Shown: positions 1 to 48,610 of the stretch, piece by piece
Layout: every line of letters starts with the position of its first letter
Position numbering within the stretch: position 1 is the stretch's first letter
Program-made: the position numbers and the translations under genes
Assembly (NCBI GenBank): GCA_900314495.1
Contig: OMVJ01000019.1
Coordinates: forward strand, 1 to 48,610
Source: an uncultured Olsenella sp.
GTDB taxonomy: Bacteria > Actinomycetota > Coriobacteriia > Coriobacteriales > Atopobiaceae
DNA: 48,610 nt
Reading direction: 5' to 3'
The notes under the pieces: generated by a model
Told to the model about the DNA's origin: nothing
Databases searched by the model: none
Seen by the model: the letters and a program-made list of their open reading frames with translations, nothing else

Positions 1-1
1 G

Positions 2-415
2 CTGCCGCGCGCTGCCCTCATGAGCGAGGACATCGCCAAGCACGCCGACTTCTTCTCCTTCGGCACCAACGACCTCACCCAGACCTGCCTCGGCTTCTCC
101 CGCGACGACGTTGAGTCCGCCTTCATGCCGCTCTACATCGACAAGAAGATCGTCAAGCTCAACCCGTTCGCCACGCTCGACCCGGGCGTTGCCAAGCTGG
201 TGGAGATGGGCGTTCAGGGCGGCCACAAGGGCAACCCCGACATCATGTGCGGTGTCTGCGGCGAGACCGGTGGCGACCCCGACTCCATCCAGGTGTACTA
301 CAAGCTCGGTCTGGACTACGTGTCCTGCTCGCCGTACCGCGTGCCCATCGCCCGCCTTGCGGCTGCTCAGGCCAAGATCTCCCAGAACGGCGGCGCTCAG
401 AAGCTCGCAAAGTAG
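2..415 (+). CDS. ppdK: Pyruvate, phosphate dikinase, C-terminal part (5' end outside window)
   Basis: The reading frame is open from base 2, so the gene starts before the window. About 137 residues remain. They include FFSFGTNDLTQ, which matches the PEP/pyruvate-binding TIM-barrel end of PEP-utilising enzymes, and the CGVCGETGGDPDSI stretch that carries the catalytic cysteine loop of PPDK and enzyme I. PPDK interconverts pyruvate, ATP and phosphate with PEP, AMP and pyrophosphate in the cytosol. The Met at base 20 is internal to the domain and is not a start. A strong hairpin follows the stop codon, so this is probably the last gene of its transcript. PPDK is preferred over PEP synthase because of the FSRDDVESAFMPLYID segment. 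Confidence 0.9.
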   Translation: MPRAALMSEDIAKHADFFSFGTNDLTQTCLGFSRDDVESAFMPLYIDKKIVKLNPFATLDPGVAKLVEMGVQGGHKGNPDIMCGVCGETGGDPDSIQVYYKLGLDYVSCSPYRVPIARLAAAQAKISQNGGAQKLAK

Positions 416-446
416 TCTCTGAACTGCTTGCACGCTGAAGTGCTTT

Positions 447-482
447 GAGGAGGGGAAGGAGTTCGTCTCCTTCCCCTCCTTC
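447..482 (+). terminator. Hairpin terminator after ppdK
   Basis: A stem of about 14 bp pairs GAGGAGGGGAAGGAG (447-461) with CTCCTTCCCCTCCTT (467-481) around the 5-nt loop TTCGT. The U-tract is poor. It lies between ppdK and the next gene. Confidence 0.75.
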
Positions 483-516
483 TGTCTGTGACGGCCCTTC
501 CTTTGGAGGTGCTAGG

Positions 517-1485
517 GTGTCTGTACAACTTTCACGTAAGGCCGTGAGCAGGCGCGGCTTCATGGGGCTGGCAACGACCGTTGGCGTTGCTGCGGGCCTG
601 TGCGCCTGCTCTTCCGGCGGCGGTTCTGAACAGGCGGATGCTGGCTCCGCGCCTGGATCCTCCGCTGCTCCCGCCGAACTGACGCGCAAGCCGCTTGACG
701 AGTACAGCTGGCAGGAGCTGGCAGAGATTTCCCGCAAGATCGAGGCGGCAGGCGGGGGAGACGCCTCCGCGCAGGTTGCCAGGGACTTTGGCATCCTTGC
801 GGACGACGGTAGCCTGGCGCAGCAGACCAAGCGACTGGACATGACCAATGGCCTCTCCATCAACACTCGTGTGGCGGGCGTCATGCACGACCAGAAGGCG
901 GACGGCTCGGGCCCGTGCGGCCTCACCCTCATGACCGTGGGTGGTGTTGATTTGCTGCCCATGAACGAGGCAGCTACCAGCGAGGGCGGATGGGAGGCCT
1001 CCACCCTTCGTGCCTGGCTCGCTCAGGATGGCAAGGCGCTTCTGCCGGATGACCTTGCGGGGTTGGTGGTGCCGGTGCAGAAGATGACGAACAACACGGG
1101 CGAGACCCGCACGACGGATTCCGTCACCGCTACAACGGACGAGCTGTGGTGCTTCTCGGCACGCGAGGTGTGCGGCGAGCTTGACTGGTACGCCAAGGAG
1201 TACAACGGCACCTTCGCGAGCGACATGGACAGGATCCTGAACGCTGAGGGCGACCAGTACCAGTGGTTCGCGGAGGCCGGAGTGACCCCGCACGGGGGAG
1301 AGGCCGCCCTGAGCCTGGAGGAGTCCACGGGGAGGACCGCCTGGTGGTACAGGTCCCCCTTCCCCTTCGATTGGACGCAGACCAACATGGACGACTACTT
1401 CTACCAGGTCAAGGACACGGGCTACCCGGAGTCCCTGGCCGCGCCGGAAAGCAAGGCCGCCGTCGTCTTTGGCTTCTGCGTGTAG
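517..1485 (+). CDS. Tat-type lipoprotein with a DUF6273-like domain
   Basis: I start at GTG 517 because GGAGG (505-509) lies 7 nt upstream. An upstream ATG at 445 would run through the ppdK terminator. The 322-aa product opens with a twin-arginine motif (SRRGFMG), a hydrophobic stretch and a Cys at a lipobox-like GLCAC, followed by a Ser/Gly linker, so it is probably an exported lipoprotein. The body (WEASTLRAWL, LLPDDLAGLVVPVQKMTNNTG, DELWCFSAREVCG) resembles DUF6273, a family of unknown function common in Gram-positive surface proteins. The next gene begins 11 nt after the stop and may be co-transcribed. No catalytic motif is recognisable. Confidence 0.75.
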   Translation: MSVQLSRKAVSRRGFMGLATTVGVAAGLCACSSGGGSEQADAGSAPGSSAAPAELTRKPLDEYSWQELAEISRKIEAAGGGDASAQVARDFGILADDGSLAQQTKRLDMTNGLSINTRVAGVMHDQKADGSGPCGLTLMTVGGVDLLPMNEAATSEGGWEASTLRAWLAQDGKALLPDDLAGLVVPVQKMTNNTGETRTTDSVTATTDELWCFSAREVCGELDWYAKEYNGTFASDMDRILNAEGDQYQWFAEAGVTPHGGEAALSLEESTGRTAWWYRSPFPFDWTQTNMDDYFYQVKDTGYPESLAAPESKAAVVFGFCV

Positions 1486-1496
1486 GGGAGTAGACG

Positions 1497-2579
1497 GTGA
1501 AACCAGACCTGAGTACGCTGCAGGAATACGTGGATTCGAACCTTGAGCTGCGGCAGGCAATTGGGGCCGACGCGGACGAGCCCGTGCGCCTGCGGCCTCT
1601 TGCGCAGGGCGAGTACAACCTGAACTTCGCCTTCGAGGCAGGACGCGGTCCACGGCGGCACGGCTTCGTGTTGCGTGTGAACCTGGGCTCTCAGATGCAC
1701 CTGAAGCACCAGATTGCCTACGAGATGGGCGCCCTCAGGCTGCTGGAGCCAAGCGGCCGCACCCCCAAGGCTTGGTACGTGGACGACTCGCGGGAGCAAG
1801 TGCCCTGGGGCGTTGGCGTGGAGGACCTGCTGGGTGGCCGCCCCCTTCGCTACCAGACGGACATGCCCGTGGCCGCGGCGATTCTGGCAGACATCCATGC
1901 CCTGCCCGCCCCGCCGGGGATTCCGGAGGATGCTGCCAGCGAGGTGGCAGGGGCGCAGACGGGCCTCGTTGCGCCGGCACGGCCCCTTGCCGCCATCGTG
2001 GACGAGTGCGACCACATGTATGCGGTGTACAAGTCTTGGGCGCAGGCGGACGCGAACGTCGTGCGCAGGATCGACAGGCTGCAGCATGCGGCGCACAAGA
2101 TTGTGGAGGGCGACGGCCCCGCTACGTCCCGCCACATCGTGAACACGGAGCTCAACTCCAACAACTTCCTGGTTGTGGACGTCGACGGGGTTCCCAGCGT
2201 GACGGAGAGCCATCTCATCGATTGGGAGAAGCCCGTCATCGGCGAGGTCGAGCAGGACCTGGGCCACTTCCTCGTGCCCACGACCACGCACTGGAAGACG
2301 GAGACCATCCTCTCCGCGGCGGACGTGGACCGGTTTGTGGACCTGTACGTGCAGGCCGTGAACGGGCGCTTTCCCTGCGACGGCATTCGCGAGCGTCTGG
2401 ACGACTACCTCACCATCACGTGCCTGAGGGGCGTGACCTGGTGCGCAATGGCCTACACGGAGTACGCCGGTGCGGACGAGCGGGCCCTACGTAACGCGGA
2501 CACGTTCCAGAGGATCCAGGAGTTCCTCTCTCCCGAGTTTCTGGACATGATTGCGCGCGAGTACTACCACCTGGGCTAG
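1497..2579 (+). CDS. APH/choline-kinase-like phosphotransferase
   Basis: This 360-aa protein has the layout of the aminoglycoside phosphotransferase/choline kinase fold. A nucleotide-binding N-lobe contains GEYNLNFAFE and VLRVN. A catalytic-loop equivalent, NTELNSNNFLV, stands in place of HGDxxxxN. A metal-binding Asp follows in LIDWEKP, then QDLGHFLVP. The usual catalytic Asp position is occupied by Glu or Asn, so substrate and activity are uncertain. Such kinases act on small hydroxyl compounds using ATP or GTP. The start is GTG 1497, preceded by AGGGGAG, 11 nt after the lipoprotein gene. A good terminator follows at 2672, so the two genes form a short operon. Confidence 0.7.
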   Translation: MKPDLSTLQEYVDSNLELRQAIGADADEPVRLRPLAQGEYNLNFAFEAGRGPRRHGFVLRVNLGSQMHLKHQIAYEMGALRLLEPSGRTPKAWYVDDSREQVPWGVGVEDLLGGRPLRYQTDMPVAAAILADIHALPAPPGIPEDAASEVAGAQTGLVAPARPLAAIVDECDHMYAVYKSWAQADANVVRRIDRLQHAAHKIVEGDGPATSRHIVNTELNSNNFLVVDVDGVPSVTESHLIDWEKPVIGEVEQDLGHFLVPTTTHWKTETILSAADVDRFVDLYVQAVNGRFPCDGIRERLDDYLTITCLRGVTWCAMAYTEYAGADERALRNADTFQRIQEFLSPEFLDMIAREYYHLG

Positions 2580-2671
2580 CGGGGCATGGAGTAGGTGCCG
2601 GAACCGCATCAATACTCAAAGTGGTTACCATATTCTGGCACCTAACATGAACACGTCCGGTCACTGGGACA

Positions 2672-2701
2672 GGGGGCATGAAGCGCATGCCCCCATTTTT
2701 G
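2672..2701 (+). terminator. Rho-independent terminator
   Basis: Nine-bp perfect stem GGGGGCATG/CATGCCCCC with loop AAGCG, followed by ATTTTTG. The T-run lies on the plus-strand side, so it terminates the phosphotransferase transcript. Confidence 0.85.
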
Positions 2702-2730
2702 TGCCGCGTCGAGCCAACAAGGCACCCGAA

Positions 2731-4065
2731 TCAGTTGAGCTGGGCAAGCGCGAGGTCAATCAGCTTATCAGTCCAATCCGCCATGAACAGTGGAATGCAC
2801 AGGACGTCACCGTCTAGGCGGAGGTTGCGCAGCGAGAAGCGCACAGATATCGGCACCTTTTCCTGGAACTTCCTCCTGTAAGCCTTCATGCTCGTGCTTT
2901 TCACCGACGTACCGGATTTCACCTCGATGGGAATCACCTTGGTGCCGTGCTGCACCAGAAAATCCACCTCATGCCGAGGGTTGTCCTCTGCCCAGTAACG
3001 CGGCTGCCCTTCGTAGACACACTCAAGTGCTTGGAGGATGTAGTTCTCTGCCAACGAGCCTTTGAATTCCGTAAAGAGCTCGTTGCCCCTCACGACCACC
3101 GATGAGGGCAAATTCGCTTGTCGCCTGAGCAGTCCCACGTCGGGTAGGTAGAGTTTGAAGGCGTCGACTTCGTCATAGGCCGCGACGGGAATGCCGGGGC
3201 CTGTGCTTCGGTAGATTTTCTCCGCCAGGCCTGCGTCTACTATCCACTGGATGGCATCCTCGTATTCGCGCGCCCGCGCGCCTGGCTTTACCGTCTTGTA
3301 CAGGAATTTCTTGTTCTCTCGCGCCAGCTGCGAAGGAAGAGACTGCCAAACCAACCGAATCTTCGGAACAATCTGCGCGGGTGCGTGCTTTGCGAAGTCG
3401 CGCTCATAGGCGAGCAGTATCTCGCGTAACGCATCGTCCGTCCTAGAGATGTCGCCAGTCACAAGCCATCGGTTCAGAGGCTCTGGCATGCCACCAGTAG
3501 CTAGGTACTCCCGGAAGAGCTCCAGGATTCGGTTGAAGAATACGTCTGGTATAGGAATGAGTGCGTCAATCCCCGTGAGGTAGTCCAAGAAGTCCTGCTC
3601 TCCAGCTGCGGCGAGGAACTCAGAGAACGTCATCGGTCTAACGGCAAGAGTGTCCACCTTACCTACTGGGTAGGAGGTCCCACTCATGGACACCCCCAGG
3701 AGTGACCCTGCCGCGGCAACGTGGTATTCGGGTGCTTCTTCGCAGAAGTACTTCAGGGACTCCAGAGCAGGACCACACCTCTGTATCTCGTCAATGACGA
3801 GCAACGTAGTGGCGGGATTGATGGGCTGTCTTGTCAGGAGCGAGAGCTGCCGCACAAGGCGGTAGGGGTCCTTCGTGTTTTCAAACAGCTGTCGCGCATC
3901 GGGATCTCGATCGAGTGGGAAATAGGCAAGGTTGTCATATGCGCGACGTCCGAACTCCTTGAGGGCCCACGTCTTGCCAACCTGGCGGATACCATCGAGA
4001 AGCAGGGGCTTGCGAGTGGGAGAATTCCTCCACTCTTCCATGGAAGTCAGAACGCGCCGCTCCAA
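2731..4065 (-). CDS. AAA_14/DUF4143-type ATP-binding protein
   Basis: The 444-aa protein has an N-terminal P-loop ATPase with Walker A GIRQVGKT and Walker B TLLVIDEIQ. It ends in a DUF4143 domain with restriction-endonuclease-like residues (HEVDFLVQ and IPIEVKSG, an xD and ExK pattern). The family is widespread, often variable between strains, and its role is not settled. The start is TTG at 4065, supported by AGGAGG 5 nt upstream; no better ATG is in frame. Its 5' flank is strikingly AT-rich for this genome and it has no co-oriented neighbour close by, which suggests acquisition by transfer. Confidence 0.85.
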   Translation of the reverse strand: MERRVLTSMEEWRNSPTRKPLLLDGIRQVGKTWALKEFGRRAYDNLAYFPLDRDPDARQLFENTKDPYRLVRQLSLLTRQPINPATTLLVIDEIQRCGPALESLKYFCEEAPEYHVAAAGSLLGVSMSGTSYPVGKVDTLAVRPMTFSEFLAAAGEQDFLDYLTGIDALIPIPDVFFNRILELFREYLATGGMPEPLNRWLVTGDISRTDDALREILLAYERDFAKHAPAQIVPKIRLVWQSLPSQLARENKKFLYKTVKPGARAREYEDAIQWIVDAGLAEKIYRSTGPGIPVAAYDEVDAFKLYLPDVGLLRRQANLPSSVVVRGNELFTEFKGSLAENYILQALECVYEGQPRYWAEDNPRHEVDFLVQHGTKVIPIEVKSGTSVKSTSMKAYRRKFQEKVPISVRFSLRNLRLDGDVLCIPLFMADWTDKLIDLALAQLN

Positions 4066-4238
4066 AGGTGCCTCCTAAGGCAGGAATCACATTATTATTA
4101 AGAATAAAGTGAAGATTATCACATAATCATTAAGAAGTACGTGCCTACCGTCACAGATTTGTCTGTTGGTGAATCACGGTTGCCTAAGAACATATGCCGT
4201 CTCATAGGCGTAGGGTCTTGAGCTTAGTCAAGCATTAG
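4066..4238. other. AT-rich intergenic region
   Basis: No gene is seen. The first 70 nt are very AT-rich and contain a perfect dyad GATTAT-CAC-ATAATC at 4114-4128, plus TAATAAT boxes on the minus strand that could serve as the promoter and operator of the ATPase gene at 4065. Confidence 0.4.
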
Positions 4239-4379
4239 ACTATCGAAGCGCTTATAGGCCCCAAGAAGGGCTACCAGCTGCCCGCCTTGGTCCTGCTCGG
4301 CCATCCTGCGCCAAGTGCCGAGGTGCCACGTCAGGTGGAGGTGACGGTGGAGAAGAAGGTTCACTGGAACGAGTGGTAG
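4239..4379 (+). pseudogene. Remnant of a nitroreductase-family gene (C-terminus only)
   Basis: Reading 4239-4379 gives 46 codons ending in TAG. They spell IEALIGPKKGYQLPALVLL then GHP, and a tail VEVTVEKKVHWNEW. The LGHP/LGYP strand followed by a charged tail and HWNEW is the usual C-terminal end of FMN nitroreductases. There is an in-frame stop just upstream (4236-4238), no start, no ribosome site and no N-terminal part, so this is a decayed or truncated copy left between the ATPase and the transferase operon. Recognition is by motif memory only. Confidence 0.55.
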
Positions 4380-4412
4380 GCAAGGCTGCTAGGCTGTGGC
4401 CCTGCTAGCACT

Positions 4413-5126
4413 TCAGTGACTCCCTACGCGGTCCAACCAGGCGCGCACGTGCGGACCGATGGCGTTCGGGTTCGTGCGCGCCTGCTCCAAGAGCCAGGCA
4501 AGGTCGTAGGGGTCGTCGAGGTCGCGCGTCTGGGGGCCAATGCCCACGGTTCTGCCAGTAGCCTGCAAGCTCGCCATTGCCTCGTCGAAGACGCTGCCGC
4601 TACCGTAGCGCTTGCCGGCGAAGAGTTGTGCGCAAGGCTCGCGTAGGCCCGCCATCCAGTAGCCTTGGTCTGCGCTGGGGCAGAGGAGGGCGTCCTTGCC
4701 CTCAAAGGCCGCGAGACACGACTGCAGCGTAGCCACGTCAACCAAGGGCAGGTCAGACCCCATGAGAAGGGCCGCGCTCGCGCCAGATGCCAGCTCCGCG
4801 TCTATGGCGTTGGCCATGCGGGCACCCAGGCCCGCGCCGTGCTGGCGGTGTACGCGGGCTTCCTCCGGCAGACCCTCGAGCAGGCGAGTGCGCGCTTCCC
4901 GCCCGCTGCCATCGGAGTCCTCATCGGAGAGCCAGACGCTGAGGTAGCCATCGTGCGACTGGGTCACGCGATGGAGCCGATTCGCCTCGTCCAGAATCAT
5001 GGCAAGCTGGAGACTGGCGCGATCCTCGGCCGAAAGCGCGGGCGCAAGGCGAGACTTGCAGCGGCCTGGCACGGGAATGCGCGTGAACAGGATGAAGGCC
5101 GTGGCCATGCCTGCGTGGTCTGCCAT
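4413..5126 (-). CDS. TIGR04282-family (CofC-like) transferase
   Basis: This 237-aa protein begins ATAFILFTRIPVPGRCKSRL, the P-loop-like nucleotide-sugar motif of DUF2064/TIGR04282, and has MGSDLPLVD, the metal-binding Asp loop. It also carries YWMAGLRE and the conserved ending RDLDDPYDLAWLL. Members are GT-A/CofC-like nucleotidyl- or glycosyltransferases named for association with arsenosugar or rSAM/selenodomain loci; the substrate here is unknown. The start at 5126 has AGGAG about 7 nt upstream. It lies 8 nt after the stop of a TIGR04283 transferase, the usual partner, and is the last gene of a five-gene minus-strand operon. Confidence 0.85.
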   Translation of the reverse strand: MADHAGMATAFILFTRIPVPGRCKSRLAPALSAEDRASLQLAMILDEANRLHRVTQSHDGYLSVWLSDEDSDGSGREARTRLLEGLPEEARVHRQHGAGLGARMANAIDAELASGASAALLMGSDLPLVDVATLQSCLAAFEGKDALLCPSADQGYWMAGLREPCAQLFAGKRYGSGSVFDEAMASLQATGRTVGIGPQTRDLDDPYDLAWLLEQARTNPNAIGPHVRAWLDRVGSH

Positions 5127-5134
5127 GATTTCTC

Positions 5135-5902
5135 CTACCTGACGTCCTTGTAGAGCCGCATGAGCTCCTCTGGGCTCGTGCCTTGTCGGTACAGCTTGCG
5201 CAGGCGGCGCATGAGAAGTGCCGTGTGGATGAGGCCGCCCTCGTGGAAGCGGCGGTCGCTAGTGAGGATGGTGTCCGGCAGCTGACACGGGCGCAGTTGC
5301 CTGCCATTCTCATCCTTTAGCGCGTGGAGCCGCAGGGAGAGGTCGTAGTCCTCCATGAGGGGAATGGGCGGCATGCCGCCGGCGCGGTCGTACAGGTACC
5401 GGGTCATGAACGGTGCCTGGTCTGCGAAGGGGATGCCGCGGCGGGCGCGCCGGTTGCTGTTTGCCTCGCCGATGCGCCAGAGAATTCCCGTGGTGGGCCA
5501 GCGCAGGGTCAGGCAACCCCATTCCGTGCCAGCATCCAGCGACTGCAGAATGTGCGCGAGCGTCTGCGGCGCAAACTCGCTGTCCACGTGCAACAGCATG
5601 AGGGCTCCACCATGACTGGCCTCTATACCTGCGACGCATTGGGCTCCGCGCCCCTTGGGGCACCGAAGAAGCCGCAAGCCTAGGTCGCTGGCCGTTGCCT
5701 TGGAGAGAATCTGCAGCGTGGCATCCGTGGAACCCCCGTCGCAGAAGATGACCTCGCACGAACCTGGCGCGCACGGCACTAGGGCCGCCTCAAGCACGGC
5801 GAGGAAACCCCCGATGACCTGTTCCTCGTTGTAGACGGGCACAACTATCGAGAGCTTCGGCCGCTCGTCTGGCTGCTGGTTCGCTGCCGCGCCGTCCGTC
5901 AT
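5135..5902 (-). CDS. TIGR04283-family GT2 glycosyltransferase
   Basis: Starting at ATG 5902 (ATGA overlap with the upstream stop) the product is 255 aa. An upstream extension in the same frame lacks a ribosome site and overlaps the previous gene. The GT-A fold is evident from KLSIVVPVYNEEQVI, VIFCDGGSTDATLQI, the metal site LLHVDSEF in place of the usual HADT, and PFADQAPFMTR with GGMPPIPLMEDYDLSLRL. These are hallmarks of TIGR04283 enzymes, which usually sit next to TIGR04282 proteins, as here. A cytosolic sugar transferase acting on a small acceptor is likely; donor and acceptor cannot be read from sequence. Confidence 0.88.
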   Translation of the reverse strand: MTDGAAANQQPDERPKLSIVVPVYNEEQVIGGFLAVLEAALVPCAPGSCEVIFCDGGSTDATLQILSKATASDLGLRLLRCPKGRGAQCVAGIEASHGGALMLLHVDSEFAPQTLAHILQSLDAGTEWGCLTLRWPTTGILWRIGEANSNRRARRGIPFADQAPFMTRYLYDRAGGMPPIPLMEDYDLSLRLHALKDENGRQLRPCQLPDTILTSDRRFHEGGLIHTALLMRRLRKLYRQGTSPEELMRLYKDVR

Positions 5903-6756
5903 GCCTTGGCACCCACCAGCGGCTCGAGGTTCTTGTCGAACTTCCTGCGGGCGCGATTGGCCAAGGCGTGCACGGCATCGGGCTCCTCGTGAACGCCCAG
6001 CGCCACCGAGGTCAGGTGGACGATTCGGTCCACCCCATACCCCATGCGGGCGAACTGGCCGGAGCAAGAGGCGCACGAGGTGTAGAGCGGCCTGTCGTCC
6101 GCCAGCTGGAAGATGCGGTCATCCAACTTCTTTATGGTCTCTGGCCCCTTGGAGGCAACGGACGGCTTCAGTCCGCAGCAGGGTGCCTGCAGCGGCTCAA
6201 GGGCGGAAATGTCCATGTAGGAGGCAATGTCCTGGTTCCAGTGGCTTCCGGGCAGCTTTGCCGGGCAGGGAATGAAGAGAGCGCCGACTGGCCACTCGTC
6301 GTCCGCCAAGGGGCCTTCACCTGCAGCGATATGCCCGCGTGGAGCAAAATCCCACTCCTTCAGCTGCTGGTAGACGCTCACACTCTGGATGCCCGCCTTG
6401 GCTAGTCGGGGCTCAAGGTAGTCCTGGCAGTCCGGGCACACGAAGATTACGCGCCGCACGCCTATGCGCGCAAGCCGCTGCTCCAGCTTCGCCTCGCACT
6501 TCTCAGCCAGGTTCGTCTCGCCCCAGTAGTAGGCGGAACGGGCGCAGCAGTCGTAGGCAACGCCCGCGCCGTGCTCGCGGCACACCTGTACCAGCGCGTC
6601 CGTGGTGCGCGGGAACTGGGAGGGAAAGCTGCAGCCAGGGAACAGCAGCGTCGGCGTCTGCCCCTTGGGGTAGGCCTTGAAGGGGTAGTGGCCCTTCTCC
6701 AGCACGCTCATGAACTTGGCGCCGCTGAAGGGGTAGGAGGGGACATCCTGTGTCAC
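5899..6756 (-). CDS. CCG-domain (HdrB/GlpC-like) iron-sulfur-type protein
   Basis: The 285-aa protein has two cysteine-rich CCG domains. The first reads C-X27-CC-X35-CPDC (PGCSFP, DCCARS, CPDC) and the second C-X28-CC-X33-CASC (PCPAKL, APCCGLKPS, SCASCSGQ). Paired CCG motifs bind unusual Fe-S clusters in heterodisulfide reductase B and related electron-transfer subunits. No separate ferredoxin domain is present, so a redox partner is expected elsewhere. GTG 6756 follows GGAGGAGGAATAGCA and lies 2 nt after the upstream stop. It is embedded between TVP38 membrane proteins and sugar transferases, which links a thiol/Fe-S redox step to that pathway. Confidence 0.85.
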   Translation of the reverse strand: MTQDVPSYPFSGAKFMSVLEKGHYPFKAYPKGQTPTLLFPGCSFPSQFPRTTDALVQVCREHGAGVAYDCCARSAYYWGETNLAEKCEAKLEQRLARIGVRRVIFVCPDCQDYLEPRLAKAGIQSVSVYQQLKEWDFAPRGHIAAGEGPLADDEWPVGALFIPCPAKLPGSHWNQDIASYMDISALEPLQAPCCGLKPSVASKGPETIKKLDDRIFQLADDRPLYTSCASCSGQFARMGYGVDRIVHLTSVALGVHEEPDAVHALANRARRKFDKNLEPLVGAKA

Positions 6757-6758
6757 TG

Positions 6759-7436
6759 CTATTCCTCCTCCGCCTGGATGTTTGCCTTGCGCTTGAGAAC
6801 GAACGATATACCAAGTACGACGGCAATCAGCGCCACGGCAACCAGGAGCAGCTGGGTGCGGTGCTCCGCGTCCACGATGCCTGCGGCCGCAATGGTGTAG
6901 GCAGCGGTGCCCGGCAGCAGGAAGAGGGCGGAGAAGAGCGTGTAGCGCCAGAACTTGATGTCCGTGATGCCGTAGGCAAAGTTCTGCAGGTTGAAGGGGA
7001 AGGCGGGGACCAGGCGGGTGATGGCCAGCACGTAGACGTCGCTCCTGTCCGCACCCTCGAACAGGATCTTGTTCAGTGCCTTGCTCTGCGCCAGCTTGGG
7101 CTTGAGGGCGTCCTTCAGGAAGTAGCGGCCAACCAGGAATGAGATGGCGCAGCCGATGATGACGGCAAACCAGCAGAGGATGGTGCCCCAGAGCGCCCCG
7201 AAGACGGTGCCCGCAACCAGGGCGAACACCACGCCGGGCACAGCCAGGGCAACGCAGGCCACAATGGACACCGCCACGTACAGGGCTGCCGTCTCAAAGG
7301 GGTGGGCTGCCACGCCCGCCTGCAGGTTGGAGATGAGGTTGCCGCTGGAGAGGGCCTCAGACCAGCCGAAGACGTGGTTGAGCACCAGCACGAGAACGAC
7401 GATGCCGATGAAGATCCAGAGCTTCTTACTCCTCAT
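6759..7436 (-). CDS. TVP38/TMEM64 (DedA-superfamily) membrane protein
   Basis: From ATG 7436 the protein is 225 aa, overlapping the upstream gene by 11 nt. It is hydrophobic throughout, starting with a membrane anchor (LWIFIGIVVLVLVLNHVFG). It carries the SNARE-associated (PF09335) core: PGVVFALVAGTVFGALWGT, GCAISFLVGRYF, and RLVPAFPFNLQNFAYGIT. Family members sit in the cytoplasmic membrane and are thought to be transporters or scramblases. The C-terminus RKANIQAEEE is cytosolic by charge. Like E. coli YdjX/YdjZ, it is one of a pair of TVP38 proteins in one operon. Confidence 0.9.
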   Translation of the reverse strand: MRSKKLWIFIGIVVLVLVLNHVFGWSEALSSGNLISNLQAGVAAHPFETAALYVAVSIVACVALAVPGVVFALVAGTVFGALWGTILCWFAVIIGCAISFLVGRYFLKDALKPKLAQSKALNKILFEGADRSDVYVLAITRLVPAFPFNLQNFAYGITDIKFWRYTLFSALFLLPGTAAYTIAAAGIVDAEHRTQLLLVAVALIAVVLGISFVLKRKANIQAEEE

Positions 7437-8730
7437 TGCTGTCCGTCCCGTCGGGGTTGAGGTCTGCGTGGCGGCTGACCCAGATGCGGCGCAGGAGGTA
7501 AACCAGCGCAAACAGGGCGAAGATGAGCATCAGTGCCGTGATCACGGTCTTGGTGCTGCCTGTGAGCATGCCGCCCACGTAGGAGTACACGATGGTTGCC
7601 GGCAGCTGCCCCAGGCCCGTGGCCCAGAAGAAGCTCCAGAAGCCCATGCCAGTGAGACCGGCGGCGTAGCTCACCGCGTCGAAGGACATGAAGGGCAGCA
7701 GGCGGCAAACGAGGATGGCATTGCTGCCGAAGCGCTGGAAGAAGCGGTCGATGGTCTCCAGCACACCGTGGGTGGCAAAGTGGGCCACGGCATCTCGGCC
7801 AAGGATTCGGGCGATGGCAAAGCAGATGGCGGCACCCAGCATGGCGGACGCCCAAGAGAGGATGGCCCCTTGCCACCAGCCGAAGACCGCCGCGTTGGCG
7901 AAGGTGATGAGGAAAGCGGGAATGGGGGCGGCCAGGCTCTGCAGGACCATGAGCAGGCAGGAAACCGCGGCCGCCCAGGGCCCGTAGCTGCGGATGAGCT
8001 CCACCACGGCGTCCGTGTTGCCAGAGCTGAGGAGCGAGAAGATCGTGGCAATGGTATTGCGTACGGTGGGGACGAGGGCGCAGACGGCGACGATGGCGGC
8101 AATGACCGCCACCGTGACTATGCGCGTGACCCTGTGGGTCTGTCGCATGCGGGCGGCGTCGGCCTCCTCGTCCACGTTGTTGAGGTCAATCCGCATGTTG
8201 GGATCGGACTTGTGCTGCTGGGGAGCGGGCTTCGTGTCGGCCGCCTTCGCAAAGTGGTGGGCAGCCTCGGCCTCCTGTTTGCGGGAGAACACGAAGATTG
8301 CGCGAAGCCCAGCGACGAGGGCTCCCAGGTCCAGCAAGGGAAGCGTGAAGACGCGCGCGTAGTAGGCAGTGGGCATGGGCATGTAGGAGGGACGGTTGGC
8401 GGGTACCTGTGCCGCGGTGATGGTAAACGCTGCCGCCAGGCAGGCGAGGGCAACCACGACGACCAGCCGGACCACTCTGCGACCGCCGCCTGTGTGGGAG
8501 CGCAGCAGGGCGACGAGCGCCAGAACCGCCACGACTGCTGGCACCACCAGCATGCCAACGAATGCCGCATCCATGGGAACTGAGGCGGAGAGGTCGTTGA
8601 AGAGCATCTTCACGATGCGGTTGATGGTCATGAAGTTGTATGCGCACCAGTGGAGGACGACTCCGCCCAGGGCGAGCACCACTGCCAAGACGTCGACGAT
8701 GGTACCTAGAACGTGCTTCTTCTTGCTCAA
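7426..8730 (-). CDS. TVP38/TMEM64 protein with an extra N-terminal membrane domain
   Basis: The start is TTG 8730, with AGGAGG 5-6 nt upstream. The protein is 434 aa, about twice the usual TVP38 length. Residues 1-150 form about four extra hydrophobic helices unlike TVP38. A charged cytosolic linker follows (about 150-200, with KPAPQQHKSDPN). Then comes the TVP38 core (about 205-425): PIPAFLITFANAAVFGWWQG, GAAICFAIARILGRDAV, and CRLLPFMSFDAVSYAAGLT. It is the first gene of the five-gene minus-strand operon and overlaps the second TVP38 gene. The function of the N-terminal domain is unknown. Confidence 0.87.
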   Translation of the reverse strand: MSKKKHVLGTIVDVLAVVLALGGVVLHWCAYNFMTINRIVKMLFNDLSASVPMDAAFVGMLVVPAVVAVLALVALLRSHTGGGRRVVRLVVVVALACLAAAFTITAAQVPANRPSYMPMPTAYYARVFTLPLLDLGALVAGLRAIFVFSRKQEAEAAHHFAKAADTKPAPQQHKSDPNMRIDLNNVDEEADAARMRQTHRVTRIVTVAVIAAIVAVCALVPTVRNTIATIFSLLSSGNTDAVVELIRSYGPWAAAVSCLLMVLQSLAAPIPAFLITFANAAVFGWWQGAILSWASAMLGAAICFAIARILGRDAVAHFATHGVLETIDRFFQRFGSNAILVCRLLPFMSFDAVSYAAGLTGMGFWSFFWATGLGQLPATIVYSYVGGMLTGSTKTVITALMLIFALFALVYLLRRIWVSRHADLNPDGTDSNEE

Positions 8731-8771
8731 GTTGCCCTCCTATGAAAGATGCAAATGCCACAGATGAGAAG

Positions 8772-8799
8772 GCCCCCCGGCGCAGGTGCGCTGGGGGGC
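8772..8799 (-). terminator. Hairpin terminator after the rhodanese gene
   Basis: Arms GCCCCCC (8772-8778) and GGGGGGC (8793-8799), with an additional inner GCGC pairing. Read on the minus strand it is followed by CTTCTCAT, a weak U-tract. It separates the rhodanese gene from the TVP38 operon. Confidence 0.65.
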
Positions 8800-8819
8800 G
8801 CTCATCACGCGGTGCCTAA

Positions 8820-9941
8820 CTAGGACTTGACGGCCTTGTCCGTGGAGAGGTCGGCAACGGTCACGTACTGGACGTCACCCTTGGTCGGGTCGCCCAGCTG
8901 GACCTCGTTGGCACCGTCCATCTGCCACTCGAACCAGCCGCCGTCGTACAGGGCGAACTCCTTGACGCCCTCCTGGTAGCAGATCAGGCAGGGGATGGTG
9001 GCGCGCCAACCGGTGCCGCAGTAGAAGGCCAGGGAGTTGTCCGTGGAGGCGTCGTAGTCCTTCAGGTACTCGTTGATCTTGTCGGTGGTGACGGTGGCGC
9101 CATCAATGAAGTAGGAGCCGTCGTCGGTGTCGTGCGCCCAGACGGCGCCCTTGGGCTCGCCGGCGCGGTCGATGTAGCTGTAGCCGGAGGTCTCGCCGCA
9201 GTACTCCTTGTAGCTGCGGACGGAGCAGAGCCTGAAGTCCTGGTCGTTGGCCAGCTTGTCCTTGACCTCGTCGATGGAGAGCACGTACTCGGGGTGAGCG
9301 GGGATGGTGACGCCAAAGTCCTCCTCGGTGGGCTTGGGGTCGTTGACCGTGGTCTCGGTGTCGTAGCCAGCCGCGGTCCAGGCCTCGAGGCCGCCGTCCA
9401 GGGCCTTGACGTTCTTCACGCCAGCCCACAGGGCCGCCCAGGCCATACGGTCGTCGGCGGAGTCAGTGCCCTTGGCGCCGTACACGATGACCGTGGTGTC
9501 CTGCGTGATGCCGTAGTTCTTGAAGAGCTCGGTGAACTCCTCCGGGGTGCGGTAGTTCCACTTCTCCGGCTCCTCGATGTAGTCCGTGTTCATGTGGACG
9601 GCACCAGGGATGTGGGCCTCGGTGTAGGCGGTGTCATCCTCGACCTCGCCCCAGCCGACCTCCATGAGGACGTAGCTCTTGGAGGCGTCCTCGTTGCCGT
9701 CGATGACGGACTTGACCCACGACGGGGAGACGTAGACGGTCTTGGCGTCGTTGGGATCGAACCCGTTGACGGCCTCGACCTCGGTGCTTGCTGCGGAGGA
9801 GCCCGCGGCGGCGGAACCGGCAGCAGAACCGGCGGACGAGCTGGAGCTGGCGTTGCTGGAACCGCAGGCGGCAAGGCCGAGCGCGGCTGCCACGCCTGCT
9901 GCGCCGACGAAGCTGCGGCGCGTGACGTTCATGTTGGACAC
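8820..9941 (-). CDS. Exported tandem-rhodanese sulfurtransferase lipoprotein (YnjE-like)
   Basis: The 373-aa protein opens with a Tat motif (VTRRSFVGAAG) and lipobox LAAC, then a Ser/Ala/Gly linker, so it should be anchored outside the membrane. Two rhodanese domains follow. The first (about 65-200) has a YGAKG loop with no catalytic Cys. The second (about 215-355) has YCGTGWRA with the active Cys at about residue 308. An inactive plus active pair is the standard thiosulfate/3-mercaptopyruvate sulfurtransferase layout. GTG 9941 is chosen; ATG 9932 is possible, and GGAAGGAAG serves either. E. coli YnjE is likewise an exported rhodanese beside a YnjBCD importer, which is encoded here nearby on the opposite strand. 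Confidence 0.9.
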   Translation of the reverse strand: MSNMNVTRRSFVGAAGVAAALGLAACGSSNASSSSSAGSAAGSAAAGSSAASTEVEAVNGFDPNDAKTVYVSPSWVKSVIDGNEDASKSYVLMEVGWGEVEDDTAYTEAHIPGAVHMNTDYIEEPEKWNYRTPEEFTELFKNYGITQDTTVIVYGAKGTDSADDRMAWAALWAGVKNVKALDGGLEAWTAAGYDTETTVNDPKPTEEDFGVTIPAHPEYVLSIDEVKDKLANDQDFRLCSVRSYKEYCGETSGYSYIDRAGEPKGAVWAHDTDDGSYFIDGATVTTDKINEYLKDYDASTDNSLAFYCGTGWRATIPCLICYQEGVKEFALYDGGWFEWQMDGANEVQLGDPTKGDVQYVTVADLSTDKAVKS

Positions 9942-10044
9942 GAGTGCTTCCTTCCCTCTCTTGTTACATCGTGGGGTTGCAGGTAAAACAACCCTAATGG
10001 TCGAAGTCTACGTAACGGGGAGGTTTCGGGCGTCTGGCGCGTCG

Positions 10045-10071
10045 AATATAAAATGCTGCACCTCTCACCAA
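10045..10071 (-). promoter_or_regulatory. Possible promoter for the rhodanese gene
   Basis: On the minus strand TTGGTG and TATATT are separated by 15 nt, just past the nucleoside hydrolase stop. The spacing is short, so confidence is low. Confidence 0.3.
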
Positions 10072-10075
10072 TAAA

Positions 10076-11035
10076 CTAATCAGTGGCAAGGTTGCGAGAG
10101 ATGGCCCGTGATGCCTGGTACCACGCGTCGTAAACGTGCTCGCAGACGCTCGCCGCGTCAACCGGGGCGACGAGGCGGACCGAGGCAGCGAGTGCGTCCG
10201 AAAGGTTGGTTTGCCTGCTGGTGTCCAGGAAACCGGAGCCGATGAAGCGCCTGTTGAGGGCGACCCTGCAGGACAGTTGCTGAACCAGTTCTGGCTGCGC
10301 GAGTGCGACGGCTGCCAGCACATCCCAACCAACGAAGCCATCCACGTGCCACTCGCGCTTGGCTCGCTCCATCCAGGGAATGCAGAACTCGTCAAGCAGG
10401 CGCGCGGAGGCCGCGGCGGGCATGCAGTCGATGAGCCTGCTGCGGAACTCCATGGTGGAGAAGGCCACGCCCAGGCAGTGGTGGGCGTCGGCGATGAGCA
10501 GGTGGGAGGATTCCGTGGAGAGGCCGAATGACCTGCTGGCGTGTGCGGTGCCGAGCACCTCGTACGTGGCTTGGCCATCCACGGAGAAGTTGAGCTCGTC
10601 CATGATCCTGCCGCCGACGCACAGCGTTCTGGTCATTCCTCCCATGAGGGCGATCTCGTGGAAGCGGCCCAAGGTGCCGGGGTCGAGTCTCTCCGCCGCG
10701 GCGAGGTCCGTGGTCGCGCCCAGGGAGAGGAGGGAGAGGGCCCCCGGCTGGCGGCGTGCCTCGGCTGCCAGGTAGCGTGCCGCGTCGCTTGGCTGGTCCA
10801 GGGTTGTGCCGGCGTCCGCACCGCGAAGCACGGGCACGTCGGAGAGGCCCATGCGCTGGCAGAGGGCCACCGTTGCCTGGTAGGTCTCTGCCGTCGAGGC
10901 GTTGCCGTGCGTGCAGCAGATGGCGCGCACGTGCACGTCGGGCCTGCCAAGCAGGTACAGAAGGGCCAGGCCGTCGTCAATCTCCGCGCCCGGAATGCCC
11001 ATGGTGTTGTCGCAGGATATGATTAATTCTTTCAT
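10076..11035 (-). CDS. Inosine/uridine-preferring nucleoside hydrolase family protein
   Basis: From ATG 11035 (GGGAG 6 nt upstream) the protein is 319 aa. An N-terminal calcium site is recognisable in CDNTMGIPGAEIDDGLALLYLL, with a few residues inserted relative to the usual DTDPGIDDALAL. Other family signs are CTHGNAS, LSLLSLGATTDLAAA, and ALMGG followed by ELNFSVDGQA, corresponding to the EFN(IF)xxDPEA loop. The family cleaves N-ribosidic bonds of nucleosides to base and ribose. A cytosolic location is likely because there is no signal. It is transcribed divergently from the YnjB-like importer and toward the rhodanese gene, so a role in the same pathway is possible but unproven. Confidence 0.8.
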   Translation of the reverse strand: MKELIISCDNTMGIPGAEIDDGLALLYLLGRPDVHVRAICCTHGNASTAETYQATVALCQRMGLSDVPVLRGADAGTTLDQPSDAARYLAAEARRQPGALSLLSLGATTDLAAAERLDPGTLGRFHEIALMGGMTRTLCVGGRIMDELNFSVDGQATYEVLGTAHASRSFGLSTESSHLLIADAHHCLGVAFSTMEFRSRLIDCMPAAASARLLDEFCIPWMERAKREWHVDGFVGWDVLAAVALAQPELVQQLSCRVALNRRFIGSGFLDTSRQTNLSDALAASVRLVAPVDAASVCEHVYDAWYQASRAISRNLATD

Positions 11036-11159
11036 GTGTTCTCCCATGTACTGGCTGCTTGCGGGCAGGCGCTGGCGGGTGGCTGCCGTTGCGCCGTCGA
11101 CCCAGACCACAGACCCCCCCAAACTGCACCGTTCTTGAATGGTAATCAGTTTCCCACAG

Positions 11160-11187
11160 TTTACATGTGGCTTCCATGACATAGGAT
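11160..11187 (+). promoter_or_regulatory. Promoter of the YnjBCD-like operon
   Basis: TTTACA, 16 nt, TAGGAT, ending about 55 nt before the ATG at 11243. It lies in the 207-nt divergent region shared with the nucleoside hydrolase. Confidence 0.5.
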
Positions 11188-11242
11188 TTGACAATCAGAG
11201 TCGAGTTTCGCGAGAGCGAGAAGAGTCAAGGAGGAGCTTGTC

Positions 11243-12601
11243 ATGGCAACGGAGAACCAGAAGCATCAAAACGCGACGCCCGTGGATGCCTCGCGGGGGA
11301 GGGTCGCTCTCACGCGTCGTGGCTTCTTGGCTGGCGGTCTGTTGTCTGGCCTTGCGCTTGCCGCCACCGGTTGCTCGGGGTCTGGTTCGCAGGACGCCGC
11401 GGGCTCTGCCGCCGGTTCGTCCGCCGCTGCGACGAACCCCACCAGCGCCGACGACCTGAGCTGGGACGAGGTGCTTGCCGCCGCCAAGGGCCAGAAGGTC
11501 AGCTGGTACGGCTGGGGCGGCAGCACCGTGCGCAACAACTGGATAGAGTCCGTGCTGGTGCCGCGCCTGAAGGAGCAGTACGACGTCGAGCTCGAGCTCG
11601 TGGGCATGGACATCAACGACATCCTGACACAGCTCTCCGGCGAGTTCCAGGCAGGCAAGACCACCGACGGCGGCTCCATAGACTTCATCTGGATCAACGG
11701 CGAGAACTTCGCCAGCGCCAAGGAGAACGGCTACCTGTGGGGCCCCATGGCCCAGGCCCTGCCCAACTTCCAAGACTACGTGGACGCGGACTCGCCTGAG
11801 ATTGCCTACGACTTCGGCTCCAAGGTGGAGGGCTACGAGGCCCCCTACGGCAAGACCCAGATGGTCCTGTGGGTGGACGGCGCCAAGATTCCGGAGTCTG
11901 ACCTGCCAACGAACCCAGACAGCTTCCTTCAGTTCTGCAAGGCGCACCAGGGCCAAGTAACCTACCCGGAGCCCGGCGACTTCACCGGCACGGCCTTCAT
12001 CAGCTGCCTGATTGCCGGCGTCATCGGCAAGGACAACTTCGAGCAGCTTGCCACCATGTCAGACGCAACGGCCGACGAGGTGAAGGAGATTATCGAGCCC
12101 GGCCTTGAGTACCTGCGTTCCCTCAACCCCTACCTGTGGAACGCCGGCTCCACCTTCCCCGCGGACTCCACCACCTGCGGCCAGATGTACCAGGACGGCG
12201 AGCTGGTCATGAACATGGGCTACGGCGAGCCGCAGGCCCTGGTGGACGTCGGCACCCTGCCTCAGACCACCAAGGCCTTCGTGCTGCAGTCCGGCACCGT
12301 GGGCAACACCAACTACATGGCCATCGCGGCCAACGCGCCCCACAAGTACGCGGCCATGGTGGCCATCAACGAGGTCATGAGTCCCGAGATGCAGCTGGAC
12401 CAGTATAAGGTGCTGGGCAACATCACCGTGCTTGACCTGCAGAAGCTCAAGGACGACGACCGCGAGGCCATCGAGTCCGTGCAGCTGGGCAGCACCATGC
12501 TGCCGCTGCAGGACAAGCTTGCCGTGCGCGTGGGCGAGGCCTCTGGTAAGGTCATCCCCATCATCGAGCAGCTGTGGCACGACGAGGTGCCCGGCAAGTA
12601 G
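11243..12601 (+). CDS. YnjB-like ABC-importer solute-binding lipoprotein
   Basis: The 452-aa protein has a Tat motif (TRRGFLAGG) and a lipobox-like ATGC at about residue 44, so it is exported and lipid-anchored. The mature part follows E. coli YnjB closely in motif order: AKGQKVSWYGWGG, GSIDFIWINGENF, YGKTQMVLWVD, and GQVTYPEPGDFTGTAFI. YnjB belongs to the extracellular solute-binding proteins, and its substrate is not established. AAGGAGGAGC lies at the right distance before the ATG. Two permease genes and an ATPase gene follow in the same direction within 18 nt or with overlap, giving a complete importer. Confidence 0.88.
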   Translation: MATENQKHQNATPVDASRGRVALTRRGFLAGGLLSGLALAATGCSGSGSQDAAGSAAGSSAAATNPTSADDLSWDEVLAAAKGQKVSWYGWGGSTVRNNWIESVLVPRLKEQYDVELELVGMDINDILTQLSGEFQAGKTTDGGSIDFIWINGENFASAKENGYLWGPMAQALPNFQDYVDADSPEIAYDFGSKVEGYEAPYGKTQMVLWVDGAKIPESDLPTNPDSFLQFCKAHQGQVTYPEPGDFTGTAFISCLIAGVIGKDNFEQLATMSDATADEVKEIIEPGLEYLRSLNPYLWNAGSTFPADSTTCGQMYQDGELVMNMGYGEPQALVDVGTLPQTTKAFVLQSGTVGNTNYMAIAANAPHKYAAMVAINEVMSPEMQLDQYKVLGNITVLDLQKLKDDDREAIESVQLGSTMLPLQDKLAVRVGEASGKVIPIIEQLWHDEVPGK

Positions 12602-12619
12602 AGGCGGGGAGAGGGTCGC

Positions 12620-13528
12620 ATGGCAGCAGGCAGCTCGCGCGTGAGGTGGAGGAGGGCGCTTCGTGCGGCCAGCCCCTACCTGCTTGCGCTGCCTGCGGCC
12701 CTTCTGGTTGCCGTCTTCTTGTATGGCGTGGTCACGGGCGTGGCCCAGGGCTTCGGCATCATGCCTGCCCTGGGCATGACCGTGCCGACGCTCAGGTTCT
12801 ACGGCCAGGCCCTGACGCGGCCGGACCTCTCCGCCTCCGTTGCCTACAGCGCCTACCTTGCCGCGGTCTCGTCCGCCATCGCGCTGGTGGGAGGCATAGT
12901 TCTCTCCGCGGCGCTCTCCCGCATGCGGGCGGGCAGGGGCCTTAGGCTCCTTGCCCTGCAGATTCCCATCATGTCCATGCACGCGCTGGTGGCGCTGGCG
13001 GTGATGTTCGTCTTCTCCGGCGCGGGGCTGGGACCCCGCGCCCTGCACGCCCTGGGGCTGGTGTCCGGCCCCACAGACGTCGGTTCCGTGGTGGGTGCGC
13101 CGTCCGGCTGGGGCATCATCCTGGTGTACGCGTGGAAGGAGATTCCCTACGTGGCCTTCTGCACGGTGACCATAATGGCCAACATATCGGACTCCCTGGG
13201 CGAGGCAGCGGCAACCTGCGGCGCCAGCAGGGTCCAGGCCTTCCTGCACGTCACGCTGCCGCTGTGCATGGGGGCGGCGCTCCGGGCCTTCATCGTGGTG
13301 TTCGTGTTCGCCCTGGGCTCGTACGAGATTCCCTTCCTGTTGGGGCCGACGGCGCCGAAGGCCCTGCCGGTGCTTGCCTACAACGAGTTCCGGGACCCTG
13401 ACCTCGTGAACCGCTGCTACGCCATGGCGCTCAACGGGCTGGCCACCCTGCTCTCGGCCATCGCGGCGGGCTGCTACTTCGCGCTCCTCTCGCGCGACCG
13501 TGCACGGGAGGAGGGGCGCCATGCATAG
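12620..13528 (+). CDS. ABC transporter permease, first subunit (YnjC N-half-like)
   Basis: The 302-aa protein has about six membrane helices and a binding-protein-dependent-transport permease domain. The EAA loop is seen in DSLGEAAATCGASRVQAFLHVTLP, which contacts the ATPase. E. coli YnjC is a single long permease with two such domains; here the two halves are separate genes. The start at ATG 12620 follows GGGGAGAGGG and lies 18 nt after the binding-protein gene. The 3' end overlaps the second permease by 8 nt, consistent with translational coupling. Confidence 0.88.
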   Translation: MAAGSSRVRWRRALRAASPYLLALPAALLVAVFLYGVVTGVAQGFGIMPALGMTVPTLRFYGQALTRPDLSASVAYSAYLAAVSSAIALVGGIVLSAALSRMRAGRGLRLLALQIPIMSMHALVALAVMFVFSGAGLGPRALHALGLVSGPTDVGSVVGAPSGWGIILVYAWKEIPYVAFCTVTIMANISDSLGEAAATCGASRVQAFLHVTLPLCMGAALRAFIVVFVFALGSYEIPFLLGPTAPKALPVLAYNEFRDPDLVNRCYAMALNGLATLLSAIAAGCYFALLSRDRAREEGRHA

Positions 13529-14351
13529 CAAGGGCGGCCTGTGGGCGAGGGTCTACGTGGCCGTGCACCTGGCCTTGGTCCTGCTCCCCATGCTCGTCAT
13601 CGCGCTCTTGGCCGTTGCCGCCCGCTGGGAGTGGCCGCTGGTCCTGCCGCGCGAGTTCACCCTGCGTGGCGTGCGGCAGCTGCTCTCGGGTGGGCTTGGC
13701 ATGGGGTGGGGAACCGTGGGCGTCTCCGTGGGCATTGGCCTTGCGTCGGCCACCATTGCGACGGTTGCTGGCGCTCTTGCCGCCCGTGCCATATGCTGCC
13801 ACGAGTGGCCTGGCAGGCGCCTGTTTGAGTTTGCCACCATGCTGCCCTTCCTCATTCCGGGCACGGTCTTTGCCATGGGTGTGCAGGTGGCGTTCATTAG
13901 GGTGGGCCTTGCGGGCACCGTCACGGGGGTGACGCTGGCGCACGCCATCGTGTCGCTTCCGTACGCGCTTTCCATAATGGTGGAGGTCACGCGGGCGGCG
14001 GGCACGGGGCTGGAGGAGGCATCCAGGACGCTGGGCGCAAGCGCCTGGCAGACGCTGCGGTATGTGACTCTGCCGGCCCTGGGCCCCGGCATAGCCTCCT
14101 CCCTCACCATGTGCTACATAATCTCCTTCTCCCAGTACCTGCTTACGCTGCTCATTGGCGGCGGCTCCGTGCGCACGTACGCGCTGGTGCTCTTCCCCTA
14201 CCTCACGGGCGGGGATCGGGCGGTGGCGGGCGCCTTCGGCCTGGGCTTCATGGTCCTCACGCTGGCGGTGTTCGTGGTGGTGGAAGGACTTCTGGCCAAG
14301 GTGCTCCGCATGGATGGACCCCGCGGGGCGGCGGGCTTCTACGCTGGTTAG
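13521..14351 (+). CDS. ABC transporter permease, second subunit (YnjC C-half-like)
   Basis: From ATG 13521 (GGAGG about 9 nt upstream) the protein is 276 aa. A GTG at 13500 in the same frame lies deeper in the upstream gene and lacks a ribosome site. There are about six membrane helices, and the EAA loop LEEASRTLGASAWQTLRYVTLP marks a type I permease. It pairs with the preceding permease to form the membrane channel. The 3' end lies 25 nt before the ATPase gene. Confidence 0.88.
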   Translation: MHSKGGLWARVYVAVHLALVLLPMLVIALLAVAARWEWPLVLPREFTLRGVRQLLSGGLGMGWGTVGVSVGIGLASATIATVAGALAARAICCHEWPGRRLFEFATMLPFLIPGTVFAMGVQVAFIRVGLAGTVTGVTLAHAIVSLPYALSIMVEVTRAAGTGLEEASRTLGASAWQTLRYVTLPALGPGIASSLTMCYIISFSQYLLTLLIGGGSVRTYALVLFPYLTGGDRAVAGAFGLGFMVLTLAVFVVVEGLLAKVLRMDGPRGAAGFYAG

Positions 14352-14376
14352 GACTAGGGACGGGTGGTTTGGCGGA

Positions 14377-15222
14377 ATGCAGATTGAGGTAGGGCACCTG
14401 AGCCTGGCGCTGGGCGGCAACCAGGTCCTGGACGACGTCTCCTTCTCCGTGCCGGACGGTGCGTTCGCGTGCGTCCTGGGCGAGTCCGGCGCGGGCAAGT
14501 CCACGGTGCTGCGGGTAATAGAGGGGCTGGCCGTGCAGGACGCGGGCTTCGTGACCCTTGGCGGCCAGCCGGCGGACGGCCTGCCCACGGCCAGGCGTGG
14601 TGTGGCCATGGTCTTCCAGGACTCTCGCCTGTTCCCCAACATGTCCGTCGCGGAGAACGTCTGCTACCCCCTCAGGGTGCGGGGCGTGCGGGCCGCCGAG
14701 CGCCGGGCCAGGGCGGACGAGCTTCTGCGAGAGGTGCAGCTGCCCGGCTACGGCGACAGGCGCACGAACGCGCTCTCCGGCGGTCAGCGGCAGCGGGTCG
14801 CACTGGCGCGGGCCCTCTGCGGGGAGCCGGGGGCCATCCTGCTGGACGAGCCCTTCAGCGGCCTGGACGTGTCCCTTCGCCAGGACATGCGGGACCTGGT
14901 GCTGGGTCTTCACCAGAAGTTCGGCACGACCATGCTCATGGTCACGCACGACCCACTGGAGGCGCTCACCATGAGCGACGAGGTCGTGGTGCTCTCGCGC
15001 GGCAGGCTCGTGCAGGTGGGGACTCCCGCGGACATCCTGCTGCGGCCTGCGTCTGCGGCGGTGGGAAGGAGCTTCCCCGCCACCTGCGTGCTGGAGGGGC
15101 ACGTGCAGGAGGGGGTCTTCGCCTCGGGCAAGCTAAGGGTTCCGTGCGAGGAGGGCGTTTCGGACGGCCCCGCGCTTCTGCTTCGCTCCTCTGACGGTAC
15201 GGTCAGGGTCCTGCCCCGGTAG
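14377..15222 (+). CDS. ABC transporter ATPase (YnjD-like)
   Basis: From ATG 14377 the protein is 281 aa. It has Walker A GESGAGKST, Q-loop MVFQDSRLFPNMSV, signature LSGGQRQRVALARALC, Walker B ILLDEPFSGLD, and H-loop MVTHD. A short C-terminal regulatory-type segment (GTPADILLRPASAAVGRSFPATCVLEGHV) resembles other CysA/PotA-type importer ATPases. The upstream frame is open into the permease gene, but no ribosome site supports an earlier start; the site at 14377 itself is weak (GGGACGGGTGG), so translation may rely on coupling. It is the last gene of the importer operon. Confidence 0.9.
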   Translation: MQIEVGHLSLALGGNQVLDDVSFSVPDGAFACVLGESGAGKSTVLRVIEGLAVQDAGFVTLGGQPADGLPTARRGVAMVFQDSRLFPNMSVAENVCYPLRVRGVRAAERRARADELLREVQLPGYGDRRTNALSGGQRQRVALARALCGEPGAILLDEPFSGLDVSLRQDMRDLVLGLHQKFGTTMLMVTHDPLEALTMSDEVVVLSRGRLVQVGTPADILLRPASAAVGRSFPATCVLEGHVQEGVFASGKLRVPCEEGVSDGPALLLRSSDGTVRVLPR

Positions 15223-15224
15223 CG

Positions 15225-15304
15225 TGACAAAGGGGATGACAAAGGGGGACGTTTCCCTTCTGCCACGCGTGTCAATTGGGAAACGTTCCCATTTGACACA
15301 TGTG
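15225..15304. repeat. Large inverted repeat between the importer operon and rplS
   Basis: Two direct copies of TGACAAAGGGG (15225, 15237) lead into an inverted repeat. The arms 15237-15257 and 15278-15298 match at 18 of 21 positions around a 20-nt spacer, with cores GGGACGTTTCCC and GGGAAACGTTCCC. The right arm also sits inside a second imperfect palindrome at 15264-15304 (GTGTCAA...TTGACAC). It could terminate the importer transcript or be a dispersed REP-like element. Confidence 0.7.
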
Positions 15305-15309
15305 GATTC

Positions 15310-15338
15310 TTGATGCAGCGGATTCTGAGGCGTATACT
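15310..15338 (+). promoter_or_regulatory. Sigma-70-type promoter of rplS
   Basis: TTGATG, 17 nt, TATACT. It ends 73 nt before the rplS ATG. Confidence 0.75.
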
Positions 15339-15411
15339 GCACTTCTGTGTGTAAACGCCATGTGCCGCGCACACGTCGACGGCACCTCTGGACGAGAGAC
15401 AAGGAAGCACC

Positions 15412-15753
15412 ATGGACTACATTCGCGCAATTGAGCGCCAGCAGCTCCGCGAGGACCTGCCCAAGGTCATCGTTGGCGACAACGTGAAGGTTCACTACCG
15501 CATCAAGGAGGGCGATCGCGAGCGCGTGCAGGTCTTCCAGGGCGACGTCATCCGCATGAGCGGCGCCGGCTCCCGTGAGACCTTCACCGTCCGCAAGATC
15601 AGCTTCGGCGTGGGCGTGGAGCGCACGTTCCCCGTGCACAGCCCCAAGATCGCCAAGCTGGAGGTCGTGCGTCACGGCCAGGTCCGTCGCGCCAAGCTGT
15701 ACTACCTGCGCGACCGCGTGGGCAAGGCTGCTCGCATTCCCGAGAAGCGCTAG
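15412..15753 (+). CDS. rplS: 50S ribosomal protein L19
   Basis: The 113-aa protein is full length for L19. It shows the family core [33 protein letters not shown] and the end of the domain, [19 protein letters not shown]19 sits at the subunit interface of the 50S particle. AAGGAAG precedes the ATG. It has its own promoter and a strong terminator, so it is a single-gene transcript here, without rimM or trmD upstream in the window. Confidence 0.97.
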
Positions 15754-15773
15754 AGCTCGCTACACACGAGTGT

Positions 15774-15809
15774 GGGACCGTTCCGCCTTGGCGGGGCGGT
15801 CCCTTTTTT
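15774..15809 (+). terminator. Rho-independent terminator of rplS
   Basis: GGGACCG pairs with CGGTCCC, with further inner GC pairing, followed by six Ts (15804-15809). Confidence 0.9.
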
Positions 15810-15859
15810 GTGAGGCGCCCGGGGCCAGGCCCCAAGCGTCTGTGTGAGGAGGCAGGTGC

Positions 15860-16636
15860 ATGGGCGAGACATCCGAGGGCCGGCTGACGGCGCGCGACGC
15901 CGCGGCGCTTCTGGTCCACGCGGACTACGAGCAGATCGACGGCCTTGTGGCGCGCTTCCGCGGGGACGGCCGCAAGCAGGTGCAGCACGCCGTGGAGGCA
16001 GCCCTGCGCCGCAAGGAGCGCGAGCGGGCGGAGCGCCAGCGCGTGGAGGCAATGTACGAGCTGCAGAGGACGCTCGGCGGGGACGGCGTGGTCATCGGCG
16101 TGGACGAGGTCGGCCGCGGTGCCATTGCGGGGCCGCTCACGGTGGGTGCAGTCGCCCTGCCCCAGGACCCAAAGGTGTGGGGCATCAACGACTCCAAGCA
16201 GCTGACGCCCGCGCGGCGCGAGGAGCTTGCGGAGCGGATTGCCCAGGTGGCGGTTGCCATTGGCATAGCCCACGTGCCGCCGGAGTCCATAGACGCGGTG
16301 GGAATGGCCACGGCCCTGCGCATGGCCATGGCGCAGGCCATTCGCGACGCGGGCGTTGAGCCCGACGCGGTCCTCATAGACGGTAACCCCATGCACGTCC
16401 ACTCCAGGGAGAAGACCCTGGTCAAGGGTGACGCGCGGGTTGCCAGCATAGCCGCGGCGTCCATCGTGGCGAAGGTCACCCGAGACCACATCATGGTGGG
16501 CTACGACTCCGTCTACCCCGGCTACCACCTGGCCGAGTGCAAGGGGTACGGCTCCAGGGAGCACATCCAGGCCGTGCGGGAGCTTGGGCTCTCGCCAATC
16601 CACCGGGCCAGCTTCTGCGGAAACTTTGTGGCCTAG
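15860..16636 (+). CDS. rnhB: Ribonuclease HII
   Basis: The 258-aa enzyme has an N-terminal extension of about 75 charged residues seen in Gram-positive RNase HII. The catalytic domain starts with VIGVDEVGRGAIAGPL (acidic residues D and E), then INDSKQLTPARRE, LIDGNPMH, KVTRDHIM and ECKGYGSREH. It removes ribonucleotides and RNA primers from RNA-DNA hybrids in the cytosol. GAGGAGG lies 7 nt before the ATG. It follows the rplS terminator and leads toward yraN, a common neighbourhood. Confidence 0.95.
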   Translation: MGETSEGRLTARDAAALLVHADYEQIDGLVARFRGDGRKQVQHAVEAALRRKERERAERQRVEAMYELQRTLGGDGVVIGVDEVGRGAIAGPLTVGAVALPQDPKVWGINDSKQLTPARREELAERIAQVAVAIGIAHVPPESIDAVGMATALRMAMAQAIRDAGVEPDAVLIDGNPMHVHSREKTLVKGDARVASIAAASIVAKVTRDHIMVGYDSVYPGYHLAECKGYGSREHIQAVRELGLSPIHRASFCGNFVA

Positions 16637-16849
16637 GTTCCCGAGGCTTCCCCAAAGGGGCGCGTCGGCGGTGGTGGCCGCGCGGTTGTGGCGCGGCCCT
16701 GAGCTGGCCCGACCTTGGGAGCCGCCGCTCCTGGTGCAAGGTTGCCGCAAGGTTGGCGCACCCTCGGGGCCAGGCTGCTGCAAGCGGCCCCTGTCATGCT
16801 CCTGTTTCCACGGACGCCGTTGGGGCGTCCCCAAGGGACGGGAGGGCTC
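16637..16849. other. Intergenic region with two GC hairpins
   Basis: No gene is supported. GGCCGCGC/GCGCGGCC (16676-16698) and GGACGCC/GGCGTCC (16812-16830) are perfect stems without a U-tract. The second ends 19 nt before the yraN start and could affect its ribosome site. The 13 bases GCAAGGTTG-CCGC also recur in part downstream (GCAAGGTTGG). Confidence 0.4.
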
Positions 16850-17362
16850 ATGGCAGGCACGGGGATTGTCTCGGCGGCGCGCGCGAAGGGGAACGGCGGT
16901 TGCGAACTGGCGCATGACCTCTACAGGGATGCCGATTGGTGCAGGGAGGCCTTGGGGCCCGGGCAGGTGCTCGCGACGCGCGGTCGCAGGCTTGCCGCCA
17001 AGGAGCTCGGCCGCCTTGGGGAGGATTGTGCCGCGCGCCTCTTGGAGGACCTTGGCTACGCTGTGGTGGAGCGCAACTGGCGCTGTCCCGCGGGCGAGGT
17101 GGACATAGTTGCCGAGGACGGGGACGAGACCGTCCTGGTTGAGGTGAAGTCGCGCGACGAGAGGGCAAGGAGGGGCACCGTCGCCCCAGAGCTTGCGGTG
17201 GACGGTGCCAAGCAGGAGAAGTACCGCCATCTGGCGCGAGTGTACGCTGCCGGCCACGACGTGGCGGGACTTCGCTTCGACGTCGTTGCCGTCAGCCTGC
17301 GCCAGGATGGCGGGGTGTGGATCAGGCACATCCCCAACGCATTCGCCGGGGATGAGCGCTGA
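16850..17362 (+). CDS. yraN: YraN/UPF0102-family nuclease-like protein
   Basis: From ATG 16850 (GGGAGGG upstream) the protein is 170 aa. An upstream in-frame ATG lacks a ribosome site and would cross the hairpin. An N-terminal extension of about 45 residues precedes the UPF0102 core: LGRLGEDCAARLLEDLGY, VVERNWRCPAGEVDIVAEDGDETVLVEVKSR. The last of these is the E, D and ExK set of the restriction-endonuclease fold. The biological role is unsettled. The stop shares one base with the yifB start (TGATG), so the two are coupled, linking it to DNA uptake and repair genes. Confidence 0.92.
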   Translation: MAGTGIVSAARAKGNGGCELAHDLYRDADWCREALGPGQVLATRGRRLAAKELGRLGEDCAARLLEDLGYAVVERNWRCPAGEVDIVAEDGDETVLVEVKSRDERARRGTVAPELAVDGAKQEKYRHLARVYAAGHDVAGLRFDVVAVSLRQDGGVWIRHIPNAFAGDER

Positions 17363-18852
17363 TGGGCCCGACGTTCAGCGTGCACACGGCGGTGCTGCGC
17401 GGCGTGGAGGCGGTGGCGGTGACGGCCGAGGTGAGCCTGGCCTCTGGCATTCCCGGCATCAGCATAGTGGGCATGCCGGACGCCATGGTGCTGGAGGCAC
17501 GCTCCAGAATCCGGTGCGCCCTCAGGGCCTGCGGGTACACGCTGCCGCGGGCAAGCGTGACCGTGAACCTGGCACCCAGCGAGGTGAAGAAGTCTGGCAC
17601 GGGCTTCGACCTGCCCATAGCCGTGGCCATTCTAGCTGCGTGCGGAGAAATACCCACCCGTGACCTTGACTCCTGCCTCTTTGTGGGGGAGCTAGGCCTG
17701 GACGGGAGCATAGCCCCCGTTCGCGGGATGGTCGCATACGGCATGCTCGCCGAACAGCAGGGCCTGCATGTGGCCGGCGCGGTGGGGGACGTCGCCATGA
17801 GGTCCGGGGCGATTCTGGTGCGGAGCGTCGCGGAGCTGACCAAGGGCGTGGCTGCCCTGCCCGTGCTGGAGCCCAACGCGAACGCCGGGCTACGGTCGGC
17901 AGCTCCCGTCCAGTCAGACCTGGACTTCGGCGACGTGTACGACCAGGAGTTCGCGAAGCGGGCGTTTGTCATCTCCGCCGCGGGCAACCACGGCCTGCTC
18001 ATGATAGGTCCACCCGGTGCCGGAAAGACCATGCTCGCGCGTCGCATGCCCACCATACTTCCGCCCCTGAGCGAGACCGAGAGGCAGGAGCCGCTGCTGA
18101 TCCATTCCGTTGCCGGCCTGGACACCCGAGAGATCGAGCAGGGCGTGCGTCCCTTCAGGGCGCCGCACCACTCGGTCTCGCGCGGGGGCCTCATCGGGGG
18201 TGGACGTCCCGTCATGCCTGGGGAGATATCGCTGGCGCACCGGGGCGTCCTCTTCCTGGACGAGCTGCCCGAGTTCGCGTCCAACGCGCTGCAGGGACTT
18301 CGGCAACCCATGGAGGACCACGAGGTGCGCCTGGTGCGGGTGGACGGGACGTACGTGTTCCCCAGCAACTTCCTCCTGGTTGCGGCGGCCAACCCCTGTC
18401 CCTGCGGCCACTACGGGGACCCGGGCCACACCTGCACCTGCTCGCCCGCGCGCATACAGGCCTACCAGGCAAAGATCGGCGGGCCCATCATGGACCGCAT
18501 CGACGTGCTGGTGTACGTGGCGCGCCCCTCCGCCAAGCGCCTCATAGAGGGGGAGCGCGGCCTCAGCTCCGACGAGATGCGCGACCAGGTGATGATTGGC
18601 CGCGAGTTCGCCTCGTGGAGGAAGGCCAGGACGCAGGCGCCGGCGAACGTGGCGGCCGTGGAGGCGGCACGCTTCAGGCCGGATGCCAAGGCCTACCTGG
18701 AGAGATCCGCCCACGCGAGCGCACTGGGCGGAAGGGCCATCACGCGCATAGTGCGCGTGGCCAGGACCATCGCGGACTTGGGAGAGTCCGAAGAGGTGAG
18801 CGTGGAGAACGTTGCCGAGGCTTGCGGGTTCCGTACCCGCGCCACGAGCTAG
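17362..18852 (+). CDS. comM: YifB/ComM-family Mg-chelatase-like AAA+ ATPase
   Basis: The 496-aa protein has an N-terminal Lon-like ChlI domain (GIPGISIVGMPDAMVLE, PSEVKKSGTGFDLPIAVAIL) and an AAA+ core. The core has Walker A GPPGAGKTM, Walker B GVLFLDELPEF, PFRAPHHSVS, and a Cys cluster CPCGHYGDPGHTCTCS. Family member ComM is a hexameric helicase promoting branch migration during natural transformation. It lies directly before dprA, another transformation gene. Several Ile codons are ATA despite the high GC, which fits the tRNA-Ile(UAU) at 35978. Confidence 0.93.
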   Translation: MGPTFSVHTAVLRGVEAVAVTAEVSLASGIPGISIVGMPDAMVLEARSRIRCALRACGYTLPRASVTVNLAPSEVKKSGTGFDLPIAVAILAACGEIPTRDLDSCLFVGELGLDGSIAPVRGMVAYGMLAEQQGLHVAGAVGDVAMRSGAILVRSVAELTKGVAALPVLEPNANAGLRSAAPVQSDLDFGDVYDQEFAKRAFVISAAGNHGLLMIGPPGAGKTMLARRMPTILPPLSETERQEPLLIHSVAGLDTREIEQGVRPFRAPHHSVSRGGLIGGGRPVMPGEISLAHRGVLFLDELPEFASNALQGLRQPMEDHEVRLVRVDGTYVFPSNFLLVAAANPCPCGHYGDPGHTCTCSPARIQAYQAKIGGPIMDRIDVLVYVARPSAKRLIEGERGLSSDEMRDQVMIGREFASWRKARTQAPANVAAVEAARFRPDAKAYLERSAHASALGGRAITRIVRVARTIADLGESEEVSVENVAEACGFRTRATS

Positions 18853-18864
18853 GAAGGGGAGAAC

Positions 18865-19821
18865 ATGCCAGACGGAACCAACAGGTGGATGCTGAACGCG
18901 ACTGACGAGGACTTTCCCGACTCCCTGGTGAGGTGGGGTAAGCCGATAGTCCCCCGGCTGTACGGGGAGGGAGACCGCGAGGCCCTGGACGAGCCCTGCA
19001 TCTCCATCATCGGGGCACGACGGGCGACGCCCTACGGGCTTGCCGTGGCGGAGATGGCGGGCCGCATTGCCGCAGAGAGCGACATTGTGGTCGTGACGGG
19101 AGGTGCCATGGGCTGTGACCGCGCCGCCAGCAAGGGGGCGCTGGACGCGGGCGGCAGGACCGTCATAGTCTCCGGTTGCGGGGCAGACCGCGTGTACCCG
19201 GAGTCGTCGCGCGACGTGTTCGATGCCGCACGCGCCGGGCGGGGCGCCGTCGTCTCGCTGGTGGAGTGGGGCGTGCCACCCATGCGGCCCAACTTCCCGC
19301 AGCGGAACGTGGTGATCGCGGCGCTCTCGCGCTCGCTCTTCGTGGCGGAGGCGGGCATGAAGTCCGGGACCATGAGCACCGCCGAGGCGGCCGAGAAGTA
19401 CTCGACACGCCTGTACGCGGTGCCGGGCAACATCTTCTCCGCGACGTCCCAGGGGACCAACAAGCTCATCTCCATGGGGGCCTCTATAGTGACGAGCGAG
19501 CTGGACCTGGAGACCCTCATAAGCATGGACTACGGCAAGTTGCGAATGCAGGGCGGCGCGCCCATAGCCTTCGAGGGACGTGTGCTCTCCGCCCTCTCCG
19601 CAGGCCCCCTGCGGCCTGACGACCTGGCGCACGCGCTTGAGGAGTCGGTGCTGACCGTGATCCAGACCGTGACGGACTACGAGACAAAGGGCATACTTGA
19701 ACGACTGCCCGACGGCTCGTACTCCATCACGCGATCCGCCTATCTTGAGCACTTCGAGGCGGAGCGAAGGGCGACCGCGGGCAGCGGCCGGGGCATGCAG
19801 ACGGAAAGTGGTGACGCGTGA
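18865..19821 (+). CDS. dprA: DNA-processing protein DprA
   Basis: The 318-aa protein has the DprA Rossmann domain: ISIIGARRATPYGLAVA, VVTGGAMGCDRAASKGAL, GGRTVIVSGCGADRVYP, FPQRNVVIAALS, and YAVPGNIFSATSQGTNKLI. A C-terminal winged helix follows (LTVIQTVTDYETKGILERL). DprA loads RecA on incoming single-stranded DNA. The usual N-terminal SAM/HhH part is short. GGAAGGGGAG precedes the ATG. The stop overlaps the trmFO start by GTGA. Confidence 0.93.
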   Translation: MPDGTNRWMLNATDEDFPDSLVRWGKPIVPRLYGEGDREALDEPCISIIGARRATPYGLAVAEMAGRIAAESDIVVVTGGAMGCDRAASKGALDAGGRTVIVSGCGADRVYPESSRDVFDAARAGRGAVVSLVEWGVPPMRPNFPQRNVVIAALSRSLFVAEAGMKSGTMSTAEAAEKYSTRLYAVPGNIFSATSQGTNKLISMGASIVTSELDLETLISMDYGKLRMQGGAPIAFEGRVLSALSAGPLRPDDLAHALEESVLTVIQTVTDYETKGILERLPDGSYSITRSAYLEHFEAERRATAGSGRGMQTESGDA

Positions 19822-21149
19822 GCGAGTTTGTTGAGGTTGTCGGCGGGGGCCTTGCTGGAAGCGAGTGCGCCCTTCAGCTTGCGGCGCGGGGAGTCCGCGT
19901 GCGCCTGTGGGAGCAGCGTCCGGTGAGCATGTCGCCCGCCCATCACACGGACAAGATGGCGGAGCTGGTCTGCTCCAATTCCCTCAAGTCCATGAGGGAG
20001 GACAGCGCGGCCGGCCTGCTGAAGATCGAGCTGCAGATGATGGGCTCGCGCCTGCTTGAGTTCGCGAAGCAGGCGGCGGTGCCTGCAGGCGGCGCCCTTG
20101 CGGTGGACCGGGACGAGTTCTCCGGCCTGGTGACGGCCGCCATTGAGGGGGACCCGCGCATAGAGGTCGTGCGGCAGGAGTTGACCGCCATTCCCGAGGG
20201 CCGCTGCGTCGTAGCGGCGGGCCCCCTCTGCTCCGATGCGCTCTTCGAGGACATCTCCAGACGGGTGGGTGGCTCGCACATGGCCTTCTTCGACGCGGCG
20301 GCACCCGTGGTGGACGCGGAGTCGCTCGACCGTGGCATCGTCTTCGAGCAGTCTCGCTATGGCGAGGAGGGAAGGGGGGACTACCTCAACTGCCCCATGG
20401 AGCGGGAGGAGTACGACGCCTTCTACGACGCCCTGGTCTCCGCGGAGAGGGTGATTGCGCGGGACTTCGAGCAGTCCGACCTCTTCTGCGCCTGCCAGCC
20501 TGCCGAGGAGGTGGCACGGACGGGCCGCGACTCGCTGAGGTTCGGTGCGCTGAAGCCCGTGGGGCTGACGGACCCCCGCACGGGCCGGCGGCCGTGGGCC
20601 GCGGTGCAGCTTAGGGCAGAGAACCGCGAGCTGACCGCCTACAACATGGTGGGCTTCCAGACCAACCTCACTTGGCCCGAGCAGAAGCGAGTGTTCCGCA
20701 TGATTCCCGGCCTGGAGCATGCGGAGTTCTTCCGCTATGGCGTGATGCACAGGAACTCCTTCGTGGACTCGCCGCACGTGCTGGACGGAACATTTGCGAT
20801 TCCGGGCACCTCGTGCCGGCTGGCGGGACAGATAACGGGCACGGAGGGGTACACGGAGGCCGTGGCCTCCGGCCTCCTTGCCGCCCTGAACACGTACGCG
20901 GACATCGTGGGCGCGCAGAGCGTAGCCCTGCCCCGCACGGGTGCGCTGGGCTCCCTCGTTGCTTACGCGACAGACCCGGAAACGAAGGACTACCAACCCA
21001 TGCACGTGAACTTTGGGCTGGTTCCGCCCATCGAGGGAAGGCGTCTGAAGAAGAAGGAGCGCTACGCGGCGTATTCCGCGCGTGCGCGCCGGGACATGGA
21101 GACCTTCGTCCGGTCGAGGCCGGATCTGTTCGCTGCTAGGGGAGCGTAG
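19818..21149 (+). CDS. trmFO: tRNA (uracil-54-C5)-methyltransferase, folate/FAD-dependent
   Basis: The 443-aa protein starts at GTG 19818, overlapping dprA by 4 nt. It has an N-terminal FAD site VEVVGGGLAGSECALQLA, then RPVSMSPAHHTDKMAELVCSNSLKS, typical of TrmFO/Gid. Later motifs are AFFDAAAPVV, YLNCPMEREEYDAFYDAL, GFQTNLTWPEQKRVF and FAIPGTSCRLAGQITGTEGY. The enzyme makes m5U54 in the T-loop of tRNA using methylenetetrahydrofolate. The order trmFO-xerC is conserved in many Gram-positives. Confidence 0.95.
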   Translation: MSEFVEVVGGGLAGSECALQLAARGVRVRLWEQRPVSMSPAHHTDKMAELVCSNSLKSMREDSAAGLLKIELQMMGSRLLEFAKQAAVPAGGALAVDRDEFSGLVTAAIEGDPRIEVVRQELTAIPEGRCVVAAGPLCSDALFEDISRRVGGSHMAFFDAAAPVVDAESLDRGIVFEQSRYGEEGRGDYLNCPMEREEYDAFYDALVSAERVIARDFEQSDLFCACQPAEEVARTGRDSLRFGALKPVGLTDPRTGRRPWAAVQLRAENRELTAYNMVGFQTNLTWPEQKRVFRMIPGLEHAEFFRYGVMHRNSFVDSPHVLDGTFAIPGTSCRLAGQITGTEGYTEAVASGLLAALNTYADIVGAQSVALPRTGALGSLVAYATDPETKDYQPMHVNFGLVPPIEGRRLKKKERYAAYSARARRDMETFVRSRPDLFAARGA

Positions 21150-21154
21150 CCCGC

Positions 21155-22120
21155 ATGGCGGGACGCGGTGCGGGCCCCGTTGCCGCCAAGGCGCGGGCGG
21201 ACGAGCAGAGGGAGTTTCGCGGGTACGTGGACCAGTTCCTTGCGTACCTGAGGAGCGCGCGCGGCCTCTCGCCGAACACGGTGCGGTCCTACGCCACGGA
21301 CCTCTCGTCCTACTGCGACTGGGTGGAGCGCGAGGGCGTTCGTCCGCTGGGTGTCTCGCACGCGGAGCTGCGCCGCTACCTGGCGGAGCTCTCCCGTGCC
21401 CGCTACGCCTCAAAGACGATCAACCGGCACCTCTCGGCCCTGCGGACGCTTTACAAGTGGCTGCTGAGCGAGGGGTACGCCAAGACGGATGCGGCGGCTG
21501 CCCTGAGCAGCAAGAAGGTCGCCAAGACCCTGCCCGCGACCATCAACGACGCCGACGTGCGGGCGCTCTTGGCCACGTGCGACCTGACGACTGCCGTGGG
21601 CATGCGCGACGACGCGATGCTGGAGCTCATGTACGCCAGCGGCGCCCGCATCTCGGAGGTGTCGGCGCTGGACGTGCGCGACGTGGACTTCGGCCAGAAG
21701 CAGGTTCGGCTCTTCGGCAAGGGGTCCAAGGAGCGCATCGTGCCGCTGTACGACGCCGCCCTGTACGCGGTGCACCGCTACATTGGGGTCGCGCGCGGCG
21801 AGCTGCTGGCTGCGCGCAAGGGTGCCGACGACGGAGCGTTGTTCCTCTCCACCCGCGGCAACCGCATGTCCGCCGACTCCATGCGAAAGACGTTCGAGCG
21901 GCACGCGGTGCAGGCGGGCGTCTCCGGCAAGGTGACGCCCCACACCATGCGGCACACCTTCGCGACGGAGCTGCTCTCCGGCGGCGCGGACCTCAAGTCC
22001 GTGCAGGAGCTGCTTGGCCACGAGAGTCTCTCCACCACGCAGATATACACCCACCTCTCCATCGACCGGCTGAAGGACGCCGCCCGGCAGGCGCATCCGC
22101 GCGCGGGGGAAGGGGAGTGA
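21155..22120 (+). CDS. xerC: Tyrosine recombinase XerC-like
   Basis: The 321-aa recombinase has an N-terminal SAM-like core-binding domain (FLAYLRSARGLSPNTVRSYATDL). Its catalytic domain has all six residues: Arg in YASGARISEVSAL, Lys in LFGKGSKERIVPL, His and Arg in HTMRHTFATELL, His in LLGHESLSTTQ, and the nucleophile Tyr in IYTHLS. It resolves chromosome dimers with a partner. The gene starts 5 nt after trmFO. Its chromosomal position argues for a housekeeping XerC rather than a phage integrase. Confidence 0.93.
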   Translation: MAGRGAGPVAAKARADEQREFRGYVDQFLAYLRSARGLSPNTVRSYATDLSSYCDWVEREGVRPLGVSHAELRRYLAELSRARYASKTINRHLSALRTLYKWLLSEGYAKTDAAAALSSKKVAKTLPATINDADVRALLATCDLTTAVGMRDDAMLELMYASGARISEVSALDVRDVDFGQKQVRLFGKGSKERIVPLYDAALYAVHRYIGVARGELLAARKGADDGALFLSTRGNRMSADSMRKTFERHAVQAGVSGKVTPHTMRHTFATELLSGGADLKSVQELLGHESLSTTQIYTHLSIDRLKDAARQAHPRAGEGE

Positions 22121-22189
22121 GGCAGGTGGCGGCAGCTGGAGGACACAAGCCGGCCAACCTGTGGTGAGGTGAAGGAGACACTCTCGTCC

Positions 22190-22218
22190 TTCCCAGTTCT
22201 TCACTTACCTGTTATACT
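22190..22218 (+). promoter_or_regulatory. Probable promoter of rpsB-tsf
   Basis: TTCCCA, 17 nt, TATACT. The -10 box is good and the -35 box poor. A leader of about 140 nt follows before rpsB, within which no known riboswitch or S2 leader is recognised. Confidence 0.45.
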
Positions 22219-22361
22219 TTTCAACTGCTGTGCGAACCCGCATGGCAAAATTCACACGCGTGACGACTCGTCTGCCGTGGTGCTCGGGGCCCAAAAGCCA
22301 GGTCCCGGGTGGTTGGGCGGGAATGACATCACGCGGAGGACAAACCACAGGAGGTTTACAA

Positions 22362-23132
22362 ATGGCTGTCAAGATCAACATTCAGACCCTGCTTGACGCT
22401 GGTTGCCACTACGGCCACCAGACCCGTCGCTGGAACCCCAAGATGAAGCCGTTCATCTTCGGCCAGCGCAACGGCATCTACATCCTTGACCTCAAGCAGA
22501 CCATCGTGAATGCGGACCAGGCCTACACGTTCCTGCGCGAGACCGCTTCCAAGGGCGGCACCGTGCTCTTCGTCGGCACCAAGAAGCAGGCCCAGGAGCC
22601 CATCGCCACCCAGGCCCAGCGTGCCAATATGCCCTACATCAACGAGCGTTGGCTCGGCGGCATGCTCACCAACTTCGTCACCATGCGCTCCCGCATCGAC
22701 CGCATGGAGGAGCTGGAGGCCATGGTCGAGGATGGCCGCATGGCCCTTCGCGGCAAGAAGGAGCAGGCCGTGCTCACCAAGGAGCTGGAGAAGCTGCAGC
22801 GCAACCTCGGTGGCGTGCGCGACATGAAGGCTCTGCCCCAGGCCCTGTTCGTGGTTGACACCAAGCGCGAGGAGATTGCCGTCCGTGAGGCCAACCGCCT
22901 GGGCATCCCCGTCGTCGGCATGCTGGACACCAACTCCGACCCCGACGTGATCGACTACGGCATCCCGGCCAACGACGACGCAATTCGTTCCGTGTCCCTG
23001 TTCTGCGAGCTCGTCGCCGACGCAGTTCTGGCTGGCTCCGGCCAGGCCCAGATCTCCGCTGAGGAGATGGCTTCCGGCGAGACCGCCCCTGCGGTCGAGA
23101 CCGCCGAGGTCGAGGCTCCCGCCGCGGAGTAA
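22362..23132 (+). CDS. rpsB: 30S ribosomal protein S2
   Basis: The ATG at 22362 is chosen for CAGGAGGTT upstream and the family start [20 protein letters not shown]. An open frame upstream is leader. The 256-aa protein has [42 protein letters not shown] and [27 protein letters not shown], all standard for S2. The acidic alanine-rich C-terminal tail is typical of actinobacteria. tsf follows after 63 nt, as in most bacteria. Confidence 0.97.
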
Positions 23133-23195
23133 CGCCCGCAGCAAACGCGTCAAACACTAGTCCGCTCAGTAATCCTGACACAGAAGGAGGCCACA

Positions 23196-24068
23196 ATGGC
23201 CGTTAAGATTACCGCCGCCATGGTCAAGCAGCTCCGCGAGATGACGGACTCGCCCATGATGGAGTGCAAGAAGGCCCTCGTCGAGGCTGACGGCGACCTG
23301 GAGAAGGCCGTCGACGTCCTGCGCACCATGGGCGTTGCCAAGGCCGTCAAGCGCGCCGGCCGCGATACCAACGAGGGCACCGTCGCCGCCTACGTTTCCG
23401 AGGACGGCAAGACGGGCGCCATGCTGGAGCTCACCTGCGAGACCGACTTCGTCGGCTCCAACCCCAAGTTCGTCGCCTTCGCGGAGGCCGTCGCCAAGGT
23501 TGCCGCGGAGAACAAGCCCGCTGACGTCGACGCCCTTCTCGCCTGCCCCATGAACGGCGGCACCGTCCAGTCCGAGCTGACGGAGAACATCCACGTCTTC
23601 GGCGAGAACCAGAAGATCGCCCGCTTCCAGACCATCGATGCCCAGGACGGCGCCCTGGCCAGCTACATCCACCTGGGTGGCAAGCTGGGCGACATCGTCT
23701 CCTTCTCCTTCGCGAAGCCCGAGACCGCCCAGAACGAGGACTTCAAGGCCTTCGCTCACGACGTTGCCATGCAGGTTGCCGCCTCTGCTCCTGTGTCCGC
23801 CCGTCGCGAGGACGTTCCCGCTGACGTCGTGGAGCACGAGAAGAGCATCTACACCGCCCAGGCCAAGGAGTCCGGCCGCCCGGAGAAGTTCTGGGATGGC
23901 ATCATCAAGGGCCGCCTGAACAAGTTCTACAAGGAGAACGTCCTGACCGAGCAGGAGTTCATCAAGAACCCCGAGACCACCATCTCCAAGCTCGGCGATG
24001 AAGTCTCCAAGAAGGCTGACGACAAGATTGAGATCGTCTCCTTCGTGCGCTTCAACTTTGGCGAGTAG
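23196..24068 (+). CDS. tsf: Elongation factor Ts
   Basis: The 290-aa factor starts MAVKITAAMVKQLREMTDSP, with the UBA-like N-domain ending MMECKKALVEADGD. The core motifs ELTCETDFVGSNPKFV (the Asp-Phe contact to EF-Tu) and GALASYIHLGGKLGDIVSF are present. EF-Ts recharges EF-Tu with GTP. GAAGGAGG lies 6 nt before the ATG. A perfect terminator follows, so rpsB-tsf form a two-gene operon. Confidence 0.97.
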   Translation: MAVKITAAMVKQLREMTDSPMMECKKALVEADGDLEKAVDVLRTMGVAKAVKRAGRDTNEGTVAAYVSEDGKTGAMLELTCETDFVGSNPKFVAFAEAVAKVAAENKPADVDALLACPMNGGTVQSELTENIHVFGENQKIARFQTIDAQDGALASYIHLGGKLGDIVSFSFAKPETAQNEDFKAFAHDVAMQVAASAPVSARREDVPADVVEHEKSIYTAQAKESGRPEKFWDGIIKGRLNKFYKENVLTEQEFIKNPETTISKLGDEVSKKADDKIEIVSFVRFNFGE

Positions 24069-24090
24069 CCGCCAGCGCAAGGCATGAGCC

Positions 24091-24123
24091 AGCCCCCTTG
24101 TCACAGCGACAAGGGGGCTTTTT
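24091..24123 (+). terminator. Rho-independent terminator after tsf
   Basis: Stem AGCCCCCTTGTC/GACAAGGGGGCT with a short loop, followed by TTTTTCG. Confidence 0.93.
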
Positions 24124-24185
24124 CGTGGGCGTAGCTGCGCCGCGTTGCGCCGCCCACCGCCACCGGCGGGATGAACGATGCGGCT

Positions 24186-24215
24186 TTGGGCATGCCCCTT
24201 CAGCTCTGTTAGAAT
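24186..24215 (+). promoter_or_regulatory. Promoter of the pyrH-frr-uppS operon
   Basis: TTGGGC, 18 nt, TAGAAT, about 57 nt upstream of pyrH. Confidence 0.5.
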
Positions 24216-24272
24216 CAATGGGAAAACTGCGACGCGGGCGGTGCCCGTGTCGCTTGAGGAATGGAGGATGGC

Positions 24273-25001
24273 TTGGCCACCTACAAGTACAATCGCGTAC
24301 TGCTGAAGCTTTCGGGTGAGGCCCTCATGGGCCAGGGTCAGTTCGGCATCGATGCCTCCGTGCCCCAGCGCATTGCTGAGGGCATCAAGCCCGTCTGGGA
24401 GGACGGCGTGCAGATTGCCATCGTCGTCGGCGGCGGCAACATCTTCCGCGGCCTGGCGGGCGCCGCAAGCGGCATGGACCGCGCGCAAGCCGACAACATG
24501 GGCATGCTCGCCACCGTCATCAACTCCCTTGCCCTGCAGGACACCTTCGAGCAGAACGGCATGGACGTGCGCGTCATGAGCGCCATCGAGATGCGCTCCG
24601 TTGCGGAGACCTACATTCGCCGTCGTGCCATCCGCCACCTGGAGAAGGGCCGCATCACCATCTTCGCCGCGGGCACGGGCAACCCCTACTTCACCACGGA
24701 CACCGCGGCCGCCCTGCGCGCGTGCGAGATCAACGCCCAGGTGCTGATGAAGGCCACCAAGGTCAACGGCATCTACGAGGCGGACCCGGTCACCCACCCG
24801 GAGGCCAAGAAGTTCGACACCATCACCTACATGGACGTGCTCACCAGGGAGCTCAAGGTCATGGACGCCACCGCGACGGCGCTCTGCCACGACAACCACA
24901 TGCCTATGATGGTCTTCAATCTTGAGGAGGAGGGTGCCTTCCGCAGGGCCGTCTTGGGCGAGCCCGTTGGCACCACGGTAGTAGAGGAGGAATCCGAGTA
25001 A
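24273..25001 (+). CDS. pyrH: UMP kinase
   Basis: I choose TTG 24273 because GGAGG (24263-24267) lies 5 nt upstream and the product then begins [21 protein letters not shown] 24261, four codons earlier, is possible but its GAGGA abuts the start. About 242 aa. Amino-acid-kinase motifs are [58 protein letters not shown] and [11 protein letters not shown]. It phosphorylates UMP to UDP. The TAATG overlap with frr indicates coupling. Confidence 0.95.
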
Positions 25002-25546
25002 TGAGCAAGTACACCGACGACGCGCAGAAGCACATGGACAAGGCCATCGAGGCCCTTGGTCGCAATTTCTCTAAGGTCCGCACGGGCCGCGCCAACCCCC
25101 ACGTGCTGGATTCCATCAAGGTGGACTACTACGGCGTTCCCACGCCCATCACGCAGCTGGCCGGCATCAAGACGCCCGAGGCTTCCATGCTGATCGTGGA
25201 GCCGTGGGACAAGAAGATCCTCCGCAACATCGAGAAGGCCATAGAGCAGTCCGACCTGGGCATCACCCCCAGCAATGACGGCATCTCCATTCGCCTGCCC
25301 TTCCCGCGCCCCACGGAGGAGCGCCGCAAGGAGCTCGTGAAGGAGTGCAAGCACATTGCGGAGGAGTCCCGCGTTGCCATTCGCAACGCCCGCAAGGACG
25401 CCAACAAGGCCATCGAGAAGGACGAGGAGCTCTCCGAGGACGAGCAGAACGTCGAGAAAAAGCGGGTCCAGAAGCTGACGGACAAGTACGTCGCCAAGAT
25501 CGACGAGATGCTGAAGGCCAAGAGCGCCGAGGTCATGGAGATCTAG
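25001..25546 (+). CDS. frr: Ribosome recycling factor
   Basis: The 181-aa protein is full length. Family motifs: FSKVRTGRANPHVLDSIKV, YYGVPTPI, QLAGIKTPEASMLIVEPWD, SDLGITPSNDGISIRLPFP, and ERRKELVKECKHIAEESRVAIRN. It splits post-termination ribosomes together with EF-G. The start overlaps the pyrH stop by one base, and uppS begins right after its stop. Confidence 0.97.
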   Translation: MSKYTDDAQKHMDKAIEALGRNFSKVRTGRANPHVLDSIKVDYYGVPTPITQLAGIKTPEASMLIVEPWDKKILRNIEKAIEQSDLGITPSNDGISIRLPFPRPTEERRKELVKECKHIAEESRVAIRNARKDANKAIEKDEELSEDEQNVEKKRVQKLTDKYVAKIDEMLKAKSAEVMEI

Positions 25547-26332
25547 GTGGAGTTCGACGAGGAAAAGCTCCGCGAGTACTGCGCCAACCCGCCCGAGGAC
25601 GTGAGCCTTTCAGACATTGACCTCGGGCGGATTCCGCGCCACATATCCATCATCATGGACGGCAACGGCCGGTGGGCGCAGGCGCGCGGGCTGGACAGGT
25701 CCAAGGGTCACGTTGCGGGCGTGGAGTCCCTGCGCGAGACCGTGACCTCCTGCGTGCGCCTGGGCGTGGACAACCTGAGCGTGTACGCCTTCTCCACGGA
25801 GAACTGGAAGCGGCCCCAGCAGGAGGTCAACCTCCTCATGCACCTGTTCGGCACGACCCTCCTGAAGGAGCTGCCGCTCTTCCACCAGGAGAACGTGCGC
25901 CTGCGCTTCTTGGGGGACATCGAGGCCCTGCCTGAGGCCACCTACCAGGTGTTCGAGGAGGGCCTGCGCGAGACCCAGGGCAACACGGGCATGACCTTCG
26001 CCCTGGCCGTGAACTACGGCTCCCGGGCGGAGATCACGCGTGCCGCGCGCCTGCTTGCGCAGGACGTTGCGGATGGCGGGCTGCGGCCGGAGGACGTGGA
26101 CGCGGACGCCATTCAGTCCCGCCTGTACACGGCCGGCATGCCGGACCCGGAGCTGCTCATCAGGACGTCGGGCGAGCTCAGGCTCTCAAACTACCTGCTG
26201 TGGCAGCTTGCGTACACGGAGTTCTACGTCACGAAGACGCTGTGGCCGGACTTCGACCGGTGGGAGCTCCTGCGCGCCATCCGGTCGTTCCAGGGCCGCA
26301 ACAGGCGTTTTGGAGGGGTTGCGAGCAAGTGA
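25547..26332 (+). CDS. uppS: Isoprenyl (undecaprenyl) diphosphate synthase
   Basis: The 261-aa enzyme starts at GTG 25547, directly after the frr stop, with TGGAG inside frr as ribosome site. It contains HISIIMDGNGRWAQARGL (catalytic Asp), GHVAGVESLRETV, YAFSTENWKRPQQEV, ALAVNYGSRAEI, and PDPELLIRTSGELRLSNYLLWQLAYTEFYV, all cis-prenyltransferase blocks. It makes the C55 lipid carrier for cell-wall synthesis. The stop overlaps cdsA by GTGA. Confidence 0.95.
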   Translation: MEFDEEKLREYCANPPEDVSLSDIDLGRIPRHISIIMDGNGRWAQARGLDRSKGHVAGVESLRETVTSCVRLGVDNLSVYAFSTENWKRPQQEVNLLMHLFGTTLLKELPLFHQENVRLRFLGDIEALPEATYQVFEEGLRETQGNTGMTFALAVNYGSRAEITRAARLLAQDVADGGLRPEDVDADAIQSRLYTAGMPDPELLIRTSGELRLSNYLLWQLAYTEFYVTKTLWPDFDRWELLRAIRSFQGRNRRFGGVASK

Positions 26333-27297
26333 GCAAGCGCGACGACAAAGAGGAAGAGTCCACGCAGGACCCAAAGAAGCAGGGCGGGCGTGGGTTGGAA
26401 GGCTGGCTGGAGCGGCTGGAGCTGCATAGGTCCCTGAGCGAGGCAGAGCGTCTTGCGGGCAACCTGCGCGGCCAGAAGGCGCGCGGCTGGACGGAGAAGC
26501 TCCTCAACCGCACCACCTCTGGCGCCATCTACGTCATCGTCATCCTGACGTGCCTGTGCCTGGGCAAGACCGCCACGGCACTGCTGGTGGCGGCCATGGC
26601 CTGGTGCTGCTGTTCCGAGCTGCTGCGCATGACGCGCATGACGGGCAGGATGCCGAACGAGATTCTCTCGCTGGGCGCGGCCATCGTGTACCCCATCGCC
26701 TTCCGCATCTGGGGCATCCCCGCAGGCGTGTACGTGACCCTGCTTCTTCTGGTCTTCATCGCGGGCTGGTACGTGATTACGCCGCGTGCCTGCCTGGCAG
26801 ACGTGGCAATCACCGTCTTCAGCCCCATCTACACCAGCCTGGCCTTCTCGTGCGTGGTGCTCATACGCAACTGCGACCCTGGGGTCGAGGGCGTCCTCAT
26901 CACGCTCGCCACCATGGGCACCATGTGGGCCAACGACGCCACGGCCTACTTCGTGGGGTCGCGCTTCGGCCGCCACAAGATGGCGCCCAGGATCTCCCCG
27001 CACAAGAGCTGGGAGGGCCTCTTGGGCGGCATGGTCGGCTCCGTGCTGGTTTGGATCATCGCTGCTGGCCTGCACGTGCGTGGCATAGGCTTTCCCTTGG
27101 CCATCTTCACGGGTCTGGTCGTGGGAGTGGCGGGCGTCTTCGGCGACCTCTTCGAGTCGCGCATCAAGCGCGGCGTGGGCGTGAAGGACTCTGGCAACCT
27201 CATGCCCGGCCACGGCGGCATGCTGGACCGTTCGGACTCGCTCCTGTTCGGCGGCATGGTCGCGTACATCATCCTTCACATAGGGGGAATTCTGTGA
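26329..27297 (+). CDS. cdsA: Phosphatidate cytidylyltransferase
   Basis: From GTG 26329 (GTGA overlap, GGAGGGG upstream) the protein is 322 aa. About 65 charged N-terminal residues are followed by about eight membrane helices. The signature runs ESRIKRGVGVKDSGNLMPGH, then GGMLDRSDSLLF, near the C-terminus. It makes CDP-diacylglycerol at the cytoplasmic membrane. The charged N-terminal extension (EESTQDPKKQGGRG) is longer than usual and of unknown role. The stop overlaps the dxr start. Confidence 0.93.
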   Translation: MSKRDDKEEESTQDPKKQGGRGLEGWLERLELHRSLSEAERLAGNLRGQKARGWTEKLLNRTTSGAIYVIVILTCLCLGKTATALLVAAMAWCCCSELLRMTRMTGRMPNEILSLGAAIVYPIAFRIWGIPAGVYVTLLLLVFIAGWYVITPRACLADVAITVFSPIYTSLAFSCVVLIRNCDPGVEGVLITLATMGTMWANDATAYFVGSRFGRHKMAPRISPHKSWEGLLGGMVGSVLVWIIAAGLHVRGIGFPLAIFTGLVVGVAGVFGDLFESRIKRGVGVKDSGNLMPGHGGMLDRSDSLLFGGMVAYIILHIGGIL

Positions 27298-28493
27298 ACA
27301 TATTCGAGGACACCGCGCCAAGGGCGCCTCGCAGGAGGCCGCTCAGGGTGGCGGTGTTGGGCTGCTCCGGCTCCATCGGCACGCAGACGCTGGACGTGTG
27401 CCGGCAGCACGCCGACAAGCTGGACGTTGTGGCCATCTCCGTCTTCAACTCGACGGAGTTCGCCGCCAAGGCGGCGCGCGAGTTCGGCGTGTCCCACGTG
27501 GCGGTTGCCAACGCGGCGCACAGGGACGACGCGGCGCTGGAGGGCCTTCCCAAGGGCTGCTCGCTGGGCTTTGGCGAGGACGCCGTGACGGCACTGGCCC
27601 AGCTGCCAGAGGTTGACTGCGTCGTGAACGCCCTGGTCGGCGCCGCAGGAATCGGGGCCGGCTATGCCGCCCTCAAGGCGGGCAAGGTCCTGGCGTACGC
27701 CAACAAGGAGTCCATCGTGGTGGGCGGTGACCTACTCATGCCCTTGGTGAGGCCGGGCCAGTTGATTCCCGTGGACTCCGAGCACAGCGCCATCTACCAG
27801 TGCCTGGTTGGCGAGCGCGGGGCGGACGTTCATTGCATCTGGCTCACCTGTTCCGGCGGGCCCTTCTACGGCCGCACGCGCCAGGAGCTTGCCGGTGTGC
27901 GTGCCGCGGACGCCCTGGCGCACCCCACGTGGAACATGGGCGCCAAGATTACCATCGACTCCGCCTCCCTCATGAACAAGGGGCTGGAGGTCATAGAGGC
28001 GCACCACCTCTTCGACGTGCCCATCGACTCGGTGCGCGTGGTGGTGCAGCGCCAGAGCCGCATCCACTCCATGGTGGAGTTTGCCGACGGCGTCGTGAAG
28101 GCCCAGCTCGGCCCCTCCGACATGCGCATTCCCATCCAGTACGCCCTCAGCTACCCGGAGCGCTGGGAGACCCCGTCCCCCCGCGTGGCCTACGACCAGG
28201 AGCCCCCGGTCACCTTTGGCGAGGCGGACGAGAAGACCTTCGGCTGCCTGGCGCTGGCCAAGCGCGCCGGCAGGGTGGGCGGGACGCTTCCCTGCGTCAT
28301 GAACGCCGCCAACGAGGTTGCCAACGAGGCCTTCCGCCACGACCGCTGCGGCTTCCTGGACATAGAGCGCGTGGTGGCCCAGGTCATGGATGCGAGCGAG
28401 GTCCTTCCGGTGGAGAGCCTGGACCAGCTTGCCGAGGTGGACGCGCGGGCGCGCGCGGCCGCCCGCGAAGCCCTGGCCAAGGTGGTGCGATGA
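27294..28493 (+). CDS. dxr: 1-deoxy-D-xylulose-5-phosphate reductoisomerase
   Basis: From GTG 27294 the protein is 399 aa. It has NADPH-binding VLGCSGSIGTQTLDVC, LVGAAGIGAGYAALKAGKV, YANKESIVVGG, PVDSEHSAIYQC, the metal/substrate stretch NMGAKITIDSASLMNKGLEV, then IHSMVEFADG and MNAANEVANEAF. It catalyses the first committed step of the MEP isoprenoid pathway. AGGGGGAAT precedes the start. cdsA, rseP and this gene overlap by 4 nt each. ispG of the same pathway follows after rseP. Confidence 0.96.
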   Translation: MNIFEDTAPRAPRRRPLRVAVLGCSGSIGTQTLDVCRQHADKLDVVAISVFNSTEFAAKAAREFGVSHVAVANAAHRDDAALEGLPKGCSLGFGEDAVTALAQLPEVDCVVNALVGAAGIGAGYAALKAGKVLAYANKESIVVGGDLLMPLVRPGQLIPVDSEHSAIYQCLVGERGADVHCIWLTCSGGPFYGRTRQELAGVRAADALAHPTWNMGAKITIDSASLMNKGLEVIEAHHLFDVPIDSVRVVVQRQSRIHSMVEFADGVVKAQLGPSDMRIPIQYALSYPERWETPSPRVAYDQEPPVTFGEADEKTFGCLALAKRAGRVGGTLPCVMNAANEVANEAFRHDRCGFLDIERVVAQVMDASEVLPVESLDQLAEVDARARAAAREALAKVVR

Positions 28494-29875
28494 GCGTGGT
28501 CCTGAGCGTTGTCTCGGCGGTCTTCTGGGGCCTGCTGGTGCTCTCGCTGCTGGTCTTCGTGCACGAGGGCGGCCACTACCTGGCGGCCCGCGCGTGCGGG
28601 GTGCGCGTGACGGAGTTCTTCCTGGGGCTTCCGTGCCCGGTAAAGCTGTCGCACAAGAGCAGGGAGTACGGCACGGAGATCGGCGTCACGCCCGTGCTCC
28701 TTGGCGGCTACACGCGCATCTGCGGCATGGAGGGCGAGCAGGACGAGCTTCTGGCACCCGCCCTGGCCTGCGTGCAGCGCCACGGCCGGGTGGAGGTGTC
28801 CGCACTGGCGGCGGAGCTGGGTTGCGACGCGGACCGAGCCTACGCGCTGGTTGCCACGCTGACGGACTGGGCCGCCATCCGCCCCTACTACGACGAATCC
28901 CGCGGGGAGAGGCGCGGCCAGAAGGACTGGCCCGCCGCCTTCGAGACCCTGCGGCGCGACGCCAGCCTGCGCACGGAGTACGACCGCGGGCACGACTTTG
29001 CGGGGGAGGGCGTGACCGACTACGGCCAGCCGCGTGCCATTCCCGGCAGCGCAGACCGCTTCCTGCAGCGCGAGAGGTCCCACACATACCTGGGCTGCGG
29101 CTTCTGGAAGCGCTTCGCCATGCTGGTGGCCGGCCCCCTGGTGAACATAGTGGTCGCATTGGTGCTGGTCATGACCATGCTCACGGCGGTGGGCATCACC
29201 GTGGCGACGGGCTCCAACGTGGTGGGCGGCATCACACCGGGCTCCTTTGCCGAGGCCGCAGGCCTCCAGGTGGGCGACCGCATCACCAAGGTGGGTGAAG
29301 TGCAGACCCCCGACTGGCAGACCCTCTCGGATGCCCTGGACGCGCCCTTGGCGGCGGGCCGGGACTTCACGCTCACCTACGAGCGCGACGGCCAGGCCAC
29401 CACCGTGACCATAGATGTTAAGGACGGCGCGCAGGCCCAGTACCTGGGCATATACGAGGAGACGCAGGCCATGCGCATGGGCTTGGGCCAGGCCTTCATG
29501 CAGTCAATTGCCTACGCCAGGATGGTCGGCGAGTTCGCGGCCAGGCTCGTCATGCCCCAGCACACCATGGAGGTCCTCAACACGTCCAGCTCCATCGTGG
29601 GCATCTCCGTCATGGCAAGCGAGGCGGCGTCCACCAGCGCGGCGGACCTCATCTCCGTGGTGGCGGCAATCTCCATGTCGCTCGGCTTCATGAACCTGCT
29701 GCCCATTCCGCCCCTGGACGGCGGCAAGGTGCTCATAGAGGTCGTGCAGGTGGTCATACGCAGGCAGCTCTCCATGAAGGCGCAGGCCGCCGTCAGCTAC
29801 GTTGGCCTGGCCTTCTTCATGTTCGTCTTCGTGGTGGTACTCAGGAATGACATCATGCGCTTCGTGATAGGCTAG
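28490..29875 (+). CDS. rseP: Site-2 (RseP/M50) zinc metalloprotease with an insertion
   Basis: The 461-aa membrane protease starts at ATG 28490, overlapping dxr. The zinc site HEGGH is at about residue 25 in the first membrane helix, and the third ligand motif NLLPIPPLDGGKV is at about residue 403. A PDZ domain (VVGGITPGSFAEAAGLQVGD) begins at about 245. Residues about 80-195, between the first helix hairpin and the GFWKRFAMLVAGPLVN helix, form a long soluble insert. It contains a helix-turn-helix-like stretch (VEVSALAAELGCDADRAYA) not in the textbook family plan. Confidence 0.92.
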   Translation: MSVVLSVVSAVFWGLLVLSLLVFVHEGGHYLAARACGVRVTEFFLGLPCPVKLSHKSREYGTEIGVTPVLLGGYTRICGMEGEQDELLAPALACVQRHGRVEVSALAAELGCDADRAYALVATLTDWAAIRPYYDESRGERRGQKDWPAAFETLRRDASLRTEYDRGHDFAGEGVTDYGQPRAIPGSADRFLQRERSHTYLGCGFWKRFAMLVAGPLVNIVVALVLVMTMLTAVGITVATGSNVVGGITPGSFAEAAGLQVGDRITKVGEVQTPDWQTLSDALDAPLAAGRDFTLTYERDGQATTVTIDVKDGAQAQYLGIYEETQAMRMGLGQAFMQSIAYARMVGEFAARLVMPQHTMEVLNTSSSIVGISVMASEAASTSAADLISVVAAISMSLGFMNLLPIPPLDGGKVLIEVVQVVIRRQLSMKAQAAVSYVGLAFFMFVFVVVLRNDIMRFVIG

Positions 29876-29884
29876 GTGATTCTT

Positions 29885-30958
29885 ATGGCACAGAAGGTTC
29901 CCGCCCCGCGCGAGCTGACGCACCAGGTGCACGTGGGCGCGGTGCCCATCGGCGGCGGCGCGCCCGTCTCCGTGCAGTCCATGTGCACGACCAAGACATC
30001 GGACGCGGACGCCGCACTGGCGCAGATTCGCCGCTTGGCCGACGCCGGGTGCGAGATAATCCGTGTCACCCTGCCGCGCAAGGATGACGTGGCCAGCTTC
30101 GCCCGCATATGCGAGGAGAGCCCCCTGCCCGTCATCGCAGACATCCACTTCGACTACCGCCTGGCCGTGGCCGCCGCGCAGAACGGGGCCGCCGGCCTGC
30201 GCATCAACCCCGGTAACATCGGCGACTGGGCGCGCGTGGACGCGGCCATAGACGCGGCGGGGGAGGCGGGCATTCCCATCCGCATCGGCGTGAACATGGG
30301 CTCGCTGGACAAGGAGGTGGACGCGCGGGAGGACCTGGACGGCCCCGGCAAGCTGGTGGCCTCCGCGGTCTCGTTCGTGGACCACTTCCGCCAGCGCGGC
30401 TTCAATGACATCGTGCTTTCCGCCAAGGCGCACTCCGTGCCGGTGACCATTGCCACCTACCGCGAGCTTTCCCGCCTGCTGCCCGACGTCCCGCTGCACG
30501 TGGGCGTGACGGAGGCCGGCACCTTCCTGCAGGGAACGGTGAAGAACTGCGCGGCCGTGGGCGTGCTGCTTGAGCAGGGCATCGGCGACACCATGCGGCT
30601 CTCGCTCACGGCGGACCCGGTGGAGGAGGTCAACGTGTGCTGGGAGCTGCTGGCGGCTCTGGGCATGCGTCGCCTGCACCCGGAGCTGGTGAGCTGCCCC
30701 ACCTGCGGCCGCACGCAGGTTGACCTCATCCCCATTGCGGAGGAGGTCGAGCGCCGCCTGAAGTCCGTGAAGGCGCCGATCTCCGTCGCGGTCATGGGCT
30801 GCGTGGTGAACGGCCCCGGCGAGGCCCGCGGCTGCGACATAGGCGTGGCGTGCGGCCAGGGAGTGGGGCTCCTCTTCGTGAACGGCGAGCCCCTGCGCAA
30901 GGTGCCCGAGGACGCCATAGTGGACGAGCTGTTCAAGGAGATCGCGGCGCGGTACTGA
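29885..30958 (+). CDS. ispG: 4-hydroxy-3-methylbut-2-enyl-diphosphate synthase
   Basis: ATG 29885 is chosen (AGGTGATT upstream) over GTG 29876; 357 aa. The TIM barrel begins VPIGGGAPVSVQSMCTTKT, with PVIADIHFDYRLAV and GLRINPGNIG. The C-terminal 4Fe-4S domain has SCPTCGRTQVDL and GCVVNGPGEAR, giving the three Cys and the conserved Glu. It performs the penultimate MEP step and needs reduced flavodoxin or ferredoxin. It follows rseP by 9 nt. dxr, two genes upstream, is in the same pathway. Confidence 0.96.
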   Translation: MAQKVPAPRELTHQVHVGAVPIGGGAPVSVQSMCTTKTSDADAALAQIRRLADAGCEIIRVTLPRKDDVASFARICEESPLPVIADIHFDYRLAVAAAQNGAAGLRINPGNIGDWARVDAAIDAAGEAGIPIRIGVNMGSLDKEVDAREDLDGPGKLVASAVSFVDHFRQRGFNDIVLSAKAHSVPVTIATYRELSRLLPDVPLHVGVTEAGTFLQGTVKNCAAVGVLLEQGIGDTMRLSLTADPVEEVNVCWELLAALGMRRLHPELVSCPTCGRTQVDLIPIAEEVERRLKSVKAPISVAVMGCVVNGPGEARGCDIGVACGQGVGLLFVNGEPLRKVPEDAIVDELFKEIAARY

Positions 30959-31000
30959 GCTGGTGCCATTCGCGCGCGCGGCCGCCCTGTGGCTGCCCGC

Positions 31001-31156
31001 AATAACACACGCGCCATGGCACGCGTGTTATTGGTTGCCGGTAACACGCGTGCTGCTGCGCCGCATGATCCGCAACTGGCCTTGTAGCACGTGCGAATCC
31101 CCACGCGCATGTTAACCGAACCAAATAACATACGCGTGACCGCGCGCGTGTTATTT
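31001..31156. repeat. Cluster of three inverted repeats built on one motif
   Basis: The half-site CGCGTGTTATT (or close variants) occurs six times between ispG and proS, in three converging pairs. The pairs are a 32-bp palindrome 31001-31032 centred on CCATGG, a spaced pair at 31039-31052 and 31102-31118, and a 34-bp palindrome at 31123-31156. There is no U-tract. The remaining leader to 31374 holds a TAAAAT -10-like box at 31256-31261 and no recognisable T-box. Confidence 0.7.
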
Positions 31157-31374
31157 CGCGCGTCATGTGATCACGTACGCAGCGTTCGATGGCACGTTGG
31201 CGCTTGGCGCCGCACTACGCTCGCCATCCCCGTGGCCCCGCGCCGCGTCTAGGGCTAAAATATGTAACCGTCTGCGTCCGCATCGCCTTCACCGGCACGG
31301 GCCAGGACGTAACTTGCTTGCCTGCCGTCGTACGGCTTGAGCTTTGGGCATACCGCCCGGGAAAGGAACCATCC

Positions 31375-33090
31375 GTGAAGTCATACGCTAAGATGTCCAA
31401 GGTCTACGCGCCCACCCTCAAGGAGGACCCGGCGGAGGCGGAGCTGGCCAGCCACCGCCTGCTGCTCCGTGCCGGCCTCATCCGCAAGCACGCGTCCGGC
31501 CTCTACACCTACCTGCCGCTTGCCTGGCGGTCCCTGCTCAAGATCGAGCAGGTCATCCGCGAGGAGATGGAGGGCATTGACGCGCAGGAGATGCGCGTGC
31601 CCATCCTCACGGACGCCGGCCTCTGGCAGCAGTCCCACCGCTGGGGCGCCTACGGCCCGGAGCTCATGCGCATCGTGGACCGTCACGGCCGCGAGTTCGC
31701 CCTCGGCCCCACGCACGAGGAGGCCTTCACGGACGTCGTCCGCGGCGAGCTGCGCTCCTACAAGCAGCTGCCCGTCACCCTGTGGCAGATGCAGGACAAG
31801 TTCCGCGACGAGCTGCGCCCCCGCTTCGGCCTCATGCGCAGCCGCGAGTTCATCATGAAGGACGCCTACTCCTTCGCCTCCACGGACCAGATGTCGCGCC
31901 AGTGCTACGAGGACGAGAAGGGCGCCTACCAGCGCATCTTCGACCGCTGCGGCATCCGCACCCTGCAGGTTGCCGCCGACACCGGCGAGATTGGCGGTGA
32001 CTCCTCCGTGGAGTTCATGGCCATCGCGGACGCGGGCGAGGCTGAGCTGGTGTACTGCGACGACTGCGGCTTCGCGGCCGACACCGAGGCCGCCACGGCC
32101 AAGGTGGCCATCTCCGAGGGCGAGGCGGGCGATCTGCAGAAGGTCTCCACCCCCAACGCCGGCTCCATCGCGGACGTGGCCGCCTTCCTGGGCGTGCCGG
32201 AGAACGGCACTCGCAAGGCGCTGGCCCTGGTGGACGGCAACGGCACCCCGACGGTGGTCTTCGTCCCCGGCGACCACGACATGAACGACTGCAAGGCCAG
32301 CCACGCCTTCGGCGACTACCACATGATGACGGACGAGGAGATTCAGTACTACGGCCTGGTCAAGGGCTTCATGGGCCCGATCGGCCTGCCCGAGGGCGTC
32401 CGCGTCTGCGCTGACGAGACCCTGCGCAGCAGCGAGTGGTGGCTGGTCGGCGCCAACGAGAAGGACTTCCACTTCGTCCACGCCAAGCAGGGCCGCGACT
32501 TCACCATCCCGGAGTGGGTGGACGTCATCACCGCCAAGCCCGGCGACACCTGCCCCGTCTGCGGCCAGCCCCTCAAGGGCGCGCGCGGCATCGAGTGCGG
32601 CCAGGTCTTCTCCTTCGGTGACAAGTACTCCGCCTCCATGGGCGTCACCTTCACGGACGAGGACGGCCAGGAGAAGCCCTTCCTCATGGGCTCCTACGGC
32701 ATCGGCGTCTCCCGCACGCTGGCGGCCGTGGTGGAGCAGCACCACGACGACAAGGGCATCAAGTTCCCCGTGTGCGTGGCCCCCTACGAGGTTGAGATCG
32801 TCCCCCTGACCGTGGGTGACGACGTGGTGTGGCCCGTGGCGGACCAGATTGCCAATGAGCTGGTGGCCAAGGGCATCGAGGTCGTGGTGGACGACCGCAA
32901 GGAGCGCCCGGGCGTCAAGTTCAACGACGCGGACCTCATGGGCTTCCCCTACCAGGTGGTCATCGGCAAGCGCGGCGCGCAGGCCGGCACCGTGGAGGTC
33001 AAGTGCCGCGAGACGGGCGAGCGCGAGGATGTTTCCATTGCGGACGTTGCCTCCAAGCTTGCGGAAGTCGTCGTTCCGCAGCGCGCGTAA
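31375..33090 (+). CDS. proS: Prolyl-tRNA synthetase
   Basis: I choose GTG 31375 (AAAGGAA 7 nt upstream); ATG 31393, six codons on, is the alternative. 571 aa. Class II motifs include RKHASGLYTYLPLAWR, LGPTHEEAFTDVV, FRDELRPRFGLMRSREFIMKD and GSYGIGVSRTLAAVVEQ. A YbaK-like editing insertion (about 220-400; KALALVDGNGTPTVVFVPGD) marks the bacterial ProS form. Two CxxC pairs (CDDCG, CPVCG) flank it. The C-terminal anticodon domain carries VVDDRKERPGVKFNDADLMG. It charges tRNA-Pro with proline. Confidence 0.96.
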   Translation: MKSYAKMSKVYAPTLKEDPAEAELASHRLLLRAGLIRKHASGLYTYLPLAWRSLLKIEQVIREEMEGIDAQEMRVPILTDAGLWQQSHRWGAYGPELMRIVDRHGREFALGPTHEEAFTDVVRGELRSYKQLPVTLWQMQDKFRDELRPRFGLMRSREFIMKDAYSFASTDQMSRQCYEDEKGAYQRIFDRCGIRTLQVAADTGEIGGDSSVEFMAIADAGEAELVYCDDCGFAADTEAATAKVAISEGEAGDLQKVSTPNAGSIADVAAFLGVPENGTRKALALVDGNGTPTVVFVPGDHDMNDCKASHAFGDYHMMTDEEIQYYGLVKGFMGPIGLPEGVRVCADETLRSSEWWLVGANEKDFHFVHAKQGRDFTIPEWVDVITAKPGDTCPVCGQPLKGARGIECGQVFSFGDKYSASMGVTFTDEDGQEKPFLMGSYGIGVSRTLAAVVEQHHDDKGIKFPVCVAPYEVEIVPLTVGDDVVWPVADQIANELVAKGIEVVVDDRKERPGVKFNDADLMGFPYQVVIGKRGAQAGTVEVKCRETGEREDVSIADVASKLAEVVVPQRA

Positions 33091-33133
33091 CGCGGTGGCA
33101 CTGGGCCTTGTGCCTGCGCATATATGAGTGAGG

Positions 33134-33158
33134 GGCGCCCCGCCGCGTGCGGGGCGCC
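33134..33158 (+). terminator. Hairpin after proS
   Basis: Perfect 10-bp stem GGCGCCCCGC/GCGGGGCGCC with loop CGCGT. There is no U-tract, so termination is likely but not certain. Confidence 0.6.
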
Positions 33159-33214
33159 TGCGTATTCGTCCCGTGTTGCGGACTGCGTCCGCGGGGCGGT
33201 TGGGAGGGCGAGAG

Positions 33215-34243
33215 ATGAACTACCAGGAGATTGCCGCAGCGGCGCGCGGCCGCATGGGCGAGTGGTGCAAGGCCTGCCCCGATTGCGACGGCAGGGCGTG
33301 CGGGGCCCACGTACCGGGGCCGGGCGCCAAGGGCTCGGGCACTGTTGCCATCCGCAACCGGCAGGCCTGGGAGGCCTGGCGGCTCAACATGGACACCATC
33401 CAGGAGGCCTTCGAGCCGGATTGCGGCACCACGGTGCTGGGCCGCAGGCTTTCCCTGCCCGTCATGATCGGCCCGGTGGGCGACGTCAAGCGCCACTACA
33501 GCATGGAGCTCACGGACCTCACCTACAACGAGCGAATCCTGCGCGCCGCGGCCGCGTCGGGAACGGTTGCCTGGACGGGCGACGGCCTGGACGCCAATGT
33601 GGTGATCAACGCGGCGCAGCTCATCGGGCGCATGCAGGGCGCCGGGGTCTCCACCATCAAGCCCTGGGGCATGGACGTGGTATCCCAGAAGGTTGAGGTC
33701 GCCCTTGCCGCGCACCCCTGCATGGTCGCCATGGACATCGACGGTGCGGGCCTGCCCTTCCTCAAGGGCCAGGAGCCTCCCGCCGGCCCCAAGTCCGTTG
33801 GCCAGCTGGCGCAGATTGCGAAGAGGTGCCACGACGGTGGCGCGCCGTTCGTTCTGAAGGGCGTCATGACTGTTGTCGGCGCGCGCAAGGCGCTGGAGGC
33901 CGGCGTGGACGGCATTGTGGTCTCCAACCACGGCGGGCGCGTGCTGGACGGCGTGTCGGCAACTGCCGAGGTGCTGCCAGCCATTGCGGACGAGGTGGCG
34001 GGCAGGATGGCGGTCCTGGTGGACGGCGGAATCCGGACGGGCGTGGACGTCTTCCGCGCGCTGGCCCTTGGTGCGGACGCGGTGCTGATTGCGAGGCCCT
34101 TCGTCGTCGCGGCCTACGGTGCCGGCGAGGAGGGCGTACAGGCCTACCTTGCCCAGCTGAGGGGCGAGCTGGAGGACGTCATGCGCATGTGCGGCACCCC
34201 GGACGTGGCGGCAATCGGAAGGGAGAACCTCTTCCGGGCGTAG
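33215..34243 (+). CDS. FMN-dependent alpha-hydroxy-acid oxidising protein
   Basis: From ATG 33215 (GGGAGGG upstream) the protein is 342 aa. It has the FMN TIM-barrel signature VSNHGGRVLDGV (active-site His and Arg) and the phosphate site LVDGGIRTGVDVFRALALGADAVLIARPF. Upstream are LPVMIGPVGDVKRHY and FVLKGVMTVVGARKA. Such enzymes oxidise lactate, glycolate or similar acids. The N-terminus carries a Cys cluster (CKACPDCDGRAC) seen in a Firmicutes/Coriobacteria subgroup and possibly metal-binding. Substrate unknown. It stands alone between the proS hairpin and a convergent gene. Confidence 0.85.
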   Translation: MNYQEIAAAARGRMGEWCKACPDCDGRACGAHVPGPGAKGSGTVAIRNRQAWEAWRLNMDTIQEAFEPDCGTTVLGRRLSLPVMIGPVGDVKRHYSMELTDLTYNERILRAAAASGTVAWTGDGLDANVVINAAQLIGRMQGAGVSTIKPWGMDVVSQKVEVALAAHPCMVAMDIDGAGLPFLKGQEPPAGPKSVGQLAQIAKRCHDGGAPFVLKGVMTVVGARKALEAGVDGIVVSNHGGRVLDGVSATAEVLPAIADEVAGRMAVLVDGGIRTGVDVFRALALGADAVLIARPFVVAAYGAGEEGVQAYLAQLRGELEDVMRMCGTPDVAAIGRENLFRA

Positions 34244-34285
34244 TGGGAGGTGTGGGCCGGCGGCTGGCGCACTGGCGCGGGCGGG

Positions 34286-35878
34286 TTACCCTGCGGCCTC
34301 CGTTACCGCGCCAGGGGTCTCCTGAGAGACCTCCGCCGTGGGTTCGCCTGGGGTGTCGTCGCCGGCGCCTGTCGTCGTCTGGCCACTGGTCCCGCCCTGC
34401 CCGGAGGGTTCGGGCCCGGAGGGCTCGGTGCCGTTGGCGGGCTGGTCCGCGGCGGGGGTCTGCGCCGGGGAGGGCTCGGTCGTCGTGCCGGCGTTGTTCT
34501 CGGCGGTGGAGGTGCCCGCGTTGCCGGCACTTGCCTGGCCGCTGGTGGTGCCCTGGCCAGAGGACGCATTCGTGGAGGCCGCGGTGCCCGATGTGCTCTC
34601 GCCGGTGGCGGAGCTGTCGGAAGCGGAGCTGTTTGTGCTGTTGGTGCTGTAGCCGTAGCCGCTGGAGGTGGAGCTGCCGGTGTCGTTGGCGGGACGGACG
34701 CCCTCCCCGATGAGGATCTCCGCGTCCCAGGGCGTGCGAGGCAGCTCGTCGGACTCGGAGTCGAAGTCCTTGCTCCAGCCCTGGATCTTCTGGAAGACCG
34801 TGGTGTCTATTCCGTAACTCTGTGCGGCGGTGATGACGTCGTCCGCCGTCGAGACGCCCGTGGCGTTGGCGACGCCGAGCGTGACGGCCAGGCACGCCTG
34901 GTTGTTGCCGTCAATGGCGACGACCGTGACGGATGTGGCCTGCTCGGTGCCGTCACCCGTGCTAAGAATGACGTCCAGGTCCGGCGTGGCGATGGTCTTC
35001 TTGTTAGAATAGCCCCAGGTGTAGTAGCCATATTCGTTGTAATAGCCGTAGTGGCCGGAGTCGCCGTTCGAATTCTCATCCTCCGCGACGGTGGGCGGCA
35101 GCACCTCGTCGGACATGCCCGTGCGCGTGGTGGAGCTCTGCACGGACATGCCGTTCAGGTTCAGCGCCAGCGCGGCCGCCGCACGGGTGGCGCGCTCGTA
35201 CGTCTCGGCCTCGGCCTCCTGCGTGCGGTAGGTGACCATGACCTTGCCGTCGCGCACGTCGACCTCCGTACGGTTCTGGGGCAGCGAGACGTCCGCGCCG
35301 TCCAGCGTCAGCGACTCCGTTGCGGTCAGAATCTCCGAGGCGTCGCGCGTGGTGTCCTCCTGGGCGGACTGCACGAGCTCGATGGGGTTGGAGATGTGCA
35401 CGTCGCCGGTCTTGGAGCCCGTCGCGAAGGAGTAGATGCTGAGGCCGAGGCCCGCTGCCGCGGCCACCGCAGCCACGCCGCCGATGACGGGGAGGATCCA
35501 GCCAGGGCGGTTGCGTCCGCTCTGCTGCCGGACTTTGGGTTGCTCCGGTGCCAGGTGAGAGGGGACGGAGCTGCTGGATTCAGGCTGGTCGGCGGATGGT
35601 TCCGGGGCGGGCTCGGCGGGAAGGGACTCGGCGGCGTCGGGCACCATGCGCTCGCCCTCGGGCTCGGAAGCCTGGTCATCCGCGGGCTCCGGAGGTACGT
35701 CCTCGATCCTGGGCAGGGAGGAGAAGGTGTCGCCCAGGGGAATGCTGGCGGTGTCGTCCATGGACTCGACTGTGGGCTCAGCGGCGCTAGCCGTGGCGGG
35801 GTCGGGCGGGGGAGCGGCTTCGACGGCACCGGCCTCCGCGTCGTCCTGCTCAGAGAGTTGATGCTTGTTGTCGGCCAT
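34286..35878 (-). CDS. Single-pass membrane protein with low-complexity ends
   Basis: I do not recognise a family. ATG 35878 follows GGAGGAGTCGCA; 530 aa. Residues 1-125 are acidic, Pro/Glu/Ser-rich and without a signal. One membrane helix lies at about 126-150 (GWILPVIGGVAAVAAAAGLG). An ordered, presumably outside domain (about 155-390) contains a Tyr-rich patch (GHYGYYNEYGYYTWGY). The last 140 residues are a Ser/Thr/Gly/Asn-rich tail. This suggests a type II anchored surface protein. The minus-strand TATAGAAT at about 35909-35916 may be its -10 region. Confidence 0.7.
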   Translation of the reverse strand: MADNKHQLSEQDDAEAGAVEAAPPPDPATASAAEPTVESMDDTASIPLGDTFSSLPRIEDVPPEPADDQASEPEGERMVPDAAESLPAEPAPEPSADQPESSSSVPSHLAPEQPKVRQQSGRNRPGWILPVIGGVAAVAAAAGLGLSIYSFATGSKTGDVHISNPIELVQSAQEDTTRDASEILTATESLTLDGADVSLPQNRTEVDVRDGKVMVTYRTQEAEAETYERATRAAAALALNLNGMSVQSSTTRTGMSDEVLPPTVAEDENSNGDSGHYGYYNEYGYYTWGYSNKKTIATPDLDVILSTGDGTEQATSVTVVAIDGNNQACLAVTLGVANATGVSTADDVITAAQSYGIDTTVFQKIQGWSKDFDSESDELPRTPWDAEILIGEGVRPANDTGSSTSSGYGYSTNSTNSSASDSSATGESTSGTAASTNASSGQGTTSGQASAGNAGTSTAENNAGTTTEPSPAQTPAADQPANGTEPSGPEPSGQGGTSGQTTTGAGDDTPGEPTAEVSQETPGAVTEAAG

Positions 35879-35977
35879 TGCGACTCCTCCCATCGGCCAA
35901 TGGCCCTATTCTATACGACGCGTTGACGCCGCGTGCACGGTGGCTTTTCTTTGCTATCATGTAAGACCGTTGAGCAT

Positions 35978-36052
35978 GCGCGCGTAGCACAAAGGTCAGG
36001 GCAGTGGACTTATAATCCATCGATCAAGGTTCGAGTCCTTGCGCGCGCACCA
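35978..36052 (+). tRNA. tRNA-Ile (anticodon UAU)
   Basis: The acceptor GCGCGCG pairs perfectly with CGCGCGC. Anticodon stem GTGGA/TCCAT encloses the 7-nt loop CTTATAA, giving anticodon TAT at positions 34-36. T-arm CAAGG-TTCGAGT-CCTTG; encoded CCA at 36050-36052. It reads AUA directly. Most bacteria instead use a CAU anticodon modified to lysidine. Confidence 0.9.
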
Positions 36053-36062
36053 CGGAGCTTCC

Positions 36063-36093
36063 GGCGGGCGGTGCCACATTGGCGCCGCCCGCC
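36063..36093 (+). terminator. Terminator of tRNA-Ile
   Basis: GGCGGGCGG pairs with CCGCCCGCC around a structured loop (GCC/GGC inside), followed by TTCTTGTT. Confidence 0.8.
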
Positions 36094-36119
36094 TTCTTGT
36101 TACTGCGGTCACGATGTGG

Positions 36120-36194
36120 CAAGCGGGCGCTCGCGTGCTGTCGGGCGTCTCCTGCCGCCCGCTTGTGGCCAGCTCTGTGACTGCGAGGTAAACT
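36120..36194 (+). promoter_or_regulatory. Hairpin and weak promoter upstream of metY
   Basis: CAAGCGGGCG (36120-36129) pairs with CGCCCGCTTG (36156-36165). TAAACT at 36189-36194 is a -10-like box with no convincing -35. No SAM riboswitch consensus is recognised. Confidence 0.35.
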
Positions 36195-36243
36195 AAAAAA
36201 ATATGTATCACTTCGGGGGTTTATTTCGACCAAGGGGGCCCAG

Positions 36244-37533
36244 ATGGAGACGAATTCGAGCAAGGGAATGGGTACACGCTGCGTGCAGGCTGGGTACACA
36301 CCCACCAACGGCGGTCCGCGCCAGATGCCCATCGTGTACTCCACGACGTTCAAGTACGACACCAGCGAGGACATGGGCAAGCTCTTCGACCTCGAGGCTG
36401 AGGGCTACTTCTATTCTCGCCTGCAGAACCCGACCAACGACTACGTTGCCGCCAAGATCGCCGCGCTGGAGGGTGGCACCGCTGCCATGCTCACCAGCTC
36501 TGGCCAGGCGGCCAACTTCTTCGCCCTCTTCAACATCTGCGAGGCGGGCGACCACATCGTGGCGTCCAGCTCCATCTACGGTGGCACCTACAACCTCATC
36601 CACGTGACCATGGCAAAGATGGGCATCGAGTCCACCTTCGTCTCGCCCACGGCCACGGAGGAGGAACTGGCCGCGGCTTTCCGTCCCAACACCAAGGCCA
36701 TGTTCGGCGAGTCCATTGCCAACCCGGCCCTGACCGTGCTGGACGTGGAGAAGTTCGCCCGCGTGGCCCACGCCCACGGCGTGCCCCTGATCGTGGACAA
36801 CACCTTCCCCACGCCCATCAACCTGCGTCCCATCGAGTGGGGCGCGGACATCGTGACCCATTCCACCACCAAGTACATGGACGGCCACGCCTCCGCGGTG
36901 GGGGGTGCCATCGTGGACTCCGGCAAGTTCGACTGGATGGCCCACGCGGACAAGTTCCCCGGCCTCACCACGCCCGACGAGTCATACCACGGCATCGTCT
37001 ACGCGGAGAAGTTTGGCCAGGCCGGGGCATTCATCACCAAGGCAACCTCGCAGCTCATGCGCGACTTTGGCTCCATCCAGCAGCCCATGACGGCCTACCT
37101 GCTGAACCTCGGCCTGGAGTCCCTGCACGTGCGCATGCCGCGTCACGTGGCAAACGGCCAGGCGGTGGCGGAGTTCCTGGAGGCACACCCCAAGGTGGAG
37201 CGCGTGCAGTACCCCGGCCTGCCCAGCAACCCCTACTACGAGCTGGCGCAGCGCCTCATGGGCAATGGTGGCTGCGGCGTGGTCTCCTGCGAGCTCAAGG
37301 GCGGTCGCGAGGCGGCGTCCAAGTTCATGCGCAGCCTCAAGCTGGCCTCCATCGAGACGCACGTGGCTGACTCCCGCACCTGCTGCCTGAACCCCGCCAG
37401 CTCCACGCACCGTCAGATGAGCGACGCGGAGCTCGAGGCAGCCGGCGTGCCCGCCGGCATGATTCGCATTTCCTGCGGCCTGGAGGATGCCGAGGACATC
37501 ATCGCGGATCTGGAGCAGGCGCTGGAGGCGTAG
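36244..37533 (+). CDS. metY: O-acetylhomoserine aminocarboxypropyltransferase (sulfhydrylase)
   Basis: The 429-aa PLP enzyme of the Cys/Met-metabolism family has YSRLQNPTNDYVAAKIAALE, SSGQAANFFALFNI, ESIANPALTVLDVEKFA, VDNTFPTPI and the PLP-lysine stretch THSTTKYMDGHASAVGG. Length and SRLQNPT/NPGL-like spacing fit MetY rather than MetB. It makes homocysteine from O-acetylhomoserine and sulfide. AAGGGGG precedes the ATG. It converges with the flavoprotein gene, leaving 3 nt between the stops and no visible terminator. Confidence 0.93.
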   Translation: METNSSKGMGTRCVQAGYTPTNGGPRQMPIVYSTTFKYDTSEDMGKLFDLEAEGYFYSRLQNPTNDYVAAKIAALEGGTAAMLTSSGQAANFFALFNICEAGDHIVASSSIYGGTYNLIHVTMAKMGIESTFVSPTATEEELAAAFRPNTKAMFGESIANPALTVLDVEKFARVAHAHGVPLIVDNTFPTPINLRPIEWGADIVTHSTTKYMDGHASAVGGAIVDSGKFDWMAHADKFPGLTTPDESYHGIVYAEKFGQAGAFITKATSQLMRDFGSIQQPMTAYLLNLGLESLHVRMPRHVANGQAVAEFLEAHPKVERVQYPGLPSNPYYELAQRLMGNGGCGVVSCELKGGREAASKFMRSLKLASIETHVADSRTCCLNPASSTHRQMSDAELEAAGVPAGMIRISCGLEDAEDIIADLEQALEA

Positions 37534-37536
37534 GCT

Positions 37537-39141
37537 CTAGCGGTCGGCGGCCGCGGCTAGGTTGGCACGCACGACCAGCTGCGCCATGCGCACGGCAAGG
37601 TCCGCCTGGTGGGTGCTTGCCAACGCGGCGCCGTCCTGGCTAGCCAACAAGCGAATTTCTTCGCGCGGGTCCGACGTGCTCGGGCCCGCGCTTTGCATGC
37701 GCCCGAGGTCCTCAAGGGCAATGCGCAGCTGGTCAGGGGCCCTATTGACCATACAGTATTGGTCTAGGAGGGCCCCTACGCGCGCGGCTGTCTCTGCTGC
37801 GTCGTGCCGTGCGCATAGGGGCAGGGGAGTGGCAAGGTGGAGGTCGTTGGAAGCGCCTGTGGCGGCCGCGGCCGCAGCCTGGGCAGCCGTTGCTCCCGCG
37901 ATGCGCCCGAAGGTGACCGCTGCCGTGCTGGCAAGCCCTCCTATGCGGTCCTGCCCGTGAACGCCGCCTGCGGCCTCTCCACAGGCCAAGAGGCACGGGA
38001 CGGACGTGCGGGCGCACGGGTCGATCGCGATTCCGCCGTTGCAAGAGTGTGCGAACTGCCCCACGGGAAGCGGGTCCTCGGGGTTGAGGCCCGTCTCCTG
38101 CTTGAGCCACGCGAAGTAGGTCTGCACGAACTCCGGCTTGTTGGGCTGGGCAAGGAAGGCGGGGTCCAGGCGCGCCATTACGGCACGGTCTGGGTGTTTC
38201 ACGTGAAACCCTGCGATGGTCTTCTCCACAAGGCGGCTGGGGAGACGCGTGGTGTAGGGGCCGTGCGTTGCGTGGAGCGCGAGCGCATGTGCAGCCAGAT
38301 CCTCGTCGATGCCCATCTCTGCGAAGATGGATGCGCCCGTCTGCCCGTCCACGAGGTGGGTCCAGCGAAAGACCTTCTCGTTGTGGACGCAGACGCGCCC
38401 GTTGGCGCGAAAGCCCAGCATGAGCTGCATGCAGTCCACGTTGGTGAGAGACGCGCCCGCGTCTTGGGCCAGCACGTGGCAGGCGCCGCGGTTCTGAGGT
38501 GCGCAGAGGTGCCCACCCCAAAGGCCGGCGAACCCGCCCGTGGCGATGATGGTTTGGCATGCGAGTGCTGTTACGGGGCCTGCTGGGGTCCAGAGGAGGC
38601 ATCCGCGAACCGCGCCATGACCGTCTTGAAGGAGGGACAGTGCGGCCGCATGCTCCACGACAAGCAATCTGCCTGCGCCCATATGGGGTTCCAGCGCGTT
38701 GTTGAAGGCGTTAAGCCACAGCTTCGAGCGAAACCCGTGCCAGCTGCGTGCAACACTGTCAAAGCAGGGGATGAACTCGCGCTGCCCTGGATTGTCCGGA
38801 GTCTCTAGCGTGGGACCAAGGGACTCCAGGAAGTCGATTGAGCTCTCCGCGTTCTGGCAGAGTGCTGCGGTTACCTGCTGGTCGTTCCTGCCGCAGCCGA
38901 CCTCTGCGATAGCGCGGGCTAGGCTTTGTTGCCCTGCGGCACCCGGCGTCACCATTCCCAGGCCCCACGTGGCGGGGGAGAAGCTGGAGCCGGAGCAGAG
39001 CGTTCCCGAGCTGGCGAGCACGACGCGCACGCCTGCACGCAGGGCCGTGATGGCGGCACTCAGCCCCGCGAGGCCTGCGCCGATGACGAGGACGTCGGTG
39101 TGGAAGGTGCCCTCCGTTGTGCGCTGCGGTTCGTTGCCCAT
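37537..39141 (-). CDS. FAD-dependent oxidoreductase (NadB/fumarate-reductase flavoprotein family)
   Basis: From ATG 39141 (GGAGG 7 nt upstream) the protein is 534 aa. N-terminal FAD site VLVIGAGLAGLSAAITALRA; GSSFSPATWG; TIIATGGFAGLWGG; capping-domain QLMLGF; then HSCNGGIAIDP and CGEAAGGVHGQDRIGGLAS, which mark the succinate dehydrogenase/fumarate reductase/L-aspartate oxidase superfamily. No nadA or nadC is nearby and no Tat signal or heme domain is present. A cytosolic reductase or oxidase of unknown substrate is the safest call, and nadB is possible. TATAGT on the minus strand at 39180-39185 may be the -10 box. Confidence 0.8.
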   Translation of the reverse strand: MGNEPQRTTEGTFHTDVLVIGAGLAGLSAAITALRAGVRVVLASSGTLCSGSSFSPATWGLGMVTPGAAGQQSLARAIAEVGCGRNDQQVTAALCQNAESSIDFLESLGPTLETPDNPGQREFIPCFDSVARSWHGFRSKLWLNAFNNALEPHMGAGRLLVVEHAAALSLLQDGHGAVRGCLLWTPAGPVTALACQTIIATGGFAGLWGGHLCAPQNRGACHVLAQDAGASLTNVDCMQLMLGFRANGRVCVHNEKVFRWTHLVDGQTGASIFAEMGIDEDLAAHALALHATHGPYTTRLPSRLVEKTIAGFHVKHPDRAVMARLDPAFLAQPNKPEFVQTYFAWLKQETGLNPEDPLPVGQFAHSCNGGIAIDPCARTSVPCLLACGEAAGGVHGQDRIGGLASTAAVTFGRIAGATAAQAAAAAATGASNDLHLATPLPLCARHDAAETAARVGALLDQYCMVNRAPDQLRIALEDLGRMQSAGPSTSDPREEIRLLASQDGAALASTHQADLAVRMAQLVVRANLAAAADR

Positions 39142-39240
39142 GACGGTGCCTCCATCCTTCTCCCGTCGATGCGCCACGGACTATACACCATGCCGTCATT
39201 GGGGCGTGCGGGGGATGCAACGTGTGCCGGCGGGTGCGAG

Positions 39241-39269
39241 TTCACTCTGGTTGACTGCAGCGCTATAAT
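39241..39269 (+). promoter_or_regulatory. Sigma-70-type promoter of the thioredoxin-like gene
   Basis: TTCACT, 17 nt, TATAAT, followed by a 36-nt leader to the ATG at 39306. Confidence 0.7.
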
Positions 39270-39305
39270 GCCGCACGTTGCTAGCAAGCGAAGGGACGAA
39301 CGACC

Positions 39306-39716
39306 ATGGTCTACCTGACCGTCATGTACCAGACCGACCGCGACGGCATGATGCTGCGCACCCGCGCGCATCACGTGGCGGCCGCGCACGAGCGTCGTGT
39401 GACACTGGATTGCGTGGAGGTCGACCGTACCGTGCACATCTCTGGTGTGGATGCGCTGCCAGCGCTCATGGTGGACGACAAGGTCGTGGCGGAGGGTCGC
39501 GTTCCCAAGCTGAGCGAGATTGAGGGGTTTGTCTCGGCGGCGCTGGCAGAGGAGTCTGAGCTGGCCAAGCATGGCGCAAAGAAGGAAATCTGGCGTGCGG
39601 ATCCCAAGGCCATGCCCCATTGCGGCGGCTGCGGGCGCGACTGCAGGCTGGACGAGCCCGAGTGCGGTGTCGGTGTCGAACGCGCGGCCAAGCTGGGGAT
39701 TCCACGGGCGCAGTAG
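39306..39716 (+). CDS. Thioredoxin-fold-like protein with a C-terminal Cys cluster
   Basis: The 136-aa protein has an N-terminal part (about 1-85) whose VDALPALMVDDKVVAEGRVPKLSEI resembles the cis-Pro and last strand of thioredoxin_3-type proteins, but it has no CxxC active site. The C-terminal end holds CGGCGRDCRLDEPECGVGVE, a C-x2-C-x3-C-x6-C pattern likely to bind metal. A role in thiol or metal chemistry is inferred. It has its own strong promoter, divergent from the flavoprotein gene, with which it may be functionally linked. Confidence 0.65.
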   Translation: MVYLTVMYQTDRDGMMLRTRAHHVAAAHERRVTLDCVEVDRTVHISGVDALPALMVDDKVVAEGRVPKLSEIEGFVSAALAEESELAKHGAKKEIWRADPKAMPHCGGCGRDCRLDEPECGVGVERAAKLGIPRAQ

Positions 39717-39882
39717 GTGGTGCGCGACGCGCTTCGCGTTGCCACTGGGGGGCATTCTCGCCGTTCGCCGCCGGGCGGGCCTGAGTTGTGGTAGAGGTGC
39801 GGGTCTTCGCATACCGTAGTTGAAAGGAGCCAGCCGCAGTGCGAGTGTCTCAAGTCGCATTGACGCACCGAAGGAGGACGCC

Positions 39883-40068
39883 ATGCCAGCCCCGGAAATC
39901 CTAGCCCTCGGTCTGTATCTCGTGTTTGGATGCGTGTTCGGTTACGTTTGCACGAAGCTTGCCGAGCGCAAGGGCTACAGCAAGGCCGGGTTCTTTGCGC
40001 TGGGCTTCTTCCTCACCGTAGTCGGCTTCATCATCGCCGCGCTGATGCCCGAGAGGCAAAACGCGTAG
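39883..40068 (+). CDS. Small two-helix membrane protein
   Basis: 61 aa from ATG 39883, with AAGGAGG 6 nt upstream, a better start than the longer in-frame alternative. Two hydrophobic segments (ILALGLYLVFGCVFGYVC and AGFFALGFFLTVVGFIIAAL) flank a short basic loop (KLAERKGYSK), and the end is PERQNA. It resembles small membrane proteins annotated only as hypothetical. Function unknown. Confidence 0.65.
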   Translation: MPAPEILALGLYLVFGCVFGYVCTKLAERKGYSKAGFFALGFFLTVVGFIIAALMPERQNA

Positions 40069-40209
40069 GTCGACATAGGACGATCGGTTCGGTTGTGCCT
40101 GCCCGTTTGCTGGTTGATTGCGCGCAACTTTGAATGCGGTGCACAGTCGCCCGCAACTGCGGGTGTTGTGACGGTCGAAACTCCCATAGTTGTGCGCCAG
40201 CGCTGCACG

Positions 40210-40241
40210 AAAAACCCCGCCTCGCATGCTGCGAGACGGGG
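40210..40241 (-). terminator. Terminator of the minus-strand tRNA-Ala
   Basis: On the minus strand, CCCCGTCTCGCA pairs with TGCGAGGCGGGG, followed by TTTTT. Confidence 0.9.
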
Positions 40242-40253
40242 CCCGAGTCTACC

Positions 40254-40329
40254 TGGTGGAGAATAGGGGATTCGAACCCCTGACCTCATGACTGCCAGTC
40301 ATGCGCTCTCCCAACTGAGCTAATTCCCC
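40254..40329 (-). tRNA. tRNA-Ala (anticodon GGC), copy 1
   Basis: 76 nt including CCA. Acceptor GGGGAAT/ATTCTCC; anticodon arm CATGA-CTGGCAG-TCATG with anticodon GGC; T-arm AGGGG-TTCGAAT-CCCCT. Identical to the copy at 42336, which lies in the opposite orientation. No clear promoter precedes this copy; only an AT stretch (AAATAAAT) is present. Confidence 0.95.
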
Positions 40330-40453
40330 ATGAGTTATTTATTTGGAAAGTTGGCTCACAGGCGCTGTAGCAGCCGCACCAACATGGCTGACACCTTGCG
40401 CGTTCGGCGCTCGCCGACCGCAGCACGAACCGCCAGGAGCGCCCCGGACCCCC

Positions 40454-40545
40454 TTGTCGGCAGTTGGTGTACTCCCACTAGCGACAAATACAGGCTGCTT
40501 TGGGGCCCATTTTGTCCGAAGTTGGTGTACTCCAAACTCACACGG
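40454..40545. repeat. Palindromic repeat pair, left copy
   Basis: Two related units: 40454-40487 (TTGTCGGCAGTTGG, then TGTACTCC, ending GCGACAA) and 40511-40545 (TTTGTCCGAAGTTGG, then TGTACTCC). Each is an imperfect palindrome centred on GTAC. The same units recur inverted at 42040-42129. Confidence 0.75.
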
Positions 40546-40580
40546 CGCGCCCAGAAGGGCCCCGCACCGCACGGTCGCCG

Positions 40581-41729
40581 CTATTCGCCCAACCGTCTCG
40601 GCAGACTCCAGGGCATCTTCTCGGGCATAGGCTCGTCGGGCTCCACGTACTTCAGCGCCACATGGCCATCCGCCTCGCACCGGACGAGCCAGCCTGACTT
40701 CAGGTGCATCAGGCCGCTCATGTTGGGGTTGATGGGCGGCTCCTCCTGCCGCGGCCCGACGCGCGGAATCCCATACGCCTGCAAGAGCGCGTCAAGCTGC
40801 AGTGGGTGAAACGCGTCATCAAACGAGAAACGCATCAACTTGACCCCGTACGCACCAATGTGTGACTCGCGCATCTTCTCTTTGTAGATCTCCTTCTGCA
40901 TGCTGCGGTCTGGATGCTCAATATCTGGCAGATACTTGTCGATGCCGTCCAACTCCCCAACTGCCAGCGGTTCGTCGCCCTCCAACCAAAGGAAGTCCAC
41001 GCGGTACGCCCTGCCCTCCGTCACGGGGTCGTCTACCCATGCCTGCAGCTCAGGGACCATGCGCCCCAGTCGAATTACCGAAGCGCGCGCAATGGACTCG
41101 CCACCGTTCTCCGCACGACCATCCGCATACGACGCCGTCCTGATGGCGTGATCAAGGCCCCGCACGAGCCCCATCTTCTTCACCGCCTCCAGATACCCGA
41201 CCAGCTGGCGCGCATTCCAGCCCAGCTTCCGCACGCCAGAGTCCGCGATAGCCAGACCATACGTAAATCCCAGCACCCGAAGACAATCGACCAGCGTCCT
41301 CGGCACGGATGTTGCACGAAGCTGCCCCACGCTCACAACGTCCGGATACTTGATCTGATGGAAGTGGACCCCATTCCGCCTTCGGCTGCGAGGTTCTCCA
41401 TCGCAAGTAACATGTATCTCATCGAGCAGTGCATACGGGACGTCAAGTTCGTGCAAGATGGCAGCGGTTGGCCCGCAGAAGATCCACTGCGGATGCCAGT
41501 TGCCTAGCGCACGCACTTGGTGCAAGTACTTCTCCGTTCGGCTCAAGTCCTGCCAATAGCTCCGCCTCGCATACAATGACCTGCGCGGACGCACGAGGTC
41601 ACCGCTTTCCACGAGCCTCGAGAGGCGCCTTTGCTCAGTCTTGCTTTCCGGCATGGCGCAGCGGCACCCCCGCTCCGCCTCCGTAAGAAGCGCGTCGGTT
41701 GCAGTCCCTGCAGATTCGCCCATGAGCAT
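40581..41729 (-). CDS. AbiEi/DUF559-like protein with predicted PD-(D/E)xK site
   Basis: The 382-aa protein starts at ATG 41729 (GGAGG 5 nt upstream). Residues about 30-75 (QRRLSRLVESGDLVRPRRSL) look like the winged helix of AbiEi-type antitoxins. Residues 80-160 include FCGPTAAILHEL and SVPRTLVDCLRVLG, also AbiEi-like. The C-terminal half shows a nuclease-like pattern: E211 in GGESIAR, D245 in YRVDFLW, E259-x-D261 and K265 in GELDGIDKY, like Vsr/DUF559 proteins. No toxin partner is adjacent. It sits alone between inverted repeats and inverted tRNA-Ala copies, as a single-gene accessory cassette. Confidence 0.7.
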   Translation of the reverse strand: MLMGESAGTATDALLTEAERGCRCAMPESKTEQRRLSRLVESGDLVRPRRSLYARRSYWQDLSRTEKYLHQVRALGNWHPQWIFCGPTAAILHELDVPYALLDEIHVTCDGEPRSRRRNGVHFHQIKYPDVVSVGQLRATSVPRTLVDCLRVLGFTYGLAIADSGVRKLGWNARQLVGYLEAVKKMGLVRGLDHAIRTASYADGRAENGGESIARASVIRLGRMVPELQAWVDDPVTEGRAYRVDFLWLEGDEPLAVGELDGIDKYLPDIEHPDRSMQKEIYKEKMRESHIGAYGVKLMRFSFDDAFHPLQLDALLQAYGIPRVGPRQEEPPINPNMSGLMHLKSGWLVRCEADGHVALKYVEPDEPMPEKMPWSLPRRLGE

Positions 41730-42039
41730 GCCTCCCTCCGCCGCGGAAAACCATCAATCCGCAGTTGCCTTCCCCCATGCGACAACCGTCCTTGGTGAGG
41801 GGCATCTTGCCCACCGGGGCACCAAGTTACACACTCGCCCGCGCGCGGTCGAGAATGGCCGGCGAGCGTAGCCGACGGCGCGCGTAACGTAGAAATGACA
41901 TGTCCCTCAACGTACAAGATTGCGCCTTGCATGCATAACTATGGCATTTACCTGCACAGATGCATTGTGGGTCGCTTGCCTGAACCTCGCGACCTTGTCC
42001 GGAAGTCCGGAAGCCCGGGTCCGGGGTCTGGGGCCAGAT
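41730..42039. other. Upstream region of the cassette gene
   Basis: No gene supported. A hairpin CTTGGTG (41791-41797)/CACCAAG (41820-41826) encloses GGGGCA/TGCCC complementarity. The rest is unremarkable. Confidence 0.35.
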
Positions 42040-42129
42040 GCCGCAACTGGTGTACTCCAACTTCCGACAAAATGGGGGCCATTTGAGGCCCAACCTGTCC
42101 GAATCTGGTGTACACCGAATTCCGACAGG
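42040..42129. repeat. Palindromic repeat pair, right inverted copy
   Basis: 42040-42073 (GCAACTGGTGTACTCC, then AACTTCCGACAAAA) and 42094-42129, a near-perfect 36-bp palindrome starting CCTGTCCGAAT, centred on GGTGTACACC and ending ATTCCGACAGG. The linking GGGGGCC and CAAAATGG segments are the reverse of those at 40500-40516. Confidence 0.75.
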
Positions 42130-42288
42130 CGGAACCATGTGAAACTGAGAAGGATATGCCCTGCCGCCACTTCACACATGGCCAGTCCGCTGCACGACAC
42201 TAGCAGCCGCGGCGCCTACGCCGGCTTTCAAGCTCCTCCAAGCTCCGGCGCTCCCGGGACCATGCCGTCAGATTTTCAAAATTCACGC

Positions 42289-42316
42289 TTGACCCAAGTG
42301 CTTGCTTTGCTAATAT
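42289..42316 (+). promoter_or_regulatory. Promoter of the plus-strand tRNA-Ala
   Basis: TTGACC, 16 nt, TAATAT, about 20 nt before the tRNA. Confidence 0.65.
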
Positions 42317-42335
42317 ATTCAACGCACCAACTCAT

Positions 42336-42411
42336 GGGGAATTAGCTCAGTTGGGAGAGCGCATGACTGGCAGTCATGAGGTCAGGGGTTCGAATCCCCT
42401 ATTCTCCACCA
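42336..42411 (+). tRNA. tRNA-Ala (anticodon GGC), copy 2
   Basis: Identical in sequence to copy 1 over all 76 nt, with anticodon GGC in loop CTGGCAG. Upstream identity continues for AACTCAT and downstream through AGGTAGACTC. It has a recognisable promoter and terminator. Confidence 0.95.
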
Positions 42412-42436
42412 GGTAGACTCTCCACCAGGTAGACTC
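42405..42436 (+). repeat. 16-bp tandem duplication spanning the tRNA 3' end
   Basis: TCCACCAGGTAGACTC occurs twice back to back (42405-42420 and 42421-42436). The first copy contains the last bases and CCA of the tRNA. Copy 1 of the tRNA has a single unit. Confidence 0.9.
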
Positions 42437-42438
42437 GG

Positions 42439-42472
42439 GCCCCACATCGTCTCTCACGATGCGGGGCTTTTT
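42439..42472 (+). terminator. Terminator of the plus-strand tRNA-Ala
   Basis: GCCCC-A-CATCGT pairs with ACGATG-CGGGGC around CTCTC, followed by TTTTT. Confidence 0.9.
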
Positions 42473-42504
42473 CGTAGCTGAGCGCGTTCCGCCGACGCGC
42501 CCCG

Positions 42505-43428
42505 TTATTCCGGCCGTGCCGCCCGTCGCCGCAGCTCATACGTTGCGCCAAATAGGTTGGCGTCGTTGCCGTGCTGCGCGAGCACCACGTTGGGCGTGGG
42601 CAGCTGCTTCAGCGGCCACGGCTCGTACATGGCGTCGATGTTGGCACGCAGCGACGCCAGCAGCGCCGGCTGCGCGGAGATGCCCCCGCCCAGCGCAAAG
42701 ACGTCCGGGTCCACCGTCGCCTGCAGGGAGAAGAGCAGCGTCGCCAGCCGGCGCGTGTAGGCGTCCAGCCCGCGTTGCGCGGCCGCATCGCCCGCGTTGA
42801 TCCACTCGAAGACCGTCCGGCCGTCCGTGGCTTCGCGTTCCGCGTCGGGCAGGCCCTTCTGGCGGCAGACCTCGTCGCGCAGGCCGCGCCAGCTGAGGCC
42901 TAGCGCCGCCGCGCAACGGATGTCGAACCCCTGGTCGTAGGCGGTGGGGAGGAAGCTGAACTCGCCGGCAAAGCCGTGCGCGCCGGCAAGAATGCGGCCG
43001 TCAACAACGATGCCGCCGCCCAGGCCAGTGCCAATGGCCAGCGCCACGCCCACGCGGCAGCCCTTGAGCGCGCCCATGGCGTACTCGCCCAAGGCGCAGC
43101 TCTTGCCGTCATTCATCACGACGACGGGCAGCCCGGTCTCCTCGCGAACGCGCTGGCCAAGGGGACATCCGTCCATGTAACCCAGCGCCCCGCCGCCGGT
43201 GATGGTTCCCGTGGGGTCATCCTCCAGCACGGTGCCTGGCACGCTGATGGCCACGCCAGCGATGCCCTGGGCATGCTCGCGCGCAATCGACACGACCGCG
43301 GCCACCAGCTCGTCTGCGGTGGAGAAGTCCGTGCTCAGACTGCCGCGATCGGGCGTGCCGTAGGCCTCGTCCACAAGTGCCCACTTGACCCGCGTACCAC
43401 CGATGTCCACTGCCAGCGTGTTTGCCAT
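42505..43428 (-). CDS. ROK-family sugar kinase
   Basis: From ATG 43428 (AGGAGGGGCACC upstream) the protein is 307 aa. It has ATP-site LAVDIGGTRVKWALVD, GVAISVPGTV, VVVMNDGKSCALGEYAMGA (catalytic Asp region), and VGVALAIGTGLGGGIVVDGRI, followed by AGEFSF. The C-terminal nucleotide motif is FALGGGISAQPALL. The zinc-binding CXCGXXGCXE loop of many ROK kinases is absent: the equivalent place reads DIRCAAALG. It phosphorylates a hexose or related sugar. It is a lone gene between two tRNA genes. Confidence 0.88.
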   Translation of the reverse strand: MANTLAVDIGGTRVKWALVDEAYGTPDRGSLSTDFSTADELVAAVVSIAREHAQGIAGVAISVPGTVLEDDPTGTITGGGALGYMDGCPLGQRVREETGLPVVVMNDGKSCALGEYAMGALKGCRVGVALAIGTGLGGGIVVDGRILAGAHGFAGEFSFLPTAYDQGFDIRCAAALGLSWRGLRDEVCRQKGLPDAEREATDGRTVFEWINAGDAAAQRGLDAYTRRLATLLFSLQATVDPDVFALGGGISAQPALLASLRANIDAMYEPWPLKQLPTPNVVLAQHGNDANLFGATYELRRRAARPE

Positions 43429-43572
43429 GGTGCCCCTCCTTGGTTGGGCCCGACTCCGGCTGGGCCTGCGCCCTTGCGGAGCTTGTGTGCCTCGACATGG
43501 AAATCGTAGTCGAAGTTTCAAAAATTCTCGTGCGAAGTCCGCGAGAGTCTGGTATAGTATCCCTCGCGCTAA

Positions 43573-43647
43573 GGGCGATTGGCTCAGGGGTAGAGCACAT
43601 CCTTCACACGGATGGGGTCGCTGGTTCGAATCCAGCATCGCCCACCA
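43573..43647 (+). tRNA. tRNA-Val (anticodon CAC)
   Basis: Acceptor GGGCGAT/ATCGCCC; anticodon arm CATCC-TTCACAC-GGATG with anticodon CAC; T-arm CTGG-TTCGAAT-CCAG; CCA encoded at 43645-43647. A TATAGT -10 box lies at 43553-43558. It is the probable integration boundary of the mobile element to the right. Confidence 0.95.
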
Positions 43648-43656
43648 GAAAACACG

Positions 43657-43686
43657 AGGTCAGAGGCTATGTTCTCTGGCCTTTTT
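43657..43686 (+). terminator. Terminator of tRNA-Val
   Basis: AGGTCAGAG pairs with CTCTGGCCT (one wobble), followed by TTTTCTTT. Confidence 0.75.
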
Positions 43687-43692
43687 CTTTGC

Positions 43693-43757
43693 TTGCACCA
43701 AGGCCTCGGGCGGTTTGCACCAAATTTGCACCAAATTCGGCCCCCCGCTTGCACCAA
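43693..43757. repeat. Four phased copies of TTGCACCAA
   Basis: Copies start at 43693, 43715, 43726 and 43749, offsets of 22, 11 and 23 nt, close to whole helical turns and all in the same orientation. This suits cooperative binding by an integrase, excisionase or initiator next to a tRNA attachment site. Confidence 0.8.
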
Positions 43758-43825
43758 ATCGCGAATCGGCGAACGGCGGTGCTGACAGGCGCCATGCATA
43801 AAAGTGACGCTGCGTGCATTGGCTG

Positions 43826-43945
43826 GTACCGCGCTGTCAAACCGGCCGCGCCTTATTGACCTCATGGCTCAGAGATTCTTCACCAGTACCGCGCTGTCAA
43901 ACCGGCCGCGCCTTATTGACCTCATGGCTCAGAGATTCTTCACCA
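43826..43945 (+). repeat. Tandem 60-bp repeat, two perfect units
   Basis: Units 43826-43885 and 43886-43945 are identical, beginning GTACCGCGCTGTCAAACC and ending TTCACCA. The 60-bp period would keep a reading frame, but no start or ribosome site supports a gene. Confidence 0.92.
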
Positions 43946-43970
43946 GTATTCTTATGAACACTTCTTCTAA

Positions 43971-44270
43971 GGATGACGTTCCTGTCATGCGGTCATGACA
44001 AACCTGTCTGTTTGGCATGACGTTCGCATCATCCCAAACGGATTCCCGAACGGACAGATTTGTCATACGCCTCGGCGCACGGCTGACAATCTGTCAAAGG
44101 AGGGTCGATCCGTCGAACGGGTGGGTCCCTTGGCATGACGGGCTTGTCATCCCAAGGGGTCGACTCGAGACCGTTCGCTGCCTTCCATCGAGGTCGTTGG
44201 CATGACGCATCTGTCATCCCATCGGTTCCTGGGACCTCCAAAACCCTTGGGATGACGTCCCTGTCATTCC
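43971..44270. repeat. Array of five 22-bp dyads
   Basis: Consensus GGCATGACG, four variable bases, TGTCATCCC. Copies at about 43971-43990 (shorter left end), 44014-44035, 44132-44153, 44199-44220 and 44249-44270. Flanking bases extend the dyad in copies 2 and 3 (TTTGG/CCAAA and CCTTGG/CCAAGG). Half-sites occur near 43992 and 44058. No gene fits in 43946-44248. The last copy overlaps the 3' end of the next gene. Confidence 0.85.
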
Positions 44271-44671
44271 ATGCCCTCCTCGCGCCTTCTCCTGTCCCAC
44301 TCCACGCGCTCCTTGCGGTTGAGGATGTTCGATCCGTCCTCTGGCCCGAGCTTGGGGACGCCGAGCCTGTAGGAAGCCGCATGGCCCCGCGTGGCCTCCC
44401 TGTCGTACTCGAGGATGGGGAACTCGTAGCCACCCCGGCTCACGTAGCGCCTCCTCAGGAGGCTCGCCAGGCGGTGCCTCACGGTGTCCTCGTCGAGGCC
44501 GGTGTACTTGCAGATGGTTGGCACGCCCATGGAGAGGACGCTGCTGCCCTCCTTCTGCCAGCGCAGGAGCGCCACGAGCACGGCCCACTCCTGTCCGGAG
44601 GCGCCAGACTGCACCAGGGCGTGCACAACGGGCCCCCAGACGCGCGAGTAGGATGCCGACTCCTCCGACAT
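44264..44671 (-). CDS. Winged-helix (HTH_36-like) DNA-binding protein
   Basis: 135 aa from ATG 44671, 2 nt after the upstream stop (coupled; no separate ribosome site). The middle shows a winged-helix layout: WAVLVALLRWQKEGSSVLSM, then VPTICKYTGLDEDTVRHRLASLLRRRYVSRG. Such domains occur in replication initiators and regulators of mobile elements. The C-terminus is strongly basic and acidic (RKERVEWDRRRREEG). Its 3' end contains the last of the five dyads, so it could bind them and control itself or act at an origin. That is inference from position only. Confidence 0.7.
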   Translation of the reverse strand: MSEESASYSRVWGPVVHALVQSGASGQEWAVLVALLRWQKEGSSVLSMGVPTICKYTGLDEDTVRHRLASLLRRRYVSRGGYEFPILEYDREATRGHAASYRLGVPKLGPEDGSNILNRKERVEWDRRRREEGME

Positions 44672-44673
44672 CG

Positions 44674-44865
44674 TTATTCGAGCCCGGCGGCCTCGCGCAG
44701 GGCGCGCCTGTTGATGCGCCACTGGCAGCCGATCCTCACGGCCTTGAGCTTGCCGTCCAGACAGAGCCTGTTGACCGTCCTTGTCGAGACGTTGAGCATC
44801 CTCGCCGCCTCGACGATCGATATGAGCTCAGGCTCCCTCTGCGTCCTCGTTGTTCTTTCCGTCAT
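44674..44865 (-). CDS. Excisionase-like helix-turn-helix protein
   Basis: The 63-aa protein has the HTH_17/Xis form: ISIVEAARMLNVSTRTVNRL, then KLKAVRIGCQWRINRRALREAAG. The first part is the helix-turn-helix and the second the wing with the conserved Arg, Trp-Arg and Ile. GGAGG lies 9 nt before ATG 44865. Such proteins direct excision with a tyrosine integrase or regulate transfer genes. The integrase is not in the window. It is coupled to the winged-helix gene downstream. Confidence 0.82.
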   Translation of the reverse strand: MTERTTRTQREPELISIVEAARMLNVSTRTVNRLCLDGKLKAVRIGCQWRINRRALREAAGLE

Positions 44866-44954
44866 GCGTTCGCCTCCCTGTGGTAGGAATTCACTGCCTG
44901 ACGGCGATGTTCGCGAAAACGGGGACTCGGCGCTCGTGGCGACGGACGATAAGT

Positions 44955-44973
44955 GTCCCTAAGCGTCCCTAAG
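44955..44973. repeat. Two direct GTCCCTAAG repeats
   Basis: GTCCCTAAG at 44955-44963 and 44965-44973, a 10-nt period, upstream of the excisionase-like gene. It could be an operator. Confidence 0.5.
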
Positions 44974-44998
44974 GAGCTGAGTCATACAATCTTCACAA

Positions 44999-45523
44999 CT
45001 AGACGGGGAAGGCGCCATCCTCGGGAGAGCCGTATCCAGCCATTCTCGAGAGGGTCTCGTAGCTCGAGGGCGTCAGCCCGAGCATTGCGCAGGCTCGTTC
45101 GTGGGAGTCCCTGCGCGTAGGAAGGACCTGCAGCAGCGTGTCATGCAGCCACACCGCTCTGCCTTCCATGGTGGTTGAGGGGCCTTCGTGCATGAGGTCG
45201 GAGATCTCGTCAAGCCGCGCGACGTCGCACAGGTCATCGCCGATGCGGAGCCATTGGAGGCCACCGTCTATCTCGATCGAGCGCACGTGGGCGAGCTCCT
45301 CCGCGTTGAGGAGGTGGATCCTGCAGCCGGGGAGCCGTGTCGCGAGCCCATCGGAGCTGGCGGTCGGCACGCGATACCAGCTGACGTCGGCCCATGCGCC
45401 GTCGCCGATCGTAATGTGTATGTCGGTGAGGGCGTTGGGGCGCCCGAGCGCACTCTCGGTCGTGAGCGTGCTTGTGTCGAACTCCTCGACGGAACCGTCC
45501 TCGTAACGCACGGTCACCCTCAT
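44999..45523 (-). CDS. Mobile-element protein of unknown function
   Basis: 174 aa from ATG 45523, overlapping the relaxase stop by ATGA, with AGAGGGA upstream. The sequence MRVTVRYEDGSVEEFDTSTL, WADVSWYRV, CRIHLLNAEEL, IEIDGGLQWLRIGDDL looks like a compact beta-rich cytosolic protein. The tail (RDSHERACAMLGLTPSSYETL) may be a short helical motif. I do not recognise a family. Coupling to the relaxase suggests an accessory mobilization or regulatory role. Confidence 0.7.
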   Translation of the reverse strand: MRVTVRYEDGSVEEFDTSTLTTESALGRPNALTDIHITIGDGAWADVSWYRVPTASSDGLATRLPGCRIHLLNAEELAHVRSIEIDGGLQWLRIGDDLCDVARLDEISDLMHEGPSTTMEGRAVWLHDTLLQVLPTRRDSHERACAMLGLTPSSYETLSRMAGYGSPEDGAFPV

Positions 45524-46758
45524 CTTTGGTCCCTCTCCCTGCTGTGGCTCTGCTGAATGCTGCGCTGCCGCATGTCGCCCGAATGTTGCTGCTGTCGGGT
45601 CGTCCTTGCGGAATGGCCGGGCCGCTGCCCAGATGCCCTGCGCACGCCGCCAGGGTTCGTCTCTGGCAGCATGTTGTGGGTCGCGCAGTACTCACGTGCG
45701 CGCTCGAGCCTTTGGGCGGCCGCTTCCTTCCCGGTGGTTCTACGGGTACGCTCGATTGCGAGGTCGATGCCCCTTAGGCTCGTGAACCCGCCTCGGGACA
45801 CGACGTCCACGGCCTCGGAGAGTCGTGCGAGCTCGCCTAGGTCACGGACTTCGATGGCGTGCGCCGCGACTATCCTCGCTTCGTCCGCTGTGAGGGTGTC
45901 GGGCTTTGTCCTGACCGGACTCCTCAGCCAGGAGGTCACTTCCTGTCTGGTGTAAGAGGCCCCGAGCCTCGATCCTGTGACCTGCCTGGAAGGGGCCTCG
46001 GAAAGCGAGTACACCCAGTCGCCCTTCGTGCCAGCAGACTCGCGGATGTCGACTCCCATGCCTGTCAGAGCGGCCTCGAAGTCGCTGAGGTCGCGTGCGA
46101 TCCCCTTGGCAATGTCCACGCGGGCCCTTATGTCGGCGACCCATGAGTACTCGCCTCGATGGACGAGCGAGCGCTCGGAGGCACGAACGTTCCTTCGCGC
46201 GTAAGGCCTCGAGTCGGGTACGATTCCGGTCTCCGGGTCCGCGGGCTCGTCGACGTAGGAGGTAAGTCCGTGCTCCCTGACGATTCGCTGCGCCGACCTC
46301 TTGAGAGCCCTAGGGTCCGGGTCCTGGAGCCTGCGGCCCGTCTCGAGGTTCGTGTTGTTCACGATGACGTGGGCGTGCGATATGTGGTGCTCGTTGTCAT
46401 TGTGGTAGACGACGGCGACCTCGTAGTCACCGAAGTTCTCGCGCACCCATGACATGGTGACAGACCGGAGCTCTGAGAGCCCGATTCCGTCCCTCGGGTC
46501 GGGCGAGAAGACATAGTGCTTGTAGGTTCTGGCCTTTCGGCCCCTGTAGGGGGTGTTGTTGCCCATCATGGCCCTCGTCGTGTCCATCACAGACGCCCAG
46601 TCGTAGGCGCCGTATACGGGCTCCCCGTCGTCGGTCAGCCCGACGATCGGCGGCTCGAGGTTGAGGAAGTCCCGAGCGAGGGCGCGTCCGTCGCGCTCGA
46701 GGTAGCGCTGGGCTGCCCCGAGCGTCGTGTGCCCGGAGATTGGCTTTATGTAGGGCAT
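45520..46758 (-). CDS. Relaxase/mobilization nuclease
   Basis: From ATG 46758 (GGAGGCAGACG upstream) the protein is 412 aa. The relaxase domain (PF03432-like) has an N-terminal Tyr-containing stretch (RTYKHYVFSPDP). The metal-binding His set lies in VVYHNDNEHHISHAHVIVNN (H119, H124/125, H128, H130). The C-terminal half is helical and charged. It should nick an oriT and pilot single-strand transfer. No coupling protein or secretion genes are seen, so the element is mobilizable rather than self-transmissible within this window. Confidence 0.88.
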   Translation of the reverse strand: MPYIKPISGHTTLGAAQRYLERDGRALARDFLNLEPPIVGLTDDGEPVYGAYDWASVMDTTRAMMGNNTPYRGRKARTYKHYVFSPDPRDGIGLSELRSVTMSWVRENFGDYEVAVVYHNDNEHHISHAHVIVNNTNLETGRRLQDPDPRALKRSAQRIVREHGLTSYVDEPADPETGIVPDSRPYARRNVRASERSLVHRGEYSWVADIRARVDIAKGIARDLSDFEAALTGMGVDIRESAGTKGDWVYSLSEAPSRQVTGSRLGASYTRQEVTSWLRSPVRTKPDTLTADEARIVAAHAIEVRDLGELARLSEAVDVVSRGGFTSLRGIDLAIERTRRTTGKEAAAQRLERAREYCATHNMLPETNPGGVRRASGQRPGHSARTTRQQQHSGDMRQRSIQQSHSRERDQR

Positions 46759-47201
46759 CGTCTGCCTCCGCGTGCGATCGGATCCGAGTCGGTCCGTGTC
46801 TAGACGGACTTGCCAGAATCCTAGGGGCGCGGGGAATCCCCCGCACGCGACACCCATGACGTGCTGTCAGGGGTGGAGAGGTGGCGCTGCGGTGGAGGGA
46901 CGGTGAGGCACGAGACCGAGGAGCTTAGCGACGAGGACGAGACTCATCGGACTACCGTCCCAAGAGCGGCGCGGACGAGCTATTCCATGGGCCTTGTACA
47001 TGGAATAGGCAGCTCGCTGATATGAAGATCTTCCTGTCAAGGGGCATGGCAAGCCAGCCGGAGGAACGTCTCCCTTCGGCTGGCTGCTGCCTTCTCCTGC
47101 GCGGGCGACGGGTGTCTGGCGGGTCTCTCGACGCACGACTGCTAGTCTGACATCCGCGTGTTGGCTAACGCATTCCGATGCTTCGGCTGGGGATTGTCCG
47201 C
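46759..47201. other. Noncoding region upstream of the relaxase; candidate oriT
   Basis: No gene is convincing. Structures: GGGGAATCCCCC near 46820, perfect 10-bp arms CTATTCCATG (46980-46989)/CATGGAATAG (46999-47008), and a stem AGCCAGCCG (47052-47060)/CGGCTGGCT (47077-47085). Relaxase genes usually lie beside their oriT, so the nick site may be here. Confidence 0.4.
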
Positions 47202-47298
47202 TCGTCTATAAGCGTGCGTGGCCTCCTGGCTGCACATAGCAAGCTCGCGGGTTTCCCCACGCGCCGTCGGGCCCCGCGGCCCGCGCCGGTGGCCTCTG

Positions 47299-48381
47299 TC
47301 AGCGGGCCTCGGCCTCGACGGCCCAGACCCAGCACGCCAGCTCGCGCGCGACGGCGGCGGTCACCACGCAGCGCTGCTTCCCGCGCGACTCGAGGTGATG
47401 CCAGCGGCGGTGGAGTCGCCTGTTCGCGCGCTCCGCGACCTCCGCGACCCGGGGCGGCACGGCCGACATGGCGGCGGATCCCGTCGGCGACGACGGGTTG
47501 TACGGCCTGCCGTGGTGCCACGCCGCCTCGACGAGCATCTTCCTGGCGTGGGAGTTGCCGGTCTTGGTGATGCCTCCCCGCGAGACCCTCTCGCCCGACG
47601 AGCTCTCGGAGGGGACGAGCCCGAGGAACGACGCGAGCGCCGGCGCCCTGTCGAAGCGGGAGAAGTCGCCGACCTCGGCGAGGAGGGAGAACGCGCTGAC
47701 CGTGTTGATGCCCCGCAGGCAGCTGAGCGCCGCGACTCGGCCGCGGTACGCGTCCCCGCCGGCAAGCGCGACCAGCCTGGCGGTGAGCCTCTCCTTCCTG
47801 GCCTCGCACTCCGCCAGGCGCGCGAGCAGCTCGTCCAGCACCATGCGCTCGGGCTCGGTCGGCAGCTCTATCTGCCTCAGCCAGGTGCGGTGGGCCCTCG
47901 TCCAGGTCCCGCCGCCCCAGGTGACCCCCTTCCTGAGGAGGTAGCTCGAGACGGACAGCTTCGCACGGGAGAGCTCGAAGCTCGCGTCGGCCCTCGCGCG
48001 GCAGAGGTCGCGCGCGGCCTCCTCCTCGGCGGGCGGGACCCGCACCTCGACGACGTTCCCGACGGCGAGCATCCTGGCGAGGAAGACCGCGTCGCGCTTG
48101 TCGGTCTTCACCCGGTCCCCGGACGGCCTGAGCATCTTCGACACCGCCCCGACGCCGCACTCGAGGCCGAGCGAGGTGAGCGACCTGGCGAGGTCGAAGC
48201 CCGTGGGGCCGGACTCGTAGACGGCGCGGGCGGGCTGCGGGAGGCCCAAGGCCCACTCGGCGACGGCAGGCGCGTCGTAGCCGAACCTGGCGCTCCTCAC
48301 CTCCCCGGTTTCGTGGTCGAGCGCGGCGGCGCTGATCGAGCGGGCGTGGACGTCGAGCCCGATGCTGGTACGATGTTGCAT
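47299..48381 (-). CDS. IS110-family transposase (DEDD recombinase)
   Basis: The 360-aa protein has the RuvC-like DEDD domain at its N-terminus: D10 in SIGLDVHARS, E56 in AVYESGPTG, and D94 and D97 in VKTDKRDAVFLARML. A Tnp20 domain lies near the C-terminus (LRGINTVSAFSLLAEVGDFS, FLGLVPSESSSGERVSRGGI, GNSHARKMLVEAAWH). It is full length and looks intact. GGAGG is about 9 nt before ATG 48381. IS110 enzymes insert DNA guided by a bridge RNA encoded in the element's noncoding end. Confidence 0.95.
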   Translation of the reverse strand: MQHRTSIGLDVHARSISAAALDHETGEVRSARFGYDAPAVAEWALGLPQPARAVYESGPTGFDLARSLTSLGLECGVGAVSKMLRPSGDRVKTDKRDAVFLARMLAVGNVVEVRVPPAEEEAARDLCRARADASFELSRAKLSVSSYLLRKGVTWGGGTWTRAHRTWLRQIELPTEPERMVLDELLARLAECEARKERLTARLVALAGGDAYRGRVAALSCLRGINTVSAFSLLAEVGDFSRFDRAPALASFLGLVPSESSSGERVSRGGITKTGNSHARKMLVEAAWHHGRPYNPSSPTGSAAMSAVPPRVAEVAERANRRLHRRWHHLESRGKQRCVVTAAVARELACWVWAVEAEAR

Positions 48382-48506
48382 GGTCGAGGCCTCCTCACAA
48401 TGTGGCGGGAACGGTCACGTGCATCCTTGCGGTGATTGTCCCGACCCACGTTGCGCCAATGACGCCTCAGCTTGTGAAGAGGGGTCTCGACCACCACCTC
48501 TTCATA
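48382..48506 (-). ncRNA. Candidate bridge RNA of the IS110 element
   Basis: The 125-nt noncoding stretch upstream of the transposase is structured when read on the minus strand. GAAGAGG/CCTCTTC (48476-48503) encloses GGTC/GACC, and CACAA pairs with TTGTG toward the 3' side. Position and size fit an IS110-group bridge RNA. The loops have not been matched to donor or target. Confidence 0.4.
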
Positions 48507-48610
48507 TCGTCTATACAAGGGTCTACGAGTTAGGTGATGGATTCTCACCATTTGCGCAGGTAGGTCGAGTTCGAGAGCGCCAGATGGCGAACCACCCTTT
48601 CCTCGACGGG

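Follow-up and report, generated by a model that had tools for sequence, protein, structure and literature searches.

Inverted tRNA-Ala(GGC) genes around an AbiEi-type gene at a tRNA locus of an uncultured Olsenella sp.

The tRNA-Ala pair and its chromosomal surroundings

The window analysed here, a stretch of 48,610 nucleotides from an uncultured Olsenella sp., carries two identical 76-nt tRNA-Ala(GGC) genes, the left copy at 40254–40329 on the minus strand and the right copy at 42336–42411 on the plus strand, which were found by ARAGORN and Rfam and received the same Rfam score of 70 bits. Their 5' ends point inward, so that both are transcribed outwards. Self-alignment placed the pair inside an inverted repeat of 92 nt with 100% identity, whose arms (40245–40336, minus strand, and 42329–42420, plus strand) lie about 2 kb apart and consist of AACTCAT, the tRNA gene and GGTAGACTC. 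These results bear out the description in an earlier note of two identical, inverted and outward-facing genes, and the shared flanks AACTCAT and GGTAGACTC that it listed both lie inside the perfect repeat, which cannot be due to chance. A genome search found no tRNA-Ala(GGC) beyond these two copies; the next-best matches, at no more than 80%, fall on loci carrying tRNA-Ala(CGC), tRNA-Ala(TGC) beside tRNA-Ile(GAT), and tRNA-Phe.

Each copy is followed by a strong terminator hairpin and a T run, at 40212–40244 (minus strand; −26.4 kcal/mol, z −4.68) for the left gene and at 42437–42469 (plus strand; −25.2 kcal/mol for the stretch folded, z −3.0) for the right gene. Their stems differ, as had been claimed, but the two terminators are not unrelated, since the outer arms that include them (40210–40262 versus 42419–42471) are 79% complementary beyond the 92-nt repeat. 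On the inner side, the right tRNA-Ala is preceded by a promoter-like TTGACC-16-TAATAT (42289–42316, plus strand), and no sigma-70-like promoter was recognised in the scan upstream of the left copy. The 3' end of the right tRNA is spanned by a 16-nt tandem duplication, TCTCCACCAGGTAGAC (42403–42434, plus strand), which may reflect either slippage or the scar of an old insertion.

The left side of the locus is anchored by plus-strand genes for an RseP-like protein, IspG, ProS and an FMN-dependent dehydrogenase (28490–34243; Pfam and relatives), with ProS at 31375–33090 (31366–33087 in the search of the contigs) and the dehydrogenase gene, FMN_dh, at 33200–34243 on contig C11, which is this stretch. 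Contig C12 ends with the conserved right side, VOC and ABC-F, next to a palindrome cluster. The pair thus occupies the old tRNA locus that the family carries from IspG-ProS-FMN_dh to VOC/ABC-F; as C11 and C12 are separate in the assembly, its right half is inferred. Relatives have promoter-Ala-Met(CAT) and Val(CAC)-Ala units in this interval, and a tRNA-Val(CAC) of this locus is also present here (43573–43647, plus strand). In this genome, the locus has grown by additional genes, a region with mobilisation genes and an IS110 element. The region at 44264–48381, beside tRNA-Val, represents either the remains or a portion of a mobilisable element and encodes a relaxase (PF03432), a small helix-turn-helix-like protein and, at the contig end, an IS110-family transposase. 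Among the eight genes between 33 and 48 kb that were matched to Pfam, no site-specific recombinase was found except the IS110 transposase. Downstream of tRNA-Val lies a perfect 60-bp tandem duplication (two copies, 43826–43945), adjoined by a run of imperfect ATGACG...GTCAT repeats (43971–44278).

The AbiEi-type gene and the dispersed palindromes

As the earlier note had it, a single plausible gene lies between the two tRNAs, on the minus strand at 40581–41729. It encodes a protein of 382 aa whose N-terminal region matches AbiEi_4 (PF13338) with 26.4 bits, just above the Pfam cut-off of 25, and which also matches the PADLOC AbiEi profiles (2.9e-7). An alignment of 32 family members revealed conserved residues in the C-terminal half (E211, D245, E259-x-D261-G262 and K265), a motif that suggests a PD-(D/E)XK-like nuclease. 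The protein thus resembles the antitoxin of the AbiE type IV toxin-antitoxin systems in its AbiEi_4 and PADLOC matches, but differs from these systems in its nuclease-like C-terminal half and in the lack of a neighbouring gene for the AbiEii nucleotidyltransferase toxin between the tRNAs. Three paralogues with 36–50% identity were identified in this genome, and AbiEi homologues are present in 42 of 100 related genomes searched, with up to five per genome. None of 35 homologue loci, a set in which some loci of the same three paralogues overlap one another, showed a tRNA beside the gene within the examined flanks of about 1.5 kb or more. Searches of a broad contig collection and of viral contigs confirmed no relatives of the lone protein, whereas the search of related genomes gave many distant ones.

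The gene is flanked on either side by a pair of palindromes of about 32 bp each (40455–40544 and, with the same palindromes, 42038–42127), with a consensus of about TGTCSGAAGTTGGTGTACTCCAACTTCSGACA and a period of 58 within the pair. Folding predicted one of the two pairs to be stable as RNA (z −3.9) and the other not (z −1.4). The palindromes previously reported inside the segment are present as two pairs, but they belong to a family with 35 matches in eight clusters across this genome (reversed-pattern control, 0). The clusters are intergenic and contain two to four units each, mostly spaced by 58–59 bp, and the six others adjoin unrelated genes, for instance between the apparent rpsJ and rplC. 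As the clusters are scattered beside unrelated genes, they represent a repeat family dispersed over this genome rather than components of a cassette. The view of the segment as a nearly symmetric unit is likewise not supported: in the self-alignment, symmetry past the tRNA and terminator arms is confined to these palindromes.

At up to two mismatches, 59 relatives yielded zero to one match each, compared with 35 here, and because the palindromes are numerous in this genome only, they have probably spread recently. In their dispersed intergenic clusters, they resemble REP/BIME repeats; unlike those, they are absent from the surroundings of both Y1 (RAYT-like) transposase genes that this genome carries. 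The family appears confined to this genome among the 60 searched, and further clusters were recorded at L040 2108–2314 and in L041–L045.

The palindrome pairs that flank the gene, together with the abundance of the palindromes in this genome alone, would fit an AbiEi-type gene that was inserted with its palindromes, as a repeat-bracketed element, between two old tRNA-Ala copies. We regard such an insertion as unlikely, given that the six other clusters accompany unrelated genes and that the three paralogues lie on contigs without any palindrome match. The placement of the pairs around the gene may instead be chance, or a trace of its insertion history.

Close tRNA-Ala pairs across the family

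Structural comparison of the locus in related genomes revealed that close tRNA-Ala(GGC) pairs recur. By hand count, 31 of 104 family genomes possess at least two copies within 10 kb, in divergent (13 genomes, this one included), convergent (3) or direct (15) orientation. The divergent pair, which the earlier note set apart from the standard layout of a genomic island, is thus not unique and is present in 13 of the 104 genomes. The earlier note had proposed that strains be compared for other content between the tRNAs, and in relatives this content does differ: with genes called by a simple codon-score script and named by eye, the pairs enclose a transglycosylase, a fucosidase-like protein, a Y1 transposase, a surface protein or nothing, the genes being unrelated from genus to genus. 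Two congeners share with this stretch the tRNAs and their near flanks alone, and lack the AbiEi-type gene there. In another family member, G052, a Y1 (RAYT-like) transposase gene, identified by eye, lies in the interval of about 1 kb between two divergent tRNA-Ala(GGC) genes (L085 3313–4065). No paper on this tRNA locus was found among open-access titles and abstracts.

Duplicated tRNA genes are kept identical by selection and gene conversion. The pair described here conforms to this pattern in its two identical mature genes and its species-specific short flanks, shared within the genome, and departs from it in that the copies are inverted and close, whereas other genomes of the family have direct and convergent copies as well.

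An accessory gene beside tRNA genes also recalls tRNA-anchored genomic islands, and a mobile cassette or island with a tRNA at both ends, the second brought by the element itself, was therefore weighed. Its traces could include the 16 nt duplicated in tandem at the 3' end of the right tRNA and the relaxase and IS110 element to the right of tRNA-Val. The tRNA 3' end was also matched in four stretches of viral contigs; the one examined, a phage on an unrelated contig, carries an apparent attP core with the same 3' sequence beside a tyrosine-integrase-like gene. This match was judged generic, and an exact-pattern scan of the broad contig collection for the tRNA end with its flank returned nothing. 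By contrast with such islands, neither the predicted reading frames nor Pfam revealed an integrase or recombinase gene between the two copies, both tRNAs are complete, and the repeat is inverted and not direct: the two segment ends are not marked by direct repeats of the tRNA 3' end, of which a 16-nt tandem copy is present at one end only. In relatives, moreover, no gene set is common to the content between the pairs, and in five genomes (G078, G118, G127, G135 and G137) no gene besides tRNAs was called there. A mobile element of this kind is consequently quite unlikely. With no recombinase between the tRNAs, the AbiEi-type gene at many tRNA-free sites and the palindromes dispersed, the accessory cassette of the earlier note is not supported as a defined unit.

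Inversions at the tRNA locus and the origin of the pair

Homologous recombination between repeats in inverted orientation, for instance rRNA operons or IS copies, gives rise to inversions. In genus g4, at least nine arrangement changes were counted over 23 species, and supported sisters differ in arrangement, on a quickly built tree from ProS, FMN_dh and IspG with several open forks. The usual units in the other genomes of the genus are promoter-Ala-Met and Val-Ala-terminator (23 and 22 copies), whereas G129 and G136 instead carry Val-Ala-Met and promoter-Ala-terminator in divergent orientation. The upstream flank of their Val-Ala-Met copy resembles that of Val-Ala-terminator (0.94, versus 0.43 for promoter-Ala-Met), while its downstream flank resembles that of promoter-Ala-Met (0.75, versus 0.47 for Val-Ala-terminator). 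The other copy of G129 displays the converse pattern (upstream 0.60 versus 0.38, downstream 0.63 versus 0.46), and the lone Ala copy of G136 is ambiguous on its downstream side (0.53 versus 0.52). The same layout of Val-Ala-Met and a lone Ala was observed in G018, from another genus.

As read from these flanks, the reciprocal pattern in G129 and G136 bears the mark of crossovers within tRNA-Ala copies in inverted orientation, and the comparison shows for the relatives that tRNA-Ala recombination flips segments over evolutionary time. The flank exchange at the repeat is like that of rRNA operon and IS inversions, although it is seen in these relatives and not in this genome, and differs in that the repeat is a single 76-nt tRNA gene and the flipped stretch a few kb. 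The proposal that recombination between the tRNAs could flip the segment is accordingly supported by the recombinants in G129 and G136, but finds no echo in G025 and G071, from another genus, in which a divergent pair and its content are collinear and not flipped. Recombination at the tRNA is not the sole process that reshuffles the locus, because single-unit flips in other species require breakpoints outside tRNA-Ala. The Val-Ala unit of 265 bp is flipped in place between G131 and G133, and between G123 and G124, an inversion spans the entire tRNA block (about 1.4 kb), with the flanks remaining collinear. Inverted intergenic repeats of about 120 bp, composed of GCCAGGTGTATC-like words, lie just outside the latter block (L166 3176–3315 and 5450–5604) and are possible substrates of its inversion.

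The perfect 92-nt inverted repeat and the crossing-over between inverted tRNA-Ala copies in relatives would also be compatible with a phase-variable segment, in which recombination between the tRNAs flips the AbiEi-type gene and thereby alters its expression or that of a neighbour. Such a switch is very unlikely here. There is no recombinase gene between the tRNAs, and the flip boundary would fall in tRNA genes that are followed by strong terminators, making read-in from outside improbable. In addition, congeners lack the gene at this place, and AbiEi homologues occur elsewhere without adjacent tRNAs.

These findings taken together point, in our view with good probability, to an ordinary duplication of a tRNA-Ala gene, in a tRNA locus that is prone to rearrangement and has gained a gene, and to neither a switch nor a mobile cassette. 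The two copies would have come to be divergent here by happenstance, with an AbiEi-type gene of a common kind and two palindrome pairs between them. The copies would stay identical because the mature tRNA is under selection and, probably, because they exchange sequence. Given their inverted orientation, RecA-type crossing-over inside the tRNA could flip the intervening stretch of about 2 kb in this genome too, although its two copies are not a recombinant pair of the kind found in G129 and G136. After such a flip, the sole recognisable promoter would pass from one identical tRNA to the other, and the AbiEi-type gene would keep its inner surroundings. Because the tRNAs are identical and the promoters lie on the inner side, the flip would probably be nearly neutral and silent, with no built-in switch.

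A bolder extension, which we consider doubtful, is that the tRNA-Ala(GGC) pair acts as a standing engine of short inversions throughout the family. Identical tRNA genes in inverted orientation would then serve time and again as crossover sites that reshuffle the interval from ProS to ABC-F, and the locus would collect and flip accessory genes. Independently of this extension, the reciprocal flanks in relatives show that crossovers producing small inversions on an evolutionary time scale can take place in a 76-nt tRNA gene, and a single tRNA locus emerges as a rearrangement hot spot across a whole bacterial family. The comparison with relatives also removes the suspicion that this stretch harbours a new type of cassette.

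A further difference from the relatives concerns the tRNA(CAT) that directly follows tRNA-Ala in their locus. When this genome was searched for tRNA(CAT) with a sequence like that of the relatives, only two tRNA-Lys genes were retrieved, and the same locus here contains a tRNA-Ile(TAT) gene at 35978–36052. This difference suggests that AUA decoding has switched from tRNA-Ile2(CAU) to tRNA-Ile(UAU), in which case the tRNA of the relatives would be Ile2 and not Met.
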